Positions 1-64,000 of a stretch of DNA of 64,000 nt are shown piece by piece. A program made the translations under genes and the position numbers. The notes beneath the pieces are model-generated. The model was given only the letters and a program-made list of their open reading frames with translations, did no database searches and was not told where the DNA came from. The stretch covers positions 1,841,041-1,905,040 of the forward strand of contig NZ_CP087952.1 in NCBI RefSeq assembly GCF_028752835.1, in the 5' to 3' direction. How positions within the stretch are numbered: the first letter of the stretch is position 1; every line of letters starts with the position of its first letter. This DNA is from Desulfosarcina sp. BuS5. GTDB taxonomy: Bacteria; Desulfobacterota; Desulfobacteria; Desulfobacterales; BuS5.

Positions 1-2069
1 CCAAGCGGCATAAACGCAAAAAGGTTAAACCTTCGGTTAAAACAAAGCTCCTTGAATTTGCCGATTTAAAAACAGATGACCTTGTGGTTCATATTGAACA
101 CGGCATCGGCAGATATAAGGGCCTGGTCAAGTTGAAGATGCCGGGAACAACCAGTGACTTCCTGTTATTAGAATATAAAGATGACGACAAGCTTTATCTT
201 CCCGTAGATAGAATGGGTATGGTAGATAAATACATGGGAGTGGAGGGTATTAATCCGCTTCTTGACAAGATGGGTGGAAAATCCTGGAATCGTGTCAAAA
301 AAAAGGTTAAAAAGTCGGTTGAAAAAATAGCGGGAGAACTGCTTAAGATCTATTCTGAGCGCAAGATAAAGAAGGGTTATGCTTTCTCGGGTGCAGACAG
401 TCATTTCAGGGAATTTGAGGCCGGTTTTGCTTTTGAAGAGACGGACGATCAATCGCAGGCAATTGAAGATGTTTTAAATGACATGGAACAGCCGTTACCT
501 ATGGACCGGCTGGTATGCGGCGATGTGGGGTACGGAAAAACGGAGGTGGCCCTGCGCGCATCTTTTAAGGCTGTGTGTGACGGCAAGCAGGCGGCTATCC
601 TGGTTCCCACAACGGTTCTTGCGGAGCAGCATTTTAATACATTTTCAGATCGTTTTAAAGATTATCCAGTCAGGATCGAATGTCTGAACCGGTTCCGTTC
701 CCAAAAAAAACAGCATGAAATTGTTGAGGGTCTTAAATCCGGAAAAGTGGATATTGTTATCGGCACTCATCGGCTTGTCCAAAAGGATGTCAGTTTTAAA
801 GACCTTGGGCTCTTTGTGCTTGATGAAGAGCAGCGTTTTGGAGTAAAACATAAAGAGAGGCTTAAAAAATTACGTAAAACAGTTGATGTTTTAGCCTTGA
901 CCGCAACCCCAATACCAAGAACCTTGCACATGTCGCTCATGGGGGTGCGTGACATAAGTATTATTTCGACTCCACCGGAGGAAAGACGCGGCATTATCAC
1001 ATATATCTGTAAATTCGATTTCAGGGTAATCGCAGATGCAATCCGTAAGGAATTGAAAAGAGGCGGTCAGATTTTCTTTGTCCATAATAATATTCATAGT
1101 ATATGGGCAATCTCGAAAAAAATAAAGGAGGCTGTTCCGGAAGTAAGGCTTGATGTTGCTCATGGCCGTCTTCCCAAAAATGATCTGGAAAAAGTAATGC
1201 TCCGTTTTATGAAAAAGGAGATTGATCTGCTGGTCTGCACAACTATTGTTGAATCCGGTCTCGATATACCTTCGGCTAATACAATACTTGTAAGCCGGGC
1301 AGACAAATTTGGACTGGCCCAGATGTATCAGCTCAGGGGACGGGTTGGTCGTTCTGATGAACAGGCCTATGCGTATCTCTTTATACCTGATGAGAGCGTT
1401 CTTCCCGTAAACGCCCAGAAACGACTCAAGATCTTGATGGAGCACAGCGATCTTGGTTCGGGTTTTCAGATTGCCATGAATGATCTTAAACTTCGCGGCG
1501 GCGGGACGATTCTAGGAGCTTCCCAGTCGGGCCATATCGCAGCGGTCGGTTATGATATGTTTCTTCAGCTCATGGAAAAGTCGATGTCGGAGTTGAAGGG
1601 AGAAACCTTTGTTGAAAATCTTGATCCCGAGATTAATGTCAACATATCCTGTTATATCCCTGAGTCGTATATACAGGATATTGATTTGAGGCTGTCAATA
1701 TATCGCCGACTGGCCAGGATGGATGATATCGGGGAGATTCCCGAGTTCCGGAATGACATGAAAGACAGATTCGGCAAACTGCCGAATGAAGTGAATAATC
1801 TTCTAGTAAAGATCATCATTAAGATTATGTCTGTTCAGGCTGGTGTCAGGCGTCTCGATTTGGCTGGTGAGAATCTCGTCCTCAATTTTTCTGAAGTTCA
1901 TCAGGCCAATCCCCTAGGTATTATCGGTATGATCGACTCCGGGGACAACAGATACAGGTTTACCCCTGATCATGCTTTTCATGCCAGGCTGTTAAAGGGG
2001 AGCGCCCTGAGTCCGATGGTTCAGACTAAAAATATATTGAAGGAAATTGCTCAACGTGTTAACGGCTAA
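1..2069 (+). CDS. mfd: Transcription-repair coupling factor Mfd, C-terminal part (5' end outside window)
   Basis: Superfamily 2 translocase that removes RNA polymerase stalled at DNA lesions and recruits UvrA. The frame is open from base 3, so about 690 C-terminal residues are visible and the UvrB-like N-terminal part lies before the window. Visible in order: the RNA-polymerase-interacting (CarD/TRCF) domain beginning at VVHIEHGIGRYKGL, the Walker A loop GDVGYGKTE, the DEEQRFG box, LTATPIPRTLHMSL, the helicase motif QLRGRVGRS, and the C-terminal TRCF domain. The ATG at 84 lies inside the RID domain and is not the true start. A SurA-like gene follows after 16 bp on the same strand. Confidence 0.95.
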   Translation, partial: KRHKRKKVKPSVKTKLLEFADLKTDDLVVHIEHGIGRYKGLVKLKMPGTTSDFLLLEYKDDDKLYLPVDRMGMVDKYMGVEGINPLLDKMGGKSWNRVKKKVKKSVEKIAGELLKIYSERKIKKGYAFSGADSHFREFEAGFAFEETDDQSQAIEDVLNDMEQPLPMDRLVCGDVGYGKTEVALRASFKAVCDGKQAAILVPTTVLAEQHFNTFSDRFKDYPVRIECLNRFRSQKKQHEIVEGLKSGKVDIVIGTHRLVQKDVSFKDLGLFVLDEEQRFGVKHKERLKKLRKTVDVLALTATPIPRTLHMSLMGVRDISIISTPPEERRGIITYICKFDFRVIADAIRKELKRGGQIFFVHNNIHSIWAISKKIKEAVPEVRLDVAHGRLPKNDLEKVMLRFMKKEIDLLVCTTIVESGLDIPSANTILVSRADKFGLAQMYQLRGRVGRSDEQAYAYLFIPDESVLPVNAQKRLKILMEHSDLGSGFQIAMNDLKLRGGGTILGASQSGHIAAVGYDMFLQLMEKSMSELKGETFVENLDPEINVNISCYIPESYIQDIDLRLSIYRRLARMDDIGEIPEFRNDMKDRFGKLPNEVNNLLVKIIIKIMSVQAGVRRLDLAGENLVLNFSEVHQANPLGIIGMIDSGDNRYRFTPDHAFHARLLKGSALSPMVQTKNILKEIAQRVNG

Positions 2070-2085
2070 ACGGTTTTTTTGAGAT

Positions 2086-2793
2086 ATGAGAATGAAGGCC
2101 TGTTGCATAATATTGTGTATGGTGTTGGCGGCAAATATTTTTTGGTTTTTGTCAGGTTGTAGCTGCTCTGACAATGCTTTGCAAATAGAGTCCACAGATG
2201 AATATTTGATTAAGGTCAATGACAGGGTTATCAACGTGCGTGATTTTAACTCTGATTTTGAAATGATTGAATCCTTGTACCCCTATAATTCGATGCAGAC
2301 CCCGGCTATTTTAAATGATGCGAAGATTATGTTTTTAAATCAGCTTATAGAAGAGATGGTTCTGGCTGAAAGGGCTGAAGAATTGAATATTAATATTACT
2401 GATAATAATGTAGAAAAGGTTGTCTCTGATATAAAAAAAGATTATCCTGATGATGAATTTAAAAAAAATTTTCTTGAAAATGCTGTTCCATATAATTTCT
2501 GGAGAAATGGGATCAGGAAACGTCTGATTATGGAAAGGGTCATTGAAAAAGATCTGGGAGAGAGGATAGCGATAATACCTGAAGACATAATAAAGTATTA
2601 CGAAGGGTATAATGAAGGTAGAAATGAAAATTCGGATTCAACAATAGGGCCCGATGATATAAACAAAAAAATAATAAAACATTTGCGCAGGGAAAAATCG
2701 GAAAAGATGTATGGTCCCTGGCTGGGTGATCTGAAAAAAAAATATAATATTAAAGTGAACATGACTGAATGGAATAAAATAATAAAAGGCTGA
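2086..2793 (+). CDS. SurA N-terminal-domain lipoprotein (periplasmic chaperone-like)
   Basis: Predicted exported protein of 235 residues. The N-terminus has a hydrophobic stretch ending in LSGCSC, a plausible lipobox with Cys as the lipidated residue. The rest resembles the SurA N-terminal chaperone fold: a short beta segment (YLIKVNDRVINVRDF), then helices with the LNQLIEEMVLAERAEEL pattern. No parvulin PPIase domain is visible, so it is probably a chaperone without isomerase activity. It lies between mfd and a full SurA/PpiC protein that starts 12 bp downstream, so the two were probably co-transcribed and may act on the same outer-membrane clients. The family is assigned by pattern only. 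Confidence 0.7.
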   Translation: MRMKACCIILCMVLAANIFWFLSGCSCSDNALQIESTDEYLIKVNDRVINVRDFNSDFEMIESLYPYNSMQTPAILNDAKIMFLNQLIEEMVLAERAEELNINITDNNVEKVVSDIKKDYPDDEFKKNFLENAVPYNFWRNGIRKRLIMERVIEKDLGERIAIIPEDIIKYYEGYNEGRNENSDSTIGPDDINKKIIKHLRREKSEKMYGPWLGDLKKKYNIKVNMTEWNKIIKG

Positions 2794-2804
2794 TTCAATT
2801 AAAA

Positions 2805-3824
2805 ATGAAAGTATACTTTTACTCAATATTTAAGATCTCGGAGTTTAATTCTGTTTATATAATTTTTTTCTTGTTATCGTTTTTTTTTGTAAATTGTAGT
2901 TTGAGCAGCGCTGAAGTGGTTGATAGAATTATTGCAATTGTTAATGACAAGATAATAACGCTTTCCGAACTTAATCTTGCGTTGAAACCTTATCTGGCTC
3001 GAATCAAGTCAATGGGGCGTACCCCTGAAGATGAACGGCAATTTTTGTATACCGTTCGGGAAAAAGTACTCAATGATCTCATTAATGATAAACTGACTTA
3101 TCTGGAAGCAAAGCATTATAAAGTTACAATAACAGATGATGAAATTGATAAAACAATAGAACGTATTAAAGAGGCTAATTATCATACTGATGAGGATTTC
3201 AGGGAAATATTGGCAAAGGAAGGCGTGACAATTGAGGAGTATCGCCGGGATCTTAAAGAACAGATGCTCAGATCAAGGGTTGTTGATTATGAAGTACGTT
3301 CCAAGGTTGTTATAACTAAAGAAGATATAATGGCATATTATGAAGCTAACCAGGAAAAATACGCCGCCGAAAAGAGATATCATCTTCGTAATATTTTAAT
3401 GCGCCCTTCTTCTTTTTCGGGTGAAGAAACCAGGCAAAATCTTTTGAACAAGATGGCGGATATCCTGGTAAAATTAGAAGAGGGGAAGTCTTTTTCAGAT
3501 TTGGCGCGTGTTTACAGTCAATCACCATTTGCCGGAGAAGGCGGCGATCTTGGATTTTGCAAGTTTGATGATCTTGCACCGGAAATACAGGATGCTTTAA
3601 AAGGATTAATAGCGGGTGAGTGGACCGGAATCCTTGATACCGACCAGGGGTTTCAGATTTTTTATATTGAAGATATTGAAGATATTGAAGATACGCCAGG
3701 CAGGTCCCTTGAGGAGGCGTCAAAGGAAATAGAAGAAACTCTTTATACTGAAAGGGTAAATCAAAGGTTTAAGGTGTGGGTTGAGGGGATGCGTGCAAAG
3801 TCGCACATCAAAATAATACAGTAA
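2805..3824 (+). CDS. SurA/PpiC-type peptidyl-prolyl cis-trans isomerase
   Basis: A periplasmic foldase of 339 residues. It has a signal-like hydrophobic N-terminus, a SurA_N chaperone region from VVDRIIAIVNDKIITLSELN, and one parvulin (rotamase) domain at about residues 190-290, with YHLRNILM, FSDLARVYSQSPFAGEGGDLGF and GEWTGILDTDQGFQIFYI as its recognisable segments. E. coli SurA carries two parvulin domains; this one has a single domain. It is the second gene of a SurA-like pair. A repeated direct run coding DIEDIED occurs near 3660. The gene stops 2 bp before an E1 repeat copy that separates it from the rodZ-like gene. Confidence 0.85.
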   Translation: MKVYFYSIFKISEFNSVYIIFFLLSFFFVNCSLSSAEVVDRIIAIVNDKIITLSELNLALKPYLARIKSMGRTPEDERQFLYTVREKVLNDLINDKLTYLEAKHYKVTITDDEIDKTIERIKEANYHTDEDFREILAKEGVTIEEYRRDLKEQMLRSRVVDYEVRSKVVITKEDIMAYYEANQEKYAAEKRYHLRNILMRPSSFSGEETRQNLLNKMADILVKLEEGKSFSDLARVYSQSPFAGEGGDLGFCKFDDLAPEIQDALKGLIAGEWTGILDTDQGFQIFYIEDIEDIEDTPGRSLEEASKEIEETLYTERVNQRFKVWVEGMRAKSHIKIIQ

Positions 3825-3825
3825 A

Positions 3826-3944
3826 TATAGATTGTCACATAAATAATTTCACTGCGTTATCGGTCGTCGGAGTATTACAATACGCCTTCCTCCCTCTGGC
3901 CTTGTGCCAATTTTTAAAATCAGGTTATTATCTGACAATTTATA
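3826..3944. repeat. E1 palindromic repeat, copy 1 (MITE-like)
   Basis: A 119-bp element with related ends: TATAGATTGTCACATAAAT on the left, and on the right the complement of TATAAATTGTCAGATAAT. The internal block ACTGCGTTATCGGTCGTCGG recurs at 15203, 17481, 29832 and 61648. The core here is the short palindrome GTATTACAATAC. It fills the space between the SurA-like and rodZ-like genes, so any rodZ promoter lies in or beside it. Confidence 0.8.
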
Positions 3945-3964
3945 GCTCTGCATGGAGTGGTGAT

Positions 3965-4747
3965 ATGAATATCGATCAAGAAAATCTTTCCTTTGGCAGG
4001 CTCCTTCGGTCATTAAGACGTGAGAAAAACATGACCCTGGACGATCTTTTTGAGATAACCAGGGTATCGAAGACGATGCTGGAGCTTATTGAAAAGGAAG
4101 ATCATGAGAGACTGCCGGCAGCGGTGCTTGTAAAAAATTTTTTACGCTCCTATGCGGATGCTGTCGGCGCTGATAGAGATGAGATTGTAAGGTTATACCT
4201 CCGTAGTAATAAAAATGCCGGCAGGAATCTCCGCCTTGAAGCATCCCGGGCCGAACCTGGTACAAGATTTTGGCCCAGATTTTTGCTGGCTGTTTCAGCT
4301 TTGGCGGTGATTATCGGTTTGACTGTTTTTATGATGAAAAAAGGGGCTGACGAACCGATTGGAAACATAGAGCCTCAGGCAGCTTCTATAGAACAGGGCG
4401 CTGCCGAGGAACCGCAAGCTGATCTTTTAAATGAACAGAATCCGCCTGAGCAGAGAGTGACAGAGGCGGAAGAGTTGCCTGAAGCGGAGGAAGCGCCGGT
4501 GGCGGTTGTGCTTGAAAAATTACTTTTGAAAATTGTATCTGTTGAAGAAACCTGGCTTAAAGTGATTATAGATAGCCATGATTCGACTGAATACACTGTT
4601 AAGCCAGGAGATAGTCTGGAATTTGAAGCTTTTTCCGGTTATAATATCCTCATCGGCAATGCTACAGGGGTTAAACTTTTTTTAAATGATAAGCCCATAG
4701 AAGTGCCCGGCAGGACCGGCCAGGTTGTGAATATACAGATTCCGTAG
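3965..4747 (+). CDS. RodZ-like helix-turn-helix membrane protein (DUF4115)
   Basis: A bitopic membrane protein of 260 residues. An N-terminal Cro/CI-type HTH_25 domain (FGRLLRSLRREKNMTLDDL...) is followed by a basic linker, one transmembrane helix around residues 100-120 (FLLAVSALAVIIGLTVFMM), a Glu/Pro/Ala-rich periplasmic linker, and a C-terminal DUF4115 beta domain (LLLKIVSVEETWLKVIID...). This is the architecture of RodZ, which links MreB to the cell-wall elongation machinery. I chose the ATG at 3965 because MNIDQENLSFG begins just before the HTH; the in-frame ATG at 3902 falls within the E1 repeat. Confidence 0.8.
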   Translation: MNIDQENLSFGRLLRSLRREKNMTLDDLFEITRVSKTMLELIEKEDHERLPAAVLVKNFLRSYADAVGADRDEIVRLYLRSNKNAGRNLRLEASRAEPGTRFWPRFLLAVSALAVIIGLTVFMMKKGADEPIGNIEPQAASIEQGAAEEPQADLLNEQNPPEQRVTEAEELPEAEEAPVAVVLEKLLLKIVSVEETWLKVIIDSHDSTEYTVKPGDSLEFEAFSGYNILIGNATGVKLFLNDKPIEVPGRTGQVVNIQIP

Positions 4748-4823
4748 TGGCAGGCCCCCTGTGCCTGCCCGATTACAAATTGACCATGCAGTGCCGGGCA
4801 ACCACAGGGGGTTGCCCCTACGG
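4744..4823. repeat. Double-hairpin intergenic repeat (copy 1)
   Basis: Two GC-rich hairpins about 25 bases apart: GGCAGGCCCCCTGTGCCTGCC and GGGCAACC-ACAG-GGGGTTGCCC followed by CTAC. The same two hairpins recur in swapped order at 32875-32962. This is a REP/BIME-like arrangement between the rodZ-like gene and mgtE. Confidence 0.65.
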
Positions 4824-4841
4824 TTAACGGTACGTTTTTTT

Positions 4842-6194
4842 ATGAAAAATGATAGACACAATATATTGCTGAAGAGCGTCAAGAGACTGCTTAGACGTGA
4901 TGCCGTAATACATCTGCGCAAGATAGCAAATAAGACCCATGGCGCGGATCTTTCTATGCTGTTTCGTTCACTTTCCGTAAACCAGCAGCATATTATTTTT
5001 AATTTAATTGAGGATACGGAACAGAAGGGGATTCTTTTAAGCCAGCTCGATGAGAATGATTTTCTTGCTTTGAGCGAAGGCCTGGAGATTGAGAGTTTTG
5101 TTAAAGTGCTTGAATGCATGGCGTCGGATGATGCTGCGGACTTGATAGGACGGCTTCCGGAGGAACAGGCTGCAATACTCCTCGAAAAAATGAAAAACGA
5201 GGATTCTGATGAAGTCGAAGAGCTGCTGAATTATGAAGATGATACAGCCGGTGGTATCATGGTTACCGATTTCATTGCTTTAAAGGATGATACAACGGCA
5301 GAAAAGGCAATCAGGTCATTACAAAAGGAACATATGGATGTTGAGATGCCTTTTTATCTTTATGTTGTGGATGAATACGGGAATCTTATGGGTGTCTGTT
5401 CCTTGAGGCAGCTTGTTGTTGTTCCTCCTGAAACTCCGTTAAAGGAATTCATGACCACTGAAGTTTTCTCTGTAACTACTGATACAGACCAGGAGGAGGT
5501 TGCAAAAATAGTCGCCCGATATGATATTCTGGCGGTGCCTGTTGTGGATGAAACCAACAAGCTGGCAGGTATCGTTACAGTGGATGATGTAATTGATATT
5601 TTCCGGGAGGAAGCAACTGAAGATATCCTGAAAATGGCGGGAGTAGGTGAAGAATTCGTAGAGACACAATCTGTAATCAGAAGCACCCGCAAACGACTGC
5701 CGTGGCTCTTTGCAAGCTGCCTGGGCGGAGTAATAGCCTCCATCGTTATCGGTAGTTTTGAGGCCAGTTTAAGCCAGGTGGCATATCTTGCGGCTTTTAT
5801 TCCGGTTATCATGGGTATGGGAGGCAACGTCGGCATCCAGTCATCAACTATTGTGGTTCGCGGTCTCGCGACAGGCCGTTTCAATGTAAGAGATGTTTGG
5901 GCCGTAGTTTCCAAGGAATTGGTTATAGGATTGATTCTCGGTACAGGTTACGGGGTCCTTATAGGCACTGTTGCCCAATTCAGATATAACACGGCAGCGG
6001 TAGCCTTATCCGCTGGACTGGGAACCCTAAGTTCCATGTCCATAGCCTCTCTTATGGGTTCCATAATGCCTATGTTGTTCGTAAGGATCAACATAGATCC
6101 TGCCGTTGCAACAGGTCCTTTTGTAACATCCTCAATTGATTTCATAAGTGTTTTTTTTTATCTTTATATCGCAACCCGTCTTCTTGGTATTTGA
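4842..6194 (+). CDS. mgtE: Magnesium transporter MgtE
   Basis: Predicted inner-membrane Mg2+ channel of about 450 residues. In order: the cytoplasmic MgtE N domain (helical repeats such as LIGRLPEEQAAILLEKM), two CBS domains (about residues 130-250, including GVCSLRQLVVVPPETPL and LAGIVTVDDVIDIF), a connecting helix, and five transmembrane helices from about residue 285, with the pore-region signature IPVIMGMGGNVGIQSS and the final ATGPFVTSSIDFISV. Length and order match the family. I chose the ATG at 4842 because the upstream ATG at 4761 lies within the double-hairpin repeat. recO starts 5 bp after the stop. Confidence 0.92.
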   Translation: MKNDRHNILLKSVKRLLRRDAVIHLRKIANKTHGADLSMLFRSLSVNQQHIIFNLIEDTEQKGILLSQLDENDFLALSEGLEIESFVKVLECMASDDAADLIGRLPEEQAAILLEKMKNEDSDEVEELLNYEDDTAGGIMVTDFIALKDDTTAEKAIRSLQKEHMDVEMPFYLYVVDEYGNLMGVCSLRQLVVVPPETPLKEFMTTEVFSVTTDTDQEEVAKIVARYDILAVPVVDETNKLAGIVTVDDVIDIFREEATEDILKMAGVGEEFVETQSVIRSTRKRLPWLFASCLGGVIASIVIGSFEASLSQVAYLAAFIPVIMGMGGNVGIQSSTIVVRGLATGRFNVRDVWAVVSKELVIGLILGTGYGVLIGTVAQFRYNTAAVALSAGLGTLSSMSIASLMGSIMPMLFVRINIDPAVATGPFVTSSIDFISVFFYLYIATRLLGI

Positions 6195-6198
6195 AGGG

Positions 6199-6960
6199 AT
6201 GCCGAGTTTGATGACATCAGCTATTTTGCTGCGCCGAATTGATTTTGGCGATTATGATCTTATTATTACTTTTTTCTCTCTAAAAAGCGGTAAGATTTCT
6301 TTAATCGCAAAATCAGCAAAAAAAAGCGTCAAAAGATTCGGCGGTATGCTGGAATTATTTTCTGTTCTGGATATAGTCTATAGCAGGGGGCGCAAAAAAA
6401 GCCTCCCCGTTCTGCAGGAAGCCTCACTTATAAAGCCGTTCAGTGAAATAAGAAAGGATATAACAAAGACGGCTTATGCAAGTTACTGGGCGGAATTGAT
6501 CAATAAATGGATTGAGGAAGGCGCTGTTCAGAAAGAAATCTTTTTCCTTTTCCAGTATGTTTTGTGCGAACTTGATGCCGGGATTATTCCTGATGCCGCA
6601 CTTTCGATTCTTTTTCAGTTGAGGTTTATGTTAATATCAGGGCTGCTGCCGAATTTGTCGCGCTGCAGTATCTGCAATACAGGAATAGATCAAACCAAAG
6701 AGGATGAATTTACTTGTGATCTTGCAAGTGGCGGCATTCTGTGCGGTCGATGCGGTAAAACATCAGGCAAAAGCTTAAAGCTTGCCAGGGGTACAATCAA
6801 ACAGCTCCTTTGGATGGAACATAAGGATCTGGCAACAGCAGCAAGAATCAGAATCGCATCAGGATCCATGAAAGAAGGACTCCTGTTTCTCGAATCCTTT
6901 GTACAATATCATCTTGGCAAAGAGTTGAAGAGTTTGAATTTTCTAAAACAGATACGCTGA
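6199..6960 (+). CDS. recO: DNA repair protein RecO
   Basis: A protein of 253 residues for RecFOR recombination mediation, which loads RecA onto SSB-coated DNA. The N-terminal OB fold is seen in SAILLRRIDFGDYDLIITFFS and the helical C-terminal part carries a zinc site (CSICNTG ... CGRCG). The ATG at 6199 is preceded by GAAGGG and lies just after the mgtE stop, suggesting co-transcription. The in-frame ATG at 6148 would overlap mgtE and add residues not found in the family. Confidence 0.88.
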   Translation: MPSLMTSAILLRRIDFGDYDLIITFFSLKSGKISLIAKSAKKSVKRFGGMLELFSVLDIVYSRGRKKSLPVLQEASLIKPFSEIRKDITKTAYASYWAELINKWIEEGAVQKEIFFLFQYVLCELDAGIIPDAALSILFQLRFMLISGLLPNLSRCSICNTGIDQTKEDEFTCDLASGGILCGRCGKTSGKSLKLARGTIKQLLWMEHKDLATAARIRIASGSMKEGLLFLESFVQYHLGKELKSLNFLKQIR

Positions 6961-7083
6961 GGGTTCGCATTGGCTACCGACCTGAGGCAACTACTTCTAT
7001 TAGCCACAGACGCACACAAACATCTTGCTCTGCCGACATGTGGCAGTACGCTCAAAGGTCGTCGATAATTTATTGGTTAATTA
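6961..7083. other. Intergenic segment with repeat remnant and IS target duplication
   Basis: No gene. It contains ATTAGCCACAGACGCACAC, whose complement-like partner (GTTTGTGTGG ... GGTGGCTAAT) lies beyond the IS at 8774-8811. This looks like one palindromic repeat that the IS entered. The last six bases, TAATTA (7078-7083), are the target duplication. Confidence 0.5.
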
Positions 7084-8728
7084 GTATCTGCTGAATTTCT
7101 TTTTTATGAAAGAAATGCTTTGCTATCCATAGCAGTATATGCCATTTTTTAAATTGCAGCTAAATGGTATTTTAAGCACTCTAAAAAGGATAGGAGGTAT
7201 TCTGATGATAAAAAATACTTTTGAAGAAGTTCTTTCTGATGAATGGGTGAAAGCAAATATAACCAATCCAGTTCAGGAATTGGTTATTATCCGTGGGATA
7301 ATTCCATGGCAAAAAATGATTACAAAGTTGTGTAAATTTTATAACACCAGTCAGGGTGCTTTTGGAAAATCTCTCAGGATGATGACAGCGATTTTGATTT
7401 GTATAAAATACTATCAATTAAGTGATAGGCAAATGGTTAAGCATATAAAAGAAAACCACTATATTCAATATTTTTGTAACATCACAAATGAGGAATTGCA
7501 AACATGCCTGGATCCGAGTTCTATATGTGTATTTCGAAAACGTATAGGTGAAGAAGGTGTTGAAATTATAGAAAAAGAAGTTTTTGAGGTTCTACGCAAA
7601 GCTGGGATAATACAGGGTGATAATGCTATGATAGATTCAAGCGTATTGAAAAATAACGTTATCTATCCAAATGATGTACATTTAATTTTTAAAGCTTTTG
7701 ACAAAATGAAACAATTTGCCGTTTTGCATCAAATCTCCTTGTGGTGGGACAATAATGAAGTAAAAAAATTATGGCGAGAATTTTTTTTGAACAAAAAACA
7801 AAACCGTTTGGAATGGTTACTCAAATTTAATATATTATTTATTCCTGCTCTAAAAATATTTGATAAAAAAGTTGAATCATTAAAGACCACAAAGAAAAAA
7901 CAAATAAAAGCTGACAATATGTTTGCTATTCTTACTATTCTTGAAGCACAAACCTTAGAAAAACTCGAAGGTAAAAAACAGATAAAAAACCGGATTGTAT
8001 CCATTGATGAACCGGATGCCCGCCCGATTGTAAAAGGAAAAGAGCATCCGAAGTGTGAATTCGGCACAACAATGGAAATGACTTTCAATAGGGAAGGATT
8101 CATGATTACCATTGAAAATTTTATCGGTAATCCAAATGATAAAACGCTTTTTGCTGGAACACTCGAACAGTTCAAAAAACGGATGAAAGGCGAACCGGAA
8201 AATATTATTACCGACCTTGGTTACAGAAGCAATGGTAATTTTAAAATTGCAGACAATATCAGTAACGTTTTTTTGGGGCGTAAAAAAGATGTATCCGAAG
8301 AAAAACAGAGTTTTTGCTGTAAAGCCCGTTCAGCAACAGAAGGTTTCATAGCTATTGCAAAAAATATTAGAGGTTTTGGATGCAGTCTTTATAGAGGATT
8401 TGAAGGAGACCGTATATGGTCATTGCTTTGTCAAACCGCTTATAATCTTAAAAAGTTTATTCAGCTTCTAATGGGAGAAAAGATTGAAGAAAAAAAACTG
8501 ATGAAACTCGGGCTGGCATAAGCCGAACAAGGATTTTATCAAAAATAGTTGATTTTAAAAAATATGCGGATAGGAGAGGTGCGTCTATAGGTGTTAACAA
8601 TTTGCCGTTTTTTACCAAAATTCAATTAAAATACCACAAATGAGCTTAAAATTTTAGATTAAAATTCTCTATGATTAATATATGAACAATGCTGATATAC
8701 TATGTTATTATCGAAATTCAGCGGATAC
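7084..8728 (+). mobile_element. Insertion sequence, copy 1 (1645 bp)
   Basis: The ends are GTATCTGCTGAATTTC and the complement of GTATCCGCTGAATTTC, a 16-bp inverted repeat with one mismatch. The flanking 6-bp direct repeats TAATTA (7078-7083 and 8729-8734) give exact boundaries. It encodes one transposase. The left end also forms an internal hairpin (ATTTCTTT/AAAGAAAT) upstream of the gene. The size, single ORF and 6-bp duplication are compatible with the ISDol1 group of unclassified IS; that family placement is from memory and tentative. Confidence 0.93.
7205..8521 (+). CDS. DDE transposase of the 1645-bp IS, copy 1
   Basis: A cut-and-paste transposase of 438 residues. Candidate catalytic acidic residues are D in QGDNAMIDSSVLK, D in ENIITDLGYRSNGN and E in ARSATEGFIAIAKNIRGF, the order and spacing expected for a DDE/RNase H fold. 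Its N-terminal part (about residues 60-130) resembles the DUF772-type domain of IS5/IS1182-like enzymes. I chose the ATG at 7205 because AGGAGG lies 8 bases upstream; an in-frame ATG at 7139 would add 22 residues. The same protein is encoded at 20311, 33317 and 40572. Confidence 0.9.
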   Translation: MIKNTFEEVLSDEWVKANITNPVQELVIIRGIIPWQKMITKLCKFYNTSQGAFGKSLRMMTAILICIKYYQLSDRQMVKHIKENHYIQYFCNITNEELQTCLDPSSICVFRKRIGEEGVEIIEKEVFEVLRKAGIIQGDNAMIDSSVLKNNVIYPNDVHLIFKAFDKMKQFAVLHQISLWWDNNEVKKLWREFFLNKKQNRLEWLLKFNILFIPALKIFDKKVESLKTTKKKQIKADNMFAILTILEAQTLEKLEGKKQIKNRIVSIDEPDARPIVKGKEHPKCEFGTTMEMTFNREGFMITIENFIGNPNDKTLFAGTLEQFKKRMKGEPENIITDLGYRSNGNFKIADNISNVFLGRKKDVSEEKQSFCCKARSATEGFIAIAKNIRGFGCSLYRGFEGDRIWSLLCQTAYNLKKFIQLLMGEKIEEKKLMKLGLA

Positions 8729-8734
8729 TAATTA

Positions 8735-8889
8735 GTGCACCGGCAAATATGGTGTTTTGTCCGTGTGAGTTTGTGTGGGTCGAGCGAGCATAGCGAGCGG
8801 GTGGCTAATTATTTTCACGAATAGGGTGACGAAATCATTTTAACCATGAGCAGTTATAGGTTTGCAATAGTTCGTAATAGAGGCATAAT
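8735..8889. other. Intergenic segment beside IS copy 1
   Basis: No gene is seen. It contains the half-repeat GTTTGTGTGGGTC and the palindrome CGAGCGAGCATAGCGAGCG, then a weak GAGG eleven bases before the GHMP kinase start. Confidence 0.4.
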
Positions 8890-9948
8890 ATGACCGGCAG
8901 TTTGATGGAAATACTGGAATTCGGGGTAATGGAAGCATCGGCTCCCTGCCGGATAGATCTGGGCGGAACCCTTGATATCAGTACTTTTTATTACCCTCTC
9001 AGGCACCTGTCTCCATGTACATTTAATATTGCAATCAATTTGCGAACCAGCGTAAAGCTTATGCCGTTAAAAAAGAATGTAGTAAGAATATCTTCACGTG
9101 GATTTGAAAGCGCTGAATATCCGGTTGACAAAGCGCCTTTTAATCATCCATTGGGACTGATGTTTGCGGTTGCGGCATATTTCAGGGCTGAAAATGTTCA
9201 TATTATAATCGATTCCTCATCACCGCCGCGCAGTGCCCTTGGGGGGTCATCTTCTGCGGCGGTTGCTCTTGTTGCGGCTTTTTCAAATGCATTTGCAAAA
9301 AGGGGAGGGGACGCGCTTGCCAAAGATGAAACAGCGATTCTCGCCCATGCCCTGGAGGAGAGTGTGGCAGGGGTGCCGTGCGGGCTTCAGGATCAGCTTG
9401 CAGCAGCTTACGGCGGGATTAATACCTGGCGCTGGCAGCGGGAATGCAAGGAGCCTCTTTTTAATAAAGAGACCATATTGCCCGGGGTGGAGCATAAATC
9501 TTTGAAGAATAATATTCTGCTTGCTTATTGCGGCATGCCGCATGAATCAAAGAACATTAACAGCAGGTGGGTGGAAGGTTTTTTATCAGGAAATAATCGT
9601 GATCTTTGGGCTGAAATAATAGAGTGTACGGACAGGTTTGGATCCTTGTTTAAAAACAGAAAATTCAATGAAGCCGCTGAAGTGATGAACAGGGAGACTG
9701 CAATCAGGGCCCGAATGACACCCGATGTGCTTGATGACATGGGTAAAAGGCTTGTTAATGCGGCCATGGAAAACGGATGCGGAGCAAGATTTACAGGCGC
9801 CGGGGGCGGAGGATGCGTCTGGGCCTTGGGCGAAGCGGATAAAATAAACAGGCTTGGCAGTATCTGGAGTAGTATACTGACAACTCTAAAAGATGCCTGC
9901 CTCCTCGATTTCGGAATAGATTCAAAAGGATTAGAAGTGATTGGATAA
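8890..9948 (+). CDS. GHMP family sugar/mevalonate-type kinase
   Basis: A predicted small-molecule kinase of 352 residues. GHMP motif 1 is [12 protein letters not shown], motif 2 is the ATP-binding loop [16 protein letters not shown], and motif 3 is [15 protein letters not shown]. The closest general resemblance is to sugar kinases of the galactokinase/heptose kinase type; the substrate cannot be read from the sequence. Two bases separate its stop from glyQ, so it probably shares a transcript with the glycyl-tRNA synthetase genes, an arrangement with no obvious metabolic logic. Confidence 0.8.
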
Positions 9949-9950
9949 AT

Positions 9951-10826
9951 ATGAATAATATGTATTTTCAAGATGTTATATTATCGTTACAGAAATTTTG
10001 GGCACGTAAGGGGTGCGTACTTTTGCAGCCTTATGATATAGAGGTGGGCGCCGGAACTTTTCATCCGGCCACCCTGTTACGGGTATTGGGCCCGGAACCG
10101 TGGAAAACGGCCTATGTGCAGCCATCACGACGCCCGACTGACGGCAGATACGGTGAAAATCCGAACAGGCTGCAGCATTATTACCAGTTCCAGGTAATAC
10201 TTAAACCTTCTCCGATGGATGTTCAAAAATTATATTTGCAGAGCCTTAAAACCCTGGGCATAGATTCACTGGAGCATGATATAAGATTTGTTGAAGATGA
10301 CTGGGAATCTCCCACCCTGGGGGCCTCCGGTCTGGGCTGGGAAGTATGGCTGGACGGAATGGAAATAACCCAGTTTACATATTTTCAACAAGCCGGAAGC
10401 ATAGAGCTAAGCCCTATATCAGTGGAGATTACTTATGGCCTGGAACGTATTTCCATGTATCTCCAGGGTATAGACAATGTTTTTGATTTGCAGTGGAACG
10501 ACTCAACAACCTATAGGGATGTGTTTCACCAGCAGGAGGTCGAACAGTCCACCTATAATTTTGAACAGGCGGATGTGAATATGCTCCTCGAACTTTTCAA
10601 TAAATATGAAGCTGAAGCTGCAAGAATCATAAAGGAGTCGCTGGCTATACCTGCTTATGAATATTGCCTTAAATGCTCTCACACTTTTAATATCCTAGAT
10701 GCCCGCGGCGCAATCAGCGTGACCGAAAGAACAGGTTATATAGCAAGGATACGAAAAATTGCCAGGGCCTGCGCAAAAGTATATCTCGGCCGGAAGGAAG
10801 CCAGGGGAAAGGATCAAGATGAATAG
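9951..10826 (+). CDS. glyQ: Glycyl-tRNA synthetase alpha subunit
   Basis: Catalytic subunit of the bacterial alpha2beta2 glycyl-tRNA synthetase, 291 residues, the usual length. Typical segments are [40 protein letters not shown] and [19 protein letters not shown]. The final bases overlap the glyS start (ATGAATAG), which suggests translational coupling and equal subunit production. Confidence 0.97.
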
Positions 10827-12909
10827 TTTATTACTTGAAATAGGAACCGAAGAAATTCCGGCCGGATATATTGAGCCTGCCCTTAAGTCTCTTTCCACAA
10901 TACTTTCGGAAAAATTAACCGGATCCAGAATTGAATTTGGTACTGTCAGGGTATTCGGAACACCGAAAAGACTTGCAATAGAAATAGCCGATGTGGCTGA
11001 AAAACAGGAATCACTGGTAACCGAAATCACAGGGCCTCCGGCACGGATAGGTTTTGATGAAAATGGCAAACCGACAATTGCTGCAGAAAAATTTGCGCAA
11101 AAAGCAGGAATTCCTGTTGAACAGCTTAAGCTGAAAAAGACAAAAAAAGGTGAATACTTATCTGCTGAAAAAAAAAATAGCGGCCTTCAAACAAGGATTC
11201 TTCTCAAAAGCATCCTCCCCGAATCAATTCTTGCGATTACGTTTCCTAAAACGATGAAATGGGCGGATCTGGATGTTCTGTTTGCCAGGCCTATACAATC
11301 GATTATGGCTCTGTTCGGGGAAAATATGATTTCCTTTACTTTGGGCGGTATTAAAAGCGGCAGATATGTTTTCGGACACCGTTTTATGCATCCCGGCAAA
11401 ATCAGGATTAATGATTCTGCCGAATATATCAATGCTTTACGCACAGCATCGGTATTTGCAAAGATTGATGAGCGCAAGGCGATTATAGAAAAAGAGATTA
11501 AAGAAACCGCCGCAGAGCTTGGCGGTTCAATTTTCAGTGATTCCGAACTGGTGGATATTGTCACAAATCTTGTTGAATATCCGGCTGTTGTCGCAGGAAG
11601 ATTCGACACAAAGTTTCTCGAACTTCCGGACATAGTTCTGATAACGTCCATGCGTGAACATCAGAAATATTTCAGCGTTGTGGATCAGAACAACAACCTT
11701 ATGCCATGTTTTATTGCAGTGAACAATACAAAAGCAAAAGATATGGAGCTGGTATCGAAAGGACATGAAAGGGTGCTTCGTTCCCGCCTTGAAGATGCCA
11801 TGTTTTTTTACAGGGCAGATCTGGAATCTTCTTTTGACGTATGGATAGACAAGTTAAAGGGGGTTCTTTTTCAGGCCAGGCTCGGTTCTGTATACGAAAA
11901 GGTTGAAAGGGTTAAAAATGTTGCTGAATTCATAGCAGATCTTCTTGAAGTGGATGCAGATACAAAAAATGATGTTTCCAGGGCTGCTCAACTCTGCAAA
12001 ACAGACCTTGTCACCCATATTGTGGTTGAGTTTCCCAAACTTCAAGGGATTATGGGCCGGGTTTACGCGCTTGAGGCCGGAGAGAATGAAAACGTTGCCG
12101 CTGCCATTGAAGAACATTACAAGCCTGCCTATTCAGGGGGGCCACTGCCCGAGTCACTGACAGGATCGATACTTGGCATAGCTGAGAAGATAGATTCAAT
12201 TTGTGGATGTTTTTGCGTCAATCTTCTCCCCACCGGAGCTTCCGATCCTTATGCCTTGAGACGCCAGGGAATAGGTATTATCCAGATAATGCTTAAGAAT
12301 AATTTCTCTTTTTCTTTGAAAAAAATTATTAATCAGAGCCTCTCCTTTTTTCAGGATAAAAGCACACAGCCGCTTCAAAAAACATCCGGCAAAATTGTTT
12401 CATTTTTAACGAGTCGTATGACAAATATTCTTCTTGAAGAAGGATTCTCAAAGGACACAGTCGCTGCAATAGTAAGTGTATCGTCGGATATAGTTCCGGA
12501 TGTTCTTGACAGGGTGCGGGCACTGGAAGATCTTAAAAAAGAACCCGATTTTGAGCCTATTGCAACGGCATTCAAAAGGGTAGTCAATATAATTAAAAAG
12601 TCGGCCGGATTGGAGGCTGATTCCGGCCTGGGCGATGTGGATCAATCTCTGTTCCAGGATGAATGCGAGAGATCCCTTTATAACGCATTGAATCAGAGTG
12701 CCGGCCGGATTAATGATTATATTAATAAAGGGATTTATGATAAGGCATTGCATGAAATCGCATTAATGCGTGTTCCTGTGGATGTTTTTTTTGATGAAGT
12801 CCTGGTAATGTCTGACGACCTGAAGATTCGCAACAACAGACTCGCGTTATTAGGAAAAATTGCCGAACTCTTTAATAACTTTGCTGACTTTTCCAGAATT
12901 TCAACGTAA
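10819..12909 (+). CDS. glyS: Glycyl-tRNA synthetase beta subunit
   Basis: The tRNA-binding subunit of glycyl-tRNA synthetase, about 696 residues, matching the family. It starts [15 protein letters not shown], the typical GlyS N-terminus, carries the HD-like region ([15 protein letters not shown]) and ends with the DALR anticodon-binding segment ([15 protein letters not shown]). The start overlaps the glyQ stop by 8 bp; the in-frame ATG at 10759 lies inside glyQ and is not used. It is the last gene of the operon; no clear terminator hairpin follows before an inverted repeat at 12922. Confidence 0.96.
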
Positions 12910-12921
12910 ACCAGGTAATAA

Positions 12922-12958
12922 GGAGCGGGGACAAAATAACTTCCACAAGTATGCATCA
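12922..12958. repeat. Left inverted repeat of the 12.9-16.0 kb island
   Basis: Begins GAGCGGGGACAAAATAACTT and runs on for about 17 more bases. A close complement-oriented copy with roughly five differences lies at 15968-16006. The pair brackets the AAA/DUF4276/Uma2 segment. Confidence 0.65.
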
Positions 12959-12970
12959 CAGCATTTTCGT

Positions 12971-13675
12971 TTATCTATTTGCGCCCCCGTGCGACAGCTT
13001 TTCCATCCTTGTTAGCCAATCATTAAAATGCGGACATTGATTCCGCATTTTTTTAATCCCGATTGAATCGGCAATTATTTTGCCCATAGCTACTTTTCGA
13101 TAGGTAGAGTTAAGTGCTTCAAGTCGTTTAGATGGCGCCTTTAAGGGATCATCATTGATTTCTTCCGGTCCATTATACTCAGCAAGGATGTTGTTAACTT
13201 TGTCCACTTCGATCTCAAGTTTTTGTGCAAGGATATCAGGGTTACTGAATAATAACGCCTCAAATTCATGCATTTCGATATATGGGACAAAACGGCCTTC
13301 AGCATTGCAGTTCGGGAATAATTTTTTGATCCTGGTTAGTGTCGCGTTTTCCAAAGCATTTGCTTTTTCAGCAGCGGAAAGAGTAGCCCCGCTTTTAATT
13401 TGTTGTATGACGAAATCTCGTCCCGGCCAATTATCATCGATTCTAAAATAATCAAACATGGTCGATACATATATATCAGAACGTTCCTTTAAAAAATTAC
13501 CAATATCAATTGTTGCCCGATCAAAGATGATATTGCCCCCCTTGTGCCCTGGTTTGCCGATTAACGCCGCGTGAAGAAAAAAACCTTTACCTGCCATATC
13601 CGGTGCAAGGATATGACGCACAAAAGTCTGCTCCGTTTGCCCCTCGACAACGATATAAATTTCAACATTATTCAT
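12971..13675 (-). CDS. DUF4276 family protein (Toprim-like), partner of the upstream AAA ATPase
   Basis: A protein of 234 residues whose N-terminus, VEIYIVVEGQTEQTFVRHIL, has the conserved glutamate loop typical of Toprim-like folds. Later acidic segments (FDYFRIDD, EMHEFEALLFSN) are characteristic of DUF4276. Its start overlaps the ATPase stop by 8 bp (ATGAATAA), so the two are translationally coupled. Coupled AAA ATPase plus Toprim-like protein pairs are known in anti-phage systems (OLD-like and PARIS-like). A defence role here is inference from that arrangement. The upstream in-frame start near 13717 would lie deep in the ATPase gene. Confidence 0.75.
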   Translation of the reverse strand: MNNVEIYIVVEGQTEQTFVRHILAPDMAGKGFFLHAALIGKPGHKGGNIIFDRATIDIGNFLKERSDIYVSTMFDYFRIDDNWPGRDFVIQQIKSGATLSAAEKANALENATLTRIKKLFPNCNAEGRFVPYIEMHEFEALLFSNPDILAQKLEIEVDKVNNILAEYNGPEEINDDPLKAPSKRLEALNSTYRKVAMGKIIADSIGIKKMRNQCPHFNDWLTRMEKLSHGGANR

Positions 13676-14765
13676 GAGAAGGGCCTCCGGAAATAATATT
13701 TTTTCGCCAGAGGTCACCCAGTGTATAATCTTTCAGCCATGAAGAAAGTGCATCCGGGTTCAATCGTTCAAAATCAGACGCTCCATCCCTGCGATTCACG
13801 ACAACAACATCCTGAGAATCAAAACAATCGACGAGTGACGGTGACTGGGTTGAAACTATTACCTGCATACGCTTTGATGCCGCCCGTAAAAGCTCCGCCA
13901 GGATTTCAATTGCGTAAGGGTGTAAGCCCAATTCCGGCTCATCAATAATGATCGTTGATGGCGGCTCAGGTTGTAACAAAGCGGTTGTCAGGCAAATAAA
14001 CCGTATAGCTCCGTCGGATAATTGACCTGGCCGCATCGGATAGTCCTGCAGACCTTTTTGCCTCCAATCCAGACGTAACATTTCCTGTGTATTGAATTCG
14101 AGTATAAAATCGTCAAAAAAAGGAAGAACCAATTGAACAGTTTCTATGATTCTTTGATAGTCTCCAAAATAGTCTTTTTTCAGACGAAATAAGAATGGTG
14201 CAATATTAGAGGCATCTGTGAATAGAGCTTCTTTATGTCCCATATCATGGTAGCGGCGTATTCCCGATTCTTTAGTGGTGTCATGAAAATGATAAATTTT
14301 CCAGGAGCATATAGCCTTGTAGGTATACCATGAAGCGCTAAGGGGCGACTTGAACCCCGTACTCTCTTTATCGAACAATAGTTGCGGATTGAAATTGCCG
14401 CTTCCCAAATTTCTGGTTGTTTTCCCTGGAAAATAATGCCTTTGCTCATTGTTAATCAGAAAAAATCCTTCTTCCGTTGGAGCTAGTTCAAAATTATATC
14501 CATTTTGACTAAAAATCATTTTGACAGTGATTCTTTTCGTTTCTTTTGGGCCGGCGAAAAGATATACATCTGCATTCCCGGCAATGAATTCTTTAAGTCC
14601 GTCAAGTTTCATCATGGCGGAAATCATGCGGAAAAAGTCTATAAAATTGCTTTTCCCAGCTCCATTACTGCCGATGAGAACATTAAGATTCGTCAGTTCA
14701 AAGTTTTCAAGAAACTTGATTGATTTGAATCCTTTTATCGTCAATTTATCCAAGGCTTTGCCCAT
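13668..14765 (-). CDS. AAA-family (ABC/SMC-like) ATPase, first gene of a DUF4276 pair
   Basis: An ATPase of 365 residues. The N-terminus KLTIKGFKSIKFLENFEL is typical of AAA_21/SMC-like proteins. Walker A is LIGSNGAGKSNFIDFF, the signature-like loop is PGQLSDGAIRFICLTTALL, and Walker B is STIIIDEPELGLHPYAIEIL, followed by an H-loop-like VIVSTQSP. No large coiled coil is visible, as in the short 'RecF-like' ATPases. The ATG at 14765 is preferred to the GTG two codons upstream. It is translated together with DUF4276. Confidence 0.85.
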   Translation of the reverse strand: MGKALDKLTIKGFKSIKFLENFELTNLNVLIGSNGAGKSNFIDFFRMISAMMKLDGLKEFIAGNADVYLFAGPKETKRITVKMIFSQNGYNFELAPTEEGFFLINNEQRHYFPGKTTRNLGSGNFNPQLLFDKESTGFKSPLSASWYTYKAICSWKIYHFHDTTKESGIRRYHDMGHKEALFTDASNIAPFLFRLKKDYFGDYQRIIETVQLVLPFFDDFILEFNTQEMLRLDWRQKGLQDYPMRPGQLSDGAIRFICLTTALLQPEPPSTIIIDEPELGLHPYAIEILAELLRAASKRMQVIVSTQSPSLVDCFDSQDVVVVNRRDGASDFERLNPDALSSWLKDYTLGDLWRKNIISGGPSHE

Positions 14766-15202
14766 AATCACACCGTTTTGTTTTTTTATAACTAAAATTG
14801 ATCCACCTTATAAAAAAAATAAAATTTAAAACTATATAATTCGGGCCGGCAGATATGGAATTGGCTCTATCGTTAGTTTGAAACCCAAGGCACTAATGTG
14901 TTCTTATCTTTCCACCAGTTATCGAAAAGTGAAGGCAATATCCGGTCAAGGTAAATTGCAAAGGCCCCAGTAGTTCTTTTAGTCAATTGTAAAAATTATT
15001 TTTTCTGTGACGTCGTGGCAGACCTTGATTAACCATCAAAAAAAGTAAACAACCTCGTTGACCTTGTAAAATCAGAGTGGTAAATTACTTGTAGGGAACA
15101 AAGACTATTATCAAGGAGTTATTCCGTTTCCGTTTCTAAGCAATATGGCACAAGGCATTCTTACTTTCAAGTATGAATCTGAATAAAACACAACAGGGAT
15201 GA
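14766..15202. other. Non-coding segment between ATPase and E1 copy
   Basis: AT-rich, with no convincing ORF on either strand. It should contain the promoter of the minus-strand ATPase/DUF4276 pair; no clear -35/-10 pair was identified. Confidence 0.4.
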
Positions 15203-15307
15203 TATAGATTGTCAGATAATAAATTTCACAAGGCCAGAGGGAGGAAGGCGTATTGTAATACTCCGACGACCGATAACGCAGTGAAATTATTTATGTGACA
15301 ATCTATA
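15203..15307. repeat. E1 palindromic repeat, copy 2
   Basis: A 105-bp copy in inverse orientation to copy 1, running from TATAGATTGTCAGATAAT to GTGACAATCTATA. It contains CCGACGACCGATAACGCAG. The core palindrome is GTATTGTAATAC, as in copies 1 and 4. It lies 65 bp upstream of the Uma2 gene. Confidence 0.85.
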
Positions 15308-15371
15308 CGGCACGCTCGGGGACACTGTCTTGCAGTAACAGGCCGAAACATCGCACAAACGAGGTAAAAAA

Positions 15372-15953
15372 ATGGCCCCATTAGCTAAAAAGTTAAATGA
15401 AAAATTTAGTTATGCGGATTATCTTTCCTGGCCTGATGATGAGAGGTTGGAAATAATAGAAGGCGTGGTCTATGGTATGTCTCCTGCGCCTTCGAGAGAG
15501 CATCAAAGAGTGTCTGCAATTATTTTTGCTAAAATATATAATTTTTTATCCGGCAAGGAATGTGAAGTTTATTTTGCTCCTTTTGATGTGCGACTTGCAG
15601 AGACTGAAGATGCGCTTGATGAAGAGATAGAAACCGTTGTGCAGCCGGATATTATTGTCGTATGTGACCAAAACAAGCTTGATAAACGAGGATGCCTTGG
15701 CGCGCCGGATATTACGGTCGAGATATTGTCCCCCTCTACATCATATAAAGATCAGACCGAAAAACTGCTGCTTTATGAAAAACATTGCGTCAAAGAATAT
15801 TGGATTGTTAATCCTGATGCAAAGTATGTCATGATATACCACCTTGAGGGAGTAAAATATTGGAAGCCGGAATATCTGACTGAAAATGATACCCTTGAAA
15901 GCAGGATTCTTGATGGGCTGAATATAGATTTATCCGAGGTATGGCGTAGGTGA
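15372..15953 (+). CDS. Uma2 family endonuclease-like protein
   Basis: A protein of 193 residues of the Uma2/DUF820 type, a PD-(D/E)XK-like fold common in many free-living bacteria, often in many copies and of unknown role. Diagnostic parts are YLSWPDDERLEIIEGVVYGM, FAPFDVRL, VQPDIIVVCD, PDITVEILSPST and VKEYWIVNPDAKYVMIY. GAGG lies 7 bases upstream of the ATG. It sits inside the segment bracketed by inverted repeats, with the AAA/DUF4276 pair on the other strand. Confidence 0.88.
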   Translation: MAPLAKKLNEKFSYADYLSWPDDERLEIIEGVVYGMSPAPSREHQRVSAIIFAKIYNFLSGKECEVYFAPFDVRLAETEDALDEEIETVVQPDIIVVCDQNKLDKRGCLGAPDITVEILSPSTSYKDQTEKLLLYEKHCVKEYWIVNPDAKYVMIYHLEGVKYWKPEYLTENDTLESRILDGLNIDLSEVWRR

Positions 15954-15955
15954 GG

Positions 15956-16006
15956 GACAGGACGTTTATGATGCCTGCTTGTGGAAGTTGTTTCGTCCCC
16001 GTCTCC
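15956..16006. repeat. Right inverted repeat of the 12.9-16.0 kb island, itself a hairpin
   Basis: Reads GGACAGGACGTTTATGATGC ... GTTTCGTCCCCGTCTC. On the minus strand it matches the repeat at 12922 over about 38 bases. The ends GGGAC/GTCCC also pair with each other, a REP-like layout. Confidence 0.6.
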
Positions 16007-16134
16007 CACTCCTCCCCCTTTTTTTTTATTTCTATTAAAATTTGAGCCTGCAATTTTAAATTTGGCGAAAGGGAGCAGTTTCGCGAAAGCCTAAAAATGA
16101 CAAAATATTTTTACAACAGAAATCTTTAATTGCG

Positions 16135-17457
16135 GTGTTGTTGTGCCTGATGATTATTGCCATTGGCACGGCAGGCTATATGTTGATAGAAGATTATAGC
16201 CTGTTTGACGGCATTTATATGTCTATTATTACAATTACGACTGTTGGTTATGGTGAAATTAAGCCTTTATCAGATTTAGGTCGCGTATTCACTTCTTTTT
16301 TGATACTGGCAGGTTTTGCAAGCTTTGCATTTGCCGGGCATACTTTTGTAGAAACCATGCTTGAAAAAGTCTGGGGTGATAAGTTGGAGAAAAATAAAAT
16401 AAAAAAGAAGATATCGGCATTGAAGTCTCATTTTATTATTTGTGGTTTTGGCAGAGTTGGCGCGGCAGCTGCTGAGATTTTTAAAAATGCACTTACTGAT
16501 TTTATTATAATTGAGTCAGACCGTGAACATTGTGAAAAGATAAGGCAACAGGGTTATCTGTTTATTGAAGGAGATGCTACGCGGGAAAAGTTTCTCCTTG
16601 CAGCTAAAATCAAGACATCAAAAGGCCTTATCGCTTTGCTTAATTCAGATCCAGGCAATCTTTTTATAGCTCTTAGTGCACGCGAACTTAATCCAACCCT
16701 TCATATCATTGCACGAGCTGAAGATTCATCTTCTGAGAAAAAAATTTTACGTGCAGGCGCTGATAGCGTAATCTCTCCTTTTATAAATGCAGGAAAACAG
16801 ATTGCAAATAATATGCTTGAAATTAAAGGTAATTTCAAGTCATTGGATAAGTTGTGCAAGCAAAATGATGTTTCGTTTGAATGGATTGATATTGTAGAAG
16901 GTTCGGAGATGACTGGCGAGACAATAGAGGCTGTTTCAAAGCAAATGTGCAGTGAAATTATCGGTATTCGCAGGCATGGTAAAGATTCTATTCTGCCTGG
17001 TCATGGAACCGTCATTGAGGTTGAAGATTCTATTTTAGTAATTAGTGGAAAAAAAGATTATGTTGACCATCTGTTCCAACAACCCCTTGGACAGAGAAAG
17101 ATAGTTATTGTGGATGATAATCCTGTGATACTGAGTCTTTATAATCGTCTTTTTCAAAAAGCCGGTTTTTATCCACTGACTGCAGTTAACGGACGTGATG
17201 CCCTGGAGCTGATTATTAAAGAAAAACCACCAGTTGCAGTGATAGATGTTATGCTCCCTGTTTTTTCCGGCATAGAGGTTTGTAAAAAAATTCGTGGGTT
17301 TGATGAACTTAAAAATATGAAAATAGTTCTTTTTACTGCTGACAAAGATTCCATGACCAGAAAAAGAGCTATTGAAGCAGGGGCAGATGCTGTGGTTGTC
17401 AAAAGTGCTGAAGCCTCTGAAGTTATAGAAAAAGTTATAGAAGTGCTTGAGGTTTAA
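16135..17457 (+). CDS. Two-TM potassium channel with RCK domains fused to a response-regulator receiver
   Basis: A protein of 440 residues with an unusual fusion. Residues 1-18 form a hydrophobic helix and about 32-45 the pore loop with the selectivity filter TTVGYGE; a second membrane helix runs 50-72. A RCK/TrkA-N Rossmann domain follows (HFIICGFGRVGAAAAEIF, acidic IIESD), then a TrkA-C domain around residues 240-310. From about residue 322 comes a complete receiver domain: IVIVDDNPVI, the phospho-acceptor Asp in VAVIDVMLPVFSG, LFTAD, and Lys in VVVKSAE. No output domain follows. The GTG start leaves a very short N-terminus; an unusual start codon further upstream is possible. Confidence 0.85.
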   Translation: MLLCLMIIAIGTAGYMLIEDYSLFDGIYMSIITITTVGYGEIKPLSDLGRVFTSFLILAGFASFAFAGHTFVETMLEKVWGDKLEKNKIKKKISALKSHFIICGFGRVGAAAAEIFKNALTDFIIIESDREHCEKIRQQGYLFIEGDATREKFLLAAKIKTSKGLIALLNSDPGNLFIALSARELNPTLHIIARAEDSSSEKKILRAGADSVISPFINAGKQIANNMLEIKGNFKSLDKLCKQNDVSFEWIDIVEGSEMTGETIEAVSKQMCSEIIGIRRHGKDSILPGHGTVIEVEDSILVISGKKDYVDHLFQQPLGQRKIVIVDDNPVILSLYNRLFQKAGFYPLTAVNGRDALELIIKEKPPVAVIDVMLPVFSGIEVCKKIRGFDELKNMKIVLFTADKDSMTRKRAIEAGADAVVVKSAEASEVIEKVIEVLEV

Positions 17458-17480
17458 GTTGAAACCTTTCTACTCGAGTA

Positions 17481-17606
17481 TATATTTTCAGATAATTACC
17501 CGATTTTAAAATTGGGCACAAGGCCAGAGGTTGTAGAGACGCAAAATTTTGCGTCTCTACTTCGACGACCGATAACGCAGTGAAATTATTTATGTTAAAA
17601 TCTATA
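17481..17606. repeat. E1 palindromic repeat, copy 3 (different core)
   Basis: A 126-bp copy with the conserved flanks (TTTCAGATAATTACCCGATT; CGACGACCGATAACGCAG; AATCTATA). The core here is the perfect 28-base palindrome centred on GCAAAATTTTGC at 17533-17560, in place of GTATTGTAATAC. Confidence 0.85.
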
Positions 17607-17620
17607 GATATGCATAGTTA

Positions 17621-18214
17621 ATGAAAAGGATTGCAGGTATGGCAGCGCATCACCTTATATTAGGGAAGTTGGAAGACTTTATAACCGAAGAGACTCTGGC
17701 TGATACACTTGATGAACGGATTCGCCAGAAGATTGCACGTATCCTGGTAGAGGATAAGGGCTACGCCAAAGAGGAGATCGAAGTCCGGCGGAATATTCAT
17801 TTGGTTGTGGACGGTAAGATGGGAATCTCCCGGGTCGATTTTTTATTGAAAATCGCTAATAGGGTATTTGGCATAATCATTTTCGGCCCAGGTTCCCTGG
17901 TGAGCAGGGAACGTTCAACCATTGCGGCCGCCAGGCTTGTTGAAGATTATGAGGTACCTGTTGCCATAATAACAAACGGCGAAGACGCGGAAATAATGGA
18001 AACAAAATCCGGCCGTATAATCGCAAGGGGAGTTGATGTCATACCGTCCAAAGAGGATGCCCGGAAGATAATTTCCAATACTGAATTTAATAAAATTTCC
18101 GAAGAGCGACTGGATAAGGAGCGGAGAATCCTCTATGTTTTTGACGTTCTTACCCAAAAAGAATGTGATGATTTTACCTGCAGTATGCCTCTGCCCCCAG
18201 GAACAGGGGAATAG
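17621..18214 (+). CDS. HsdR N-terminal-domain-like protein (stand-alone)
   Basis: A protein of 197 residues resembling the nuclease-like N-terminal domain of type I restriction R subunits (HSDR_N family): RIRQKIARILVEDKGYAKEEI, RVDFLLKIANRVFGIIIFGPG and EVPVAIITNGEDAEIME. It has no helicase domain and no hsdM/hsdS neighbours, so it is a stand-alone version. A restriction function is not implied. The last codons (PGTGE and stop) run into the inverted repeat at 18211, so the natural C-terminus may have been altered. The ATG at 17639 (MAAHHL) is an alternative start. Confidence 0.7.
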   Translation: MKRIAGMAAHHLILGKLEDFITEETLADTLDERIRQKIARILVEDKGYAKEEIEVRRNIHLVVDGKMGISRVDFLLKIANRVFGIIIFGPGSLVSRERSTIAAARLVEDYEVPVAIITNGEDAEIMETKSGRIIARGVDVIPSKEDARKIISNTEFNKISEERLDKERRILYVFDVLTQKECDDFTCSMPLPPGTGE

Positions 18215-18323
18215 GGGACGTCCATTTGTAAATAAATAACTTGATATTGCGTGTCTGTTTTATATTTGTTTTACTACTTCAAATGATTGAATAATTACTG
18301 AATTACAAATGGACGTCCCCTAT
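18211..18323. repeat. 113-bp MITE-like palindrome (GGGGACGTCCAT ends)
   Basis: Perfect 21-bp terminal inverted repeats: ATAGGGGACGTCCATTTGTA plus one more A on the left, and its complement at 18303-18323. The interior is AT-rich and non-coding. The outer GGGGACGTC(C/T)AT is shared with the inverted repeats flanking the Y1 transposase gene (19406 and 22143). Confidence 0.8.
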
Positions 18324-18522
18324 GGACAATCAATAAAAGCAAAGTAAACAGGCAGCCTTGATTCCCTGGTTTACACTTTTTAGATTTTGGTTCTTGCCTG
18401 GTTTCCATGCTGTAACATGTAAACGAGAAAGCGAGAAACACTAAAACTATAAACTACTTTTTGAGCTTGCTGAAGAATGCCAGTCAACAAACTGATTTTT
18501 TTATAGCGCACCTCTTAATTAT
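18324..18522. other. Intergenic segment
   Basis: No gene or clear terminator was seen between the palindrome and the small membrane ORF. Confidence 0.35.
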
Positions 18523-18672
18523 TCAAGTGAAAAATTTAAATATAAGGAATAGAATCAGGGCAATAAAGGATGCAGCTACTCCTACCTTTAGTACAAATTT
18601 GGTTACTCTAATTATCAGTACGATCAGCATCAGCACGATAAAGGTTATTATGAAAACCCCTGCCAATTCCAT
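18523..18672 (-). CDS. Small two-helix membrane protein
   Basis: A 49-residue ORF starting MELAGVFIITFIVLMLIVLI. Nearly all residues fall in two hydrophobic helices joined by RVTKFVLKVG. It starts about 12 bp after the stop of the YdjM-like gene on the same strand, with AGGG ahead of the ATG, so it is a plausible second cistron. The function is unknown, and it could be a chance hydrophobic ORF. Confidence 0.4.
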   Translation of the reverse strand: MELAGVFIITFIVLMLIVLIIRVTKFVLKVGVAASFIALILFLIFKFFT

Positions 18673-18683
18673 ATTCCAGAGCC

Positions 18684-19316
18684 CTAAGAAACAAAAAATA
18701 TTGCGATGGCCACGATAATAATTAAACAATAAACAAGTAAATTTGTTGCCAATGAATTGGATTTCAGTTTAAGGGCCGTGCCCGAGGATCTTTTCAGCCA
18801 CGGTATGAAGCCAAACTTCAAGGTGAATGAATTTAGCTCGTCAAGCACGAGGTGTGTTAGGCACCCGGCAAGCACAGCCAGTCCCGCAATAGTAGCTATT
18901 ACCTTTCCTGACGAAGCAAAAAGGAGATATCCGATGCCGCCGCAAAACAGCGCGAACGGCACGCTATGCATTATACCACGGTGTACTGTAAGCCTTTTTA
19001 TTACGGTACAGGCAACATAATTAATAAAGAGGTAGGAAAAAGTGAAGTAGCATACCAAAAATTCAGGCGAAATCCATTCCTGACGTACGAAACTCATAAA
19101 AAGCAGAGCAGGTATTAGAACGGATATAAGTTCGAACAACAGTGATAGGGGCTTGCCGGAGTCACTGTCGAGATCGGGCAATACCCCCCCCACAGAGCCT
19201 ATAACGAATACGGCACAGGCCTGGGTCAGGTTGAGCCCATAAGTGAAAAGACCAAGTACCGATACGCCGGCTCCAGCAACCATCCCGCCTGCAAGATGTG
19301 TCTTGAACTGTGCCAT
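18684..19316 (-). CDS. YdjM-like metal-dependent hydrolase, integral membrane
   Basis: A membrane protein of 210 residues of the YdjM (LexA-binding, inner-membrane metal-dependent hydrolase) type. The metal-site signatures are FKTHLAGGMVAGAGV near the N-terminus, GGVLPDLDSDSGKP, HRGIMHSVPFALFCG and LTHLVLDELNS, separated by hydrophobic helices. The ATG at 19316 (MAQFKTH) is chosen over the TTG two codons upstream. The function of the family is poorly known. Confidence 0.8.
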   Translation of the reverse strand: MAQFKTHLAGGMVAGAGVSVLGLFTYGLNLTQACAVFVIGSVGGVLPDLDSDSGKPLSLLFELISVLIPALLFMSFVRQEWISPEFLVCYFTFSYLFINYVACTVIKRLTVHRGIMHSVPFALFCGGIGYLLFASSGKVIATIAGLAVLAGCLTHLVLDELNSFTLKFGFIPWLKRSSGTALKLKSNSLATNLLVYCLIIIVAIAIFFVS

Positions 19317-19431
19317 AATCAATTACCTATATACTGTCAAAACAACATCACCCCTACCGATTAATTCCGGTACCTGTAAACGGCCAAGTGATTTGTCCTG
19401 GGCATGGGGACGTCTATGATATTATGCGTTT

Positions 19432-20097
19432 TTACCCTATCAACTCAAATCTGTTTTCTCTTTCAATTTTTTCACCTCTTATGGATGAACGACTTACCGC
19501 TGATTGGCATATATCCAGCTTTTTTCTAATTTCAATGGTTGTCATGCCGAGTTTTCGATGAGCCCAAAAACATAAAAGACTTCGCGCTTTAACTGTTGGC
19601 GGTGATTTCCCGAAAGCCGTTACCTGCTCAATCTCCATGCCCATCACTTCGGCAACCCGCTGTATTACCCGATTGAAATCATAACCTTTGGCTCTTAATT
19701 CATATTTCTGCTCAAATTCTTCTTCGGCGGCCTTTAAAACATTTTCAACAAAATCACTGTCACCTAAAATGCGTTCATCTCCCTTAACACGTATGCCTGC
19801 TTTGCGAAAATCTTTGAGAACCGACCAGCCGCCTATACTCCTTAATAATCCACCATCGGTAAGATCCTGCCGTTTACCTGCGCTTATACCTTTTTCAATA
19901 AACGCTCGATACCCTTTTTTTGTCAATCTTTTTTTGCCGGAAAACAGTTTATAAACATAATCGATATTCTGCCATTCCTCACTGGCTTTATTCATCAGAA
20001 CACTGTGACCGCACCACTTATATTTATCCAGGCTTTTCATATCTTCCACAAGACCCGCCCTCAACGGGTTTAAGTGGATATAACGCACCAATTCCTT
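19432..20097 (-). pseudogene. Y1 (REP-associated) transposase, C-terminal part, separated by IS
   Basis: The C-terminal 221 residues of the transposase whose N-terminal part is at 21749-22087. It resumes KELVRYIHLNPLRAGLV, the conserved second half of the Y1 domain, and carries a long C-terminal extension ending in an HTH-like segment (TTIEIRKKLDICQSAVSRS). The IS supplies a new in-frame ATG (MLLSKFSGYY) at 20130, so the fragment could be translated, but it lacks the HUH motif. Removing the IS and one 6-bp duplication joins the halves in frame as EDIYL-KELVRY, giving about 334 residues. Confidence 0.85.
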
Positions 20098-20103
20098 TAG
20101 ATA

Positions 20104-21748
20104 GTATCCGCTGAATTTCGATAATAACATAGTATATCAGCATTGTTCATATATTAATCATAGAGAATTTTAATCTAAAATTTTAAGCTCATTTGTGGTA
20201 TTTTAATTGAATTTTGGTAAAAAACGGCAAATTGTTAACACCTATAGACGCACCTCTCCTATCCGCATATTTTTTAAAATCAACTATTTTTGATAAAATC
20301 CTTGTTCGGCTTATGCCAGCCCGAGTTTCATCAGTTTTTTTTCTTCAATCTTTTCTCCCATTAGAAGCTGAATAAACTTTTTAAGATTATAAGCGGTTTG
20401 ACAAAGCAATGACCATATACGGTCTCCTTCAAATCCTCTATAAAGACTGCATCCAAAACCTCTAATATTTTTTGCAATAGCTATGAAACCTTCTGTTGCT
20501 GAACGGGCTTTACAGCAAAAACTCTGTTTTTCTTCGGATACATCTTTTTTACGCCCCAAAAAAACGTTACTGATATTGTCTGCAATTTTAAAATTACCAT
20601 TGCTTCTGTAACCAAGGTCGGTAATAATATTTTCCGGTTCGCCTTTCATCCGTTTTTTGAACTGTTCGAGTGTTCCAGCAAAAAGCGTTTTATCATTTGG
20701 ATTACCGATAAAATTTTCAATGGTAATCATGAATCCTTCCCTATTGAAAGTCATTTCCATTGTTGTGCCGAATTCACACTTCGGATGCTCTTTTCCTTTT
20801 ACAATCGGGCGGGCATCCGGTTCATCAATGGATACAATCCGGTTTTTTATCTGTTTTTTACCTTCGAGTTTTTCTAAGGTTTGTGCTTCAAGAATAGTAA
20901 GAATAGCAAACATATTGTCAGCTTTTATTTGTTTTTTCTTTGTGGTCTTTAATGATTCAACTTTTTTATCAAATATTTTTAGAGCAGGAATAAATAATAT
21001 ATTAAATTTGAGTAACCATTCCAAACGGTTTTGTTTTTTGTTCAAAAAAAATTCTCGCCATAATTTTTTTACTTCATTATTGTCCCACCACAAGGAGATT
21101 TGATGCAAAACGGCAAATTGTTTCATTTTGTCAAAAGCTTTAAAAATTAAATGTACATCATTTGGATAGATAACGTTATTTTTCAATACGCTTGAATCTA
21201 TCATAGCATTATCACCCTGTATTATCCCAGCTTTGCGTAGAACCTCAAAAACTTCTTTTTCTATAATTTCAACACCTTCTTCACCTATACGTTTTCGAAA
21301 TACACATATAGAACTCGGATCCAGGCATGTTTGCAATTCCTCATTTGTGATGTTACAAAAATATTGAATATAGTGGTTTTCTTTTATATGCTTAACCATT
21401 TGCCTATCACTTAATTGATAGTATTTTATACAAATCAAAATCGCTGTCATCATCCTGAGAGATTTTCCAAAAGCACCCTGACTGGTGTTATAAAATTTAC
21501 ACAACTTTGTAATCATTTTTTGCCATGGAATTATCCCACGGATAATAACCAATTCCTGAACTGGATTGGTTATATTTGCTTTCACCCATTCATCAGAAAG
21601 AACTTCTTCAAAAGTATTTTTTATCATCAGAATACCTCCTATCCTTTTTAGAGTGCTTAAAATACCATTTAGCTGCAATTTAAAAAATGGCATATACTGC
21701 TATGGATAGCAAAGCATTTCTTTCATAAAAAAGAAATTCAGCAGATAC
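20104..21748 (-). mobile_element. Insertion sequence, copy 2 (1645 bp), inside the Y1 transposase gene
   Basis: Same ends as copy 1. The target duplication TAGATA is at 20098-20103 and 21749-21754. The exact 6-bp duplication and the reconstructable reading frame show a simple insertion. Confidence 0.93.
20311..21627 (-). CDS. DDE transposase of the 1645-bp IS, copy 2
   Basis: Encodes the same protein as 7205-8521, with the same RBS-based start. It is intact and presumably functional. Confidence 0.9.
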   Translation of the reverse strand: MIKNTFEEVLSDEWVKANITNPVQELVIIRGIIPWQKMITKLCKFYNTSQGAFGKSLRMMTAILICIKYYQLSDRQMVKHIKENHYIQYFCNITNEELQTCLDPSSICVFRKRIGEEGVEIIEKEVFEVLRKAGIIQGDNAMIDSSVLKNNVIYPNDVHLIFKAFDKMKQFAVLHQISLWWDNNEVKKLWREFFLNKKQNRLEWLLKFNILFIPALKIFDKKVESLKTTKKKQIKADNMFAILTILEAQTLEKLEGKKQIKNRIVSIDEPDARPIVKGKEHPKCEFGTTMEMTFNREGFMITIENFIGNPNDKTLFAGTLEQFKKRMKGEPENIITDLGYRSNGNFKIADNISNVFLGRKKDVSEEKQSFCCKARSATEGFIAIAKNIRGFGCSLYRGFEGDRIWSLLCQTAYNLKKFIQLLMGEKIEEKKLMKLGLA

Positions 21749-22087
21749 TAGATATATATCTTCCTGGCATAAAATCGACTTGTACCTGTTTTGAAAAAGT
21801 TGACCGTGGCGAGAGTATTTCTTATTGAACCATACCGCGTATCCGGTGAGCAAACGACTCATTAACACAGAAACCGGAATCAATCCGGTTTTTAATAATA
21901 AGTGGACGTGGTTTGGAATCAATACCCATGCAAAACACTCGGTTTGTGTTTCAGGAATCAAATTATTGAGCCGATTTAAAAAGTTTCTCCGATCATAATC
22001 TGATCTGAAAATTTTCTTACGTTCTATCCCCCTGACAATTATATGATGCAGTGCTCCAGGTGCATCTATTCTCGCTTTTCGTGCCAT
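21749..22087 (-). pseudogene. Y1 (REP-associated) transposase, N-terminal part
   Basis: The N-terminal 113 residues, MARKARIDAPGALHHIIVRG onward, with the HUH motif NHVHLLLKTG and the conserved SVLMSRLLTGYAVWFN and HGQLFQNRYKSILC segments. The open frame continues 22 residues into the IS (VSAEFLFYERNA...). The catalytic Tyr in the Y-containing helix is expected in this half (YAVWFNKKY region). It was disrupted by IS copy 2. Confidence 0.85.
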
Positions 22088-22187
22088 GTTTAAGATGTAT
22101 TATATAATTATTTCTAAGTAAAGCATAATATCATAGACGTCCCTATACTTGTCCCCAAATTTTACTGAAAATATTGAAGGTGCCTGA

Positions 22188-22493
22188 ATGACATATGATA
22201 GATTGCAAGCAAAAATAATCCCTGGCAAACATTGTAGCTTTTGTGGAAACGATTCTGTTTCTTTAATAAAAACAAAATGTTGTGATCAATGGATTTGCTG
22301 TGACACTTCTTTTGCATCTATAAAAGGTGGAGATTATTGCCAATATCATCACGAGCACGAGAGTCTCTGTCATTTTCATTACAATAACAGCCATTCAGGG
22401 ATATGGCAGGAGTGCAAAGAATGCCGGGATTTGGTTGGGGAAGATAATTTTAATGCTGCATTTCATGACCCCAACAATGTGCCAAGATATTAA
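22188..22493 (+). CDS. Cysteine/histidine-rich hypothetical protein
   Basis: A protein of 101 residues with several CxxC-type pairs (CSFCGND, CCDQWICCD, CKECRDL) and His clusters (YCQYHHEHESLCHFHYNN), suggesting zinc binding. I do not recognise the family. It stands alone between the Y1 transposase unit and an IS1-type pseudogene. Confidence 0.6.
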   Translation: MTYDRLQAKIIPGKHCSFCGNDSVSLIKTKCCDQWICCDTSFASIKGGDYCQYHHEHESLCHFHYNNSHSGIWQECKECRDLVGEDNFNAAFHDPNNVPRY

Positions 22494-22627
22494 TCGCACT
22501 CATGATAGGGCCAAAAGTTGAGCAAAAAAAGTAGCCACAAAACTGAGTTTTTGGACACCCCAGCTATAGACTAAAAGCAATATATTTTGTAGAGCACGGT
22601 TAAAACTCTATTCAAAGGATCGCAATC
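22494..22627. other. Non-coding lead of the IS1-type element
   Basis: No gene. I could not find matching inverted repeats that would fix the ends of the IS1-type element. Confidence 0.35.
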
Positions 22628-23667
22628 ATGCAAAATACAGCAAATACAGCCCTAACACTTTTTTGTCCCAGGAAAAGCTGCAAATGTTATCAATCAACCG
22701 AGAACAAAATCACCAAGGATGGAGTTTACATAACAAAATCCGATTTTGAGCCAAGACAAATGTTTTACTGCAATGGTGGCAAACATAGATTCTCAGAAAC
22801 AGGATATTCCGATCTTTTTGGAAAGCATGGCAGCTTTAAAGAGTATGATCAAACGGCAAAGCTAAACTCTTACGGCCTTGGCACTGATGCAATTGCCGAT
22901 GTACTTCAAAAAGATCGAAGGACAATTGAACAATGGCAAAAAGCTATTGGACAAAAAGGCCAGCAATTTCACCTATTTCTTTGTTTTACTATCGGACTTA
23001 CCATTGTATTTCTCCAAATGGATGAACTATGGTCTTACCTTAAAAATAAAAGTCAACAATTATGGGTTTTTATCGCTCTTGAATCAACAACAAAATTCTG
23101 GATCGGTTTCGAGTTGGGTTCAAGAACAACTTACACTGCAAACCGTTTAGTAAAGGGCGTTAAAAAGTTGGGCAAATGGGGAAAAGATAATATATTAAAG
23201 GTCGCTACAGATAAATTAGCGGCTTACAAAAATGCGCTCGAAAACATTATGCCTGAGATTCCTTATGCTTACCTGCAAATTGTTAAGCGCCGAATAAAGC
23301 GTCGGCTTGTAACAGTTAAAAAATATTTTGTGAAAGGTACTGTAAAAGATTTCCCCGGAAAAAGCCAAAACACCTCATTTATTGAGAGACTGAACCTTAC
23401 CCTAAGGCAACATATCTCCTATCTTCAGAGAAAAACCCTGGGGTATTGCAAGAACAAGCTGAATTTTAGTAATGTAATGTAATGTGGATTAACTTATTCA
23501 ACTATAATTACATACAATTTCATAAGAGCTTACGAATACGAATTAACAATGAAAACGAGAAATTTATAAAAAAGTATAACCATAATACACCGGCAATGCA
23601 GATGGGACTTACGAATTCTCCACTAAACTGGAGATATCTCATTACAGTCCCAACACCTTTTAAGTAG
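22628..23667 (+). pseudogene. IS1-family transposase, frameshifted
   Basis: About 345 residues in two frames. The N-terminal zinc ribbon-like segment (CPRKSCKCYQ) and HTH (TDAIADVLQKDRRTIEQWQ) are followed by the DDE domain: D in QMDELWSYLKNK, D in KVATDKLAAYKNAL, and NTSFIERLNLTLRQH. The first frame stops at 23482; the C-terminal LRI...NHNTPAMQMGLTNSPLNW continues in another frame from 23482. The break is at three tandem copies of TAATG (about 23468-23482). Removing one 5-base unit fuses the frames (FSNVM-WINLF), so slippage inactivated the gene. Confidence 0.85.
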
Positions 23668-23741
23668 CTGATTTTTCGAACCTGCATTGTTTTGTAGGGA
23701 CTACCTGAATTTCCTTCGCTTTAAGTTTGTAGCCCAAAATA

Positions 23742-23779
23742 AAAGGATTCATCCGGAAAAGGATGAATCCTTTTTTTTT
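23742..23779. terminator. Bidirectional intrinsic terminator
   Basis: A 13-bp perfect stem (AAAGGATTCATCC / GGATGAATCCTTT) with a GGAAAA loop, followed by nine T on + and an A-rich tract before it, which gives a U-tract on the minus strand. It lies 16 bp past the dsrP stop and ends the dsr transcript. Confidence 0.9.
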
Positions 23780-23794
23780 GTTCAGGTTTCAGGC

Positions 23795-24958
23795 TCAGGC
23801 TTCAACTTCCTGTTCTACGGAAATTGCGATTTTGAAAAGAATAGTTAATATAAAGAAACCCGTCGCCCATACGCCCAAGGAGATTATTATCTCAAGAATC
23901 GTGGGAACATATTCATTTACATGATGCAACGGTGACGGAACAAATCCGCCGGAAATCATTCCGAGTCCCTTGTCAATCCAGGTGCCGATAAAGATCAAGA
24001 TGCAGGATACCATCAGAATAGACTCATTCTGGCGGGTAACAGGATTTACAAGAAGGATAATTGCCACAGTCATGAAGATAACCGATGCCCACATCCATGG
24101 CACAAGGACTCCGTGTCCGTGCAGACCGACAAAAAGATATTTCAGATGGACGGTATGGCCGGGTATGTTACTGTAAAAAGCAACAAAGACTTCGCAAAGA
24201 AAAAAGAAGACATTGGCGATGATCGCGTATGTGATAATCTTGGCAAGTGCTTGAATCGCCTGTTTGCCAGGATCAAAATTTGTTACCTTTCTTATTATGA
24301 AGCATAATAGGAGCAGCAGCGACGGGCCTGCTGCAAACGCGGAGGCCAGAAATCTCGGCGCCAGTATAGCGGTTAACCAATAGTGCCTGCCAGGCAGACC
24401 ACAGAAAAGATATGCCGTTACCGTATGGATTCCAAAAGCCCAGGGAATGGATATGTATATAAAGGGTTTTATCCATTGTGGGGGCGGAACTGAATTCCTT
24501 TCAGCCTCAAGGACGTTCCACCCCACAATTATATTTAAAAACAGGTATCCATTTAAGACTATCATGTCCCAGAATAGAACAGAGTGGGGAGTAGGGTGCA
24601 GGAGAACATTCAGTGCTCTCTGAACTTGCCCGAGATCGGCAAGAATAAACAGAAGACACATGGAAACCGACGCAATAGCCAAAAACTCACCTAAAATAGT
24701 AATTTTTCCGAAAGCTTTATAATTATGAAGATAATAGGGAAGAGCAACCATAACTCCTCCGGCTGCGACTCCAACGAGAAAGGTAAACTGGGCAATATAA
24801 AATCCCCATGAAACATCACGGCTCATGCCTGTTATTCCAAGGCCGAAGGTGAACTGTTTAAGATAACAGAGTCCCGCTACGCCCATTATGACAAGCAGCA
24901 CTATTATTAATGTCCAGTACCCCTTGTTTCCTTTTAAAGCATTTTCAAGCATAACCAC
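23795..24958 (-). CDS. dsrP: DsrMKJOP complex subunit DsrP (NrfD-like membrane protein)
   Basis: An integral membrane subunit of about 387 residues with around ten hydrophobic helices, from the NrfD/PsrC family, thought to exchange electrons with the quinone pool. Typical parts are SRDVSWGFYIAQFTFLVGVAAGGVMVA, the HPTPHSVLFWDMIVLNGYL loop and FVGLHGHGVLVPWMW. It is the last gene of dsrMKJOP, 36 bp after dsrO, with the terminator just behind. The second Met (MLENALKGNKGYW) is an equally good start. Confidence 0.95.
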   Translation of the reverse strand: MVMLENALKGNKGYWTLIIVLLVIMGVAGLCYLKQFTFGLGITGMSRDVSWGFYIAQFTFLVGVAAGGVMVALPYYLHNYKAFGKITILGEFLAIASVSMCLLFILADLGQVQRALNVLLHPTPHSVLFWDMIVLNGYLFLNIIVGWNVLEAERNSVPPPQWIKPFIYISIPWAFGIHTVTAYLFCGLPGRHYWLTAILAPRFLASAFAAGPSLLLLLCFIIRKVTNFDPGKQAIQALAKIITYAIIANVFFFLCEVFVAFYSNIPGHTVHLKYLFVGLHGHGVLVPWMWASVIFMTVAIILLVNPVTRQNESILMVSCILIFIGTWIDKGLGMISGGFVPSPLHHVNEYVPTILEIIISLGVWATGFFILTILFKIAISVEQEVEA

Positions 24959-24994
24959 CTCTTTAGCTTTAGTTATAAATTTAAATTAATTATC

Positions 24995-25783
24995 CTATAC
25001 AATATAAAATACAGACGGATGTGTGCCCAAGCTGGGCTTGCGTCTTATCGTATAATTTTCTTTTAATAATTTTCTGACGGTTGAGTCCGGATCATCAAGA
25101 TCGCCGAAAGCAATGGCGCCGTTTGATACTTCCACACACTTGGGCATTTTTCCCACAGCCAGCCTCTCGGCACAGAAATTACACTTTTCTACAACACCTT
25201 TCGTCCTGGTTGGGTAATCAGGGTTTTGATGTTCTATGCCGGGTCGTGGATCTCTAAAATTAAAGCTCCGTGATCCGTAGGGACATGCCGCCATACAGAA
25301 CCTGCAGCCTATGCACCTGTGAAAGTCCATCAGCACTATTCCGTCCTCGCGTTTAAAGGTCGCCTTGGTGGGGCAGGCCCTTACACAGGGAGGGTCATCA
25401 CAGTGGTTGCAAAGTACCAGAAATGGGAGGTGTTTCACCCTCTCATTAACATATTCATTTTCCGAGTCGGTAAAGGCATGTTCGTATTCATCCTCCCAGA
25501 TCCACTTGATCTCATGGTTTTTAACTTTGAGATCAGGAATATTGTGGATTGAGTTGCAGGCATCTATGATCGGTTTAAGATCCTCTTCTGATTGAAATTT
25601 ACGTGTATCTATTACCATGCCCCATCTTTTTCCCGTAAGGGCATTGTTCTTTTTTGAAAAATCTGGTTTGAGATGCTCAGCATGCTCTTCCGATGATGCG
25701 AATGTATTAAAAACCGGCTTAATCACAAGTCCCAAGGCTGAAACTCCGGCTATCTTCAAGAAGCTTCTTCTGCTGTTTTTCAT
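24995..25783 (-). CDS. dsrO: DsrMKJOP complex subunit DsrO (periplasmic iron-sulfur protein)
   Basis: A ferredoxin-like electron carrier of 262 residues. The twin-arginine signal SRRSFLKIAGVSALG marks Tat export. Cysteine clusters follow: CNHCDDPPCVRACP, CIGCRFCMAACPYGS and CNFCAER...KCVEV, the pattern of multi-[4Fe-4S] NrfC/PsrB-type subunits. Its ATG overlaps the dsrJ stop (TAATG). It should pass electrons between DsrJ and DsrP on the periplasmic side. Confidence 0.95.
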   Translation of the reverse strand: MKNSRRSFLKIAGVSALGLVIKPVFNTFASSEEHAEHLKPDFSKKNNALTGKRWGMVIDTRKFQSEEDLKPIIDACNSIHNIPDLKVKNHEIKWIWEDEYEHAFTDSENEYVNERVKHLPFLVLCNHCDDPPCVRACPTKATFKREDGIVLMDFHRCIGCRFCMAACPYGSRSFNFRDPRPGIEHQNPDYPTRTKGVVEKCNFCAERLAVGKMPKCVEVSNGAIAFGDLDDPDSTVRKLLKENYTIRRKPSLGTHPSVFYIV

Positions 25784-26181
25784 TACTTCTTCTCCTCCTT
25801 AGGATCAATATGACAATCCCAGCAATAAGGGTTAACCGAAGCATAATCATGACATTTGTCGCAAAATTCAGCCTTGTCGGTATGGCATCCGAGGCATGAC
25901 TCTTCGCCGCTGGAAAGACTGATATTATACTCCTTTCCTGTACTGCTCTTGTAGGTTCTATTCCCTTTTCGCACAACTTCGTTTCTCCAGTTATCCAGAA
26001 TATGCATATGTTCGGCTTTCATATATTCCTTCGGTTCCACACATACTTTGGCGGCTTTGGCCTTATCCGAAAGTTTGGGTTCCGGCGCAGAAGTAGCTTT
26101 CCCCATATTATACCAAAAAGGGAAGGTTATAATTGCAAGAAATATAATCAATCCGATGACGATTTTACTTTTATCATTCAT
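25783..26181 (-). CDS. dsrJ: DsrMKJOP complex subunit DsrJ (triheme cytochrome c)
   Basis: A membrane-anchored periplasmic cytochrome of 132 residues. One N-terminal helix (IVIGLIIFLAIITFPFWYN) is followed by three CxxCH heme sites close together: CLGCH, CDKCH and CWDCH. The ATG at 26181 overlaps the dsrK stop (ATGAATGA); the longer frame from 26214 lies inside dsrK. Known DsrJ proteins are small triheme cytochromes with unusual heme ligation, consistent with this one. Confidence 0.95.
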   Translation of the reverse strand: MNDKSKIVIGLIIFLAIITFPFWYNMGKATSAPEPKLSDKAKAAKVCVEPKEYMKAEHMHILDNWRNEVVRKGNRTYKSSTGKEYNISLSSGEESCLGCHTDKAEFCDKCHDYASVNPYCWDCHIDPKEEKK

Positions 26182-27802
26182 CAGCTTCATCCTCCATTCC
26201 GAGTAACGGTTCACCGCGTAAATCAGTAGTTCTCTTTGATTCTCCAGGCATGATCAAGGCATTGGCGACCATTTCATGAAGTCCGATTACATCGACTTCA
26301 GGCACCCAGTACTCCATCAGCGCCGGAAATGCAGCCCTGTCGATTGCACAAATACAGGCCAGCATGTTTACACCATGTTTTTCGTGAACATGTTTAACTG
26401 CGTTAGCCCTTGGCAAACCGCCTGCCATTCTTAATTCAATATTTTCTCCGGCATTAAGACCTGCCCCGCTTCCGCAGCAGAAGGTCTGTTCCCTGATAGT
26501 GCCTGGGGGCATTTCATAAAAATTATTGCAGACATTATTAATAACATACCTGGGCTCATCCAGCAGCCCCATTCCCCTGGCTGGATTGCAGGAATCATGA
26601 AAAGTAACTTTCAGGTGGTCATTTCTGTTTTTATCAAGTTCGAGCTTGTTGTGTTTGATCAAATCAGCCGTAAACTCGGCAATATGAACCATTTTTGTCG
26701 ATTTTGCGTTTTCGAATTTTGTGCCCGTAATAGGAGAAACGGGTTCTTCCATGAAGTCTGCCGGTCCGTTCATGGTGTCCATATATTGATGAACTACCCG
26801 CCACATATGCCCGCATTCGCCGCCAAGAATCCATTTAACGCCCAGCCTCCTGGCTTCGGCATACATTTTGGAGTTGAGTCTTTTCATGGTTTCATGGGAT
26901 GTGAAAAAACCGAAATTTCCGCCTTCTGAGGCATAGGTGCTCCAGGTAACGTCGAGTCCGTATTTTTCTTTCAGATAATGAAAGAGCATTATATAACCCA
27001 TACATGTATAGGTTCCGGGATCGGCAAAGTAATCTCCGGAGGGAGTTATAAAGAGGATGTCCGCCCCTTTTTTGTTAAACTGGGGCTCCACCAGGACACC
27101 GGTAACCTCTTCGATATCTTCGACAAAAAAATCGAACATACCCTTAAGCGCATGTGGCTGAATTCCAAGATGGTTGCCTGTTCTGTAACAGTTCGCAACC
27201 GGAGTTGCAACCCAGTCTATGTTCAGGCCGATCAGGTTCAGGAGTTCCCGGCCCATAATAGTAATTTCGGCAGTGTCTATGCCGTAAGGACAAAAAACAG
27301 AGCAGCGCCGGCATTCAGTACACTGGAAAAAATAGTACCACCACTCTTTCAGCACATCCAGGGTCAGCTTCCTGGCTCCTCCAAATTTGCCGAGAATCTT
27401 TCCAAAGGTTGTGAAGTCATTCCTGTAAACGGAACGAAGCAGTTCTGCGCGCAGAACCGGCATATTCTTTGGGTCCCCGGTTCCGATAAAAAAATGGCAT
27501 TTATCAGCACATGCTCCGCACCTGACACATATATCCATAAAGATTTTAAATGTGCGGAATCTTTCCAGTCTCTCCCTAAAACCCTTGTGCAGTATTTCCT
27601 GCCAATTTTCAGGCAGTTTCCAGTCTTCTTCGAGAGGATTCCATTTTCTGACATTCGGAAGACCGACGTATTCAACACTTTTAGGGTTGGAAGCGTAGCA
27701 GTATATACCCTTTTTGATATTAATCGGTGTATCCATCCATCCTGAAGCAGGTGGATTTCGATCTATTTTTGCTAATAGTTCATCAGGTTTCAGATCTGTC
27801 AT
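26174..27802 (-). CDS. dsrK: DsrMKJOP complex subunit DsrK (HdrD-like iron-sulfur protein)
   Basis: The cytoplasmic catalytic subunit, 542 residues, related to heterodisulfide reductase HdrD. Two ferredoxin clusters (CVRCGACADKCHF and CTECRRCSVFCPYG) precede two CCG-type domains, the second with CNPARG ... FCCGSGAGLN, which should bind the noncubane [4Fe-4S] centre. In sulfate reducers it is proposed to reduce the DsrC trisulfide made by DsrAB. The ATG overlaps the dsrM stop by 4 bp. Confidence 0.96.
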   Translation of the reverse strand: MTDLKPDELLAKIDRNPPASGWMDTPINIKKGIYCYASNPKSVEYVGLPNVRKWNPLEEDWKLPENWQEILHKGFRERLERFRTFKIFMDICVRCGACADKCHFFIGTGDPKNMPVLRAELLRSVYRNDFTTFGKILGKFGGARKLTLDVLKEWWYYFFQCTECRRCSVFCPYGIDTAEITIMGRELLNLIGLNIDWVATPVANCYRTGNHLGIQPHALKGMFDFFVEDIEEVTGVLVEPQFNKKGADILFITPSGDYFADPGTYTCMGYIMLFHYLKEKYGLDVTWSTYASEGGNFGFFTSHETMKRLNSKMYAEARRLGVKWILGGECGHMWRVVHQYMDTMNGPADFMEEPVSPITGTKFENAKSTKMVHIAEFTADLIKHNKLELDKNRNDHLKVTFHDSCNPARGMGLLDEPRYVINNVCNNFYEMPPGTIREQTFCCGSGAGLNAGENIELRMAGGLPRANAVKHVHEKHGVNMLACICAIDRAAFPALMEYWVPEVDVIGLHEMVANALIMPGESKRTTDLRGEPLLGMEDEADE

Positions 27803-28830
27803 TTTAACTCCTTTTCTACCGGGAGCCCGGCTTCTATCATTTTTTCCCTGAATTCATCCTCATACTCTTCGTATGTGTGTAAGGGCACATCATAGTTCCA
27901 GGGGTTTACATGTCTTACGGCGCGGGTATTATTTACCAGGTTTCTGGTCGGGCTAAGGAATATTCCTCCGGCATGCATGAGTTTGCTGAAGGGAAAATAT
28001 GCCAGGAGAATACTTACCAGGAACAGGTGAATATAAAATACACCTCCGACACTTTCAGGAATTACCGGGTGAAATTTTACTAAACCCATTGTGAATCCCT
28101 TGATTCCAATTACATCGACTTTGGTAAAATAACGCATAAAAATACCGCTGCAGGCAATTCCCATAATCAGGAAAAGAGGAAAATAATCAGCGGCAAGGGA
28201 AATATAGTTTACCTGGGGTATAAAAATACGTCTTAAAAAAAGGAAAACAACCGCTGCCAGGAGAACTATACCGGAGATCATTATTGCCGGCAAACCGATC
28301 TGTATAAAGGTGTCCACAAATTCCAGGCGCAGAAATCCGTCAAAAAATTCAATAAGTTTAACGCAGCCCGGAACCGGGTCAAGAAAAAATCTTAGATGCC
28401 TCATAATAACAACCAGGAAGGAATAATGAAATGCCAGTGCTGCAACCCACAGCCATATTTCCCAAGAATAAGTCAGTTTTGATCCGTTATAAAGTTCATT
28501 TTTGGTATTCCTGAATAATGAACGAAAGCAGCAGATTTCAAAAAACATTCGCAGAATAACACCCAGGGTTGAACTCGGGTTGTCTATTTTATTCTGTTTT
28601 ATCCAGGGAAGCGATTTTTGCTGACCGCATGTTGTGGGAATGCGGAAAGGGACGGCGGAGCTCGCCCAGCCCAAAATACGCCGGATAAATCCAACAATAA
28701 AAATTATTGCGGCCAGGTAGGGTATTACGATTCCGAAAAATATCGCTAACCCGCCGGCCTCGGCGCCCACATATGCAAGCAGCATTAAAATGACAACTGC
28801 AATGAGGGAGAACCAGTATTTACCGTTCAT
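27799..28830 (-). CDS. dsrM: DsrMKJOP complex subunit DsrM (cytochrome b-like)
   Basis: A membrane subunit of 343 residues of the NarI/HdrE type. Several hydrophobic helices carry candidate heme b histidines (AALAFHYSFLVVIMRHLRFF and GVFYIHLFLVSILLAYF). It is the first gene of dsrMKJOP, preceded by 190 bp of non-coding sequence and an RsbRD_N-domain gene on the same strand. GTTGTT and AAGCGAGG lie upstream of the ATG. Confidence 0.95.
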   Translation of the reverse strand: MNGKYWFSLIAVVILMLLAYVGAEAGGLAIFFGIVIPYLAAIIFIVGFIRRILGWASSAVPFRIPTTCGQQKSLPWIKQNKIDNPSSTLGVILRMFFEICCFRSLFRNTKNELYNGSKLTYSWEIWLWVAALAFHYSFLVVIMRHLRFFLDPVPGCVKLIEFFDGFLRLEFVDTFIQIGLPAIMISGIVLLAAVVFLFLRRIFIPQVNYISLAADYFPLFLIMGIACSGIFMRYFTKVDVIGIKGFTMGLVKFHPVIPESVGGVFYIHLFLVSILLAYFPFSKLMHAGGIFLSPTRNLVNNTRAVRHVNPWNYDVPLHTYEEYEDEFREKMIEAGLPVEKELK

Positions 28831-29023
28831 TTAACAACACCTCGCTTTCTGCGCTTTTAAAGTATCAAGAATTTTTTTTAATGCCCTCAGTACCTAATCA
28901 TACTCAGGACCTGTCATAAGATGCCGGGATAACTTAATATTGTAAAAAAAATCTTGTGCCTTAAAGCCCGATTAATAATTATACCTAAAATTATATCTAA
29001 ATTATATTGGGGACCCGGCTTTT
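28831..29023. other. Intergenic region upstream of dsrM
   Basis: No gene. It includes repeated TTATACCTAAAATTATATCT-type AT-rich sequence around 28978-29005 and TTATTGGGGACCCGG-like bases. No convincing -35/-10 could be chosen. Confidence 0.35.
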
Positions 29024-29533
29024 TTATGTATTATCTTTCACCAATCCAGCTCTTTCAAATGCGCTGAATGTTCTTTTTTTCATTTCCGTAGCTTTAATCT
29101 CATACAGCTTTGTTATACATTCCATGTAGATATCAAAGCCTAACCGAATAAGTTGATCAATTTTTGTTTCTAATATGAACCAATCATCCATGCTTTGTTT
29201 ATCTTTAACAATTTCGTTTCCTAAAACCTCTTTTATAATTGTTTTCAGGGAGAATAAAAAATTTGTCGCCTGGGAGGGTGTAAAACTTTGAATCGCTCTG
29301 ATCCGCAGAACCGGGTCAAGAAGTGACCTTGCCGAATCCGGTTCTGCTCCTTTGAGGAGAAGTTCAAACAAAGCGGCCAAACCGGTTGAAATGGTATTGC
29401 CGACCGGGTTTGAAAACGGATCATTTTGTGCTTTAAGAAATCGAGCGGTTTCGGATGAATATGAATCTTTTACAATCTGAATCCACTTGGCGACAATTGT
29501 AGCTTTGTGCTGCTCCAAAAGATTAGTTAACAT
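29024..29533 (-). CDS. RsbRD_N-domain protein upstream of dsrMKJOP
   Basis: An all-helical protein of 169 residues resembling the N-terminal sensor domain of RsbR paralogues (RsbRD_N): LLEQHKATIVAKWIQIVKDSY, DPFSNPVGNTISTGLAALFELL, and TPSQATNFLFSLKTIIKEVL. There is no STAS domain. From memory, genes of this type recur just upstream of dsrM in sulfate reducers, suggesting a regulatory or sensory role for the Dsr complex; that role is inference. It is probably part of the same transcriptional unit. Confidence 0.8.
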   Translation of the reverse strand: MLTNLLEQHKATIVAKWIQIVKDSYSSETARFLKAQNDPFSNPVGNTISTGLAALFELLLKGAEPDSARSLLDPVLRIRAIQSFTPSQATNFLFSLKTIIKEVLGNEIVKDKQSMDDWFILETKIDQLIRLGFDIYMECITKLYEIKATEMKKRTFSAFERAGLVKDNT

Positions 29534-29557
29534 AGTTTTATCAGCAACTCCTTAAGC

Positions 29558-29594
29558 TATAGATTGAGTGGAATTATTTATGTGACAATCTATA
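29558..29594. repeat. E1 repeat remnant with interior deleted
   Basis: Only 37 bp: TATAGATTG joined to AGTG-GAATTATTTATGTGA and CAATCTATA. These are the two ends of E1 fused after loss of the middle, directly upstream of the RsbRD_N gene start. Confidence 0.75.
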
Positions 29595-29831
29595 TCAATT
29601 GTTTGAAACCTATATACCCCTGTATACCATAGAGATGGAAGGGGATAAAAATTGAATATTGCACAATAAATTTAATTTATTTTTATATGCAATAAGCGAA
29701 ATTATGTCAAGGAGAAATGAAAAACGGCAGCGTTTTTGCTAACGTCCCTTACTGCACAAATAGCTTGACATTTATAGTTTTTTTTGTTTGAGGATGATAG
29801 ATTGTATCCGGGACTGACTGTTTCCGGTTTA
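29595..29831. other. Intergenic segment between two E1 copies
   Basis: No gene. It contains a weak palindrome around AAAACGGCAGCGTTTTTGCT and TTGACATTTATAG near 29764, which could be a -35 element for the + strand gene. Confidence 0.35.
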
Positions 29832-29935
29832 TATGGATTTTAGATAATTAATTGCACAAGGCTGGAGGGAGGAAGGCGTATTGTAATACTTCGACGACCG
29901 ATAACGCAGTGAAATTATTTATGTGGAAATCTATA
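29832..29935. repeat. E1 palindromic repeat, copy 4
   Basis: A 104-bp copy in the orientation of copy 2, with core GTATTGTAATAC and the conserved CGACGACCGATAACGCAG. It ends 8 bp before the AAGGAGG of the next gene, so it forms its immediate upstream region. Confidence 0.85.
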
Positions 29936-29955
29936 GAGTAAACAAGGAGGAATCT

Positions 29956-30318
29956 ATGGAAACTCAAGACAAATGCTGTACGATCGTACCCTACTTCAAG
30001 ATTCAGAACGGCAAACTTGAGGCTTTTAAGGAGTTGTGCGAAAAGTTAATTCAAAAAACCTTTAAGGAACCTGAATGCCTTTATTATGGATTTAGTTTTG
30101 ACGGATACGAGGCTCATTGCCGTGAAGGCTATGCTGATGCGGAAGGACTGCTGACTCATCTCGAAAATGTGGGCTCTCTGTTGGAAGAAGTTCTTAAAAT
30201 TGCCGACATTACCCGTCTGGAAATTCACAGCACGGAAGAAGAACTGGCCAAGCTCCGCGAACCCCTGGCTGACTTGAAGCCGCAGTTTTTTACGATGGAG
30301 TATGGGTTTCGTCGTTAG
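29956..30318 (+). CDS. Antibiotic biosynthesis monooxygenase (ABM)-like protein
   Basis: A small ferredoxin-fold protein of 120 residues resembling putative quinol monooxygenases/ABM proteins: CCTIVPYFKIQNGKLEAFKEL, EPECLYYGFSFDGYEAHCREGYADAEG, then LEIHSTEEELAKLREPL. The ATG at 29956 has AAGGAGG 7 bases upstream; the in-frame ATG at 29923 lies in the E1 repeat. The substrate is unknown. Confidence 0.75.
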   Translation: METQDKCCTIVPYFKIQNGKLEAFKELCEKLIQKTFKEPECLYYGFSFDGYEAHCREGYADAEGLLTHLENVGSLLEEVLKIADITRLEIHSTEEELAKLREPLADLKPQFFTMEYGFRR

Positions 30319-30388
30319 GCCCCGCTTAAAATTAAATTCGCAGAATTGGCGCTCCGATTTTACTTCATGGTTGTCGTACCGGCAATAA

Positions 30389-31642
30389 TTAGCGCGTCTC
30401 GTTTTTGTTTAAAACCAAAAAAAACAGTTTTCCACCTTGCTGCATATGGCCTGCTGCAATTTCCGCATATGTCCCGTTCCCCCAAAACATATCAATTCGC
30501 GCCGGTCCTTTTATCGCTCCCCCGGTATCATGATTTAAGACAAATCGTTTGCAATCCGCCCAGGCATGAATTTTACCTGAATCGTCTATTAACGGTTTTT
30601 CGGTTTCAATAAAGGCCATAGCCCCCAAAGGAAATATGTTCCGGTCCGATGCAATCGACCTGCCCGGAATCAGTTTAACTCCCAGATAGCCGATAGGAGC
30701 CGTTTCTTCAGTTTTAAAAAATACATAATTAGGGTTATAGGTTAAAACCTCATCGAGTTCTTCCGGGTGCTGATGCAGGTATTCACGGATTTTCTGCATA
30801 GACATCTCGGATTTAGGAATTTTACCTTTTTCGATAAGTAATTTGCCTATGCTCCTATAAGGTCTGCCGTTAGTGGTATGGTAATGCACATTAATTGTAT
30901 CTCCGTTATCAAGATGAATTTTTCCGGAACCTTGAATATGCAGAAAAAAAAGATCGACTCGGTCATTAACCCAGGCTATGATTTTTGCCTTTTTTTCCAT
31001 CATATTTCCCCCATCTATTTTCTTACGGTTATAATAAGGTAAGACAGTGTCATCCGCAAACCGGCCTACAATTTTTTTCCCTCTAAATTTAGAAGAAAAG
31101 AGGGAGAGGTTAATTGTTACAAGATCATCGGGTCTGGAGTAGATCGGGAATCTATATTCCCGGCTCTTCTTAAGGCTTCCATCCAAAATCGGTTCATAGT
31201 AGCCTGTAACCAGAATTTTTCCTTCTGCTGCAGATCCTGAGGATTTATAAACGGAATAATGCCGCTTAATAAACTCCCTGAGTTTATTTTCAGATGGTTT
31301 TGTTTTTATAAATGAAAGGAAATCTTGAAAAGATTTGATCATATGGGCGGCGTTGAATTTTTCGTTTCCTAATCTAAAATTCCTGTCCGGAGGTATCCTT
31401 CTGAGATATGACAGGCTCTGTTCAATCCCGCTTTCCAAACCCGCATAATCCAGATCATCAGTAAAATCAGGGTAATTTGATAAAGAAAGCTTTTGCAGGA
31501 AAGGTTTTCTTGAAATATCCTTTTCCCTGTCCACGGACCTGCATCCTGAAATAACCCCTGAAATAACCAAGGATACAATCATGGTAAACCCAAAAAAAAT
31601 CGCTGCTTTTAATAATTTTTTTCGTTTTTTATTGAATAACAT
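30389..31642 (-). CDS. mltA: Membrane-bound lytic murein transglycosylase A
   Basis: A predicted outer-membrane lipoprotein of 417 residues. The lipobox-like VISGVISGCRS follows the N-terminal hydrophobic helix. MltA-domain signatures are LVTGYYEPILDGS, WVNDRVDLFFLHIQGSGKI and GRPYRSIGKLLIEKGKIP; the C-terminal 3D domain has the Asp residues in AWADCKRFVLNHDTGGAIKGPARIDMFWG. It cleaves peptidoglycan to 1,6-anhydromuropeptides. It overlaps pdxA by 14 bp on the same strand. Some bases at the C-terminus overlap nothing recognisable. Confidence 0.93.
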   Translation of the reverse strand: MLFNKKRKKLLKAAIFFGFTMIVSLVISGVISGCRSVDREKDISRKPFLQKLSLSNYPDFTDDLDYAGLESGIEQSLSYLRRIPPDRNFRLGNEKFNAAHMIKSFQDFLSFIKTKPSENKLREFIKRHYSVYKSSGSAAEGKILVTGYYEPILDGSLKKSREYRFPIYSRPDDLVTINLSLFSSKFRGKKIVGRFADDTVLPYYNRKKIDGGNMMEKKAKIIAWVNDRVDLFFLHIQGSGKIHLDNGDTINVHYHTTNGRPYRSIGKLLIEKGKIPKSEMSMQKIREYLHQHPEELDEVLTYNPNYVFFKTEETAPIGYLGVKLIPGRSIASDRNIFPLGAMAFIETEKPLIDDSGKIHAWADCKRFVLNHDTGGAIKGPARIDMFWGNGTYAEIAAGHMQQGGKLFFLVLNKNETR

Positions 31643-32681
31643 TTTTTTCCTGTTTCTCCGCCTGTTTCTTCGATAGTCCGGACAGGCATTCAGCCTGCCG
31701 CACAGCCATTTGTATTGCCGCTATAAGGCTCCCCGGGTCTGCCTTGCCCGTTCCGGCTATGTCGTACGCAGTACCGTGATCAACAGATGTCCTTATAATA
31801 GGAAGACCGAGGGTCGTATTAACCCCGTCGTTAAAATGCATAAGTTTAAATGGAATAAGTCCCTGATCATGATACATGCATACGACTGCATGATAATCGC
31901 CTTTTGCTGCATGATAAAAAATTGTATCCGGCGGAAAAGGTCCTGCTGCATTAAACCCCTCATTTAAGGCCGCTTCAACGGCAGGCAGGATAATGTTTTT
32001 TTCCTCATCACCAAACATCCCCCCTTCTCCGGCATGGGGATTTAAGCCGGCTACTGCTATACGGGGATTATCGATTCCAAAATTTTGCTGCAGCGATTGC
32101 CATGTTATTCTAATGGTTTTGAGTATATTCCCAGGTGATAAAATTAACGGGACACTCTTAAGGGGAGTATGAATGGTTACAAGTACAACACGCAGCCTGT
32201 CACCGGCAAGCATCATCGCATAATCTAAGGAATTAGTCCGTTCGGCAAGAAGTTCCGTATGCCCGTGAAACTTTGACCCTGATAGCTGCATTGCCGTTTT
32301 ATTTACAGGACATGTTACAATTGCAGATATCCTCTTTTGCATAGCCATATCTGTGGCTTCATTAATATAGAATATCAAAGCCCGGCCTGTTTCTGCAGAG
32401 GGCCTGCCTAAAGCTGTTTTTGCAGGATCAAGTCCGGATAAATTTATAACATCGATTCTCCCGCATTTAAATAGCCCGGCATCAGGTTCCTCAATAACAG
32501 AAATATCCAGATTACTATTTGTAAATTCTTTTGCAGCATGAAGGATTTTTGCATCACCAAATACAACCGGCCTGCAAATTTCGTAAATCGAAGGCTTGCA
32601 TAACGATAAATGGATGATCTCAGGTCCAATGCCTGCAGGATCTCCCATTGTAATACCTATTATAGGACGTTGTTTATTCAT
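31629..32681 (-). CDS. pdxA: 4-hydroxythreonine-4-phosphate dehydrogenase
   Basis: A protein of 350 residues in the DXP-dependent pyridoxal phosphate pathway. It oxidises and decarboxylates 4-phosphohydroxy-L-threonine. It starts IIGITMGDPAGIGPEIIHLS; the metal-binding histidines are in KFHGHTELLAE, MYHDQGLIPFKLMHF and RTSVDHGTAYDIAGTG. It is the first gene of a two-gene unit with mltA. Confidence 0.95.
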   Translation of the reverse strand: MNKQRPIIGITMGDPAGIGPEIIHLSLCKPSIYEICRPVVFGDAKILHAAKEFTNSNLDISVIEEPDAGLFKCGRIDVINLSGLDPAKTALGRPSAETGRALIFYINEATDMAMQKRISAIVTCPVNKTAMQLSGSKFHGHTELLAERTNSLDYAMMLAGDRLRVVLVTIHTPLKSVPLILSPGNILKTIRITWQSLQQNFGIDNPRIAVAGLNPHAGEGGMFGDEEKNIILPAVEAALNEGFNAAGPFPPDTIFYHAAKGDYHAVVCMYHDQGLIPFKLMHFNDGVNTTLGLPIIRTSVDHGTAYDIAGTGKADPGSLIAAIQMAVRQAECLSGLSKKQAEKQEKNVIQ

Positions 32682-32874
32682 TTATAATTTTCTCAAGTTT
32701 CAGACTTTTTGATGGATATAGGTCCTGATTACAGACCTCGGAAATCATAGGTTTAATAAAAATGCAAAAAGCCTTACTGTTCAAGTCGTTCGGCCATTAC
32801 ACAATGATTTATTGGACAGAACCAAGCAAAAAGATTGATTAAAAAACATATACCGCATAGTGGTCTATAATTTC
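32682..32874. other. Intergenic segment upstream of pdxA
   Basis: No gene. Expected location of the pdxA-mltA promoter; no clear motif was chosen. Confidence 0.35.
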
Positions 32875-32962
32875 AGGGCAACCACAAGGGATTGCCCCTA
32901 CGAAAAACCAAATGCACGGTGAAAACAATAGTATGGGCAGGCCTTGTGCCTGCCCGCAGGAA
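32875..32962. repeat. Double-hairpin intergenic repeat (copy 2)
   Basis: GGGCAACCACAAGGGATTGCCC plus CTAC, then after about 35 bases GGGCAGGCCTTGTGCCTGCCC. It has the same two hairpins as 4744-4823 but in reverse order. Confidence 0.65.
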
Positions 32963-33109
32963 AATGAAATCTTGAACACTGAACCTTTGAACCCGTGAAC
33001 TGTTACGAAAAAAAAGATAGACAGTTATATTCAAATAGTCAATAATAATCTTGTGTTGATAAAAAAAAAGGGACCTGAGTTGGAAATGCTTTTTTTCGTG
33101 GACTATATA
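32963..33109. other. Segment between repeat and IS copy 3
   Basis: No gene seen. It ends in TATATA (33104-33109), which should be the target duplication of IS copy 3 but does not exactly match the other side (TAAATA). Confidence 0.4.
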
Positions 33110-34754
33110 GTATCCGCTGAATTTCGATAATAACATAGTATATCAGCATTGTTCATATATTAATCATAGAGAATTTTAATCTAAAATTTTAAGCTCATTT
33201 GTGGTATTTTAATTGAATTTTGGTAAAAAACGGCAAATTGTTAACACCTATAGACGCACCTCTCCTATCCGCATATTTTTTAAAATCAACTATTTTTGAT
33301 AAAATCCTTGTTCGGCTTATGCCAGCCCGAGTTTCATCAGTTTTTTTTCTTCAATCTTTTCTCCCATTAGAAGCTGAATAAACTTTTTAAGATTATAAGC
33401 GGTTTGACAAAGCAATGACCATATACGGTCTCCTTCAAATCCTCTATAAAGACTGCATCCAAAACCTCTAATATTTTTTGCAATAGCTATGAAACCTTCT
33501 GTTGCTGAACGGGCTTTACAGCAAAAACTCTGTTTTTCTTCGGATACATCTTTTTTACGCCCCAAAAAAACGTTACTGATATTGTCTGCAATTTTAAAAT
33601 TACCATTGCTTCTGTAACCAAGGTCGGTAATAATATTTTCCGGTTCGCCTTTCATCCGTTTTTTGAACTGTTCGAGTGTTCCAGCAAAAAGCGTTTTATC
33701 ATTTGGATTACCGATAAAATTTTCAATGGTAATCATGAATCCTTCCCTATTGAAAGTCATTTCCATTGTTGTGCCGAATTCACACTTCGGATGCTCTTTT
33801 CCTTTTACAATCGGGCGGGCATCCGGTTCATCAATGGATACAATCCGGTTTTTTATCTGTTTTTTACCTTCGAGTTTTTCTAAGGTTTGTGCTTCAAGAA
33901 TAGTAAGAATAGCAAACATATTGTCAGCTTTTATTTGTTTTTTCTTTGTGGTCTTTAATGATTCAACTTTTTTATCAAATATTTTTAGAGCAGGAATAAA
34001 TAATATATTAAATTTGAGTAACCATTCCAAACGGTTTTGTTTTTTGTTCAAAAAAAATTCTCGCCATAATTTTTTTACTTCATTATTGTCCCACCACAAG
34101 GAGATTTGATGCAAAACGGCAAATTGTTTCATTTTGTCAAAAGCTTTAAAAATTAAATGTACATCATTTGGATAGATAACGTTATTTTTCAATACGCTTG
34201 AATCTATCATAGCATTATCACCCTGTATTATCCCAGCTTTGCGTAGAACCTCAAAAACTTCTTTTTCTATAATTTCAACACCTTCTTCACCTATACGTTT
34301 TCGAAATACACATATAGAACTCGGATCCAGGCATGTTTGCAATTCCTCATTTGTGATGTTACAAAAATATTGAATATAGTGGTTTTCTTTTATATGCTTA
34401 ACCATTTGCCTATCACTTAATTGATAGTATTTTATACAAATCAAAATCGCTGTCATCATCCTGAGAGATTTTCCAAAAGCACCCTGACTGGTGTTATAAA
34501 ATTTACACAACTTTGTAATCATTTTTTGCCATGGAATTATCCCACGGATAATAACCAATTCCTGAACTGGATTGGTTATATTTGCTTTCACCCATTCATC
34601 AGAAAGAACTTCTTCAAAAGTATTTTTTATCATCAGAATACCTCCTATCCTTTTTAGAGTGCTTAAAATACCATTTAGCTGCAATTTAAAAAATGGCATA
34701 TACTGCTATGGATAGCAAAGCATTTCTTTCATAAAAAAGAAATTCAGCAGATAC
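33110..34754 (-). mobile_element. Insertion sequence, copy 3 (1645 bp), imperfect target duplication
   Basis: Same length and ends as the other copies. The flanks are TATATA (left) and TAAATA (right), differing at one base. It abuts a truncated IS66 remnant on the right. Confidence 0.92.
33317..34633 (-). CDS. DDE transposase of the 1645-bp IS, copy 3
   Basis: Encodes the same protein as 7205-8521; intact, with the same AGGAGG-based start. Confidence 0.9.
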   Translation of the reverse strand: MIKNTFEEVLSDEWVKANITNPVQELVIIRGIIPWQKMITKLCKFYNTSQGAFGKSLRMMTAILICIKYYQLSDRQMVKHIKENHYIQYFCNITNEELQTCLDPSSICVFRKRIGEEGVEIIEKEVFEVLRKAGIIQGDNAMIDSSVLKNNVIYPNDVHLIFKAFDKMKQFAVLHQISLWWDNNEVKKLWREFFLNKKQNRLEWLLKFNILFIPALKIFDKKVESLKTTKKKQIKADNMFAILTILEAQTLEKLEGKKQIKNRIVSIDEPDARPIVKGKEHPKCEFGTTMEMTFNREGFMITIENFIGNPNDKTLFAGTLEQFKKRMKGEPENIITDLGYRSNGNFKIADNISNVFLGRKKDVSEEKQSFCCKARSATEGFIAIAKNIRGFGCSLYRGFEGDRIWSLLCQTAYNLKKFIQLLMGEKIEEKKLMKLGLA

Positions 34755-35134
34755 TAAATATTTTTTTCTATTTTTTTTACAGGAATTGGCCGCCACAATG
34801 GTGCAACATGAGCCTTTACAGGATTACCGTTCCAGATCAGAAGCTGCAGTTCATGAACGGCCAGAGGCCTGACCGCCTCACCGGATTTGTTTGGCCACCA
34901 GTTGAAACGTCCCTTAGACAGCCTTTTCTGACACATCCAGAATCCTTGGCCATCATACATAATGATCTTTATGGCAGTTGCCTTTTTATTACGAAAAATA
35001 AAAACATACCCTGAAAATGGATCGGAGCGCAGCACCTGCCGACAAACAGCATTTAGACCGTCGATACCTTTTCTGAAATCCACCGGGTCTATGGCCAGCA
35101 GGATACGCATTTGCGGAGTTATCTGAATCATGGC
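34754..35134 (-). CDS. IS66-family accessory protein TnpB
   Basis: A protein of about 126 residues of the IS66 Orf2/TnpB family: QITPQMRILLAIDPVDFRKGIDGLNAVCR, DPFSGYVFIFRNKKATAIKIIMYDGQGFWMCQKRLSKGRF. The stop codon is formed at the border with IS copy 3. The large tnpC transposase that normally follows is absent, so this is a remnant. The ATG at 35134 (MIQITPQ) is preferred; it overlaps the end of the upstream gene. Confidence 0.88.
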   Translation of the reverse strand, partial: AMIQITPQMRILLAIDPVDFRKGIDGLNAVCRQVLRSDPFSGYVFIFRNKKATAIKIIMYDGQGFWMCQKRLSKGRFNWWPNKSGEAVRPLAVHELQLLIWNGNPVKAHVAPLWRPIPVKKIEKNI

Positions 35135-35514
35135 TGACTCCAAAACTGTTGGGTTATATTGATCAAGTCAGAACTGTCCGCAATTTGCATTGTCATCCTG
35201 GCACCGTTCTGATGTTGCATCTCGATAATGCCCTTGAAAGGCAAAGGGGCTTGGGCTACATCAAGTTCGATGAAAGATGCCGTCGGCACGGACGGATTTG
35301 GTGATATATTCTGGACGTAATGCTTTAGCTTGGTATGGTTGAGGCTCAAGGCTTTTGATATACGGTGCAGAGAATAGGCAGGGTATAACGAGGCAGCGGC
35401 TTCCCATAATGCTTCCGGAATGGCTTTACCTCTATCCCGGCTGTTACGCCATTGTTTAAATTTTTCCCGTACTTCATCCAGACTGTACTCGCCTGAAGGC
35501 TGCATAAGATTCAT
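35128..35514 (-). CDS. IS66-family accessory protein TnpA-like
   Basis: A protein of 128 residues with a predicted HTH-containing N-terminal half (LDEVREKFKQWRNSRDRGKAIPEALW, HRISKALSLNHTKLKHYV), typical of the first small gene of IS66 elements. It overlaps tnpB slightly. GGAGGATGACC precedes the ATG. It is part of an incomplete IS66 element lacking its main transposase. Confidence 0.8.
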   Translation of the reverse strand: MNLMQPSGEYSLDEVREKFKQWRNSRDRGKAIPEALWEAAASLYPAYSLHRISKALSLNHTKLKHYVQNISPNPSVPTASFIELDVAQAPLPFKGIIEMQHQNGARMTMQIADSSDLINITQQFWSQP

Positions 35515-35568
35515 CGGTCATCCTCCTTATATAATATTACGTGATTTGAATGACCGATACTACCTTAT

Positions 35569-36060
35569 TTGAATTTGTTTTTCATGCACGCTTGCCGAAA
35601 GGACACGGTTTATGGCTTCGCCGATGAACTGAAAATTATTGGCAAAAAAACCATTCAGGATGTTATAAAGTCAAGAGCTGAAGGTGGTATTTTTTCTGCA
35701 CTTGCTAAAGATGAGAAAAAAGAAAGTTGTGCAACTATAAAGAAAAGTTCCTCCGAAAGCCATTACTCAGATAAAATGAGATTGATGGAAGAAAAAATTC
35801 ATAATATTGACAATTTGCTGGTTAATTTAGACAAAAGGCTGTTAAGCTTAACTGAAAAAAAGGAGGACCGGGACATTGTCGTTGTTGAACTCTTTAAAAT
35901 GCTAAAAAAGAGTATGGAAGACCGATTCGACGCACAAATAAAATTTGGCGATTATTTAAAGGAAGAACAACCGAACGAGCAGAAAGAATCAGAGCTGAAT
36001 TCACCTAAAAAATTTTATAAATTTACCAAGCTTTTTGAAAAAGTGGAAAATGAATCAATT
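35569..36060 (+). pseudogene. C-terminal gene fragment, possibly ExeA-type ATPase, with coiled coil
   Basis: 164 residues with no clear RBS. The first part (YGFADELKIIGKKTIQDVIKSR) resembles the C-terminal end of ExeA-like AAA ATPases. The rest is charged and probably coiled coil (MEEKIHNIDNLLVNLDKRLLSLTEKKEDRD). It begins just outside the IS66 remnant, so I read it as the tail of a gene whose front was lost to that insertion. A strong terminator follows. The ExeA assignment is tentative. Confidence 0.45.
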
Positions 36061-36062
36061 TA

Positions 36063-36117
36063 ACCATGATACCTTTGCAACAGGTTTATTGCAAAGGTGT
36101 CATGGTGGGCTCTTTTT
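36063..36117 (+). terminator. Strong intrinsic terminator
   Basis: A long stem: ACCATGATACCTTTGCAA paired with TTGCAAAGGTGTCATGGT across a CAGGTTTA loop, followed by GGGCTCTTTTT. It overlaps the end of the + strand fragment by a few bases and also lies between it and a convergent minus-strand gene. Confidence 0.85.
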
Positions 36118-36123
36118 GCATAA

Positions 36124-36474
36124 TTATTCTATTTTAAAACTTTGCGGTGGACAAGGCGGTGTTTTGTCCGGTGCTTGCCAGGAAACAGGATTTGAAAAGG
36201 AAGATTCTACTTCTTTATTATATGCGGTAACAGCCAAATAACTGGTGGCCTTTTCCCTTAAATTAAGATTGCTCAGCGGGTATTGGTTCACATTGCCTAC
36301 ATTCAGACTGTTGGTAAAATTATTTATGCTTTCACCGTAATAAATTTTGAATCCGGAAATATTTTCTGCGTTAGATTCCCAGGACAGCATATCCTGCCCA
36401 AATACACATTGGCTATTAAATGCAATAAAAATGTTTAGAATACAAAAAAATAGAATAGGATTGTTCTTTACCAT
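36124..36474 (-). CDS. Secreted fibronectin type III-like small protein
   Basis: A protein of 116 residues with an N-terminal signal peptide (FFCILNIFIAFNSQCVFG) and a single Fn3-like domain (LSWESNAENISGFKIYYGES, YLAVTAYNKEVESSFSNPVSW) ending PPCPPQSFKIE. Similar small Fn3 proteins occur in deltaproteobacteria; the role is unknown. It converges on the terminator at 36063. Confidence 0.7.
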   Translation of the reverse strand: MVKNNPILFFCILNIFIAFNSQCVFGQDMLSWESNAENISGFKIYYGESINNFTNSLNVGNVNQYPLSNLNLREKATSYLAVTAYNKEVESSFSNPVSWQAPDKTPPCPPQSFKIE

Positions 36475-36605
36475 AGCGTTACCTCATTGAATATCAATAT
36501 TGATTTATCCATTTTAAACTCAGCACCTTTAAAAGTTTTAATTTTTCTTTTATAGAGTTTTCTTGATCCCCAAAAATACCCCCTTTCTTTTGGCATCCTG
36601 CCGAT

Positions 36606-36650
36606 AATTTCATTTCCCCTAATTTCATTTCCCCTAATTTCATTTCCTCT
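36606..36650. repeat. 15-bp tandem repeat, three units
   Basis: AATTTCATTTCCCCT in three successive copies, the third with one change. It produces a short ORF with RGNEI repeats that I do not consider a gene. Confidence 0.85.
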
Positions 36651-37007
36651 TATTAGCAAGAATACTGCCAGGAACTGAAGAGCCCTTTGCTACAGATGTT
36701 TTACATTTTTGCATGAAAAAAGTTGTATGATTATGTATACAGATCGATGCACGAATGGCTATTTTTTCAATTTGTCCTTTGTTGCCGTGAATAGAAATTT
36801 CCTAATGACCCTGGATATTTGCTATTGACTTTTTTGTGTGGTGATCGTTATTCTATAAAGATAGATGGAAAAATGGAAAAAAAGCTGGATTAAACAAAGC
36901 ATCGTGGTTTGGTGATATCGGGGTTCGTCTTGCAATAAAAGATCATTATAAAATCTGAAAGTGATACTGAAACGACCCTATCTTTTTGGTGTCGATATTA
37001 CCCTGGA
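36651..37007. other. Non-coding segment
   Basis: No gene, RNA or clear regulatory site was recognised between the 15-bp repeat and the 13-bp repeat. Confidence 0.4.
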
Positions 37008-37059
37008 AAAGTCTGGATCTAAAGTCTGGATCTAAAGTCTGGGTCTAAAGTCTGGGTCT
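37008..37059. repeat. 13-bp tandem repeat, four units
   Basis: AAAGTCTGG(A/G)TCT in four direct copies, 37 bp before the RDD protein start. It could influence the upstream region of that gene. Confidence 0.9.
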
Positions 37060-37096
37060 ATAGATTTGGGGAACGAATTGTTTTAAAAAAGGAAAA

Positions 37097-38065
37097 ATGA
37101 ATAGCGGAGTTATTAATAGTGATGAAAAATATGCGATCATAAGCGGATTCTGGAATAGAATACTTGCCTTTCTTATTGATGGCGTCATTCTTTCGTTCGT
37201 AGGTCTGATTCTGGGTAAATCAGCATTCGATTTGCTTGCGAGACTGGGAGGTTGGGGATGCCTGTTAGGTTTCTGTATAGCCCTGTTATATTTTGGGTTG
37301 TTGAACAGTTGCTTGGGCAAGGGCCAAACAATCGGTAAGCGGATTGTTAAAATTAAGGTGATCGACAGATATGGTAAGGAAACTTCCATAGGCAGATCGT
37401 TTGTTAGATATGTAATTCTTGGAGCGCCATTTTTCTTCAACCAGGCTGTTATACCGCAATCTGCAGCTTTGACGCCTATGGGATATCCTGTCTGTTTTAT
37501 AATTTTTGGAATAGGCGGAGCCATTATTTATCTTTATATTTTTAATCGAAAGACAAGGCAGTCGCTTCATGACCTGGTAGTGGGTACTTTTGTCGTTAAA
37601 GCTCCTAATGCGGCGCCTGTTGGGTTTACGTCTATATGGAGAGGTCATTTAAAAGTTATAGGAATATGGTCAGTTCTTGTAATCTGTTTTTCAATATTAT
37701 CACCCATACTTAGCAATCAAGGTTTATTTCTTGAAATGCTTGAAGTTCAGAAACATATCCAATCCACCGGCCAGGTTCATGCGGCTACAACAATTGTAGG
37801 AAAAAAACGGATTACCGGTAACGGGGAAAATACTTTTTTTCAGGCCCATGCAATATGGAAAAACAGGTTGGATGATCCTGATGCTGAGGCAGCAGAAGTA
37901 GCCTTTATTGTATTATCGAAATACCGGGATATAATGAAAAAAGATTTTTTAATAATTACAGTCTCATATGGATATGACATTGGGATTTCGAGAGCCTGGA
38001 CCAGTCATCATGTGCGGCATACGCCTGAAGAATGGATTGAGATATTGAATCATAAGAATATGTAA
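37097..38065 (+). CDS. RDD family membrane protein
   Basis: A protein of 322 residues. The N-terminal half is an RDD domain with three to four hydrophobic helices: FWNRILAFLIDGVILSFVG (with Arg and Asp), GQTIGKRIVKIKVID, and RQSLHDLVVGTFVV. A further helix near residue 190 is followed by a soluble C-terminal region of about 110 residues that I do not recognise. RDD proteins are of uncertain function, possibly transport. AGGAAAA precedes the ATG. The stop overlaps the moeA start (TAATG). Confidence 0.8.
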   Translation: MNSGVINSDEKYAIISGFWNRILAFLIDGVILSFVGLILGKSAFDLLARLGGWGCLLGFCIALLYFGLLNSCLGKGQTIGKRIVKIKVIDRYGKETSIGRSFVRYVILGAPFFFNQAVIPQSAALTPMGYPVCFIIFGIGGAIIYLYIFNRKTRQSLHDLVVGTFVVKAPNAAPVGFTSIWRGHLKVIGIWSVLVICFSILSPILSNQGLFLEMLEVQKHIQSTGQVHAATTIVGKKRITGNGENTFFQAHAIWKNRLDDPDAEAAEVAFIVLSKYRDIMKKDFLIITVSYGYDIGISRAWTSHHVRHTPEEWIEILNHKNM

Positions 38066-39294
38066 TGAAAGATTTTTTTAAAGTTACCGACCTTGATCGG
38101 ATTTTTGAATATATACCTGATTTTACTGTTGTCGACTCCGAAATCATTTCACTTCCGGACACAACAGACCGAATAGTTGCTGCTGATATCATTTCAGGTG
38201 TTGATCTGCCCGGTTTCGAAAGGTCTACAATGGATGGATATGCAGTAAACGCAGCTTCTACCTTTGGCGCTTCCGGGGGAAATCCTGCTTATTTAACTAT
38301 CAAAGGTTCTGTTGTAATGGGTGAAAGTCCGGATTTTTCGATCGAACCCGACGAAGCAGCCCTTATTGCCACCGGCGGTATGCTGCCTGACGGTGCAGAC
38401 AGCGTCATTATGGTTGAGTATACCGAACAGATTGATGAAACTACCATAGAGGTATACAAAAGCGTAGCGCCGGGCGGCAACATGGTCGAAACCGGAGAGG
38501 ATGTAGCCAGGGGCTCCATTATCCTTAGCCGCGGACAGAAGATAAGGCCCCAGGAGGCCGGCCTGCTGGCTGCCTTCGGTAATGAAGCAGTCGCTGTTTA
38601 TAAAAAACCGATTGTCGGTATAATATCTACGGGTGATGAACTCTGTCCTGCAGGCAGAACTCCAAAGCCCGGAAAGATTCGTGATATCAATAGCTATACT
38701 TTATCTGCAATGGTTGAAAAGGCCGGAGGCATTCCCCGGGTTTTTGGAATTGTTAAGGATGACTTTGATTCTTTGCTTGCTGTATGCACAAAAGCCCTTG
38801 CAGGGTCGGATATGGTTCTGATTTCAGGTGGCAGTTCAGTCGGTGTACGGGATTTAACCATAGAGGTATTATCTTCCATGCCGGATTCCAGCATACTTGC
38901 GCACGGTATTTCCATCAGCCCAGGTAAACCGACGATCCTTGCAAAAATTGGAAACAAAGCTTTTTGGGGTATGCCTGGCCATGTGGTTTCAGCAATGATC
39001 GTATTTGCCATTGTTGCAAAGCCTTTTGTGGAACATATCGGTGGACTTGCACCCGAATACAGACGCTCTTGGAGACTTCCGGCAATACTCAGGAGAAATA
39101 TATCATCATCCCAGGGACGCACGGAATTTGTCCGCGCCCGATTAGTGGAGGAGGATGGTGCGCTATGGGCAGAACCGCTTCTTGGCAAATCTACCCTTAT
39201 AAATACCATGGTAAAAGCAGATGCCTTGATAGAGCTGGGACTGAATGCCGAGGGCCTTGATAAAGGTTCCGAAGTTTCGGTAATTATTTTATAG
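38065..39294 (+). CDS. moeA: Molybdopterin molybdenumtransferase MoeA
   Basis: A protein of 409 residues for the last step of molybdenum cofactor synthesis, insertion of Mo or W into molybdopterin. Family marks: GVDLPGFERSTMDGYAV, ATGGMLPDGADSVIMVE, GEDVARGSIILSRGQKI, the MoCF domain IVGIISTGDEL and MVLISGGSSVGVRDLT, and ISPGKPTILAKIGNKAFWGMPGHVVSAM. The start overlaps the RDD gene stop, so the two are translationally coupled. Sulfate reducers need Mo/W cofactors for formate dehydrogenases and similar enzymes. Confidence 0.95.
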   Translation: MKDFFKVTDLDRIFEYIPDFTVVDSEIISLPDTTDRIVAADIISGVDLPGFERSTMDGYAVNAASTFGASGGNPAYLTIKGSVVMGESPDFSIEPDEAALIATGGMLPDGADSVIMVEYTEQIDETTIEVYKSVAPGGNMVETGEDVARGSIILSRGQKIRPQEAGLLAAFGNEAVAVYKKPIVGIISTGDELCPAGRTPKPGKIRDINSYTLSAMVEKAGGIPRVFGIVKDDFDSLLAVCTKALAGSDMVLISGGSSVGVRDLTIEVLSSMPDSSILAHGISISPGKPTILAKIGNKAFWGMPGHVVSAMIVFAIVAKPFVEHIGGLAPEYRRSWRLPAILRRNISSSQGRTEFVRARLVEEDGALWAEPLLGKSTLINTMVKADALIELGLNAEGLDKGSEVSVIIL

Positions 39295-40068
39295 GCATTA
39301 ACCGAAAGATTTTGGGTGTGTTACAGGTCGTCAGAGCCACATAGGGTGATTCACTGCCACCAAAACATCCCATCAAGATGTGGAAAGAAATTTTGAACAA
39401 TCAGATCCGCAAGAGAATATACTGACTTGCTCTGATTTTATTAATAGTTTTTATGTATAAATATAGAAGGTTACATATATTTTGGAGAAAAGAACAGTTT
39501 TCAAAATAGTGTAACGCAATCAAAATTTCTCCAGAATGATAGCAAATTGAAAAATATTAGGGCTTTTTCAACGCTATAACGGCATCATGAAAACAAAGAT
39601 GGATAATCGGTTTGCGATGGTATCACGCGAATCGACCATCTGCCGGTGAATCGGCAAAGATGGTCGACATGAGGCTGTTCGGGTGGTTTATGGGTTACTG
39701 GGGAGGCAGGTCTGATATGAATTCAAGTGCAAGATTGATGTCCACAAACTGATATTTCAATTCTTTTGCTTTGTCCCGGCACTCTGTACAGACTTCTTTG
39801 AATTTGCACTGATAAAATCCTCTTTCGTTTTTGGTTCATTGCGGAATAGTGTGGAAAAATATATGAAAAAATTAAAAAAAAAGTAGATAAAGTCAATTAT
39901 TTTCAATAGTTAACAATGGAAAAAATCCTAACAAGGAGGAATTTCCAGATGTTATTTTTGCCAATTTCATTTATTAAGGATGCTCTTCGATCAGTGAAAC
40001 GTATTTGTAAAGCAGAATTTAGAAAAGCTCTAAATTGTAAAATAAATTTGAGTGATGCCAAAATGATC
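39295..40068. other. Non-coding segment with a strong hairpin and a gene remnant
   Basis: No intact gene. A perfect-stem palindrome lies at 39633-39666 (CGACCATCT-GCCG ... CGGC-AAAGATGGTCG). On the minus strand about 39690-39835 reads open for some 46 codons with cysteine pairs (FYQCKFKEVCTECRDKAKEL) ending DLPPQ-stop but lacks a start codon, so it is probably a gene remnant. An AGGAGG-ATG at about 39935-39950 leads only to an ORF antisense to the HNH gene. Confidence 0.45.
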
Positions 40069-40350
40069 TTATTTTATATACTCATCCCATTCCATGGGGA
40101 GGAGGTTTTTTTTATTATTATTGCACTCCTTGCAGGCCGTGACCAGATTGCCCTTGGTGCTTTTACCTCCACGGGCCAGGGGTACAATATGATCCATGGT
40201 CAGCTCTTTAACCGGAGTATTACGTCCGCAGTAATGGCATAGTCCCTTGGCAATTCGTCGTTTCCACCATTGCGTTGCCCTGAGTTCACGCGCTTTGCGT
40301 TTCTCTCTTTTAATATCAGCTTCATCAAGAAATTGTGCGTAGGGATCCAT
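40069..40350 (-). CDS. HNH endonuclease
   Basis: A nuclease of 93 residues with the full HNH module: CHYCGRN, LTMDHIVPLARGGKS, NLVTACKECNNNKKN (two zinc CxxC pairs, the catalytic His in DHI, Asn and His positions). Basic N-terminal region. It starts 14 bp from IS copy 4. Before insertion it lay directly behind the ATP-grasp gene and was probably co-transcribed with era; the IS now separates them. Confidence 0.88.
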   Translation of the reverse strand: MDPYAQFLDEADIKREKRKARELRATQWWKRRIAKGLCHYCGRNTPVKELTMDHIVPLARGGKSTKGNLVTACKECNNNKKNLLPMEWDEYIK

Positions 40351-40364
40351 TTATTTTTTATTTA

Positions 40365-42009
40365 GTATCCGCTGAATTTCGATAATAACATAGTATATCA
40401 GCATTGTTCATATATTAATCATAGAGAATTTTAATCTAAAATTTTAAGCTCATTTGTGGTATTTTAATTGAATTTTGGTAAAAAACGGCAAATTGTTAAC
40501 ACCTATAGACGCACCTCTCCTATCCGCATATTTTTTAAAATCAACTATTTTTGATAAAATCCTTGTTCGGCTTATGCCAGCCCGAGTTTCATCAGTTTTT
40601 TTTCTTCAATCTTTTCTCCCATTAGAAGCTGAATAAACTTTTTAAGATTATAAGCGGTTTGACAAAGCAATGACCATATACGGTCTCCTTCAAATCCTCT
40701 ATAAAGACTGCATCCAAAACCTCTAATATTTTTTGCAATAGCTATGAAACCTTCTGTTGCTGAACGGGCTTTACAGCAAAAACTCTGTTTTTCTTCGGAT
40801 ACATCTTTTTTACGCCCCAAAAAAACGTTACTGATATTGTCTGCAATTTTAAAATTACCATTGCTTCTGTAACCAAGGTCGGTAATAATATTTTCCGGTT
40901 CGCCTTTCATCCGTTTTTTGAACTGTTCGAGTGTTCCAGCAAAAAGCGTTTTATCATTTGGATTACCGATAAAATTTTCAATGGTAATCATGAATCCTTC
41001 CCTATTGAAAGTCATTTCCATTGTTGTGCCGAATTCACACTTCGGATGCTCTTTTCCTTTTACAATCGGGCGGGCATCCGGTTCATCAATGGATACAATC
41101 CGGTTTTTTATCTGTTTTTTACCTTCGAGTTTTTCTAAGGTTTGTGCTTCAAGAATAGTAAGAATAGCAAACATATTGTCAGCTTTTATTTGTTTTTTCT
41201 TTGTGGTCTTTAATGATTCAACTTTTTTATCAAATATTTTTAGAGCAGGAATAAATAATATATTAAATTTGAGTAACCATTCCAAACGGTTTTGTTTTTT
41301 GTTCAAAAAAAATTCTCGCCATAATTTTTTTACTTCATTATTGTCCCACCACAAGGAGATTTGATGCAAAACGGCAAATTGTTTCATTTTGTCAAAAGCT
41401 TTAAAAATTAAATGTACATCATTTGGATAGATAACGTTATTTTTCAATACGCTTGAATCTATCATAGCATTATCACCCTGTATTATCCCAGCTTTGCGTA
41501 GAACCTCAAAAACTTCTTTTTCTATAATTTCAACACCTTCTTCACCTATACGTTTTCGAAATACACATATAGAACTCGGATCCAGGCATGTTTGCAATTC
41601 CTCATTTGTGATGTTACAAAAATATTGAATATAGTGGTTTTCTTTTATATGCTTAACCATTTGCCTATCACTTAATTGATAGTATTTTATACAAATCAAA
41701 ATCGCTGTCATCATCCTGAGAGATTTTCCAAAAGCACCCTGACTGGTGTTATAAAATTTACACAACTTTGTAATCATTTTTTGCCATGGAATTATCCCAC
41801 GGATAATAACCAATTCCTGAACTGGATTGGTTATATTTGCTTTCACCCATTCATCAGAAAGAACTTCTTCAAAAGTATTTTTTATCATCAGAATACCTCC
41901 TATCCTTTTTAGAGTGCTTAAAATACCATTTAGCTGCAATTTAAAAAATGGCATATACTGCTATGGATAGCAAAGCATTTCTTTCATAAAAAAGAAATTC
42001 AGCAGATAC
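40365..42009 (-). mobile_element. Insertion sequence, copy 4 (1645 bp)
   Basis: Ends as in the other copies. Target duplication TATTTA at 40359-40364 and 42010-42015. It is inserted between the HNH gene and the last codons of the ATP-grasp gene. Confidence 0.93.
40572..41888 (-). CDS. DDE transposase of the 1645-bp IS, copy 4
   Basis: Encodes the same protein as 7205-8521; intact, with the same AGGAGG-based start. Confidence 0.9.
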   Translation of the reverse strand: MIKNTFEEVLSDEWVKANITNPVQELVIIRGIIPWQKMITKLCKFYNTSQGAFGKSLRMMTAILICIKYYQLSDRQMVKHIKENHYIQYFCNITNEELQTCLDPSSICVFRKRIGEEGVEIIEKEVFEVLRKAGIIQGDNAMIDSSVLKNNVIYPNDVHLIFKAFDKMKQFAVLHQISLWWDNNEVKKLWREFFLNKKQNRLEWLLKFNILFIPALKIFDKKVESLKTTKKKQIKADNMFAILTILEAQTLEKLEGKKQIKNRIVSIDEPDARPIVKGKEHPKCEFGTTMEMTFNREGFMITIENFIGNPNDKTLFAGTLEQFKKRMKGEPENIITDLGYRSNGNFKIADNISNVFLGRKKDVSEEKQSFCCKARSATEGFIAIAKNIRGFGCSLYRGFEGDRIWSLLCQTAYNLKKFIQLLMGEKIEEKKLMKLGLA

Positions 42010-42853
42010 TATTTACTTTCAGCCCGATGCTGTTGAGCCATTTTTTTATCTCTTTAACCAGTATGTTATAATAGTTCCCTGATCCTCCCAAACCTTTTCT
42101 CCCAAAGAAATAATTTATTTCCAGGAAAAAAGGGATGTCTCTTATATTTTTTGAAGAGAAGAGGAAATCGAAACCGGCAAGGTTTATACATGTATCTTTG
42201 CAAAAAAGTTTTGCCGCCGTGCACGCGGCATGCTGCAGATCAGAATCTGAGGAATGGTCTATCTGAGCCCCTTTTTTAATGGATGTGCAAAACAGATCGT
42301 CATTGTTCTGTATACGCCAGTAAGAGATGATTTTCTGTCCTATAATAACGACACGCAATGACCTGTTTAGAGAAGGTATAAATTCCTGAATCATAAATCC
42401 CGTCTGGCCGGTTTTTTCATATTCAACAGCTTTTTTCAGCATAGAATCAAGCTGTTCCATTGTCTTCACAAGAAAAACATTGTCACCATCTCCACCCCAG
42501 TCGAATTTAAAGACAAAAGGCGGTTGTATCGGAAGCTTTGGAAAAGCGCGGCTGAATTTGTCCGTAAAGTTTTTTACTTTGTTAAAACTTTCTGTTTGCG
42601 GATATTTTATTTTTGCTTTTTTGAATAGTTTAATCTGTCCAATTTTGCCTGGGTATTTGAATCTTGCGTCATAGTCAGGAAATATATTCGACGTGTTATC
42701 GCTGATTATTTTGTAAAGGGATTCTTTGCACCCCTGGGGCAGAATAACGGCATCGGCCTTTTTTATGGCGTTAAGATCTTCCGCGTCCGGTTCCCGGCCG
42801 GCGCAGATGATGTTTTTATCTCCGACAAAACAGGGATGAAATGACAAAATCAT
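41999..42853 (-). CDS. ATP-grasp domain protein (RimK/glutathione synthase-like), 3' end altered by IS
   Basis: A protein of 284 residues with the ATP-grasp pattern: FVFKFDWGGDGDNVFLV (nucleotide-binding Lys and Gly-rich loop), TGFMIQEFIPSLNRSLRVVIIGQKIISYWRI, and metal-site residues in INLAGFDFLFSS...FFLEINYFFGRKGLGG. It is probably a carboxylate-amine ligase of unknown substrate. Its ATG overlaps the era stop (TGATG). IS copy 4 replaces the last residues: LKVN is followed by SIC-stop from the IS, while the restored sequence reads LKVNKK-stop, so activity may be retained. Confidence 0.8.
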   Translation of the reverse strand: MILSFHPCFVGDKNIICAGREPDAEDLNAIKKADAVILPQGCKESLYKIISDNTSNIFPDYDARFKYPGKIGQIKLFKKAKIKYPQTESFNKVKNFTDKFSRAFPKLPIQPPFVFKFDWGGDGDNVFLVKTMEQLDSMLKKAVEYEKTGQTGFMIQEFIPSLNRSLRVVIIGQKIISYWRIQNNDDLFCTSIKKGAQIDHSSDSDLQHAACTAAKLFCKDTCINLAGFDFLFSSKNIRDIPFFLEINYFFGRKGLGGSGNYYNILVKEIKKWLNSIGLKVNSIC

Positions 42854-43767
42854 CAGTAACCTAATTTCCTTAAGGCTTTTGTGTCACTACTCCAGTTTTT
42901 CTGGACTCTTACAAAGAGTTTAAGAAAAACTTTTGCTTGAAGCATACGTTCGATCTCTTTCCTGGCATCCTGTCCGATCTGTTTGAGTTTGCTTCCTTTT
43001 TTTCCAATAATCATGCCTTTCTGGGAATTACGTTCAACATGAATAACAGCCTCAATTTTAACCAGGCTGCCTTTTTTTTCTTCAGAAAAAGTGTCTATGG
43101 TAACTGCCGTTGAATAGGGTATCTCCTGGCCGGTTAAACGGAAAACCTTCTCACGTATCATTTCAGCCACAATAAATCGTTCAGGCTGATCAGTAAGAGA
43201 GTCTTCAGGAAATAAAGGCGGGCCTTCCGGCAGCAGTTGTTCCATAACTGCAATCAGTTCCTCTACCTGGTTTCCGTGTTTTGCTGAAACAGGGAGTATA
43301 GATTTAAAAGGATATACCCTTGACCAATTATCAATAAGTCTGAGGACCTTTTCTCCTTTTACAAGATCCGTCTTGTTCAGAGCTAGAACTACTGGCCGGT
43401 TCTCTTTTTTAAGCTTCTCTACAGCAAATTCTTCTGATTCCTTGTCATGCCTGGAAAGATCCACAACAATCAATATAATATCAACATCAGCAATTGTCGA
43501 GACCGCGGTCTCTACAATTATCTCGTTGAGTTTTCCCTTTGCCTTGTGCATACCGGGAGTATCTACAAAAATTATTTGTGATGACGACCTGTGATGAATT
43601 CCCAAAATTCGATTACGGGTTGTTTGCGGTTTTTTGGAAGTAATGGAAATTTTTTCACCAAGTATCCTGTTCAATAAAGTCGATTTGCCCACGTTGGGCG
43701 CTCCGATAATTGCCGCAAAACCGGATCTGAAACCCTTATGTTTAAAATTGTCAAGTTTATCTGTCAT
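42853..43767 (-). CDS. era: GTPase Era
   Basis: The ribosome-assembly GTPase, about 304 residues. G1 is GAPNVGKSTLLN, the switch region KKPQTTRNRILGI, G3 VDTPGMHKA, G4 LNKTD and G5 VSAKHGNQ. The C-terminal KH domain has GMIIGKKGSKLKQIGQDARKEIE. The ATG at 43767 (MTDKLDN) is chosen over the GTG five codons upstream. It is followed by the ATP-grasp gene with a 1-base stop/start overlap. Confidence 0.96.
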   Translation of the reverse strand: MTDKLDNFKHKGFRSGFAAIIGAPNVGKSTLLNRILGEKISITSKKPQTTRNRILGIHHRSSSQIIFVDTPGMHKAKGKLNEIIVETAVSTIADVDIILIVVDLSRHDKESEEFAVEKLKKENRPVVLALNKTDLVKGEKVLRLIDNWSRVYPFKSILPVSAKHGNQVEELIAVMEQLLPEGPPLFPEDSLTDQPERFIVAEMIREKVFRLTGQEIPYSTAVTIDTFSEEKKGSLVKIEAVIHVERNSQKGMIIGKKGSKLKQIGQDARKEIERMLQAKVFLKLFVRVQKNWSSDTKALRKLGY

Positions 43768-43785
43768 ATTTTTACGAATCACACA

Positions 43786-44870
43786 TTAAATGTTGGCGAA
43801 TAAAAGAAGCAATCCTATTGTTGCCAATGCTGCTCCTGCAAATGTTTCAATAGAGTGCTCCACAAGAATTGCCGTCTTGTTTTTTTGGGCTATGTTAAAT
43901 GAGGCAAGTTTGCCTGATATAGCGATTAAAACAACAATTGACATGGTAAGAGCCATGCCCATAGAAATCATTATCCCTAGTATTATCCCTAAAGCGATTA
44001 AATCGAGTGATAAGGCAAATAACATGACCATCACTACGCCCGGACACGGGATGCATCCGACTACAAAAGCAGATAAGATAGGGTTAACATACTGTCTGTT
44101 TTGTCTATTATCAAAATTGCGTTGGTTTTTTCCATCATTTTTTATTAGTTTGTAAAGACTGTTACCTAAGTTGAGCGATTAGCTGTTAGTAATTAGCTGT
44201 TAGCCTTGAAAAATCAAGGTATTACATCAGTAAAAAATAACATCCAATGAGTGAAAATGCGTAATCGCAAAACATCTTGTAATTATTAAGCTAAGAGCTA
44301 ACAGCTAAAGGCTAACCGCTTAGTTTAGGTGTTAATAAAAATTCCTAAACCTAAACAAGATATAATGCTGTAACTGATGATTTGGGTTATGAGTGTAACA
44401 TGTTCAAGATTATTTATGATACTCGCGTTTAGAACAACTCGTATCAAAAGTACAAAAACAATGCCTGAAACGCCATAAAACAGCGCTATGAAATTACCGA
44501 ACAGTATACCATGTTTATATGATGGTTGTTGAGATAATACATATGACAAGGTTATGGCTTTGCCATGCCCTGGACCGGCTGAATGGATTACTCCATAAAT
44601 AAATGCAGCCATAATAAGAAAAAATAATGGCCGGATACTATCAGTAACTTTGGCTTGCCGAATTAGATATGTTATTTTTTCTTTCAACTGATATTGCCAT
44701 GTAATGATTTTGACGAAAAGTTTATTTTTAAAAGCAGGCCCGGGCGCGGTATGCTGTTTTTCCGGTTGTACGGTAAACGGGTTGGAGGCGCTTGCCAAAG
44801 GAATCGGTGGAAAGGGGAGTAATGCAATCGGAAGCAGTAATAAAACCAGAATGGTGATAGATTTTTTCAT
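43786..44870 (-). pseudogene. NicO/RcnA-type nickel/cobalt exporter gene, interrupted by a MITE
   Basis: A polytopic membrane transporter in two pieces. The N-terminal piece (44870 to 44325) has a signal-like start, then YGVIHSAGPGHGKAITLSYVLS with the conserved HSAGPGHGK motif. The C-terminal piece carries FVVGCIPCPGVVMVMLFALS, typical of NicO/RcnA. Between them lies a 167-bp palindromic element (44164-44330) flanked by GTT direct repeats. Removing the element and one GTT gives an uninterrupted frame reading LGIFIN-SLYKLIKNDGKN. The reading frame stops inside the element border (NT-stop). The N-terminus overlaps the DUF1007 stop by 4 bp. Confidence 0.88.
44164..44330. mobile_element. 167-bp MITE with GTT target duplication, inside the NicO gene
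   Basis: Imperfect terminal inverted repeats ACCTAAGTTGAGCGATTAGC and (complement side) ACCTAAACTAAGCGGTTAGC, rich in TTAGCTGTTAGC-type repeats. No ORF. The flanking direct repeats GTT (44161-44163 and 44331-44333) mark a 3-bp duplication. Confidence 0.88.
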
Positions 44871-45493
44871 TGCTTTATGCGAAAATTTAAAAACAAGGCC
44901 CAAGGATTAATCATATCATAGTATATTGATGTTGATTCGTCTTCTTTAATAGCAGTTCTTACTTCAAATGCTTCAGAATTATCTAATGCCGCCGGATTTT
45001 TTTCTGCAAAGAAAATAGCACTATAATAAGATGGATCATAAACGGCAACAGTAATATTTTTAAAATTATTTGTGGCAGTTACATGGCAAGGCACAAAAAA
45101 CTTGTAACTCAACTTGTTATTATTTAAAATAGCTGAAAAATTTTGAATAAATTTGACCTTAAAAGGTTTTTCGCCAATTTTTATAAAAGTAAAGTAGTTG
45201 TAGTTGGCAAGATATGAAAAAGCCTCTTTTTCTATTAGCACAATCTCATTTTTTTCTAAAAATCCATTTTGATTTTTATCATAATCACCAGCGATCATAC
45301 CGGCAAACATCTCATCAAATTTCCAATGAATATTAAAGCCTGCAAGCCCTTTATCATCAAAAACAATTTTTATCCGATTAACAATAAATACATGCGGGTG
45401 AGATCTGGAAACACCGCAGAATATTGATAGAATAGTAAGGCTTATAACGGAAATAATTATAAGGTTTGTTTTTTTTGGCACAATGCTGTTCAT
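44867..45493 (-). CDS. DUF1007 periplasmic protein (partner of NicO exporter)
   Basis: A protein of 208 residues with a signal-like N-terminus and SHPHVFIVNRIKIVFDDKGLAGFNIHWKFDEMFAGMIAGDYDKNQNG, the start typical of DUF1007. The DYDKNQNGFL stretch resembles a calcium-binding loop and the SHPHVF motif may bind metal. DUF1007 genes commonly sit directly before NicO/RcnA-like nickel/cobalt exporters, as here (4-bp overlap). With the exporter interrupted, the pair is probably non-functional. Confidence 0.82.
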   Translation of the reverse strand: MNSIVPKKTNLIIISVISLTILSIFCGVSRSHPHVFIVNRIKIVFDDKGLAGFNIHWKFDEMFAGMIAGDYDKNQNGFLEKNEIVLIEKEAFSYLANYNYFTFIKIGEKPFKVKFIQNFSAILNNNKLSYKFFVPCHVTATNNFKNITVAVYDPSYYSAIFFAEKNPAALDNSEAFEVRTAIKEDESTSIYYDMINPWALFLNFRIKQ

Positions 45494-45723
45494 TGTTTGA
45501 GAGTAGTTCTTATCATTTACATTGCCTTAAAATTTCACTTAAAATCTTACACGGTTTTACTGGGTAACATGATTTGGATAAGAGAGGGGCATCTGATATA
45601 ATCTTTATAGAAAATTATTAATAAAAGCAATAAAAGTGTACGGGACGTTCTTTTTAAAATTATTTCAACCCAATTCGCACCCAAGGATTACATTTGAAAT
45701 TGTCATTCCTTGTTTAAAGTGAA
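45494..45723. other. Intergenic segment
   Basis: No gene was seen. Divergent promoters for the DUF1007 and MoaD-like genes are expected here. Confidence 0.35.
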
Positions 45724-45752
45724 TTGACATAAAGTTTACAACTAGGTATTAA
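45724..45752 (+). promoter_or_regulatory. Sigma-70-type promoter of the MoaD-like gene
   Basis: TTGACA (45724-45729), a 17-bp spacer and TATTAA (45747-45752). Transcription would begin at about 45759, at the first bases of the structured leader. Confidence 0.65.
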
Positions 45753-45758
45753 AATATA

Positions 45759-45815
45759 TCCGGTGGAACGGGGGAAGGCTCTGCCGTGATGAACCTGCAA
45801 GGGATAACCGGTGAA
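45759..45815 (+). promoter_or_regulatory. Structured leader RNA upstream of MoaD-like gene (unassigned)
   Basis: A compact possible three-way junction. P1 pairs CCGGT (45760-45764) with ACCGG (45807-45811). One arm includes ACGG...CCGT enclosing GGCTCTGCC; the other is CCTGCAAGGG. About 65 nt separate it from the start codon. I could not match it to a known riboswitch consensus; it is not a clear Moco, TPP or SAM motif. Confidence 0.45.
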
Positions 45816-45879
45816 AATACACGCTTTCCATGAACTTGAAAAAAAATTTTCATAAATATCTTACAGGAGGAAAATGATA

Positions 45880-46155
45880 ATGAGCATTACGATGGTACTC
45901 CCCGGCTCTTTAAAAAAGTGGATGGGGAATAATTCCGAAGCCGAGTGCGAGGGCGCTACGGTGCTTGAGTGTGTTGAGTTTCTGGAAAACAAGTTTAACG
46001 GGTTTAAAAAAAATATTGTAGATGAAAACGGTAATCTAAGAGATGAGGTACTTGTATTTAAAAACGGAACCAATATTATGAATCTAGAAGGGCCGGCTAC
46101 CTCTATTGTAGATGGAGACGATATCAGCGTAATACCATTTGCAGCAGGGGGTTAG
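45880..46155 (+). CDS. MoaD/ThiS-like sulfur-carrier protein
   Basis: A small ubiquitin-fold protein of 91 residues ending in Gly-Gly (VIPFAAGG), the C-terminus that is adenylated and thiocarboxylated in MoaD/ThiS proteins. Typical parts are GATVLECVEFLENKF and DGDDISVIPFAAGG. It has a strong RBS (AGGAGG, 45865-45870). The ATG at 45880 has better spacing than the one at 45874. No MoaE, ThiG or E1-type partner is adjacent. A pterin-cofactor role is likely but not provable from this window. Confidence 0.85.
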   Translation: MSITMVLPGSLKKWMGNNSEAECEGATVLECVEFLENKFNGFKKNIVDENGNLRDEVLVFKNGTNIMNLEGPATSIVDGDDISVIPFAAGG

Positions 46156-46210
46156 CTGGACATTAGGTAGGACCGCTTAAGTTTCCATGCGAAATACCAA
46201 GGATTATCCT

Positions 46211-46621
46211 TCAGTGAGAGTAATTCTGATCGATAATCCGCATACTATCTCGCCAAGAGCGGTAGAGAGAATCGACAAGCAAAAAGATGGCCATGATGAA
46301 CAAGACTATTTTAGATCTCATCCGCCGTTTTCTTTTTTCGACTTCACGTTCTTTCGAGAAAAGTCGAACCGTGAACATCGTAGCTAATCCGGTTATCATG
46401 CCGATGGACAGCAACAATAGCGAAAATGAATATTTTTCCCTATGACCGCGCGCAGCTTCCTCGTAGAAGCTGTTTGATAAGCCTTGATATAAGATTTCAC
46501 CTACCCAAACAAAAAATTGACCCAGATAGCTAAGTATGGGCTGAACAAAAATTATGACTAAGATAGATGCTATTATACTCGTGTATCTTTTATCATCAAG
46601 GGTCAAACATAATGACCCCAT
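46211..46621 (-). CDS. Hypothetical membrane protein
   Basis: A protein of 136 residues with three hydrophobic segments: YTSIIASILVIIFVQPIL, FSLLLLSIGMITGLATMF and KIVLFIMAIFLLVDSLY. The family is not recognised. It starts within the last codons of the hicB pseudogene in a different frame, and was probably co-transcribed with it. As the last minus-strand gene of the array it may be a cassette gene; no attC-like site was found behind it. Confidence 0.55.
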   Translation of the reverse strand: MGSLCLTLDDKRYTSIIASILVIIFVQPILSYLGQFFVWVGEILYQGLSNSFYEEAARGHREKYSFSLLLLSIGMITGLATMFTVRLFSKEREVEKRKRRMRSKIVLFIMAIFLLVDSLYRSWRDSMRIIDQNYSH

Positions 46622-46803
46622 TTTTTTCGGTTGATCGTAAGTACATCATCTTCTATAGGCTCCAAATAAAGCTCAATTGCCTCTCGGATATTTCTGATTG
46701 CTTCTTCTTTAGTTTCACCTTATGAGATGCAACCCGGCAAAGATGGAACGATAGCCGTGTATCCACCTTCTTCGCTTGGTTCAAGATAAATTTTGATTTT
46801 CAT
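46603..46803 (-). pseudogene. HicB-type antitoxin, inactivated by an in-frame stop
   Basis: Sixty-six codons reading MKIKIYLEPSEEGGYTAIVP-SLPGCIS-stop-GETKEEAIRNIREAIELYLEPIED..., the standard HicB partial RNase H-like fold. The family has Glu/Gln where TAA stands (at about 46720-46722). All other positions look normal, so a single nonsense change broke the gene. No hicA toxin is adjacent. An attC-like site lies 50 bp upstream, which fits an integron cassette. Confidence 0.85.
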
Positions 46804-46855
46804 ATCTTCCTTCATTCGTATTCAGCACCGCGATTCACGGCGGCGGAGCCGCCGT

Positions 46856-46983
46856 GAACGTAAAGCTGAGGGGCTGGGCAACGATAAGCGAAAAACTTGA
46901 TAAATGCATAAAGTGTCGATTAAAAACAGCCTTTCAAAACGGCACGGCTTTGCCCAGTCCCTCTCAAGTGCCTGGTTGGGCTT
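46856..46983 (-). repeat. attC-like recombination site 1 (integron)
   Basis: Read on the minus strand: GCCCAACCAGGCACTTGAGA, GGGACTGGGCAAAG, a variable middle, then TTGCCCAGCCCCTCAGCTTT and ACGTTC. The arms pair with extra unpaired bases in one arm, as in attC sites, and the order resembles the Vibrio cholerae repeat. It overlaps the 3' end of the antitoxin-like gene. A second GC-rich hairpin (CACGGCGGC/GCCGCCGTG) follows at 46834-46857. Confidence 0.6.
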
Positions 46984-47185
46984 TATTTTTTTCAGCTTTA
47001 ATTTGAGCGATGGCATTATCAAGGGTTATACCACCCAGCCAATTCTCACGCTCTTTTGTATAATCACCTCGGCCTACCGAAAACTGATTCAGAAACCGAA
47101 TGGTGTCAACTATGCCCATTTCTTTGAATAGAATATGAGTAGCCTGACGACTAATTTCAGATATCGGTCTTGTTTCCGTATTCAT
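46964..47185 (-). CDS. Putative antitoxin downstream of the PIN gene
   Basis: A protein of 73 residues: ISEISRQATHILFKEMGIVD, TIRFLNQFSVGRGDYTKERE, NWLGGITLDNAIAQI. It overlaps the PIN gene stop by 4 bp on the same strand, the layout of a type II toxin-antitoxin pair. I recall similar small proteins next to PIN genes of this type. DNA binding is not obvious. An attC-like site begins within its last codons, as for a gene cassette. Confidence 0.65.
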   Translation of the reverse strand: MNTETRPISEISRQATHILFKEMGIVDTIRFLNQFSVGRGDYTKERENWLGGITLDNAIAQIKAEKNKAQPGT

Positions 47186-47634
47186 ATCTCTAACTCCATC
47201 ACTAATTCGGTGGGGGATACCACCTTGGTATTTAATCCATCGAAGCTCTTAGCTTTTTTCAAAAATTTATCATCACACGTACAGAAATAATCAACTTTTG
47301 AAGCGGATGCAGATACCAAATGCAAAGCGTCCAGCGGTTTCAGGCCTAAAGCGCCAAACCGTCTGGCCAGAGATTCTATTTTTGTTGTCAACCCAACAGT
47401 TTCCATTGCTATTTTCATAATTGCCAAAGCATCGTCCTTACGCTCCTGATCAGGAATGCGATTAATTTCGAATAGCAACGCGTCGGACGAGATGAACTGC
47501 AAATGATTTGACTCACACAATGCGAGAATAACGAGTACTGCTTCAGCCTCAACAGCTATCCTTGGTTGTGTGCCGGGCACGGCACATGTTCTTAAAAGTG
47601 AGTCAAACGTATCATGCAGTAAATCGTTTGACAA
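47182..47634 (-). pseudogene. PIN-domain toxin gene, 5' end replaced by intron sequence
   Basis: About 130 native residues of a VapC-like PIN ribonuclease: QPRIAVEAEAVLVILALCES, LQFISSDALLFEINRIPDQE, LGLKPLDALHLVSASASKVD, and FCTCDDKFLKKA with central and C-terminal acidic residues. Relatives, from memory, begin with a strand like YLDVCCLNRPFDDQ that holds the first catalytic Asp. Here the first 24 or so codons (MSNDLLHDTFDSLLRTC...) derive from the 5' end of the group II intron on the opposite strand, so that Asp is missing. It is probably inactive. Confidence 0.75.
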
Positions 47635-48281
47635 GTCTTAGACCCAGCCGGATGGAGGCGAAGGGTATAGCGGTATTACAACGGGGTATCGGTGACGGTG
47701 CTTCGGAAGGCAGTAGCCCTGCTGAGGCAGGGTACCGCGAAAGTACGGGGTGACGAACAGAAATCGAGTCAGGCGTGCATGAGTGGGACGAGCCTGCAAC
47801 ACAAGGCAAAGTCCTCTATCCATTATAAGCTCTGTCCGTATACTCGGCGCCCACGTATTGAAAGACATGTGTTTACCCCGGGAGGTCTTCCATATGCCTT
47901 TTGAGAAGTCGCGTGCGACGGAATTTTGGCTGAGAACAGGGCAACCTGCTCTGACCGCATGTGAGAAGTCAGCAGAGGGCATAGTAGCCGTAGGAGAAAC
48001 GAGCCGTGGATACCACGAAGGACTCACCCCGGCGAAGGCCTGAACGGTGCCCGCACCGAATGGTACGGGTAAATGGTTGTGGTGAGAGTATGGATGAATT
48101 ACTTATTTGCATACTGCAGCAGGAGCTGAAATGCCAATAACGTACGAATTCTGAAAACCCGGTAAAATCGGTGGGATTTCTCACACCCGATTTTATCTTT
48201 ACCAGCCGAACCGCCGTATACGCGATCCGTATGTACGGTGCTGTGGGAGGGGCGCTTAGTAATGGGCGTCCCTATCCCTAT
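47568..48281 (+). mobile_element. ORF-less group II intron, class C type
   Basis: Starts GTGTGCCGGGCACGGCAC, the class C 5' end. Domain I/II marks include GGAAGGCAGTAGCC, CAAAGTCCTCTATCC, ACCCCGGGAGGTCT and AGAAGTCAGCAGAGG. Domain V is at about 48209-48244 (AACCGCCGTATACGCGATCC ... GTACGGT) and domain VI at 48245-48281 (GGGAGGGGCGC paired with GCGTCCC-TA-TCCC, bulged A near the end). No reverse transcriptase gene is present: domain IV is only about 110 bp. It is antisense to all the genes around it, as expected for introns that target attC sites. Confidence 0.85.
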
Positions 48282-49146
48282 ATGTGACTTTTTTTGTTTT
48301 CCTTCTGCAAGTTACAGCCAATAATCTTTTCTGGGCTATATCCAAATATTCTGCATTATTATCAATACCAACAAAACTTCTACTTAATTTTTTACACACA
48401 ACTCCTGTTGTACCACTGCCGCAAAACGGATCAAAAACCAAATCACCAATATTACTTGATGCAACTACAGCTCTCTTAATAATTTCTTCTGGTTTTTGTG
48501 TCGGGTGTTTACCGAATACTTTTTCAGAACGATCTACTGCTGGCAATTTCCATATATCTCTCCATACTGATTTCATTGGCTCTCTATTTGAAATCATTTT
48601 AAGCATATCATGATTAAATATATGTTTAGAGGATTTTGTTTTTGATGCCCAAATAAGATGTTCAGAAGCATGAACAAAATATTTTTTACTTAAATTAGGC
48701 GGAGGATTTTTCTTTTCCCAAACTATGTTATTTAATATTTTAAAACCCAACTCTTGCAAAGCAAATCCAACAGAAAAAATATTATGAAATGTTCCACAAA
48801 CCCAAATTGTGGCATTCTTTTTCAAGATACGTTGACACTCGGATAACCATTTTTTGTTATACGCATGAATTTCATTAATTTTTTTTGATTTATCCCATTC
48901 TCCTTTATTTACATTTTGCATTTTTCCACTATGACAAGTTATACCGCCTGAAGATAAAAAGTATGGGGGGTCAGCAAAAATTAGATCCACACAATTATCA
49001 GGTATGTTATTAAAGAATGAGAATGTGTCTAAGTTATAGAGCTTTATTTTGTTTGTTACATCATAGTAAAATGGTGAAACTGAACTCTCCGCAACCATAT
49101 TTTGTTGCTCAAAATCAATTATATTATCAGATATATAGTATCTCAT
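48256..49146 (-). CDS. DNA adenine/cytosine-N4 methyltransferase (C-terminus from intron)
   Basis: An amino-methyltransferase of 296 residues. Motif IV is DLIFADPPYFLS and motif I is VFDPFCGSGTTGVVCKKL near the C-terminus, the beta-class order. Other typical parts are KHPTQKPEEIIKRAV and NNIVWEKKNPPPN. The last codons (RDRDAHY-stop) are read from intron domain VI on the other strand; without the intron the frame would end VTF-like at KVT followed by TAA. It is part of a restriction-modification module with the two genes upstream. Confidence 0.88.
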   Translation of the reverse strand: MRYYISDNIIDFEQQNMVAESSVSPFYYDVTNKIKLYNLDTFSFFNNIPDNCVDLIFADPPYFLSSGGITCHSGKMQNVNKGEWDKSKKINEIHAYNKKWLSECQRILKKNATIWVCGTFHNIFSVGFALQELGFKILNNIVWEKKNPPPNLSKKYFVHASEHLIWASKTKSSKHIFNHDMLKMISNREPMKSVWRDIWKLPAVDRSEKVFGKHPTQKPEEIIKRAVVASSNIGDLVFDPFCGSGTTGVVCKKLSRSFVGIDNNAEYLDIAQKRLLAVTCRRKTKKVTYRDRDAHY

Positions 49147-49214
49147 AAGATATTACCATAATCTATATGGGTAAAGCGAATGTATGGTTGTCCATAATGA
49201 AATTTGTGTGGATT

Positions 49215-49865
49215 TCACCCCGTTTTAACTTTCGTAAACGGAACAACTTTTGCTACTTGAGAATGGTTTGAATAGGTTTCCCAATCAGGTGAATATTCTT
49301 CTGCTTGATTACCCCATGTTGTCCACCCTTCTCTTGTTCCTCTACCAAAAAGCTCTAAAAAAGGACCCCAACTACAAGACTCTATTAAGTCGTATTGTTC
49401 ATCTGGTTTTCTACTGTGCTCTCTTTTACGTGAAGAGATAATATTTTCTTGACTTCTCCCCGGTTGCAATGTTCTGATATTTTTACCACGAACACCAAAG
49501 AGAATCATTTCAGTCACGTTTCTAAAATAAAAACCAACTCCTCTTCTATCAGGGCCACCATCTTTTCTGATCTTATACCAAATAAGATTTGTTTTATATT
49601 TGAATCCCCAATGTTCCATAACTTGCATACCCTCTGCTAAAAGTGCATTTGGAACCCACAGATAAAGGTGTGCTCTATCTTCTGCAATAGCCTCAACAGG
49701 CAAATCTTTGATTTCTTGTAATTTCAATGTTGGGTAACGGGACAATCTCTTATGCTCTGGCGCCATTTTACCTGTACGATTTTGAAACTGCCACGGTGGA
49801 TCGGCAAGTATTGTTGAAAATTTTCTTTTACCAATGAAGTTTAATAAATCATCTGATGCATTCAT
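49215..49865 (-). CDS. MT-A70-family N6-adenine methyltransferase
   Basis: A methyltransferase of 216 residues with motif IV ILADPPWQFQ and AHLYLWVPNALLAEGMQVMEHWGFKYKTNLIWYK, and PDEQYDLIESCSWGPFLELFGRG near the C-terminus, typical of MT-A70/MunI-like enzymes. The ATG at 49865 (MNASDDLL) has GGAGATAG upstream and lies 15 bp after the endonuclease stop. It is the middle gene of a three-gene restriction-modification set, with a second methyltransferase downstream. Confidence 0.85.
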   Translation of the reverse strand: MNASDDLLNFIGKRKFSTILADPPWQFQNRTGKMAPEHKRLSRYPTLKLQEIKDLPVEAIAEDRAHLYLWVPNALLAEGMQVMEHWGFKYKTNLIWYKIRKDGGPDRRGVGFYFRNVTEMILFGVRGKNIRTLQPGRSQENIISSRKREHSRKPDEQYDLIESCSWGPFLELFGRGTREGWTTWGNQAEEYSPDWETYSNHSQVAKVVPFTKVKTG

Positions 49866-49879
49866 TTTTCTATCTCCTT

Positions 49880-50668
49880 TTATTTCTTCCAATCTGTAAC
49901 AACAGTTGGATTAATTCCAAATACCAAAACAGGACAACCTCCATTACGACCAGCGTTTAAGCGATATAACAATTTCCCCATCCATGTAGTACTTGCTCCA
50001 TATTTTTGTTTACATAATTTTTCATTTCCATCTTTATCGTAGTCAATACTGCCATTCTTTTTTAACAATGGAGTAATATCAAATATTTCATTAAGCTTTT
50101 CACTGCGAGTTATTAAAACAGCTACGCTAATAACACCACATTCATGAAACATTCGAAAAGCATATAAATCGCGATCATATGTCTGATCTTTACTATTCCA
50201 TTCCATGTCAAGAGCAACTCTATCTTTGACATAATCAATTTTATGGCCATCAATATAGTTTTTCAATACAATAGCAGGCTTTTCAGGTAATTTATGTTTT
50301 TTAAGTTTCCCAGAAGGTAAAACCTCTTCACTTTGTTCTGAAACCTGAATAATCAGATCGCCTTGAATGCGAGTCTCAAACCAATTGTAAGGGCGTAAAT
50401 ATTCAGAAAATTGTTTTGGTATGACAGATTCATTCCCACCAGGAGAAGCTATATCTTTTAATGTTATTCTAAATTTTGTTAAAGCTTGTTCAATTTCCTT
50501 CAGTTCATTCGGAAATGAATTTTTTAAAATAGCGGCAGCATGCCTATAGCTATAAACATCATACATTTCTAAAATTTTGGAACTTATATTTTTAGAAACC
50601 TCTTTGATGTTATCTGCATTGTGATTGGGTTTAAGCTCAACCTCCTCTTTGCCTGCTTTTGATCTCAT
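49880..50668 (-). CDS. BglII/BstYI-like type II restriction endonuclease
   Basis: A protein of 262 residues. The core KDRVALDMEWNSKDQTYDRDLYAFRMFHECGVISVAVLITR, with an acidic D...E-W-N active-site pattern, matches what I recall of the BglII/BstYI family (GATC-centred sites). N-terminal part with YSYRHAAAILKNSFPNELKEI is also typical. Directly followed by two DNA methyltransferases, forming a complete R-M set. The cognate site cannot be deduced here. An attC-like site lies 45 bp upstream. Confidence 0.75.
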   Translation of the reverse strand: MRSKAGKEEVELKPNHNADNIKEVSKNISSKILEMYDVYSYRHAAAILKNSFPNELKEIEQALTKFRITLKDIASPGGNESVIPKQFSEYLRPYNWFETRIQGDLIIQVSEQSEEVLPSGKLKKHKLPEKPAIVLKNYIDGHKIDYVKDRVALDMEWNSKDQTYDRDLYAFRMFHECGVISVAVLITRSEKLNEIFDITPLLKKNGSIDYDKDGNEKLCKQKYGASTTWMGKLLYRLNAGRNGGCPVLVFGINPTVVTDWKK

Positions 50669-50712
50669 TTTCTTTGCTGTCCTTTTATTTAAAATATTTG
50701 CTTACTTTATTA

Positions 50713-50846
50713 CATATAACGGCACGGCTCAGGGGCGGCAAACATGCGGAGCAACCAACTGAAGATTACCACCGGATTTCATGCGGGGCATTGACTTTGA
50801 AAATCCGCCGCGCTGTTTGCCGTCCCTTGAAGCCGATTGTTGTGCG
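50713..50846 (-). repeat. attC-like recombination site 2 (integron)
   Basis: Read on the minus strand: GCACAACAATCGGCTTCAAG GGACGGCAAACA-GCG on one side, and CGCATGTTTGCCGCCCCTGA GCCGTGCCGTTATATG on the other. The arms CGGCTTCAAGGGACGGCAAACA and their complement differ by extra bases, as attC bulges do. It lies between the DUF262 and BglII-like genes, 20 bp after the DUF262 stop, exactly where a cassette attC belongs. Confidence 0.65.
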
Positions 50847-50866
50847 ATTATTGCTGTTATTTCAAC

Positions 50867-52552
50867 CTATTTAAGCCCCCATAAGTTGGTTAATCTTTGC
50901 ATGGCATCTTGCTGCCTCTTTTCAATAATATCTTCTGTCCATTCTTTTTCTTGGAGTACTTGTGTGGTTAACGCAAAATTGGAAATTCCATCTCTTGACT
51001 TGAAATACTTTTCTTTCTTTTTATCAAAGTCGTAGTTACGAGCCTGACTATTTTTTCGATGAGACAGTAAGACCAAATTACCTATACGATGCGTATATTT
51101 CTCCCTTTCATCTGGGGTTGGGAACCATTTTACCCAAATGCTGTTGTTTCTTGGCGTTTGAGGCAGAACATGCTCAACCGATATAACTGAGTAATCATAA
51201 TAAGACGTACCTTCGGATAAATTGGAGTCTAATCGCAGTAGCACATAGCGTGGAACGTAACGGATTTGATAAATATTACCATTAAGCTGATTAATAATGC
51301 TTTGTTTTTCTTCTTTTGTAAGTTCTAAAGGAGAATCAGAAGAAAATATATTATCTCCATTTTCTATAGCAGTTAATAAGCGGCCATAACGCTCCAAACG
51401 TTGATTAATATTAGCCCGATAAATCATCATACCCGCAGCAAGACGTTCGAGTTTTGTAAAATATTTCACGAGATCATCATGATTGGCGTTGTGAATTGAA
51501 TAAAATAGAATAGCAGGAGGAAGCCAGTCAAAATTATCGATACGATTAAGCCAACGGAAAAGAATATTTAATTCTTCAGCATCACGTGTAGTTTGATAAG
51601 AGGCATTAATGATGTCATAATAAGCGTCTGCTAGTGGGTATAATATCTCGTCAATGAAATGCTTGGGATTGGCTGTAGGATTTACATATTCCCGAAATCC
51701 TTTTAACAGGCTCTCTCGTGGTTTTGATTTTCTATAAATCATGCGAATATGAGCAAATAAATCTTGAAAAGCATCTCGCCCGAGCATATCTTCAATATCT
51801 TCCCAATCTTTTGTGTATTTTTCCTGCTCATTTTCCGGAATTTTACCAACAATTTCAGCTTTAAGAATATCGGTATGAGAAAGATCCATACCTCGATCAT
51901 TCAATACTGAAAAAATACGATAAGCAGAATCAAGATCTGGTGTTGAAACGATTATCAGGTAACAACGATTAATGATAAATTGAGCAAGGCGTTGCAGCCT
52001 TTCTTTCGGCAGTGCACTTAACCGTTGTAAGTAAAGGAGTGCGTTATCTCGTATATTTTTCTTTGCATCTGGCAACTTTTGTTGTTGGATCTCTCGTAAC
52101 TGTTCTATTCCCCCTTCCGTTTGAATGTATTTCTGAAAAAAATCTTTATCTCGTTCTCGCAGGATAAGACGATAACGATCCGGTGTACCTTTAACAGCAT
52201 TTCCTTTTTCATAAATAAATGTATTCAAATCTGCCGAAAAACTCTTGGACGTTAAAGAACGGATTGCTGCTAACAAAATAGAAAAAGTCGTTAAACGTTG
52301 TTGACCATCAACAATTTGGGAGTCAGGATTATCGCCTTTAATGAGGACCACGCTTCCCAAAAAATAAGGATTTATTTCATTTATTGCCTCGTCTCCATCG
52401 CCCATAAAATCAATCAAATCGTCAAGCAGCTCTTGTGCCTGCTCAGTTTCCCAAGCATAAGGGCGCTGATAATGAGGTATCATGAAGGCAAAATCATCAC
52501 TGAATACTTTACCGATTGGAAATTCTGCTCCAGTTATGTTTAGTCTTGGCAT
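50867..52552 (-). CDS. DUF262/DUF1524 (GmrSD-like) protein
   Basis: A protein of 561 residues. The N-terminal DUF262 (ParB-like) domain has FMIPHYQRPYAWETEQAQELLDDL, YFLGSVVLI and SQIVDGQQRLTTFSILLAAI, including the DGQQR nucleotide-binding motif. The C-terminal DUF1524 HNH-type nuclease domain has SVEHVLPQTP and HRIGNLVLLSHRKNSQARN. This is the architecture of GmrSD type IV restriction and related phage-defence enzymes. It is the first minus-strand gene beside the intI remnant and is bounded by attC-like sites on both sides. Confidence 0.88.
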   Translation of the reverse strand: MPRLNITGAEFPIGKVFSDDFAFMIPHYQRPYAWETEQAQELLDDLIDFMGDGDEAINEINPYFLGSVVLIKGDNPDSQIVDGQQRLTTFSILLAAIRSLTSKSFSADLNTFIYEKGNAVKGTPDRYRLILRERDKDFFQKYIQTEGGIEQLREIQQQKLPDAKKNIRDNALLYLQRLSALPKERLQRLAQFIINRCYLIIVSTPDLDSAYRIFSVLNDRGMDLSHTDILKAEIVGKIPENEQEKYTKDWEDIEDMLGRDAFQDLFAHIRMIYRKSKPRESLLKGFREYVNPTANPKHFIDEILYPLADAYYDIINASYQTTRDAEELNILFRWLNRIDNFDWLPPAILFYSIHNANHDDLVKYFTKLERLAAGMMIYRANINQRLERYGRLLTAIENGDNIFSSDSPLELTKEEKQSIINQLNGNIYQIRYVPRYVLLRLDSNLSEGTSYYDYSVISVEHVLPQTPRNNSIWVKWFPTPDEREKYTHRIGNLVLLSHRKNSQARNYDFDKKKEKYFKSRDGISNFALTTQVLQEKEWTEDIIEKRQQDAMQRLTNLWGLK

Positions 52553-52581
52553 TATAAAGTCCTTGTAGCTTGATTATAGAA

Positions 52582-52668
52582 TCACAACGTTATTGTTACG
52601 CACAATCGCGGTGCTGACCGGCACCGCGATTCCAGGCGGCGCAGCCGCCTGGAACAAGTTGTTGTATG
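52582..52668. repeat. attI/attC-like palindrome next to intI remnant
   Basis: Outer arms ACAACGTTATTGTTACGC and AACAAGTTGTTGTATGG pair. Inside are two hairpins, ATCGCGGTGC/GCACCGCGAT and CCAGGCGGC/GCCGCCTGG. It lies between the DUF262 cassette and the integrase remnant, where attI and the first attC are expected. The GCACCGCGATTC-(palindrome) unit recurs beside attC-like site 1 at 46827-46857. Confidence 0.5.
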
Positions 52669-52783
52669 GTTTATATATAAGCTCACACAAAAAATAAAAA
52701 TTGACAATAAAAATCATATAAATTAGGATTAATCTAACTGCATAAACATGTATTATAAAGATTACGCAGAAAGCAGTATAATT

Positions 52784-52995
52784 ATGAAACAGATCCCAAC
52801 TCAGATAAATGCGCTCTATGAAACGCAGCTAAATCAAAAAGCAATCCCCAAAAAATATGCCCTTATTATAAAAAATGGTTACGGTATTATCTGGATTTTT
52901 GCCATAAATATAATCATGAGTCTTCTGTCAAAAAAAGTCTTGCCCACTACATTAGTCTATACATAATTCATTATTCATTTAATATCATGAGGTAA
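52784..52995 (+). pseudogene. Integron integrase IntI remnant, frameshifted and truncated
   Basis: Starts MKQIPTQINALYETQLNQKA IPKKYAL, then continues in the next frame as YYKKWLRYYLDFCHKYNHES SVKKSLAHYISLY. This is the N-terminal SAM-like domain pattern of integron tyrosine recombinases. A single missing T near 52863 (CTTATTAT for CTTTATTAT) causes the shift. Everything after about 70 residues, including the catalytic domain, is gone. It reads away from the minus-strand gene array, the normal divergent layout of intI and cassettes. Confidence 0.72.
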
Positions 52996-52999
52996 TTGA

Positions 53000-53860
53000 A
53001 TGGAGCTCCGCATAACTACGATCAGTGAAAACACAGCAATGGCAGGAGGCCTGCTAAGTGAATGGGGTTTGAGTATACTGATTGAAACAAAAAACCTGAA
53101 TATACTCTTTGACACAGGGCAGTCTATTTCAGCGGCATATAACACGGATGCACTGGGGATTGACCTTTCTTTAACGGATAAAATTGTGCTGAGCCATGGT
53201 CATTTTGATCATACCGGCGGGCTCCTTGATGTTTTGAAAAAAATCGGCAAAAAGATACAGGTGTTAGCTCATCCCGATGCCTGGAGTCCTAAATACGCTC
53301 TTTTCCCTGCAATGGGTATCCCCAGGTATATCGGCATACCTTACAAAAAGGAAAAACTGGAAAGTTTAGGCGCAGATTTTATTTTAAGCAAGGAACCTGT
53401 TTGGCTTACCGACCATATTCTTATTACAGGTGAAGTCCCTATGAGAACAGAATATGAGCAGATCGATCAGGGCTTGTTTGTTAAGCATGGCGATCAGTTT
53501 TTGCCTGATCAACTTCTTGATGACAGATCTATTATCTTAAAGACCACAAAAGGTTTGCTGGTTATTGCCGGATGCGCTCATCGCGGGATAATAAACACTT
53601 TGCAATATGCTCGTGAACTTACAGGGGAAGAGCGGATTTATGCTGTAATAGGCGGGATTCATCTTTTTCGTGCTTCAATAGAACAGCGCGAAAGAACCAT
53701 TGAAGCTTTTAAAGAGATGGAAATTGAAAAAATCGGCGTTTCCCATTGCACGGGACTGGAGGCATCATCTAGGTTCGCGCATGAATTTAAGGAAAAATTT
53801 TTCTTTAACAATACAGGTAACATATTGTATCAAGAGAAGGGGGCAGATCTTCATTCTTGA
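53000..53860 (+). CDS. MBL-fold metallo-hydrolase (COG1237-like)
   Basis: A metallo-beta-lactamase-fold protein of 286 residues with the metal motif VLSHGHFDHTGGL, then LVIAGCAHRGIINTLQYAREL, YAVIGGIHLF and IGVSHCTGLEA. These are the segments of the group related to methanopterin-pathway enzyme 'beta-ribofuranosylaminobenzene 5'-phosphate synthase-like' MBL proteins. GAGG is 7 bases upstream of the ATG. The last codons (KGADLHS) come from an inverted-repeat element at 53838, so the original C-terminus was probably changed. Confidence 0.85.
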   Translation: MELRITTISENTAMAGGLLSEWGLSILIETKNLNILFDTGQSISAAYNTDALGIDLSLTDKIVLSHGHFDHTGGLLDVLKKIGKKIQVLAHPDAWSPKYALFPAMGIPRYIGIPYKKEKLESLGADFILSKEPVWLTDHILITGEVPMRTEYEQIDQGLFVKHGDQFLPDQLLDDRSIILKTTKGLLVIAGCAHRGIINTLQYARELTGEERIYAVIGGIHLFRASIEQRERTIEAFKEMEIEKIGVSHCTGLEASSRFAHEFKEKFFFNNTGNILYQEKGADLHS

Positions 53861-53921
53861 AGGAATTATGAATTTTACACATAAAATTAATTTATCTGTC
53901 AAGAATGAAGACCTGCCCCCT
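53838..53921. repeat. 84-bp inverted-repeat element (AGGGGGCAG ends)
   Basis: 23-bp terminal inverted repeats with one mismatch: AGGGGGCAGATCTTCATTCT (continuing TGA) at 53838-53860, and the complement-oriented copy at 53899-53921. It forms the 3' end of the MBL gene and the first codons of the GIY-YIG gene. Confidence 0.8.
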
Positions 53922-54324
53922 CTTGGAAGAGGGAGTTATGTAATTGTTTCTGAGTTAAAGAACAAACAGAAAATTAGTGTCGGCCGGCTGGGATCTTTTT
54001 TTTTTCAGCAATGGTTTTTATGCTTATGTAGGATCGGCAATGGGCGGGTTAACAGCCAGGATTAACCGTCATTTGCGAAAAGAAAAAAAATTCCACTGGC
54101 ATATTGATTATTTATTAAAATATTCATCCATCATTGATATTATTACAGGCGAAAATAACGACGGATCAAAATATCAGTGCCGTATTGCCCGGATCCTGAT
54201 AAAGAATCTTGATTGCATTAAGGGGTTTGGGTGCAGTGACTGTAAATGCAGCAGCCATCTTTTTTTTTCCCCTAAAAAAAAGATAATTCTCAAGCATGTT
54301 TTAACGGCATTTAATAATGCATAA
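53868..54324 (+). pseudogene. DUF123/GIY-YIG-type nuclease gene with a T10 frameshift
   Basis: About 151 residues in two frames. The first frame reads PPLGRGSYVIVSELKNKQKI SVGRLGS, and the second FFFSNGFYAYVGSAMGGLTA RINRHLRKEKKFHWHIDYLL, the DUF123 pattern with the GIY-YIG-like GSYVIV/YAYVGSA pair and DCKCSSHLFF at the end. The frames join at a run of ten T (53996-54005); nine T would give a continuous gene. It could be a true pseudogene, phase variation or a sequencing error. Confidence 0.8.
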
Positions 54325-54565
54325 ATTGTCAGATAATTAGGGAACTTACAGAAAATAATCTACGCATCCTGCTTGCCCTTTTGTCCGTCTTCTACGTTGC
54401 GGTAACAGTTGTATAGTTCACTATGCAACTGTTACTACGCCTTGAAGACGAACAAAAATTCTGCACGATATACGTAGATTATTTCCTTCCAGTTCCCTTA
54501 CCCGATTTTAAAATTTGGCGCAAGACCAGAGGGGGGAGGGGGCCAAAATCTTGAACCCCTACTTC
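54321..54565. repeat. E1 palindromic repeat, interrupted and truncated copy
   Basis: Left end ATAAATTGTCAGATAATTA (54321-54339), then a 158-bp palindromic insert, then CCCGATTTTAAAATTTGGCG and a core (GGGGGCCAAAATCTTGAACC) ending CCCTACTTC at 54565. The far end of E1 is missing; the DUF4125 gene stop begins there. Confidence 0.75.
54340..54497. mobile_element. 158-bp palindromic MITE nested in E1
   Basis: Terminal inverted repeats start GGGAACT and the two arms (about 75 bp each) are complementary with scattered differences; marks include AATAATCTACG, GTCGTCTTC-like blocks and AACAGTTG(T/C)ATAGT near the centre. Flanked by TTA (54337-54339 and 54498-54500). Removing it and one TTA restores ATAATTACCCGATT as in E1 copy 3. 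Confidence 0.85.
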
Positions 54566-55159
54566 TCATGACACCGCTGCACTCATCTCTTTACGTTTCG
54601 TCTCTTCCGCATCTTCAATAGAAGTATATCCAAGCTGCTTTACCATATCCAGATAATTTTTCATCATCATATTTTCATTTTTCTCAAAATAATTTTTAAC
54701 ATCTTTAAGAAGAAACGTGAGCGTCGTGTCGGAATAAGTTTCCAACTCACCTCTCAGGTATGTTTCAAATGAGGTCGCCGAAGGTGTATCCTCAGAACTT
54801 CTCAAAGCACGAGCACTGCTCATGAGGCAGGGAAATTTTTCAAACATTTCTTTTTGCCATTCAATTTCAATGTCTACAATTTCATCCATTGCAGGATTTT
54901 CTTTTATTTTATTTATGAGATTGTCCATTCTTGCGTATTTTTTTGTCATGAGATTGATCTTGTTCTTTTCGGCAGATTTAAGATCTTGCAGGTAGCTTTC
55001 CAGTGTCTCCATGGACCATGAAACAAACTGTGAAGATCTGACAATCCTGAACATTTCCGGGTCTTCCTGGCATGATGCTTTCTGCAGAGTGGGAACTGTG
55101 AGGAACATATCAAGTTCTCTCTTTAATATTCTGTTGATTAAGGTCTCGTTCTCATCCAT
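54566..55159 (-). CDS. DUF4125 family protein
   Basis: A protein of 197 residues: LDMFLTVPTLQKASCQEDPEMFRIVRSSQFVSW, LESYLQDL, EIVDIEIEWQKEMFEKFPCLMSSARAL and TSFETYLRGELETYSDTTL, the conserved pattern of DUF4125. Function unknown; members often occur near corrinoid or methyltransferase genes, though none is seen here. GGAGG precedes the ATG. Its stop abuts the truncated E1 element. Confidence 0.75.
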   Translation of the reverse strand: MDENETLINRILKRELDMFLTVPTLQKASCQEDPEMFRIVRSSQFVSWSMETLESYLQDLKSAEKNKINLMTKKYARMDNLINKIKENPAMDEIVDIEIEWQKEMFEKFPCLMSSARALRSSEDTPSATSFETYLRGELETYSDTTLTFLLKDVKNYFEKNENMMMKNYLDMVKQLGYTSIEDAEETKRKEMSAAVS

Positions 55160-55237
55160 GCTTTCCTCCTTTAGGATAAAATCATATAAAACAGCCGCTA
55201 AATGTCATATTATTATTATTACATTCAAAGCCAATAT

Positions 55238-55287
55238 AAACTTGAACTTTATAATAATCAAGTTTATACTTTAAAAAATAAAGTATA
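55238..55287. promoter_or_regulatory. Two palindromes in the divergent promoter region (possible operators)
   Basis: AAACTTGA (55238-55245) with TCAAGTTT (55258-55265), directly followed by TATACTTTA (55265-55273) with TAAAGTATA (55279-55287). Located between DUF4125 (minus) and FKBP (plus). They could be binding sites for a repressor of one or both genes. Confidence 0.45.
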
Positions 55288-55291
55288 ATTC

Positions 55292-55319
55292 TTGTTGTTT
55301 TTTTATAATTTGGTATAAT
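55292..55319 (+). promoter_or_regulatory. Putative promoter of the FKBP gene
   Basis: TTGTTG (55292-55297), 16-bp spacer, TATAAT (55314-55319), 38 bp before the ATG. AAGGTGG precedes the start codon. Confidence 0.55.
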
Positions 55320-55357
55320 TATCAGTAGTTATATAATCAAACAAATAAGGTGGTTCA

Positions 55358-55810
55358 ATGAAGATTAAAAAAAAATCCATCGTAATACTACATTATTCCC
55401 TGTCAAATAGTGAAGGTAAATTGCTCGAAACAACCCACAACGGCCCGCCTGCCCAGTTTGTATGCGGCACAGGCCTCTTTATGCCTGGTTTTGAGGATGA
55501 GCTGATCGGCCTTAAAGCCGGAGATAAAAAAACTATTATTATCGGTCCTGAGAAGGGTTACGGTATGGTAAATGAAAATCTTGTATTGAAAGTTCACCGG
55601 AGTGAACTTCCTGAAGTAGATATAAAGGTGGGGGGCACATTATGGAGAGAATCCTCCAATGGCGATAAAATCCCTTTTAAAATCAACGGATTTCTTGATG
55701 ATTGGGTTTTTCTTGACGGGAACCATCCTTGGGCAGGCTATGAACTCCACTATCATGTAACCATTTTATCCGTCATAGATAACGGGGATTTGAACATAAG
55801 AGTTACATAA
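55358..55810 (+). CDS. FKBP-type peptidyl-prolyl isomerase (SlyD-like)
   Basis: A cytoplasmic PPIase of 150 residues: IVILHYSLSNSEGKLLETTH, FVCGTGLFMPGFEDELIGLKAGDKKTIIIGPEKGYG, then an insert domain and FLDGNHPWAGYELHYHVTIL, which is the SlyD order with an IF (insert-in-flap) chaperone region. There is no His-rich tail as in E. coli SlyD. Has its own promoter (55292) and an imperfect terminator after it. Confidence 0.92.
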   Translation: MKIKKKSIVILHYSLSNSEGKLLETTHNGPPAQFVCGTGLFMPGFEDELIGLKAGDKKTIIIGPEKGYGMVNENLVLKVHRSELPEVDIKVGGTLWRESSNGDKIPFKINGFLDDWVFLDGNHPWAGYELHYHVTILSVIDNGDLNIRVT

Positions 55811-55850
55811 AAAAGGGCAGGCACTATTCCATCGCCTACCCTTTAAACTT
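55811..55850. terminator. Likely terminator between FKBP and acyl-CoA dehydrogenase genes
   Basis: AAAGGGCAGGC and GCCTACCCTTT form an imperfect stem with a 10-base loop, followed by AAACTTTTTC. It can serve both convergent genes. Confidence 0.6.
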
Positions 55851-55884
55851 TTTCGCATTATTTAATTACAAAATATCGAACAGC

Positions 55885-57744
55885 TTACTTCCCGCCAAAG
55901 GCTGAATCCGTCATATCCGCTATAGCCGAATCAAGCGTATTAACCGCATCCATCTTACCGCAGGCAACCGGAAGAATGTCATTTATAAAATAAGAGGCTG
56001 TCTTGACCTGACCATGATAAAAGGGTGCATCCTTGTGTTTTGCCACTTTTTCTTTTTTCTTATCCTCATCCAGATTCTTGAGGATTTTGGCCAGTTTTGG
56101 CGCTGCAATAGAGGCTCTCCAGAGCAACATCCAGGCAATACAGAGATCGCCGGTTATTTCCAGAATAGGACATGCCTGCGCAAAAGCGTTAAGGACTTTC
56201 TCAGAGGCGGTAGCCTTGACAAGCTCCATTACGGTATTCTGATACTTGCCAAGGGCTTCTTCAACCTTGACTGCCAGACCGTTAATCTCCGGAATATCCT
56301 TGGCAACTGCTATGGTCTTGTTGATTTCATCAAGCAAGCTCTTGAAGGCGGCTCCTTTTTTCATCCCAAGTTTTCTGCCGAGAAAATCAAGGCCTTGTAT
56401 ACCGGTTGTACCTTCATAGATAGTGGCGATCTGGACATCCCGCAGAAGCTGCTCTACCGGATATTCGCGGCAGGCGCCTGCGCCGCCGTAAACCTGAATA
56501 CCCATTGTGCACATTTCACACCCGCGCTCGGTTGTATGGGCTTTACATACCGGGATGAGCATTGCGATTATATATCCCAAACGCGTTTTTTCTTCTTCGC
56601 TGATATCCGGATTTCCCACCTGATCCATGCACAATCCGACATAATAATTAAGGCTTCTGAGGCCTTCAACATTGGCTTTCATCCACATGAGCATCCTTCT
56701 CACGTCAGGATGTTCAACAATTGCAACCTGATTGGCATCCGGGTTGCGAAGCTCAGTTATGCGTCTACCCTGTACTCTTTCACGGGCATAGTTCAGTGCA
56801 TAAAGAAACGAAGTGCTGGAAAGGCCCAGAGCCTGGATGGCAACAAAAAGCCGTGCTTCATTCATCATATGGAACATGGTTCTGATCCCGTCATGTTCCT
56901 TGCCAAGCAGAAATCCGACACACTTCCCTTTGCTTCCGAAGGTCAGGCTGCAGGTAGAACTTCCGTGAATCCCGATTTTTTCTTCAATGCCGGTGCAAAC
57001 GTAATCATTTCTTTCACCCAGAGAACCATCCTCATTAACCAGAAATTTAGGTACTATAAAAACTGATATACCCCTGGTGCCCTCGGCAGCGCCTTCAATT
57101 CTCGCCAGAACCGGGTTAATTATATTCTCTGTGAGATTACCCTCGGCCTGGCTGATGAATACCTTGTTGCCGGTTAAATAATATGTGCCGTCGTCATTCT
57201 TTACAGCCGTAGTGGTAATTGCACCTACCTCAGATCCGGCATCCGGCTCTGTCAGGGCCATTGTTCCGGCCCATTCGCCTGAATAGATTTTTCCCAGGTA
57301 TAATTTTTTTTGTTCATCAGTACCGAAAACTTCTATGAGTTTACCTGCTCCATGGGTAAGGCCCATGGCAAGGGCCAAACAGGTGTTGGCGCCCTGAAAA
57401 AGTTCATCAACAGCCATTTTAACGACCTGGGGCATACCTTGGCCTCCGACATCGAGATCGTCTGCAAGGGCTATCCATTCGCCTTCTTTTATCAGTTTAT
57501 AAGCATGGTGATATGACTCGGGAACCTTGACTTCACCGGCTTCAAAAGTACATCCCTCCTGATCGCCTTCAATGGAGCTTGGAACCAGCTCTTTGACAGC
57601 CAGGGTCCTGGCCTCGGAAATAACCATATCAAAGGTTTTTTTGTTAAGATCTGCGAACCTGGGATCTTTGGTCAATGATTCGATGTTCAACTGATCGTGG
57701 AGGACAAATTGGACATCTCTTCGATCATTCAGTAATTGTGCCAT
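55885..57744 (-). CDS. Acyl-CoA dehydrogenase (long, three-domain with C-terminal extension)
   Basis: An FAD enzyme of 619 residues: N domain, middle domain (WAGTMALTEPDAGSEVGAI, GNKVFISQAEGNLTENI) and C domain (YEGTTGIQGLDFLGRKLG), plus the C-terminal extension typical of the larger class. The usual catalytic base is expected in the C-domain near IATIYEGTTGIQ. Likely fatty-acyl-CoA or related oxidation, consistent with sulfate reducers that oxidise fatty acids. A closely related gene ends at 63440. Confidence 0.92.
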   Translation of the reverse strand: MAQLLNDRRDVQFVLHDQLNIESLTKDPRFADLNKKTFDMVISEARTLAVKELVPSSIEGDQEGCTFEAGEVKVPESYHHAYKLIKEGEWIALADDLDVGGQGMPQVVKMAVDELFQGANTCLALAMGLTHGAGKLIEVFGTDEQKKLYLGKIYSGEWAGTMALTEPDAGSEVGAITTTAVKNDDGTYYLTGNKVFISQAEGNLTENIINPVLARIEGAAEGTRGISVFIVPKFLVNEDGSLGERNDYVCTGIEEKIGIHGSSTCSLTFGSKGKCVGFLLGKEHDGIRTMFHMMNEARLFVAIQALGLSSTSFLYALNYARERVQGRRITELRNPDANQVAIVEHPDVRRMLMWMKANVEGLRSLNYYVGLCMDQVGNPDISEEEKTRLGYIIAMLIPVCKAHTTERGCEMCTMGIQVYGGAGACREYPVEQLLRDVQIATIYEGTTGIQGLDFLGRKLGMKKGAAFKSLLDEINKTIAVAKDIPEINGLAVKVEEALGKYQNTVMELVKATASEKVLNAFAQACPILEITGDLCIAWMLLWRASIAAPKLAKILKNLDEDKKKEKVAKHKDAPFYHGQVKTASYFINDILPVACGKMDAVNTLDSAIADMTDSAFGGK

Positions 57745-57859
57745 GTTATTATTGCTCCTTTCACCAATTTTTCAAATTATAAAAAGCATTCAATTTTGTT
57801 AACCCTTCGTTAACATAGATAATTATTGAAATCAAGCGGCAATTAATTTTTTGATAAAA

Positions 57860-57898
57860 TATAGATGTTCATATAAATAATTTTACTGCGTTATAGGT
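57860..57898. repeat. E1 repeat, one-end remnant
   Basis: ATAGATGTTCATATAAATAA and TTTTACTGCGTTATAGG, matching one end of E1 with several changes. It lies just past the stop of the VWA gene and probably carries no function. Confidence 0.55.
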
Positions 57899-57902
57899 AG
57901 CC

Positions 57903-60656
57903 CTATATGGTTAGCGAACTGTATATGCGCAAAAGTTTATCCGGAAGTTCATTAACATTTGAAATAACATTATGGTGCGTATCACCGTACAGGTCATCCA
58001 GCATGGGGTCGCCCGGGATGTTAACGGTTATCGCCTTGGCATAAATATTTTTCGAGCGTGCTTCCTGCATAGCCTTGCGCGTATCCGCTATTGCATATTT
58101 CTGTTTGTAACCAACATCATTCGGGAAACCATCTCCAATAATCAGCAGCAAACGAATTTTTGAAGAAATTTGTTCCAACCTGCTGACAGCATGCCGGATT
58201 GCTGCTCCCATACGGGTGCTTCGCTGGGGTGCCATGGCATTGATTCTATTCTTGATTTCCGGTCCCATGCATTCATCAAAACCCTTAACATTAAAATAAT
58301 CCACACCAAACCTTCCCGTACCTGAAAAACCGGCTATGGCAAATGAATCACCAACAACATCAAGAGCCTCACAAAATAGCACAATGGCCTCTTTCTCAAC
58401 ATCCAGAACCCGTTTTTTTGATCCTGCAACCCTATTGGCGGTGGAGCGCGACAGATCGACAAGAAGCAGAACCGCCACATCTCTATCCTGTTTTATACGT
58501 TTTATATAAAGGCGGTCGTCCGGAGTCAGACCCGCTTTTTTATCAATTGCAAAATCAAGCAGCGCTCTGTAATCGAATTCATCCCCCTCGATCCACTGTC
58601 TTAATATTTTTAGGCTTTCAGGCTTAAGGAGTTCGAATGAATAACGGATCATCTTTACAAGCCCTTCATGCTGCTTTAGAATATTATCGTAAAAAGTACT
58701 CTCTTCCCAGGGTACGGTTTTGTGGCGCACCATGACATGATCCTTGAGATAATCACCCAGGCTGTAATCCCACTCCGCATACCTTGAAACGGGGCCGGCG
58801 AATTCATCCGCATTAACAGGATTAATAGCTGATTTCCCTAAAAGCCCCTCAATATCTATCCCGGAAAGGTCTACAGGGACTCGGTCATGCTTTATGTCCG
58901 ACAATATATCGGGATCAGATGATATGATTATATCCTCTATATCATCCGGGGACAAAGCGCCATTATTATTGACAAGACGTTTGCGTATTTCGGATTTATA
59001 AACATTGAATCCGTTTTCCTTAAGTAAAAGTTTGACCTTTGCAGCGGTTTTTTCAAAATCCAGGTGTTTGGAAAAAAAAAGATCAGGCCTTATGCCGCGG
59101 CCAAAAGGTATTTGTATCGGCTTGTAAAAATCCTCCAACCTGCCTGGAGGCAGCCCGGCTTTTAAAAAATTTTCCATTTCAGCATATATCTTTGCCGCAA
59201 ACCCCGCAGATTTTTCCACACCATCGCTTTCATTGAACTCCTCTCCCCAAAACCCGGCAACCCGTGTCACAAAACCGGTTAACACGGTTTTCGAACTTAT
59301 AAACCGCTCGCAGGGCATATCCAGCGCTATTAAAGCATAAAGCAGAAATACAGGAGCAAAGGGATCATCTTTTCTGAATATTCGCGTTGCTTCAGCCTGT
59401 ATCAGTGGCATAGTGCGTTTAATCAAACCCGGATAACGGTTTTTTAAAAGCGCATTTAAACGGCCATGCTCCATTATTGTAAAGAGGTCTGCGGCCAAGT
59501 CTTTGACAGGGAATGATGAAAAAAATAATTCAAGCTCTGAAATATTCTCATGGCCGTCTTTTGAAGCAGGTATAGAGATTCCGCATAGATCCCTTAACCT
59601 GTCCGGATCAAAATCGAATGTGTCGAATTCATAGTATCCGGCTTCAAGTTTTGTTAAGGCTTTATATAAGTTGAGGTTTTCATCCCTGCTCGGAAAAAAA
59701 TCAATTTCTTCCGAAAGATAAATTAACCTCCCGTCTGAACAGACCATAATCTCTTTTTCCGAAGCCTTCAGAAGCGGGGCAGGCAGACCGGATATGGAAT
59801 GTACGGATATAGAAAGCCCTGTTCTGGCCTTTAGATACCTGTTTAACTTATGTCTTATGGTTTCAAGAGAGACGGTGATCTGCAATTCAACACAGGCATC
59901 TATTCCTGCCCTGGATTCTAAAGATAAAAATTTTTCCCCAAGCCTCCAATTATTTCTATTTTTTTTCAGACCTATGGATACAAAACTATCGAGCGCCTCT
60001 TGAGATAAAAGATAAAGGCCCCTTTCCATCCCCTCCAGGAAGTTATCGGCCAAATGGGGATTTTGCCTGACAACCCGCCCCAGTTCTTTTATCTGCCAGT
60101 GCCTCCTTGGCGCAGGGAAGGAGAGTACTGCTTTTGGTATGGCATCTGAAAAATGGCGGCACCTATTATAAGTAAGGTCCTGGGCAAAAATATCACAAAG
60201 TAAATCAGAATAAACAGCGGCCGCCTCAAGGTCGCGGCATTCAAGCAAATTATACAAAGATTCAAGGGGGCTGTTTAATATATGTTCTCCCTTGTTACGC
60301 ATAACCTTGACGGCGCATAAAAATTTTTCCAGAATAATTCGATTGCCTCGCAATAGCACCTGGGCAAGATATGTTGCCATTATCTTGCCGAAAGTAGGTC
60401 CGCGCAAGCCCGCATCCCGTACCATGCCCCGGTACAGGTAAATATCCCCCGGGTCGACCTCGCCTATAAGCTTTAGATAACCTTCCGCAACAGCATAGCC
60501 AAAATAAATCTCCCGGGAAAGCCCCCATAGAGTCTCATCCACCAGTATTCCTGCTGAATCAGAAGATACTGGCTTCTCTTTCCCTTCAAGGCGCGCCAAA
60601 ACATTATCGGCAAGTTCCGGGTCCACCAAAGCAAGCTGTTTAATCGCATTTTTCAT
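57903..60656 (-). CDS. VWA-domain protein (NorD/CbbO-like)
   Basis: A protein of 917 residues with a long N-terminal helical region and a C-terminal von Willebrand A domain (about residues 720-917): VAVLLLVDLSRSTANRV (MIDAS DxSxS), PQRSTRMGAAIRHAVSRLEQ, LLLIIGDGFPNDVGY. This layout matches NorD/CbbO-type proteins, which work with MoxR-family AAA ATPases in activating metalloenzymes. No cbbQ/norQ partner is adjacent, so the target is unknown. The downstream side abuts an E1 remnant. Confidence 0.82.
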   Translation of the reverse strand: MKNAIKQLALVDPELADNVLARLEGKEKPVSSDSAGILVDETLWGLSREIYFGYAVAEGYLKLIGEVDPGDIYLYRGMVRDAGLRGPTFGKIMATYLAQVLLRGNRIILEKFLCAVKVMRNKGEHILNSPLESLYNLLECRDLEAAAVYSDLLCDIFAQDLTYNRCRHFSDAIPKAVLSFPAPRRHWQIKELGRVVRQNPHLADNFLEGMERGLYLLSQEALDSFVSIGLKKNRNNWRLGEKFLSLESRAGIDACVELQITVSLETIRHKLNRYLKARTGLSISVHSISGLPAPLLKASEKEIMVCSDGRLIYLSEEIDFFPSRDENLNLYKALTKLEAGYYEFDTFDFDPDRLRDLCGISIPASKDGHENISELELFFSSFPVKDLAADLFTIMEHGRLNALLKNRYPGLIKRTMPLIQAEATRIFRKDDPFAPVFLLYALIALDMPCERFISSKTVLTGFVTRVAGFWGEEFNESDGVEKSAGFAAKIYAEMENFLKAGLPPGRLEDFYKPIQIPFGRGIRPDLFFSKHLDFEKTAAKVKLLLKENGFNVYKSEIRKRLVNNNGALSPDDIEDIIISSDPDILSDIKHDRVPVDLSGIDIEGLLGKSAINPVNADEFAGPVSRYAEWDYSLGDYLKDHVMVRHKTVPWEESTFYDNILKQHEGLVKMIRYSFELLKPESLKILRQWIEGDEFDYRALLDFAIDKKAGLTPDDRLYIKRIKQDRDVAVLLLVDLSRSTANRVAGSKKRVLDVEKEAIVLFCEALDVVGDSFAIAGFSGTGRFGVDYFNVKGFDECMGPEIKNRINAMAPQRSTRMGAAIRHAVSRLEQISSKIRLLLIIGDGFPNDVGYKQKYAIADTRKAMQEARSKNIYAKAITVNIPGDPMLDDLYGDTHHNVISNVNELPDKLLRIYSSLTI

Positions 60657-61082
60657 ATTATCTGATTCCTGTTTATGCAGGAATAGTGATTTAGTTGATA
60701 TGTTATTTCTTTCAAATCGTTACAGGAAATAAGGTCACAATACAGTGGCGCGGAACGTTTGAGTGAAATTGCAGTGAAATTGCTTTGTTGTGTGACGTAC
60801 ACGGCACATGTTATTAATAGTGAGCCTATACTTTTCAATTATGGAAGTCAAGGCAAGTCCAAGCCCGGCCCAGGGCGATTGCATCAAAAAGTCAGATTTA
60901 CTTGTATATCATAAAGGAGAAATGGTTCCTGTGTGCAGGTTCATGGAATAGCGATATTTCAAGGTTTTTCATAACAAGGCTATAGATGGGCAAATGAGTT
61001 GACAGTAAAGCTTTTTTTACGCTATTTTGTAATGATATTATCTATATCATGGATTCTGATTAAAACACGTAAAGGTGAATCA
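60657..61082. other. Non-coding segment between VWA gene and aroQ
   Basis: No gene. It should hold the divergent promoters of the VWA gene and aroQ; no unmistakable motif. AAAGGTGAAT just before 61083 is the aroQ RBS. Confidence 0.4.
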
Positions 61083-61517
61083 ATGAAAAAAATTCTGGTG
61101 ATCCACGGGCCGAACCTCAATATGCTGGGGAAACGGGAGCCTGAGATATACGGCCGAAAAACTCTCGAAGATATAAATACTGCTTTAAAAGATCGGGGCC
61201 GGGAACTGGGGCTTGGGGTGGAGACATTTCAGTCTAATTTTGAAGGTGAAATTGTAGAGAAGATCCAGCAGGCGCTCGGGCAGGCTGATGGTGTTATAAT
61301 TAACCCTGCAGCTTATACTCATACCAGCGTAGCTGTGAGGGATGCGCTTCTATTGTTGGATGTTCCGATTATAGAAGTGCATCTTTCGAATATATACAAG
61401 CGCGAGCCGTTCCGCCACAAGTCGATGGTATCGGATATTGCCGCCGCCCAGCTTGCCGGGTTTGGCGATTACGGCTATATTATGGCTTTGGAGGCGTTGC
61501 CGAGGCTTTATTCTTGA
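61083..61517 (+). CDS. aroQ: 3-dehydroquinate dehydratase, type II
   Basis: A shikimate-pathway dehydratase of 144 residues: ILVIHGPNLNMLGKREPEIYG (catalytic Tyr loop), FQSNFEGEIVEKIQQAL, VIINPAAYTHTSVAVRDAL (catalytic His), VEVHLSNIYKREPFRHKSM, and IAAAQLAGFGDYGYIMAL. The ATG at 61083 has AAAGGTG upstream; the ATG at 60999 would add 28 unlikely residues. Confidence 0.96.
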   Translation: MKKILVIHGPNLNMLGKREPEIYGRKTLEDINTALKDRGRELGLGVETFQSNFEGEIVEKIQQALGQADGVIINPAAYTHTSVAVRDALLLLDVPIIEVHLSNIYKREPFRHKSMVSDIAAAQLAGFGDYGYIMALEALPRLYS

Positions 61518-61535
61518 TAACAGGATATTGTGTCT

Positions 61536-61650
61536 ATCAGTTCGCTGTTTGGCAAATATGCGCGCAAGTGTTGTTTTACCGCATTGCCTGGGGCCAAGCA
61601 GGGCGGTAGCGGGAGATTTTTCTGTTGCGGTTGCAAGAGATGTTGAATAG
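61536..61650 (-). pseudogene. Fragment of an AAA_14/DUF4143-type ATPase
   Basis: About 38 residues, YYSTSLATATEKSPATALLGPRQCGKTTLARIFAKQ in short segments, containing the P-loop GPRQCGKTT. The rest of the gene is missing: beyond QRTD the frame runs into antisense aroQ, and the other side is bounded by E1 copy 5. A remnant only. Confidence 0.65.
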
Positions 61651-61776
61651 TAGTTGTCAGATAATAACCCTATTGTAAAAATTGGCAAAAGGCCGAAGGG
61701 GGGTAGGGGGTCAAAATTTTGAATCCCTACTCCAACGACCGATAACGCAGTGAAATTATTTATGTGATGGTCTATA
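61648..61776. repeat. E1 palindromic repeat, copy 5 (third core type)
   Basis: Ends TAGTTGTCAGATAATAACCC and GTGATGGTCTATA; conserved CAACGACCGATAACGCAGTG. The core is GGGTCAAAATTTTGAATCCC, an imperfect palindrome unlike copies 1-4. It ends just past the gltX stop. Confidence 0.82.
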
Positions 61777-61780
61777 TATA

Positions 61781-63193
61781 TTATGGCTCTGGCGCGGATG
61801 CTTCAATAAAGGTAATAGCTTTTTTCAGCCTTGATATAACGACATCCTTGCCCAGGACATGTATAATTTCAAATATACCAGGACTCACTGTTTTGCCGGT
61901 TAGCGCCACCCTGACCGGCTGGGCTATTTTACCAAGTTTGATTTCGCAGCTTTGCATTACTTTTTTAAATGCATCCTCAAGATTGGCTTCGTTGAAATCT
62001 TTAATCGCCTCTATTTGGCCGCAAAGGATTCTTAATGGTTCAAGGGCGGCAGGTTTAAAATTTTTTCGGGCCGCTTTTTCTTCATAAGAGATTTCGTCCT
62101 GGAAATAGAAAAGGGCTCCTTCGGTCAAATCTATCAAGTTTTTGCTTCTTGTGTTCAGGGTCTCGATTATTTTTTCCAGGTATTGGTTATTATCATTATT
62201 GATCCTGCGTTCTTTTAAAAAAGGCTTCCAGTATTTAATAAGTTTACGCGGTGGGGAGGCTTTGATATGGTCTGCATTAAGGGATAAAAGTTTTTCCTGA
62301 TCAAAAATACCGGCTGACCGGCCGATATTATCGAGTGTAAATTTTTCTATCAGCTCGTCTATCAAAAAAAACTCCTGGTCTCCGTATGACCAGCCCAGCC
62401 GTACAAGATAATTTAGCAAAGCCTCCGGCAGGTATCCCATATCCCGATATGCCGTGACGGACATGGCGCCGTGCCGTTTGCTCAAACGGCTTCGATCATT
62501 GCCAAGCACCATGGGTACATGACCGTAAACCGGGAGTTCGATCCCAAGGGCTTTGTATATCTGTATCTGCCTGGGGGTGTTGTTAACATGGTCATCCCCT
62601 CTTATGACCGTATTTACGCCCATTGTTATATCATCAACCACTACGGCCAGATTATAAGTCGGTACCCCGTCGCTTCTTACTATTATAAAGTCATCGAGCT
62701 CGGTATTCTGAAACCGGATATTGCCCTTGATACTATCTTTCAATACCGTTGTACCGGCGGAAGCGGATGCAAAGCGCACAACCGCATTGTCGGTTTTGTC
62801 GATTCCCTTGTTTCTGCACCGGCCATTATATTTTGGCTTGTCGCCGGAAGCCATGGCTTTTTTTCTCATTTCCTCGATTTCTTCAGAAGTACATGTGCAA
62901 TAGTAAGCATTTCCGGAATCCAATAGTTTTTGTACGTATTCCTTATAAATATCAAACCGTTCGGATTGAAAATGAGGCCCTTCATCCCAGTCTATTCCCA
63001 GCCATTCAAGACTGTCAAGGATAGCATCCACAGAAGCCCTGGTGGAACGTTCCCGATCAGTGTCTTCGATTCTAAGTATAAATTTTCCTTTCATATGACG
63101 TGCATAAAGCCAATTGAACAGGGCCGTTCTGGCGCCTCCTACATGCAGATAACCTGTGGGGCTGGGTGGAAAGCGGGTTATAACAGTTTTCAT
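61781..63193 (-). CDS. gltX: Glutamyl-tRNA synthetase
   Basis: A class I synthetase of 470 residues: HIGH-type motif in TRFPPSPTGYLHVGGARTAL, RIEDTDRERS, and the KMSKS-like motif in DRSRLSKRHGAMSVTAYRDMGYL. Zinc-like CTCTSEEIEEMR region. It attaches glutamate to tRNA-Glu; whether it also charges tRNA-Gln depends on GatCAB, not seen here. Complete gene, with the stop right beside the E1 repeat. Confidence 0.96.
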   Translation of the reverse strand: MKTVITRFPPSPTGYLHVGGARTALFNWLYARHMKGKFILRIEDTDRERSTRASVDAILDSLEWLGIDWDEGPHFQSERFDIYKEYVQKLLDSGNAYYCTCTSEEIEEMRKKAMASGDKPKYNGRCRNKGIDKTDNAVVRFASASAGTTVLKDSIKGNIRFQNTELDDFIIVRSDGVPTYNLAVVVDDITMGVNTVIRGDDHVNNTPRQIQIYKALGIELPVYGHVPMVLGNDRSRLSKRHGAMSVTAYRDMGYLPEALLNYLVRLGWSYGDQEFFLIDELIEKFTLDNIGRSAGIFDQEKLLSLNADHIKASPPRKLIKYWKPFLKERRINNDNNQYLEKIIETLNTRSKNLIDLTEGALFYFQDEISYEEKAARKNFKPAALEPLRILCGQIEAIKDFNEANLEDAFKKVMQSCEIKLGKIAQPVRVALTGKTVSPGIFEIIHVLGKDVVISRLKKAITFIEASAPEP

Positions 63194-63439
63194 TTTACAG
63201 TATCCTTAACATACTTTTTACCGGGCTTGGTTTTTTGTGAGCTCCGGTGGAAGAGATTGATATGTGAAAATCTATAGTCTGAAGGGATGTCATTTTCAAA
63301 GCAAATAAAAGGTAAGAATGTGATCAGGCATGGCAAGGTAATGAAGCCGGCGATTATTTGAGGTAAAAATGTTTAATTTAAGGCCCTGGGGCTGCAGGGC
63401 CTTAAACTTACAATCGAGTATTTACATCAAGTTTAATGG
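63194..63439. other. Intergenic segment with an E1-end remnant
   Basis: No gene. GAGATTGATATGTGAAAATC-TATAG at 63252-63277 resembles the two E1 ends joined, as at 29558. A GC-rich stem AAGGCCCTGGGGCTGCAGGGCCTT at 63380-63403 is a possible terminator for the minus-strand gene ending at 63440. Confidence 0.45.
63380..63403. terminator. Possible terminator after the second acyl-CoA dehydrogenase
   Basis: AAGGCCCTG-GGGCTG-CAGGGCCTT: a 9-bp perfect stem with a 6-base loop. On the minus strand it is followed by AAATTAAAC, a modest U-rich tail. Confidence 0.6.
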
Positions 63440-64000
63440 TTACTTGCCACCAAAAGATGCTTCGGAAATTTCCACAGCAGATCCGTCTGATGCTGAAATA
63501 GCATCCAGCTTCCCGGCAGTAACCGGAAGCATTGTGTTGATAAAGAATTGAGCTGTTTTGACCTGCCCTTCATAAAAGGCTGTATCCTTTTTACTTTTAC
63601 CTATTTTAGGTGCTGCAATTGATGCGCGCCATAAAAGCATCCAGGCCATCACGATATCTCCTGTAGCTTCCATAAAGGGATGGGAAAATGCATATGCATT
63701 GAGTGCTTTATCTGACCTTGATGCTTTTCCTATTTCAACTGCAACTACTTGATATTTAGCATAAATTGTCTCCATATTGGCGACAATCTGCTCCAGTCCT
63801 GGAACTTGTTTGGCTTTTTCAATGGTTTTTTTGATTTCTTCCAGAAAATTATTAAAGGGTTTTCCGCCTTTCATGCCAAGCTTGCGTCCGAGGAGATCCA
63901 TAGACTGGATACCATTTGTCCCTTCATAAATCTGGAAAATTTTGCTGTCCCTTAGAAGCTGGGCCACAGGATACTCTTCAACAAATCCATAGCCGCCATA
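63440..64000 (-). CDS. Acyl-CoA dehydrogenase, C-terminal part (continues beyond window)
   Basis: The frame is open to the window edge: [20 protein letters not shown] then [20 protein letters not shown] and a C-terminal helical region ending [10 protein letters not shown]. It is clearly related to the protein at 55885-57744 (which ends DSAFGGK and has YEGTTGIQGLDFLGRKLG), so the two are paralogues flanking the VWA/aroQ/gltX block. The start codon and the FAD domains lie outside the window; the ATG at 63967 is internal. Confidence 0.92.

Follow-up and report, generated by a model that had tools for sequence, protein, structure and literature searches.

Within the 64,000-nucleotide stretch of the Desulfosarcina sp. 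BuS5 chromosome analyzed here (the window), a gene of the nickel/cobalt exporter type (NicO) is split by a 167-bp insert (Table 1). An earlier note on this DNA had described the DUF1007 gene beside it as intact, which holds (208 aa), and an Era-type GTPase gene (MMR_HSR1 plus KH_2) follows NicO. The 5' half is a 192-aa open reading frame (ORF) whose frame stops within the insert and that matches PF03824 at 39.3 bits (cut-off, 27.7), and the 3' half aligns with a nickel/cobalt efflux model at 35 bits, far under that model's cut-off of 195. The frame without 170 bp runs for 948 nt (1118 - 170) from the TTG at 44903, or 316 codons including the stop, as calculated in the earlier note, which had proposed that precise removal rejoins the gene (GIFIN-SLYKL); an ATG at 44870 is a plausible alternative start.

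Table 1. The interrupted NicO gene, its insert, and the neighboring gene (positions in the window)
Feature	Positions	Strand	Basis
IS1380-type MITE, 167 bp	44164..44330		Genome copies, shared ends, duplication
Target-site duplication GTT, left	44161..44163		Sequence; empty site in G001
Target-site duplication GTT, right	44331..44333		Sequence
Left terminal inverted repeat ACCTAAGTTGAGCG	44164..44177	+	End comparison with 1920-bp IS
Left TTAGCNN heptamer array	44179..44204	+	Repeat reading of MITE
MITE core, no ORF	44205..44289		Shuffle comparison run on 44208-44290
Right inverted TTAGCNN heptamer array	44290..44315	-	Repeat reading of MITE
Right terminal inverted repeat, minus strand = ACCTAAACTAAGCG	44317..44330	-	End comparison
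Split NicO (nickel/cobalt exporter type), 5' half	44331..44903	-	Profile match, open frames
Split NicO, 3' half	43786..44163	-	Profile alignment, open frames
DUF1007 gene, intact, beside NicO	44867..45493	-	Profile match

Comparison with relatives supports this reconstruction. The 5' half is matched in 13 of 58 related genomes, and in one of the same genus (G001) NicO occupies the same place as a single open frame of 317 aa, 75% identical across the 192-aa piece, with a GTPase gene similar to the Era-type one of the window following it. The insertion point reads GIFIKSLYKL in G001 and GIFIN-SLYKL in the window, and the DNA alignment shows 170 extra bases here with flanks that align on both sides, so that G001 carries the empty site and the gene was split in this lineage. 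The open frames of G001 and of four more distant relatives (L299, L300, L301, and L305) were also read, and at none of them is the insert's sequence part of a longer gene. A genome search with the 192-aa piece returned no second NicO gene (E ≤ 0.001), and NicO function has presumably been lost through the insertion.

That the insert is a miniature inverted-repeat transposable element (MITE), as the earlier note had it, is practically certain. Both copies of the GTT direct repeat are present, and the terminal inverted repeats described from the sequence read ACCTAAGTTGAGCG and CGCTTAGTTTAGGT. A search of the whole genome (4,175,088 bases in 2 contigs) returned a best non-self copy with 99% identity over 166 of 170 query bases and two further, shorter copies at 89% and 91%, so this is a multicopy repeat rather than a chance resemblance; there are four substantial copies in this genome including that in the window, and related ones in G002 and G026 that follow the same plan. 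The end sequence occurs 26 times in this genome at up to three mismatches, against four for a reversed control. Rfam at gathering thresholds gives no match within the MITE.

The window holds no matching transposase, as had been stated, and the proposed search for an insertion sequence (IS) with the same ends located one elsewhere on the chromosome, in two 1920-bp copies (C1:2285494-2287413 and 3890290-3892209) that differ at 1 of 1920 positions; parts of it alone are present at several more places. It encodes a 461-aa transposase matching NF033539 at 216.3 bits (cut-off, 180) and PF13701 at 95.8 bits (cut-off, 34.7); the IS1380 family is assigned from the transposase only, and "IS1380-type" as applied to the MITE refers to its ends. 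The first 17 bp of the MITE are identical to the left end of this IS, and the insert is thus a nonautonomous element with the ends of a resident IS1380-family IS, likely moved in trans by the IS1380-type transposase. With near-identical copies of both, the MITE and its presumed driver look recently active.

The IS1380 family makes target duplications of 4 to 5 bp. We examined 26 elements from this genome, G002, G026, and G017, of which 24 have paired ends, and find a 3-bp duplication in 12 of these 24 and in one of the two full IS copies (TAT; the other has none), and 4 bp in one element; at least three of the paired ends (L315, L324, and L329) look spurious, and none of those has a duplication. 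Either this is a departure from the family figure or the figure does not cover this branch. Fourteen of the 24 elements are 146, 153, 160, or 167 bp long (one of the 14 is without heptamers), three are 168 bp, and seven have other lengths. The element in the window thus resembles bacterial IS1380-family MITEs in being short, ORF-less, multicopy, bounded by the ends of a resident IS, and flanked by a target duplication, but differs in the 3-bp duplication, in the inverted heptamer arrays inside it, and in lengths that vary mostly in 7-nt steps. Its core resembles a second 167-bp element that lacks heptamers (0 of 500 shuffles reach the score). Descent of the core from the parent IS was considered and is unsupported, as 46 of 500 shuffles reach that score.

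Two further observations concern this family. The parent IS, the second, heptamer-less 167-bp element, and several MITE cores (L057/L058, L059, and L311-L328) all show a CACCC..GGGTG palindrome, possibly a binding site. In G017 the end pattern has 26 matches, which form a large family sharing these IS1380-type ends; almost all continue with GATTGTC or similar rather than with heptamers, and a heptamer is present in 1 of the 26.

Between its ends the MITE carries TTAGCNN units, in forward orientation on the left side and inverted on the right side, in arrays that are 80% complementary over 25 nt. A search for an element rich in TTAGCTGTTAGC, suggested in the earlier note, yielded both the MITE family and a heptamer repeat that also lies outside this family. 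The genome has 141 occurrences of TTAGCNNTTAGC and 8 of a reversed control. Among the matches listed, we read 46 places with TTAGC heptamers or weaker relatives, and clustering of 39 with the heptamers masked gave a group of 28 (which by eye combines two MITE-like families), four IS1380-type MITEs, four places with an intervening sequence protein (IVP) gene or its remnant, and three singles. The heptamer is therefore not a property of one MITE; three settings at least share it in this genome, namely IS1380-type MITEs, the large B/C cluster, and the IVP gene together with its remnants. The triple TTAGCNNTTAGCNNTTAGC is distributed very unevenly, being found in 10 of 58 relatives, with counts of 63 in this genome, 37 in G002, 47 in G003, and 50 in G026.

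IVPs are four-helix bundles of the 23S-rRNA "intervening sequence protein" family. The IVP gene at C1:2003717 lies between TTAGC arrays and matches PF05635 at 140.6 and 141 bits (cut-off, 33.8) and PDB 2gsc at an E value of 3.9e-24; PF05635 is the sole Pfam match above threshold, with bAvd under its cut-off (24.8 bits versus 40). This full copy, like the MITE in NicO, is located outside 23S rRNA, with an ABC ATPase gene on one side (PF00005, 109.1 bits) and a probable ABC-2 permease gene on the other (PF12679, 20 bits, under its cut-off), and has no IS1380 ends. Remnants of the ORF with TTAGC arrays are present at C1:60.9k, 503.9k, and 1690.4k, and that at 1690.4k is bounded by IS1380-type ends, of which the left is damaged, with a 3-bp duplication, ATC. 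No IVP remnant is visible in the core of the MITE. Three other IVP loci in this genome have different surroundings: a 7-nt repeat GACCTCY at one, 9-nt repeats beside another, and an AT-rich 7-nt repeat at threshold at the third, which is a broken gene. Among the best 80 of 585 loci from public genomes, the closest two IVPs, at 87% and 76% identity, also have TTAGC heptamers upstream.

Arrays of this kind are common beside IVP genes. PF05635 is matched in 42 of 58 relatives, and the flanks that we read commonly carry short inverted tandem repeats whose motif varies between loci. Over 144 loci, 168 of 285 IVP flanks are periodic, compared with 50 of 816 flanks of other ORFs and 45 of 472 intergenic windows, a six- to tenfold excess; the period is 7 in 135 of the 168, and at least one flank is periodic at 111 of the 144 loci, with about 4 in 10 flanks having no array at threshold. 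Some of these loci are closely related and the counts are not independent events. Four loci cut by contig ends (L128, L129, L131, and L137) are included here; without them, at 140 loci, the counts are 165/278, 49/809, and 43/462. Also left out were fragments (L096/L097), duplicates (L237 and L250, of L135 and L134), and multiple or partial loci (L239, L265, and L268-L271), and 32 of the 140 loci come from five IVP-rich genomes chosen after the pattern was seen. In a separate check on loci chosen by HMM, 25 of 32 have one or more periodic flanks, and periodicity is seen in 40 of 63 IVP flanks, 5 of 96 flanks of other ORFs, and 11 of 98 intergenic windows. In public genomes, scanned with an alignment of four IVPs (one of nine being too diverse), 59 of 80 loci reach 20 or more matches out of 28 at one constant shift in one or both flanks, versus 58 of 1293 control windows; these 80 are the best of 585 confirmed loci, nearest to the query rather than a random sample, and their control windows are mostly coding, gene-flank and intergenic controls having been used in the 144-locus count.

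The arrays also tend to be inverted. When the upstream flank is compared with the reverse complement of the downstream flank of the same locus, 39 of 78 loci exceed 99% of mismatched pairs, and 18 of 78 exceed the 99% cross-pair level when the flanks are compared as direct repeats. On the coding strand, upstream arrays are G-rich in 33 of 44 with non-zero skew and downstream arrays are C-rich in 27 of 36. By record titles, to which we assigned phylum names that we take to be correct, the array-bearing loci belong to Desulfobacterota, Chloroflexota, Planctomycetota, Bacteroidota, Acidobacteriota, Verrucomicrobiota, Cyanobacteria, Poribacteria, Fibrobacterota, Firmicutes, Ignavibacteriota, Gammaproteobacteria, WOR-3, and one archaeal bin, many of the records being metagenome bins; the sole Nitrospira locus falls below threshold. 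In more than 10 phyla, IVP genes outside rRNA thus often have inverted arrays of short repeats, mostly 7 nt long, at their sides. Co-inheritance of heptamer and protein is weak, with heptamer likeness tracking protein likeness at a Mantel r of 0.13 (1 of 999 permutations as high; L139, which starts at a contig end, was at a wrong position in this set and in the dN/dS set below). We note separately that L137, L188, L217, L134, and L251 represent one IVP lineage in different genomes with an 8-nt repeat (period 8 was measured in L137, L188, and L217), and some of them have outer end motifs TCTCC..TTAGTTG in common.

Dispersal at places with no IVP match is seen for another IVP heptamer as well, though no simple rule holds. 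In G044, an IVP gene is flanked by CGATTNN, whose triple is present 43 times, versus once for a reversed control; of 18 loci read among 30 fetched, 16 have no IVP match in the sequence fetched, one is the IVP locus, and the remaining one matches IVP weakly (E value, 3.9e-4), and inverted arrays are seen at many of the 18. Allowing one mismatch, GTTACAG, an IVP heptamer of G044, has three matches in that genome, all at its own locus, together with 14 in G035 and three in G014, and TTCACGG has 19 matches in the genome of its IVP (G026), 28 in G044, one in G028, and none in the other 55 genomes. No IVP match was found in G035 despite its 14 GTTACAG matches, or in G003 despite its TTAGC triples, G003 being 66% complete.

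Some IVP units have the appearance of mobile elements. Terminal repeats with 6- to 9-bp duplications surround complete IVP units at 6 of 140 loci and at 0 of 145 shifted controls, in a search that was loosened after L261 and L266 had been seen by eye, so that its threshold was not blind; L173 is a weak case among the six, and L139 at its corrected position has no bounded unit and leaves the count unchanged. L266 has ends GTAACTACTCAGGC and ATAACTACTCAGGC and a perfect 8-bp duplication, AAATTGAA, and L261 has similar ends and an 8-bp duplication with one mismatch; these ends look like those of IS66. A stricter search for repeats plus duplications was set aside, at least three of its four hits in 140 loci being self-matching heptamer repeats (controls, 0 of 405). 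G019 carries two IVP copies that are 94.7% identical over 545 bp and end beyond the repeats, and IVP homologues are present on 35 plasmid records, 13 of them predicted to be conjugative. From 40 IVP pairs with at least 70% identity, 23 were dropped for saturated dS, and the remaining 17 have dN/dS of 0.03 to 0.27 (dS is below 1 in 7 of the 17); the ORFs appear, from these ratios, to be under purifying selection.

Taking these findings together, we regard it as quite probable that the insert in NicO is the heptamer hairpin of an IVP-type module carried by IS1380 ends, and its link to such a module, taken by itself, as reasonably likely. The heptamer hairpins would be a module of the IVP gene family, which would become enclosed between the terminal repeats of ordinary transposons and be carried about by these. 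Loss of the ORF would then give a cargo-less heptamer MITE such as that in the window, and the arrays may subsequently lengthen or shorten through slippage or recombination. Several results speak against this reading: recognizable ends with duplications are present at just 6 of 140 IVP loci, the MITE core has neither a visible IVP remnant nor a significant match to the IS, the full IVP copy of this genome lacks IS1380 ends, G003 and G035 are rich in heptamers but gave no IVP match, GTTACAG stays at its own locus in G044, TTCACGG is more frequent in G044 than in its own genome, heptamer and protein likeness are weakly correlated, and about 4 in 10 IVP flanks have no array at threshold.

Three other explanations deserve consideration. 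The arrays could act as RNA, pairing across the ORF into a stem like those of the 23S intervening sequences cut by RNase III, which would let operons tolerate the insertion; RNase III is described as excising the intervening sequence of Coxiella (PMC4990558). The inversion of the arrays suits this idea, and the upstream-downstream RNA duplex is under the 5% cross-pair level at 22 of 78 loci, but we consider it doubtful, since the dispersed arrays without an IVP match in G044 are common (16 of the 18 loci read) and the sense strand has no advantage over the antisense strand. A preference for the RNA sense is indeed rejected, the sense strand being the stronger in 32 of 78 loci.

We find it rather more doubtful that the element is a plain MITE whose heptamers are a slippage-prone satellite unrelated to IVP, with TTAGC captured by chance and spread by transposition. 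Most of the TTAGC loci that we read are copies of a few MITE-like families (one cluster takes in 28 of the 39), which leaves few independent captures; the core is unrelated to IVP as far as seen; and some genomes in which no IVP gene was found (G003 and G035) are dense in heptamers. Heptamers are also over-represented in many bacteria, and polymerase slippage has been proposed as the source in a section of PMC4692102. It does not sit well, however, with one heptamer in at least three contexts of a single genome, with the six- to tenfold array excess beside IVP genes, or with the IVP remnant that carries the same heptamer inside an IS1380-type MITE.

It is unlikely that the arrays or hairpins are pre-existing targets into which IVP genes insert rather than parts of the element: this would account for the motif differences between loci and for the differing heptamers of close IVPs (the 11 most alike pairs, 76 to 96% identical, share 4 to 6 of 7 heptamer positions where unrelated ones average about 3.5, a range that understates the likeness of the TTAGC trio L093/L157/L158, for which arrays in opposite orientation were compared), but a plain tandem array split by an insertion would leave direct arrays, against which the excess of inverted over direct flanks speaks, and duplications, where seen, fall outside the arrays; a variant in which the hairpin itself is the target is possible.

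The reading of an IVP-type hairpin module carried by transposon ends could be extended to the protein. An active role of the IVP seems improbable, and it is likewise only a tentative proposal that IVP genes and inverted heptamer hairpins are widespread selfish elements, in which the IVP would recognize its own heptamer and spread or amplify hairpins, including ORF-less ones, which then enter unrelated transposon ends. If true, this would be REPIN-like behavior by an unrelated protein, and could explain the 23S rRNA intervening sequences and part of the bacterial excess of 7-nt repeats. RAYT/REPIN systems are alike in having a protein gene flanked by inverted repeats that are also dispersed as gene-less hairpins, but RAYTs are HUH tyrosine transposases (Y1_Tnp), whereas the IVP is a four-helix bundle with no such domain in the Pfam scan.

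Parts of this picture have precedents. The Coxiella 23S rRNA intervening sequence has GACAGAT heptamers upstream of the S23 ORF, in two or three sets by strain (in the sections of PMC4990558 on this locus), and the link between heptamer and IVP is therefore already known at one locus; the same sections cite Burgin 1990 for the suggestion that intervening sequences are remnants of transposition, call their origin unclear, and give no known function for the family, of which structures have been solved. The elements described here are like those 23S intervening sequences in the IVP-family ORF, the heptamers of variable copy number, and the stem-forming ends, but they differ in that the IVP lies outside rRNA, in arrays that are commonly on both sides, inverted, and with locus-specific motifs, and in the few IVP units that have transposon ends and duplications. 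Dispersed heptamers are reported as TAACTGA in Beggiatoaceae (in part of PMC4679880) and as GGGAATC in Xanthomonas and GGGGA(T/C)T in Nostoc (in part of PMC4692102, which describes heptameric repeats as over-represented in many bacterial genomes and little studied), and these are also 7-nt arrays with a patchy distribution over taxa. Term searches in parts of PMC4679880 and PMC4692102 returned no mention of four-helix-bundle proteins, nor, in the former, of S23 or intervening sequences. The Avd proteins of diversity-generating retroelements belong to a related fold family (in part of PMC10053308), and the IVP of this genome matches bAvd weakly; a 23S rRNA IVP is named in a figure legend of a CRISPR-discovery paper (PMC10910872). 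We found no general link of heptamer arrays to IVP genes in the open-access literature searched. The MITE alone is ordinary, and its importance lies in the pattern that joins the IVP family, over many phyla, to inverted and mostly 7-nt arrays; this is a concrete and testable link between the origin of 23S intervening sequences and heptameric repeats, and a new lead on how the IVP family spreads.

Other mobile DNA is present in the window. A 460-aa transposase ORF (DUF772) occurs in four copies, at 7139-8521 (+) and at 20311-21693, 33317-34699, and 40572-41954 (-), with 0 nucleotide differences over 1383 bases within 64 kb; the identity extends about 55 bp upstream and at least 150 bp downstream of the ORF and points to a very recent burst. 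Adjacent Rfam matches to group II introns (RF02001 and RF01998) are located at 47686-48023 (+), with a DNA methylase gene at 48256-49146 on the opposite strand.
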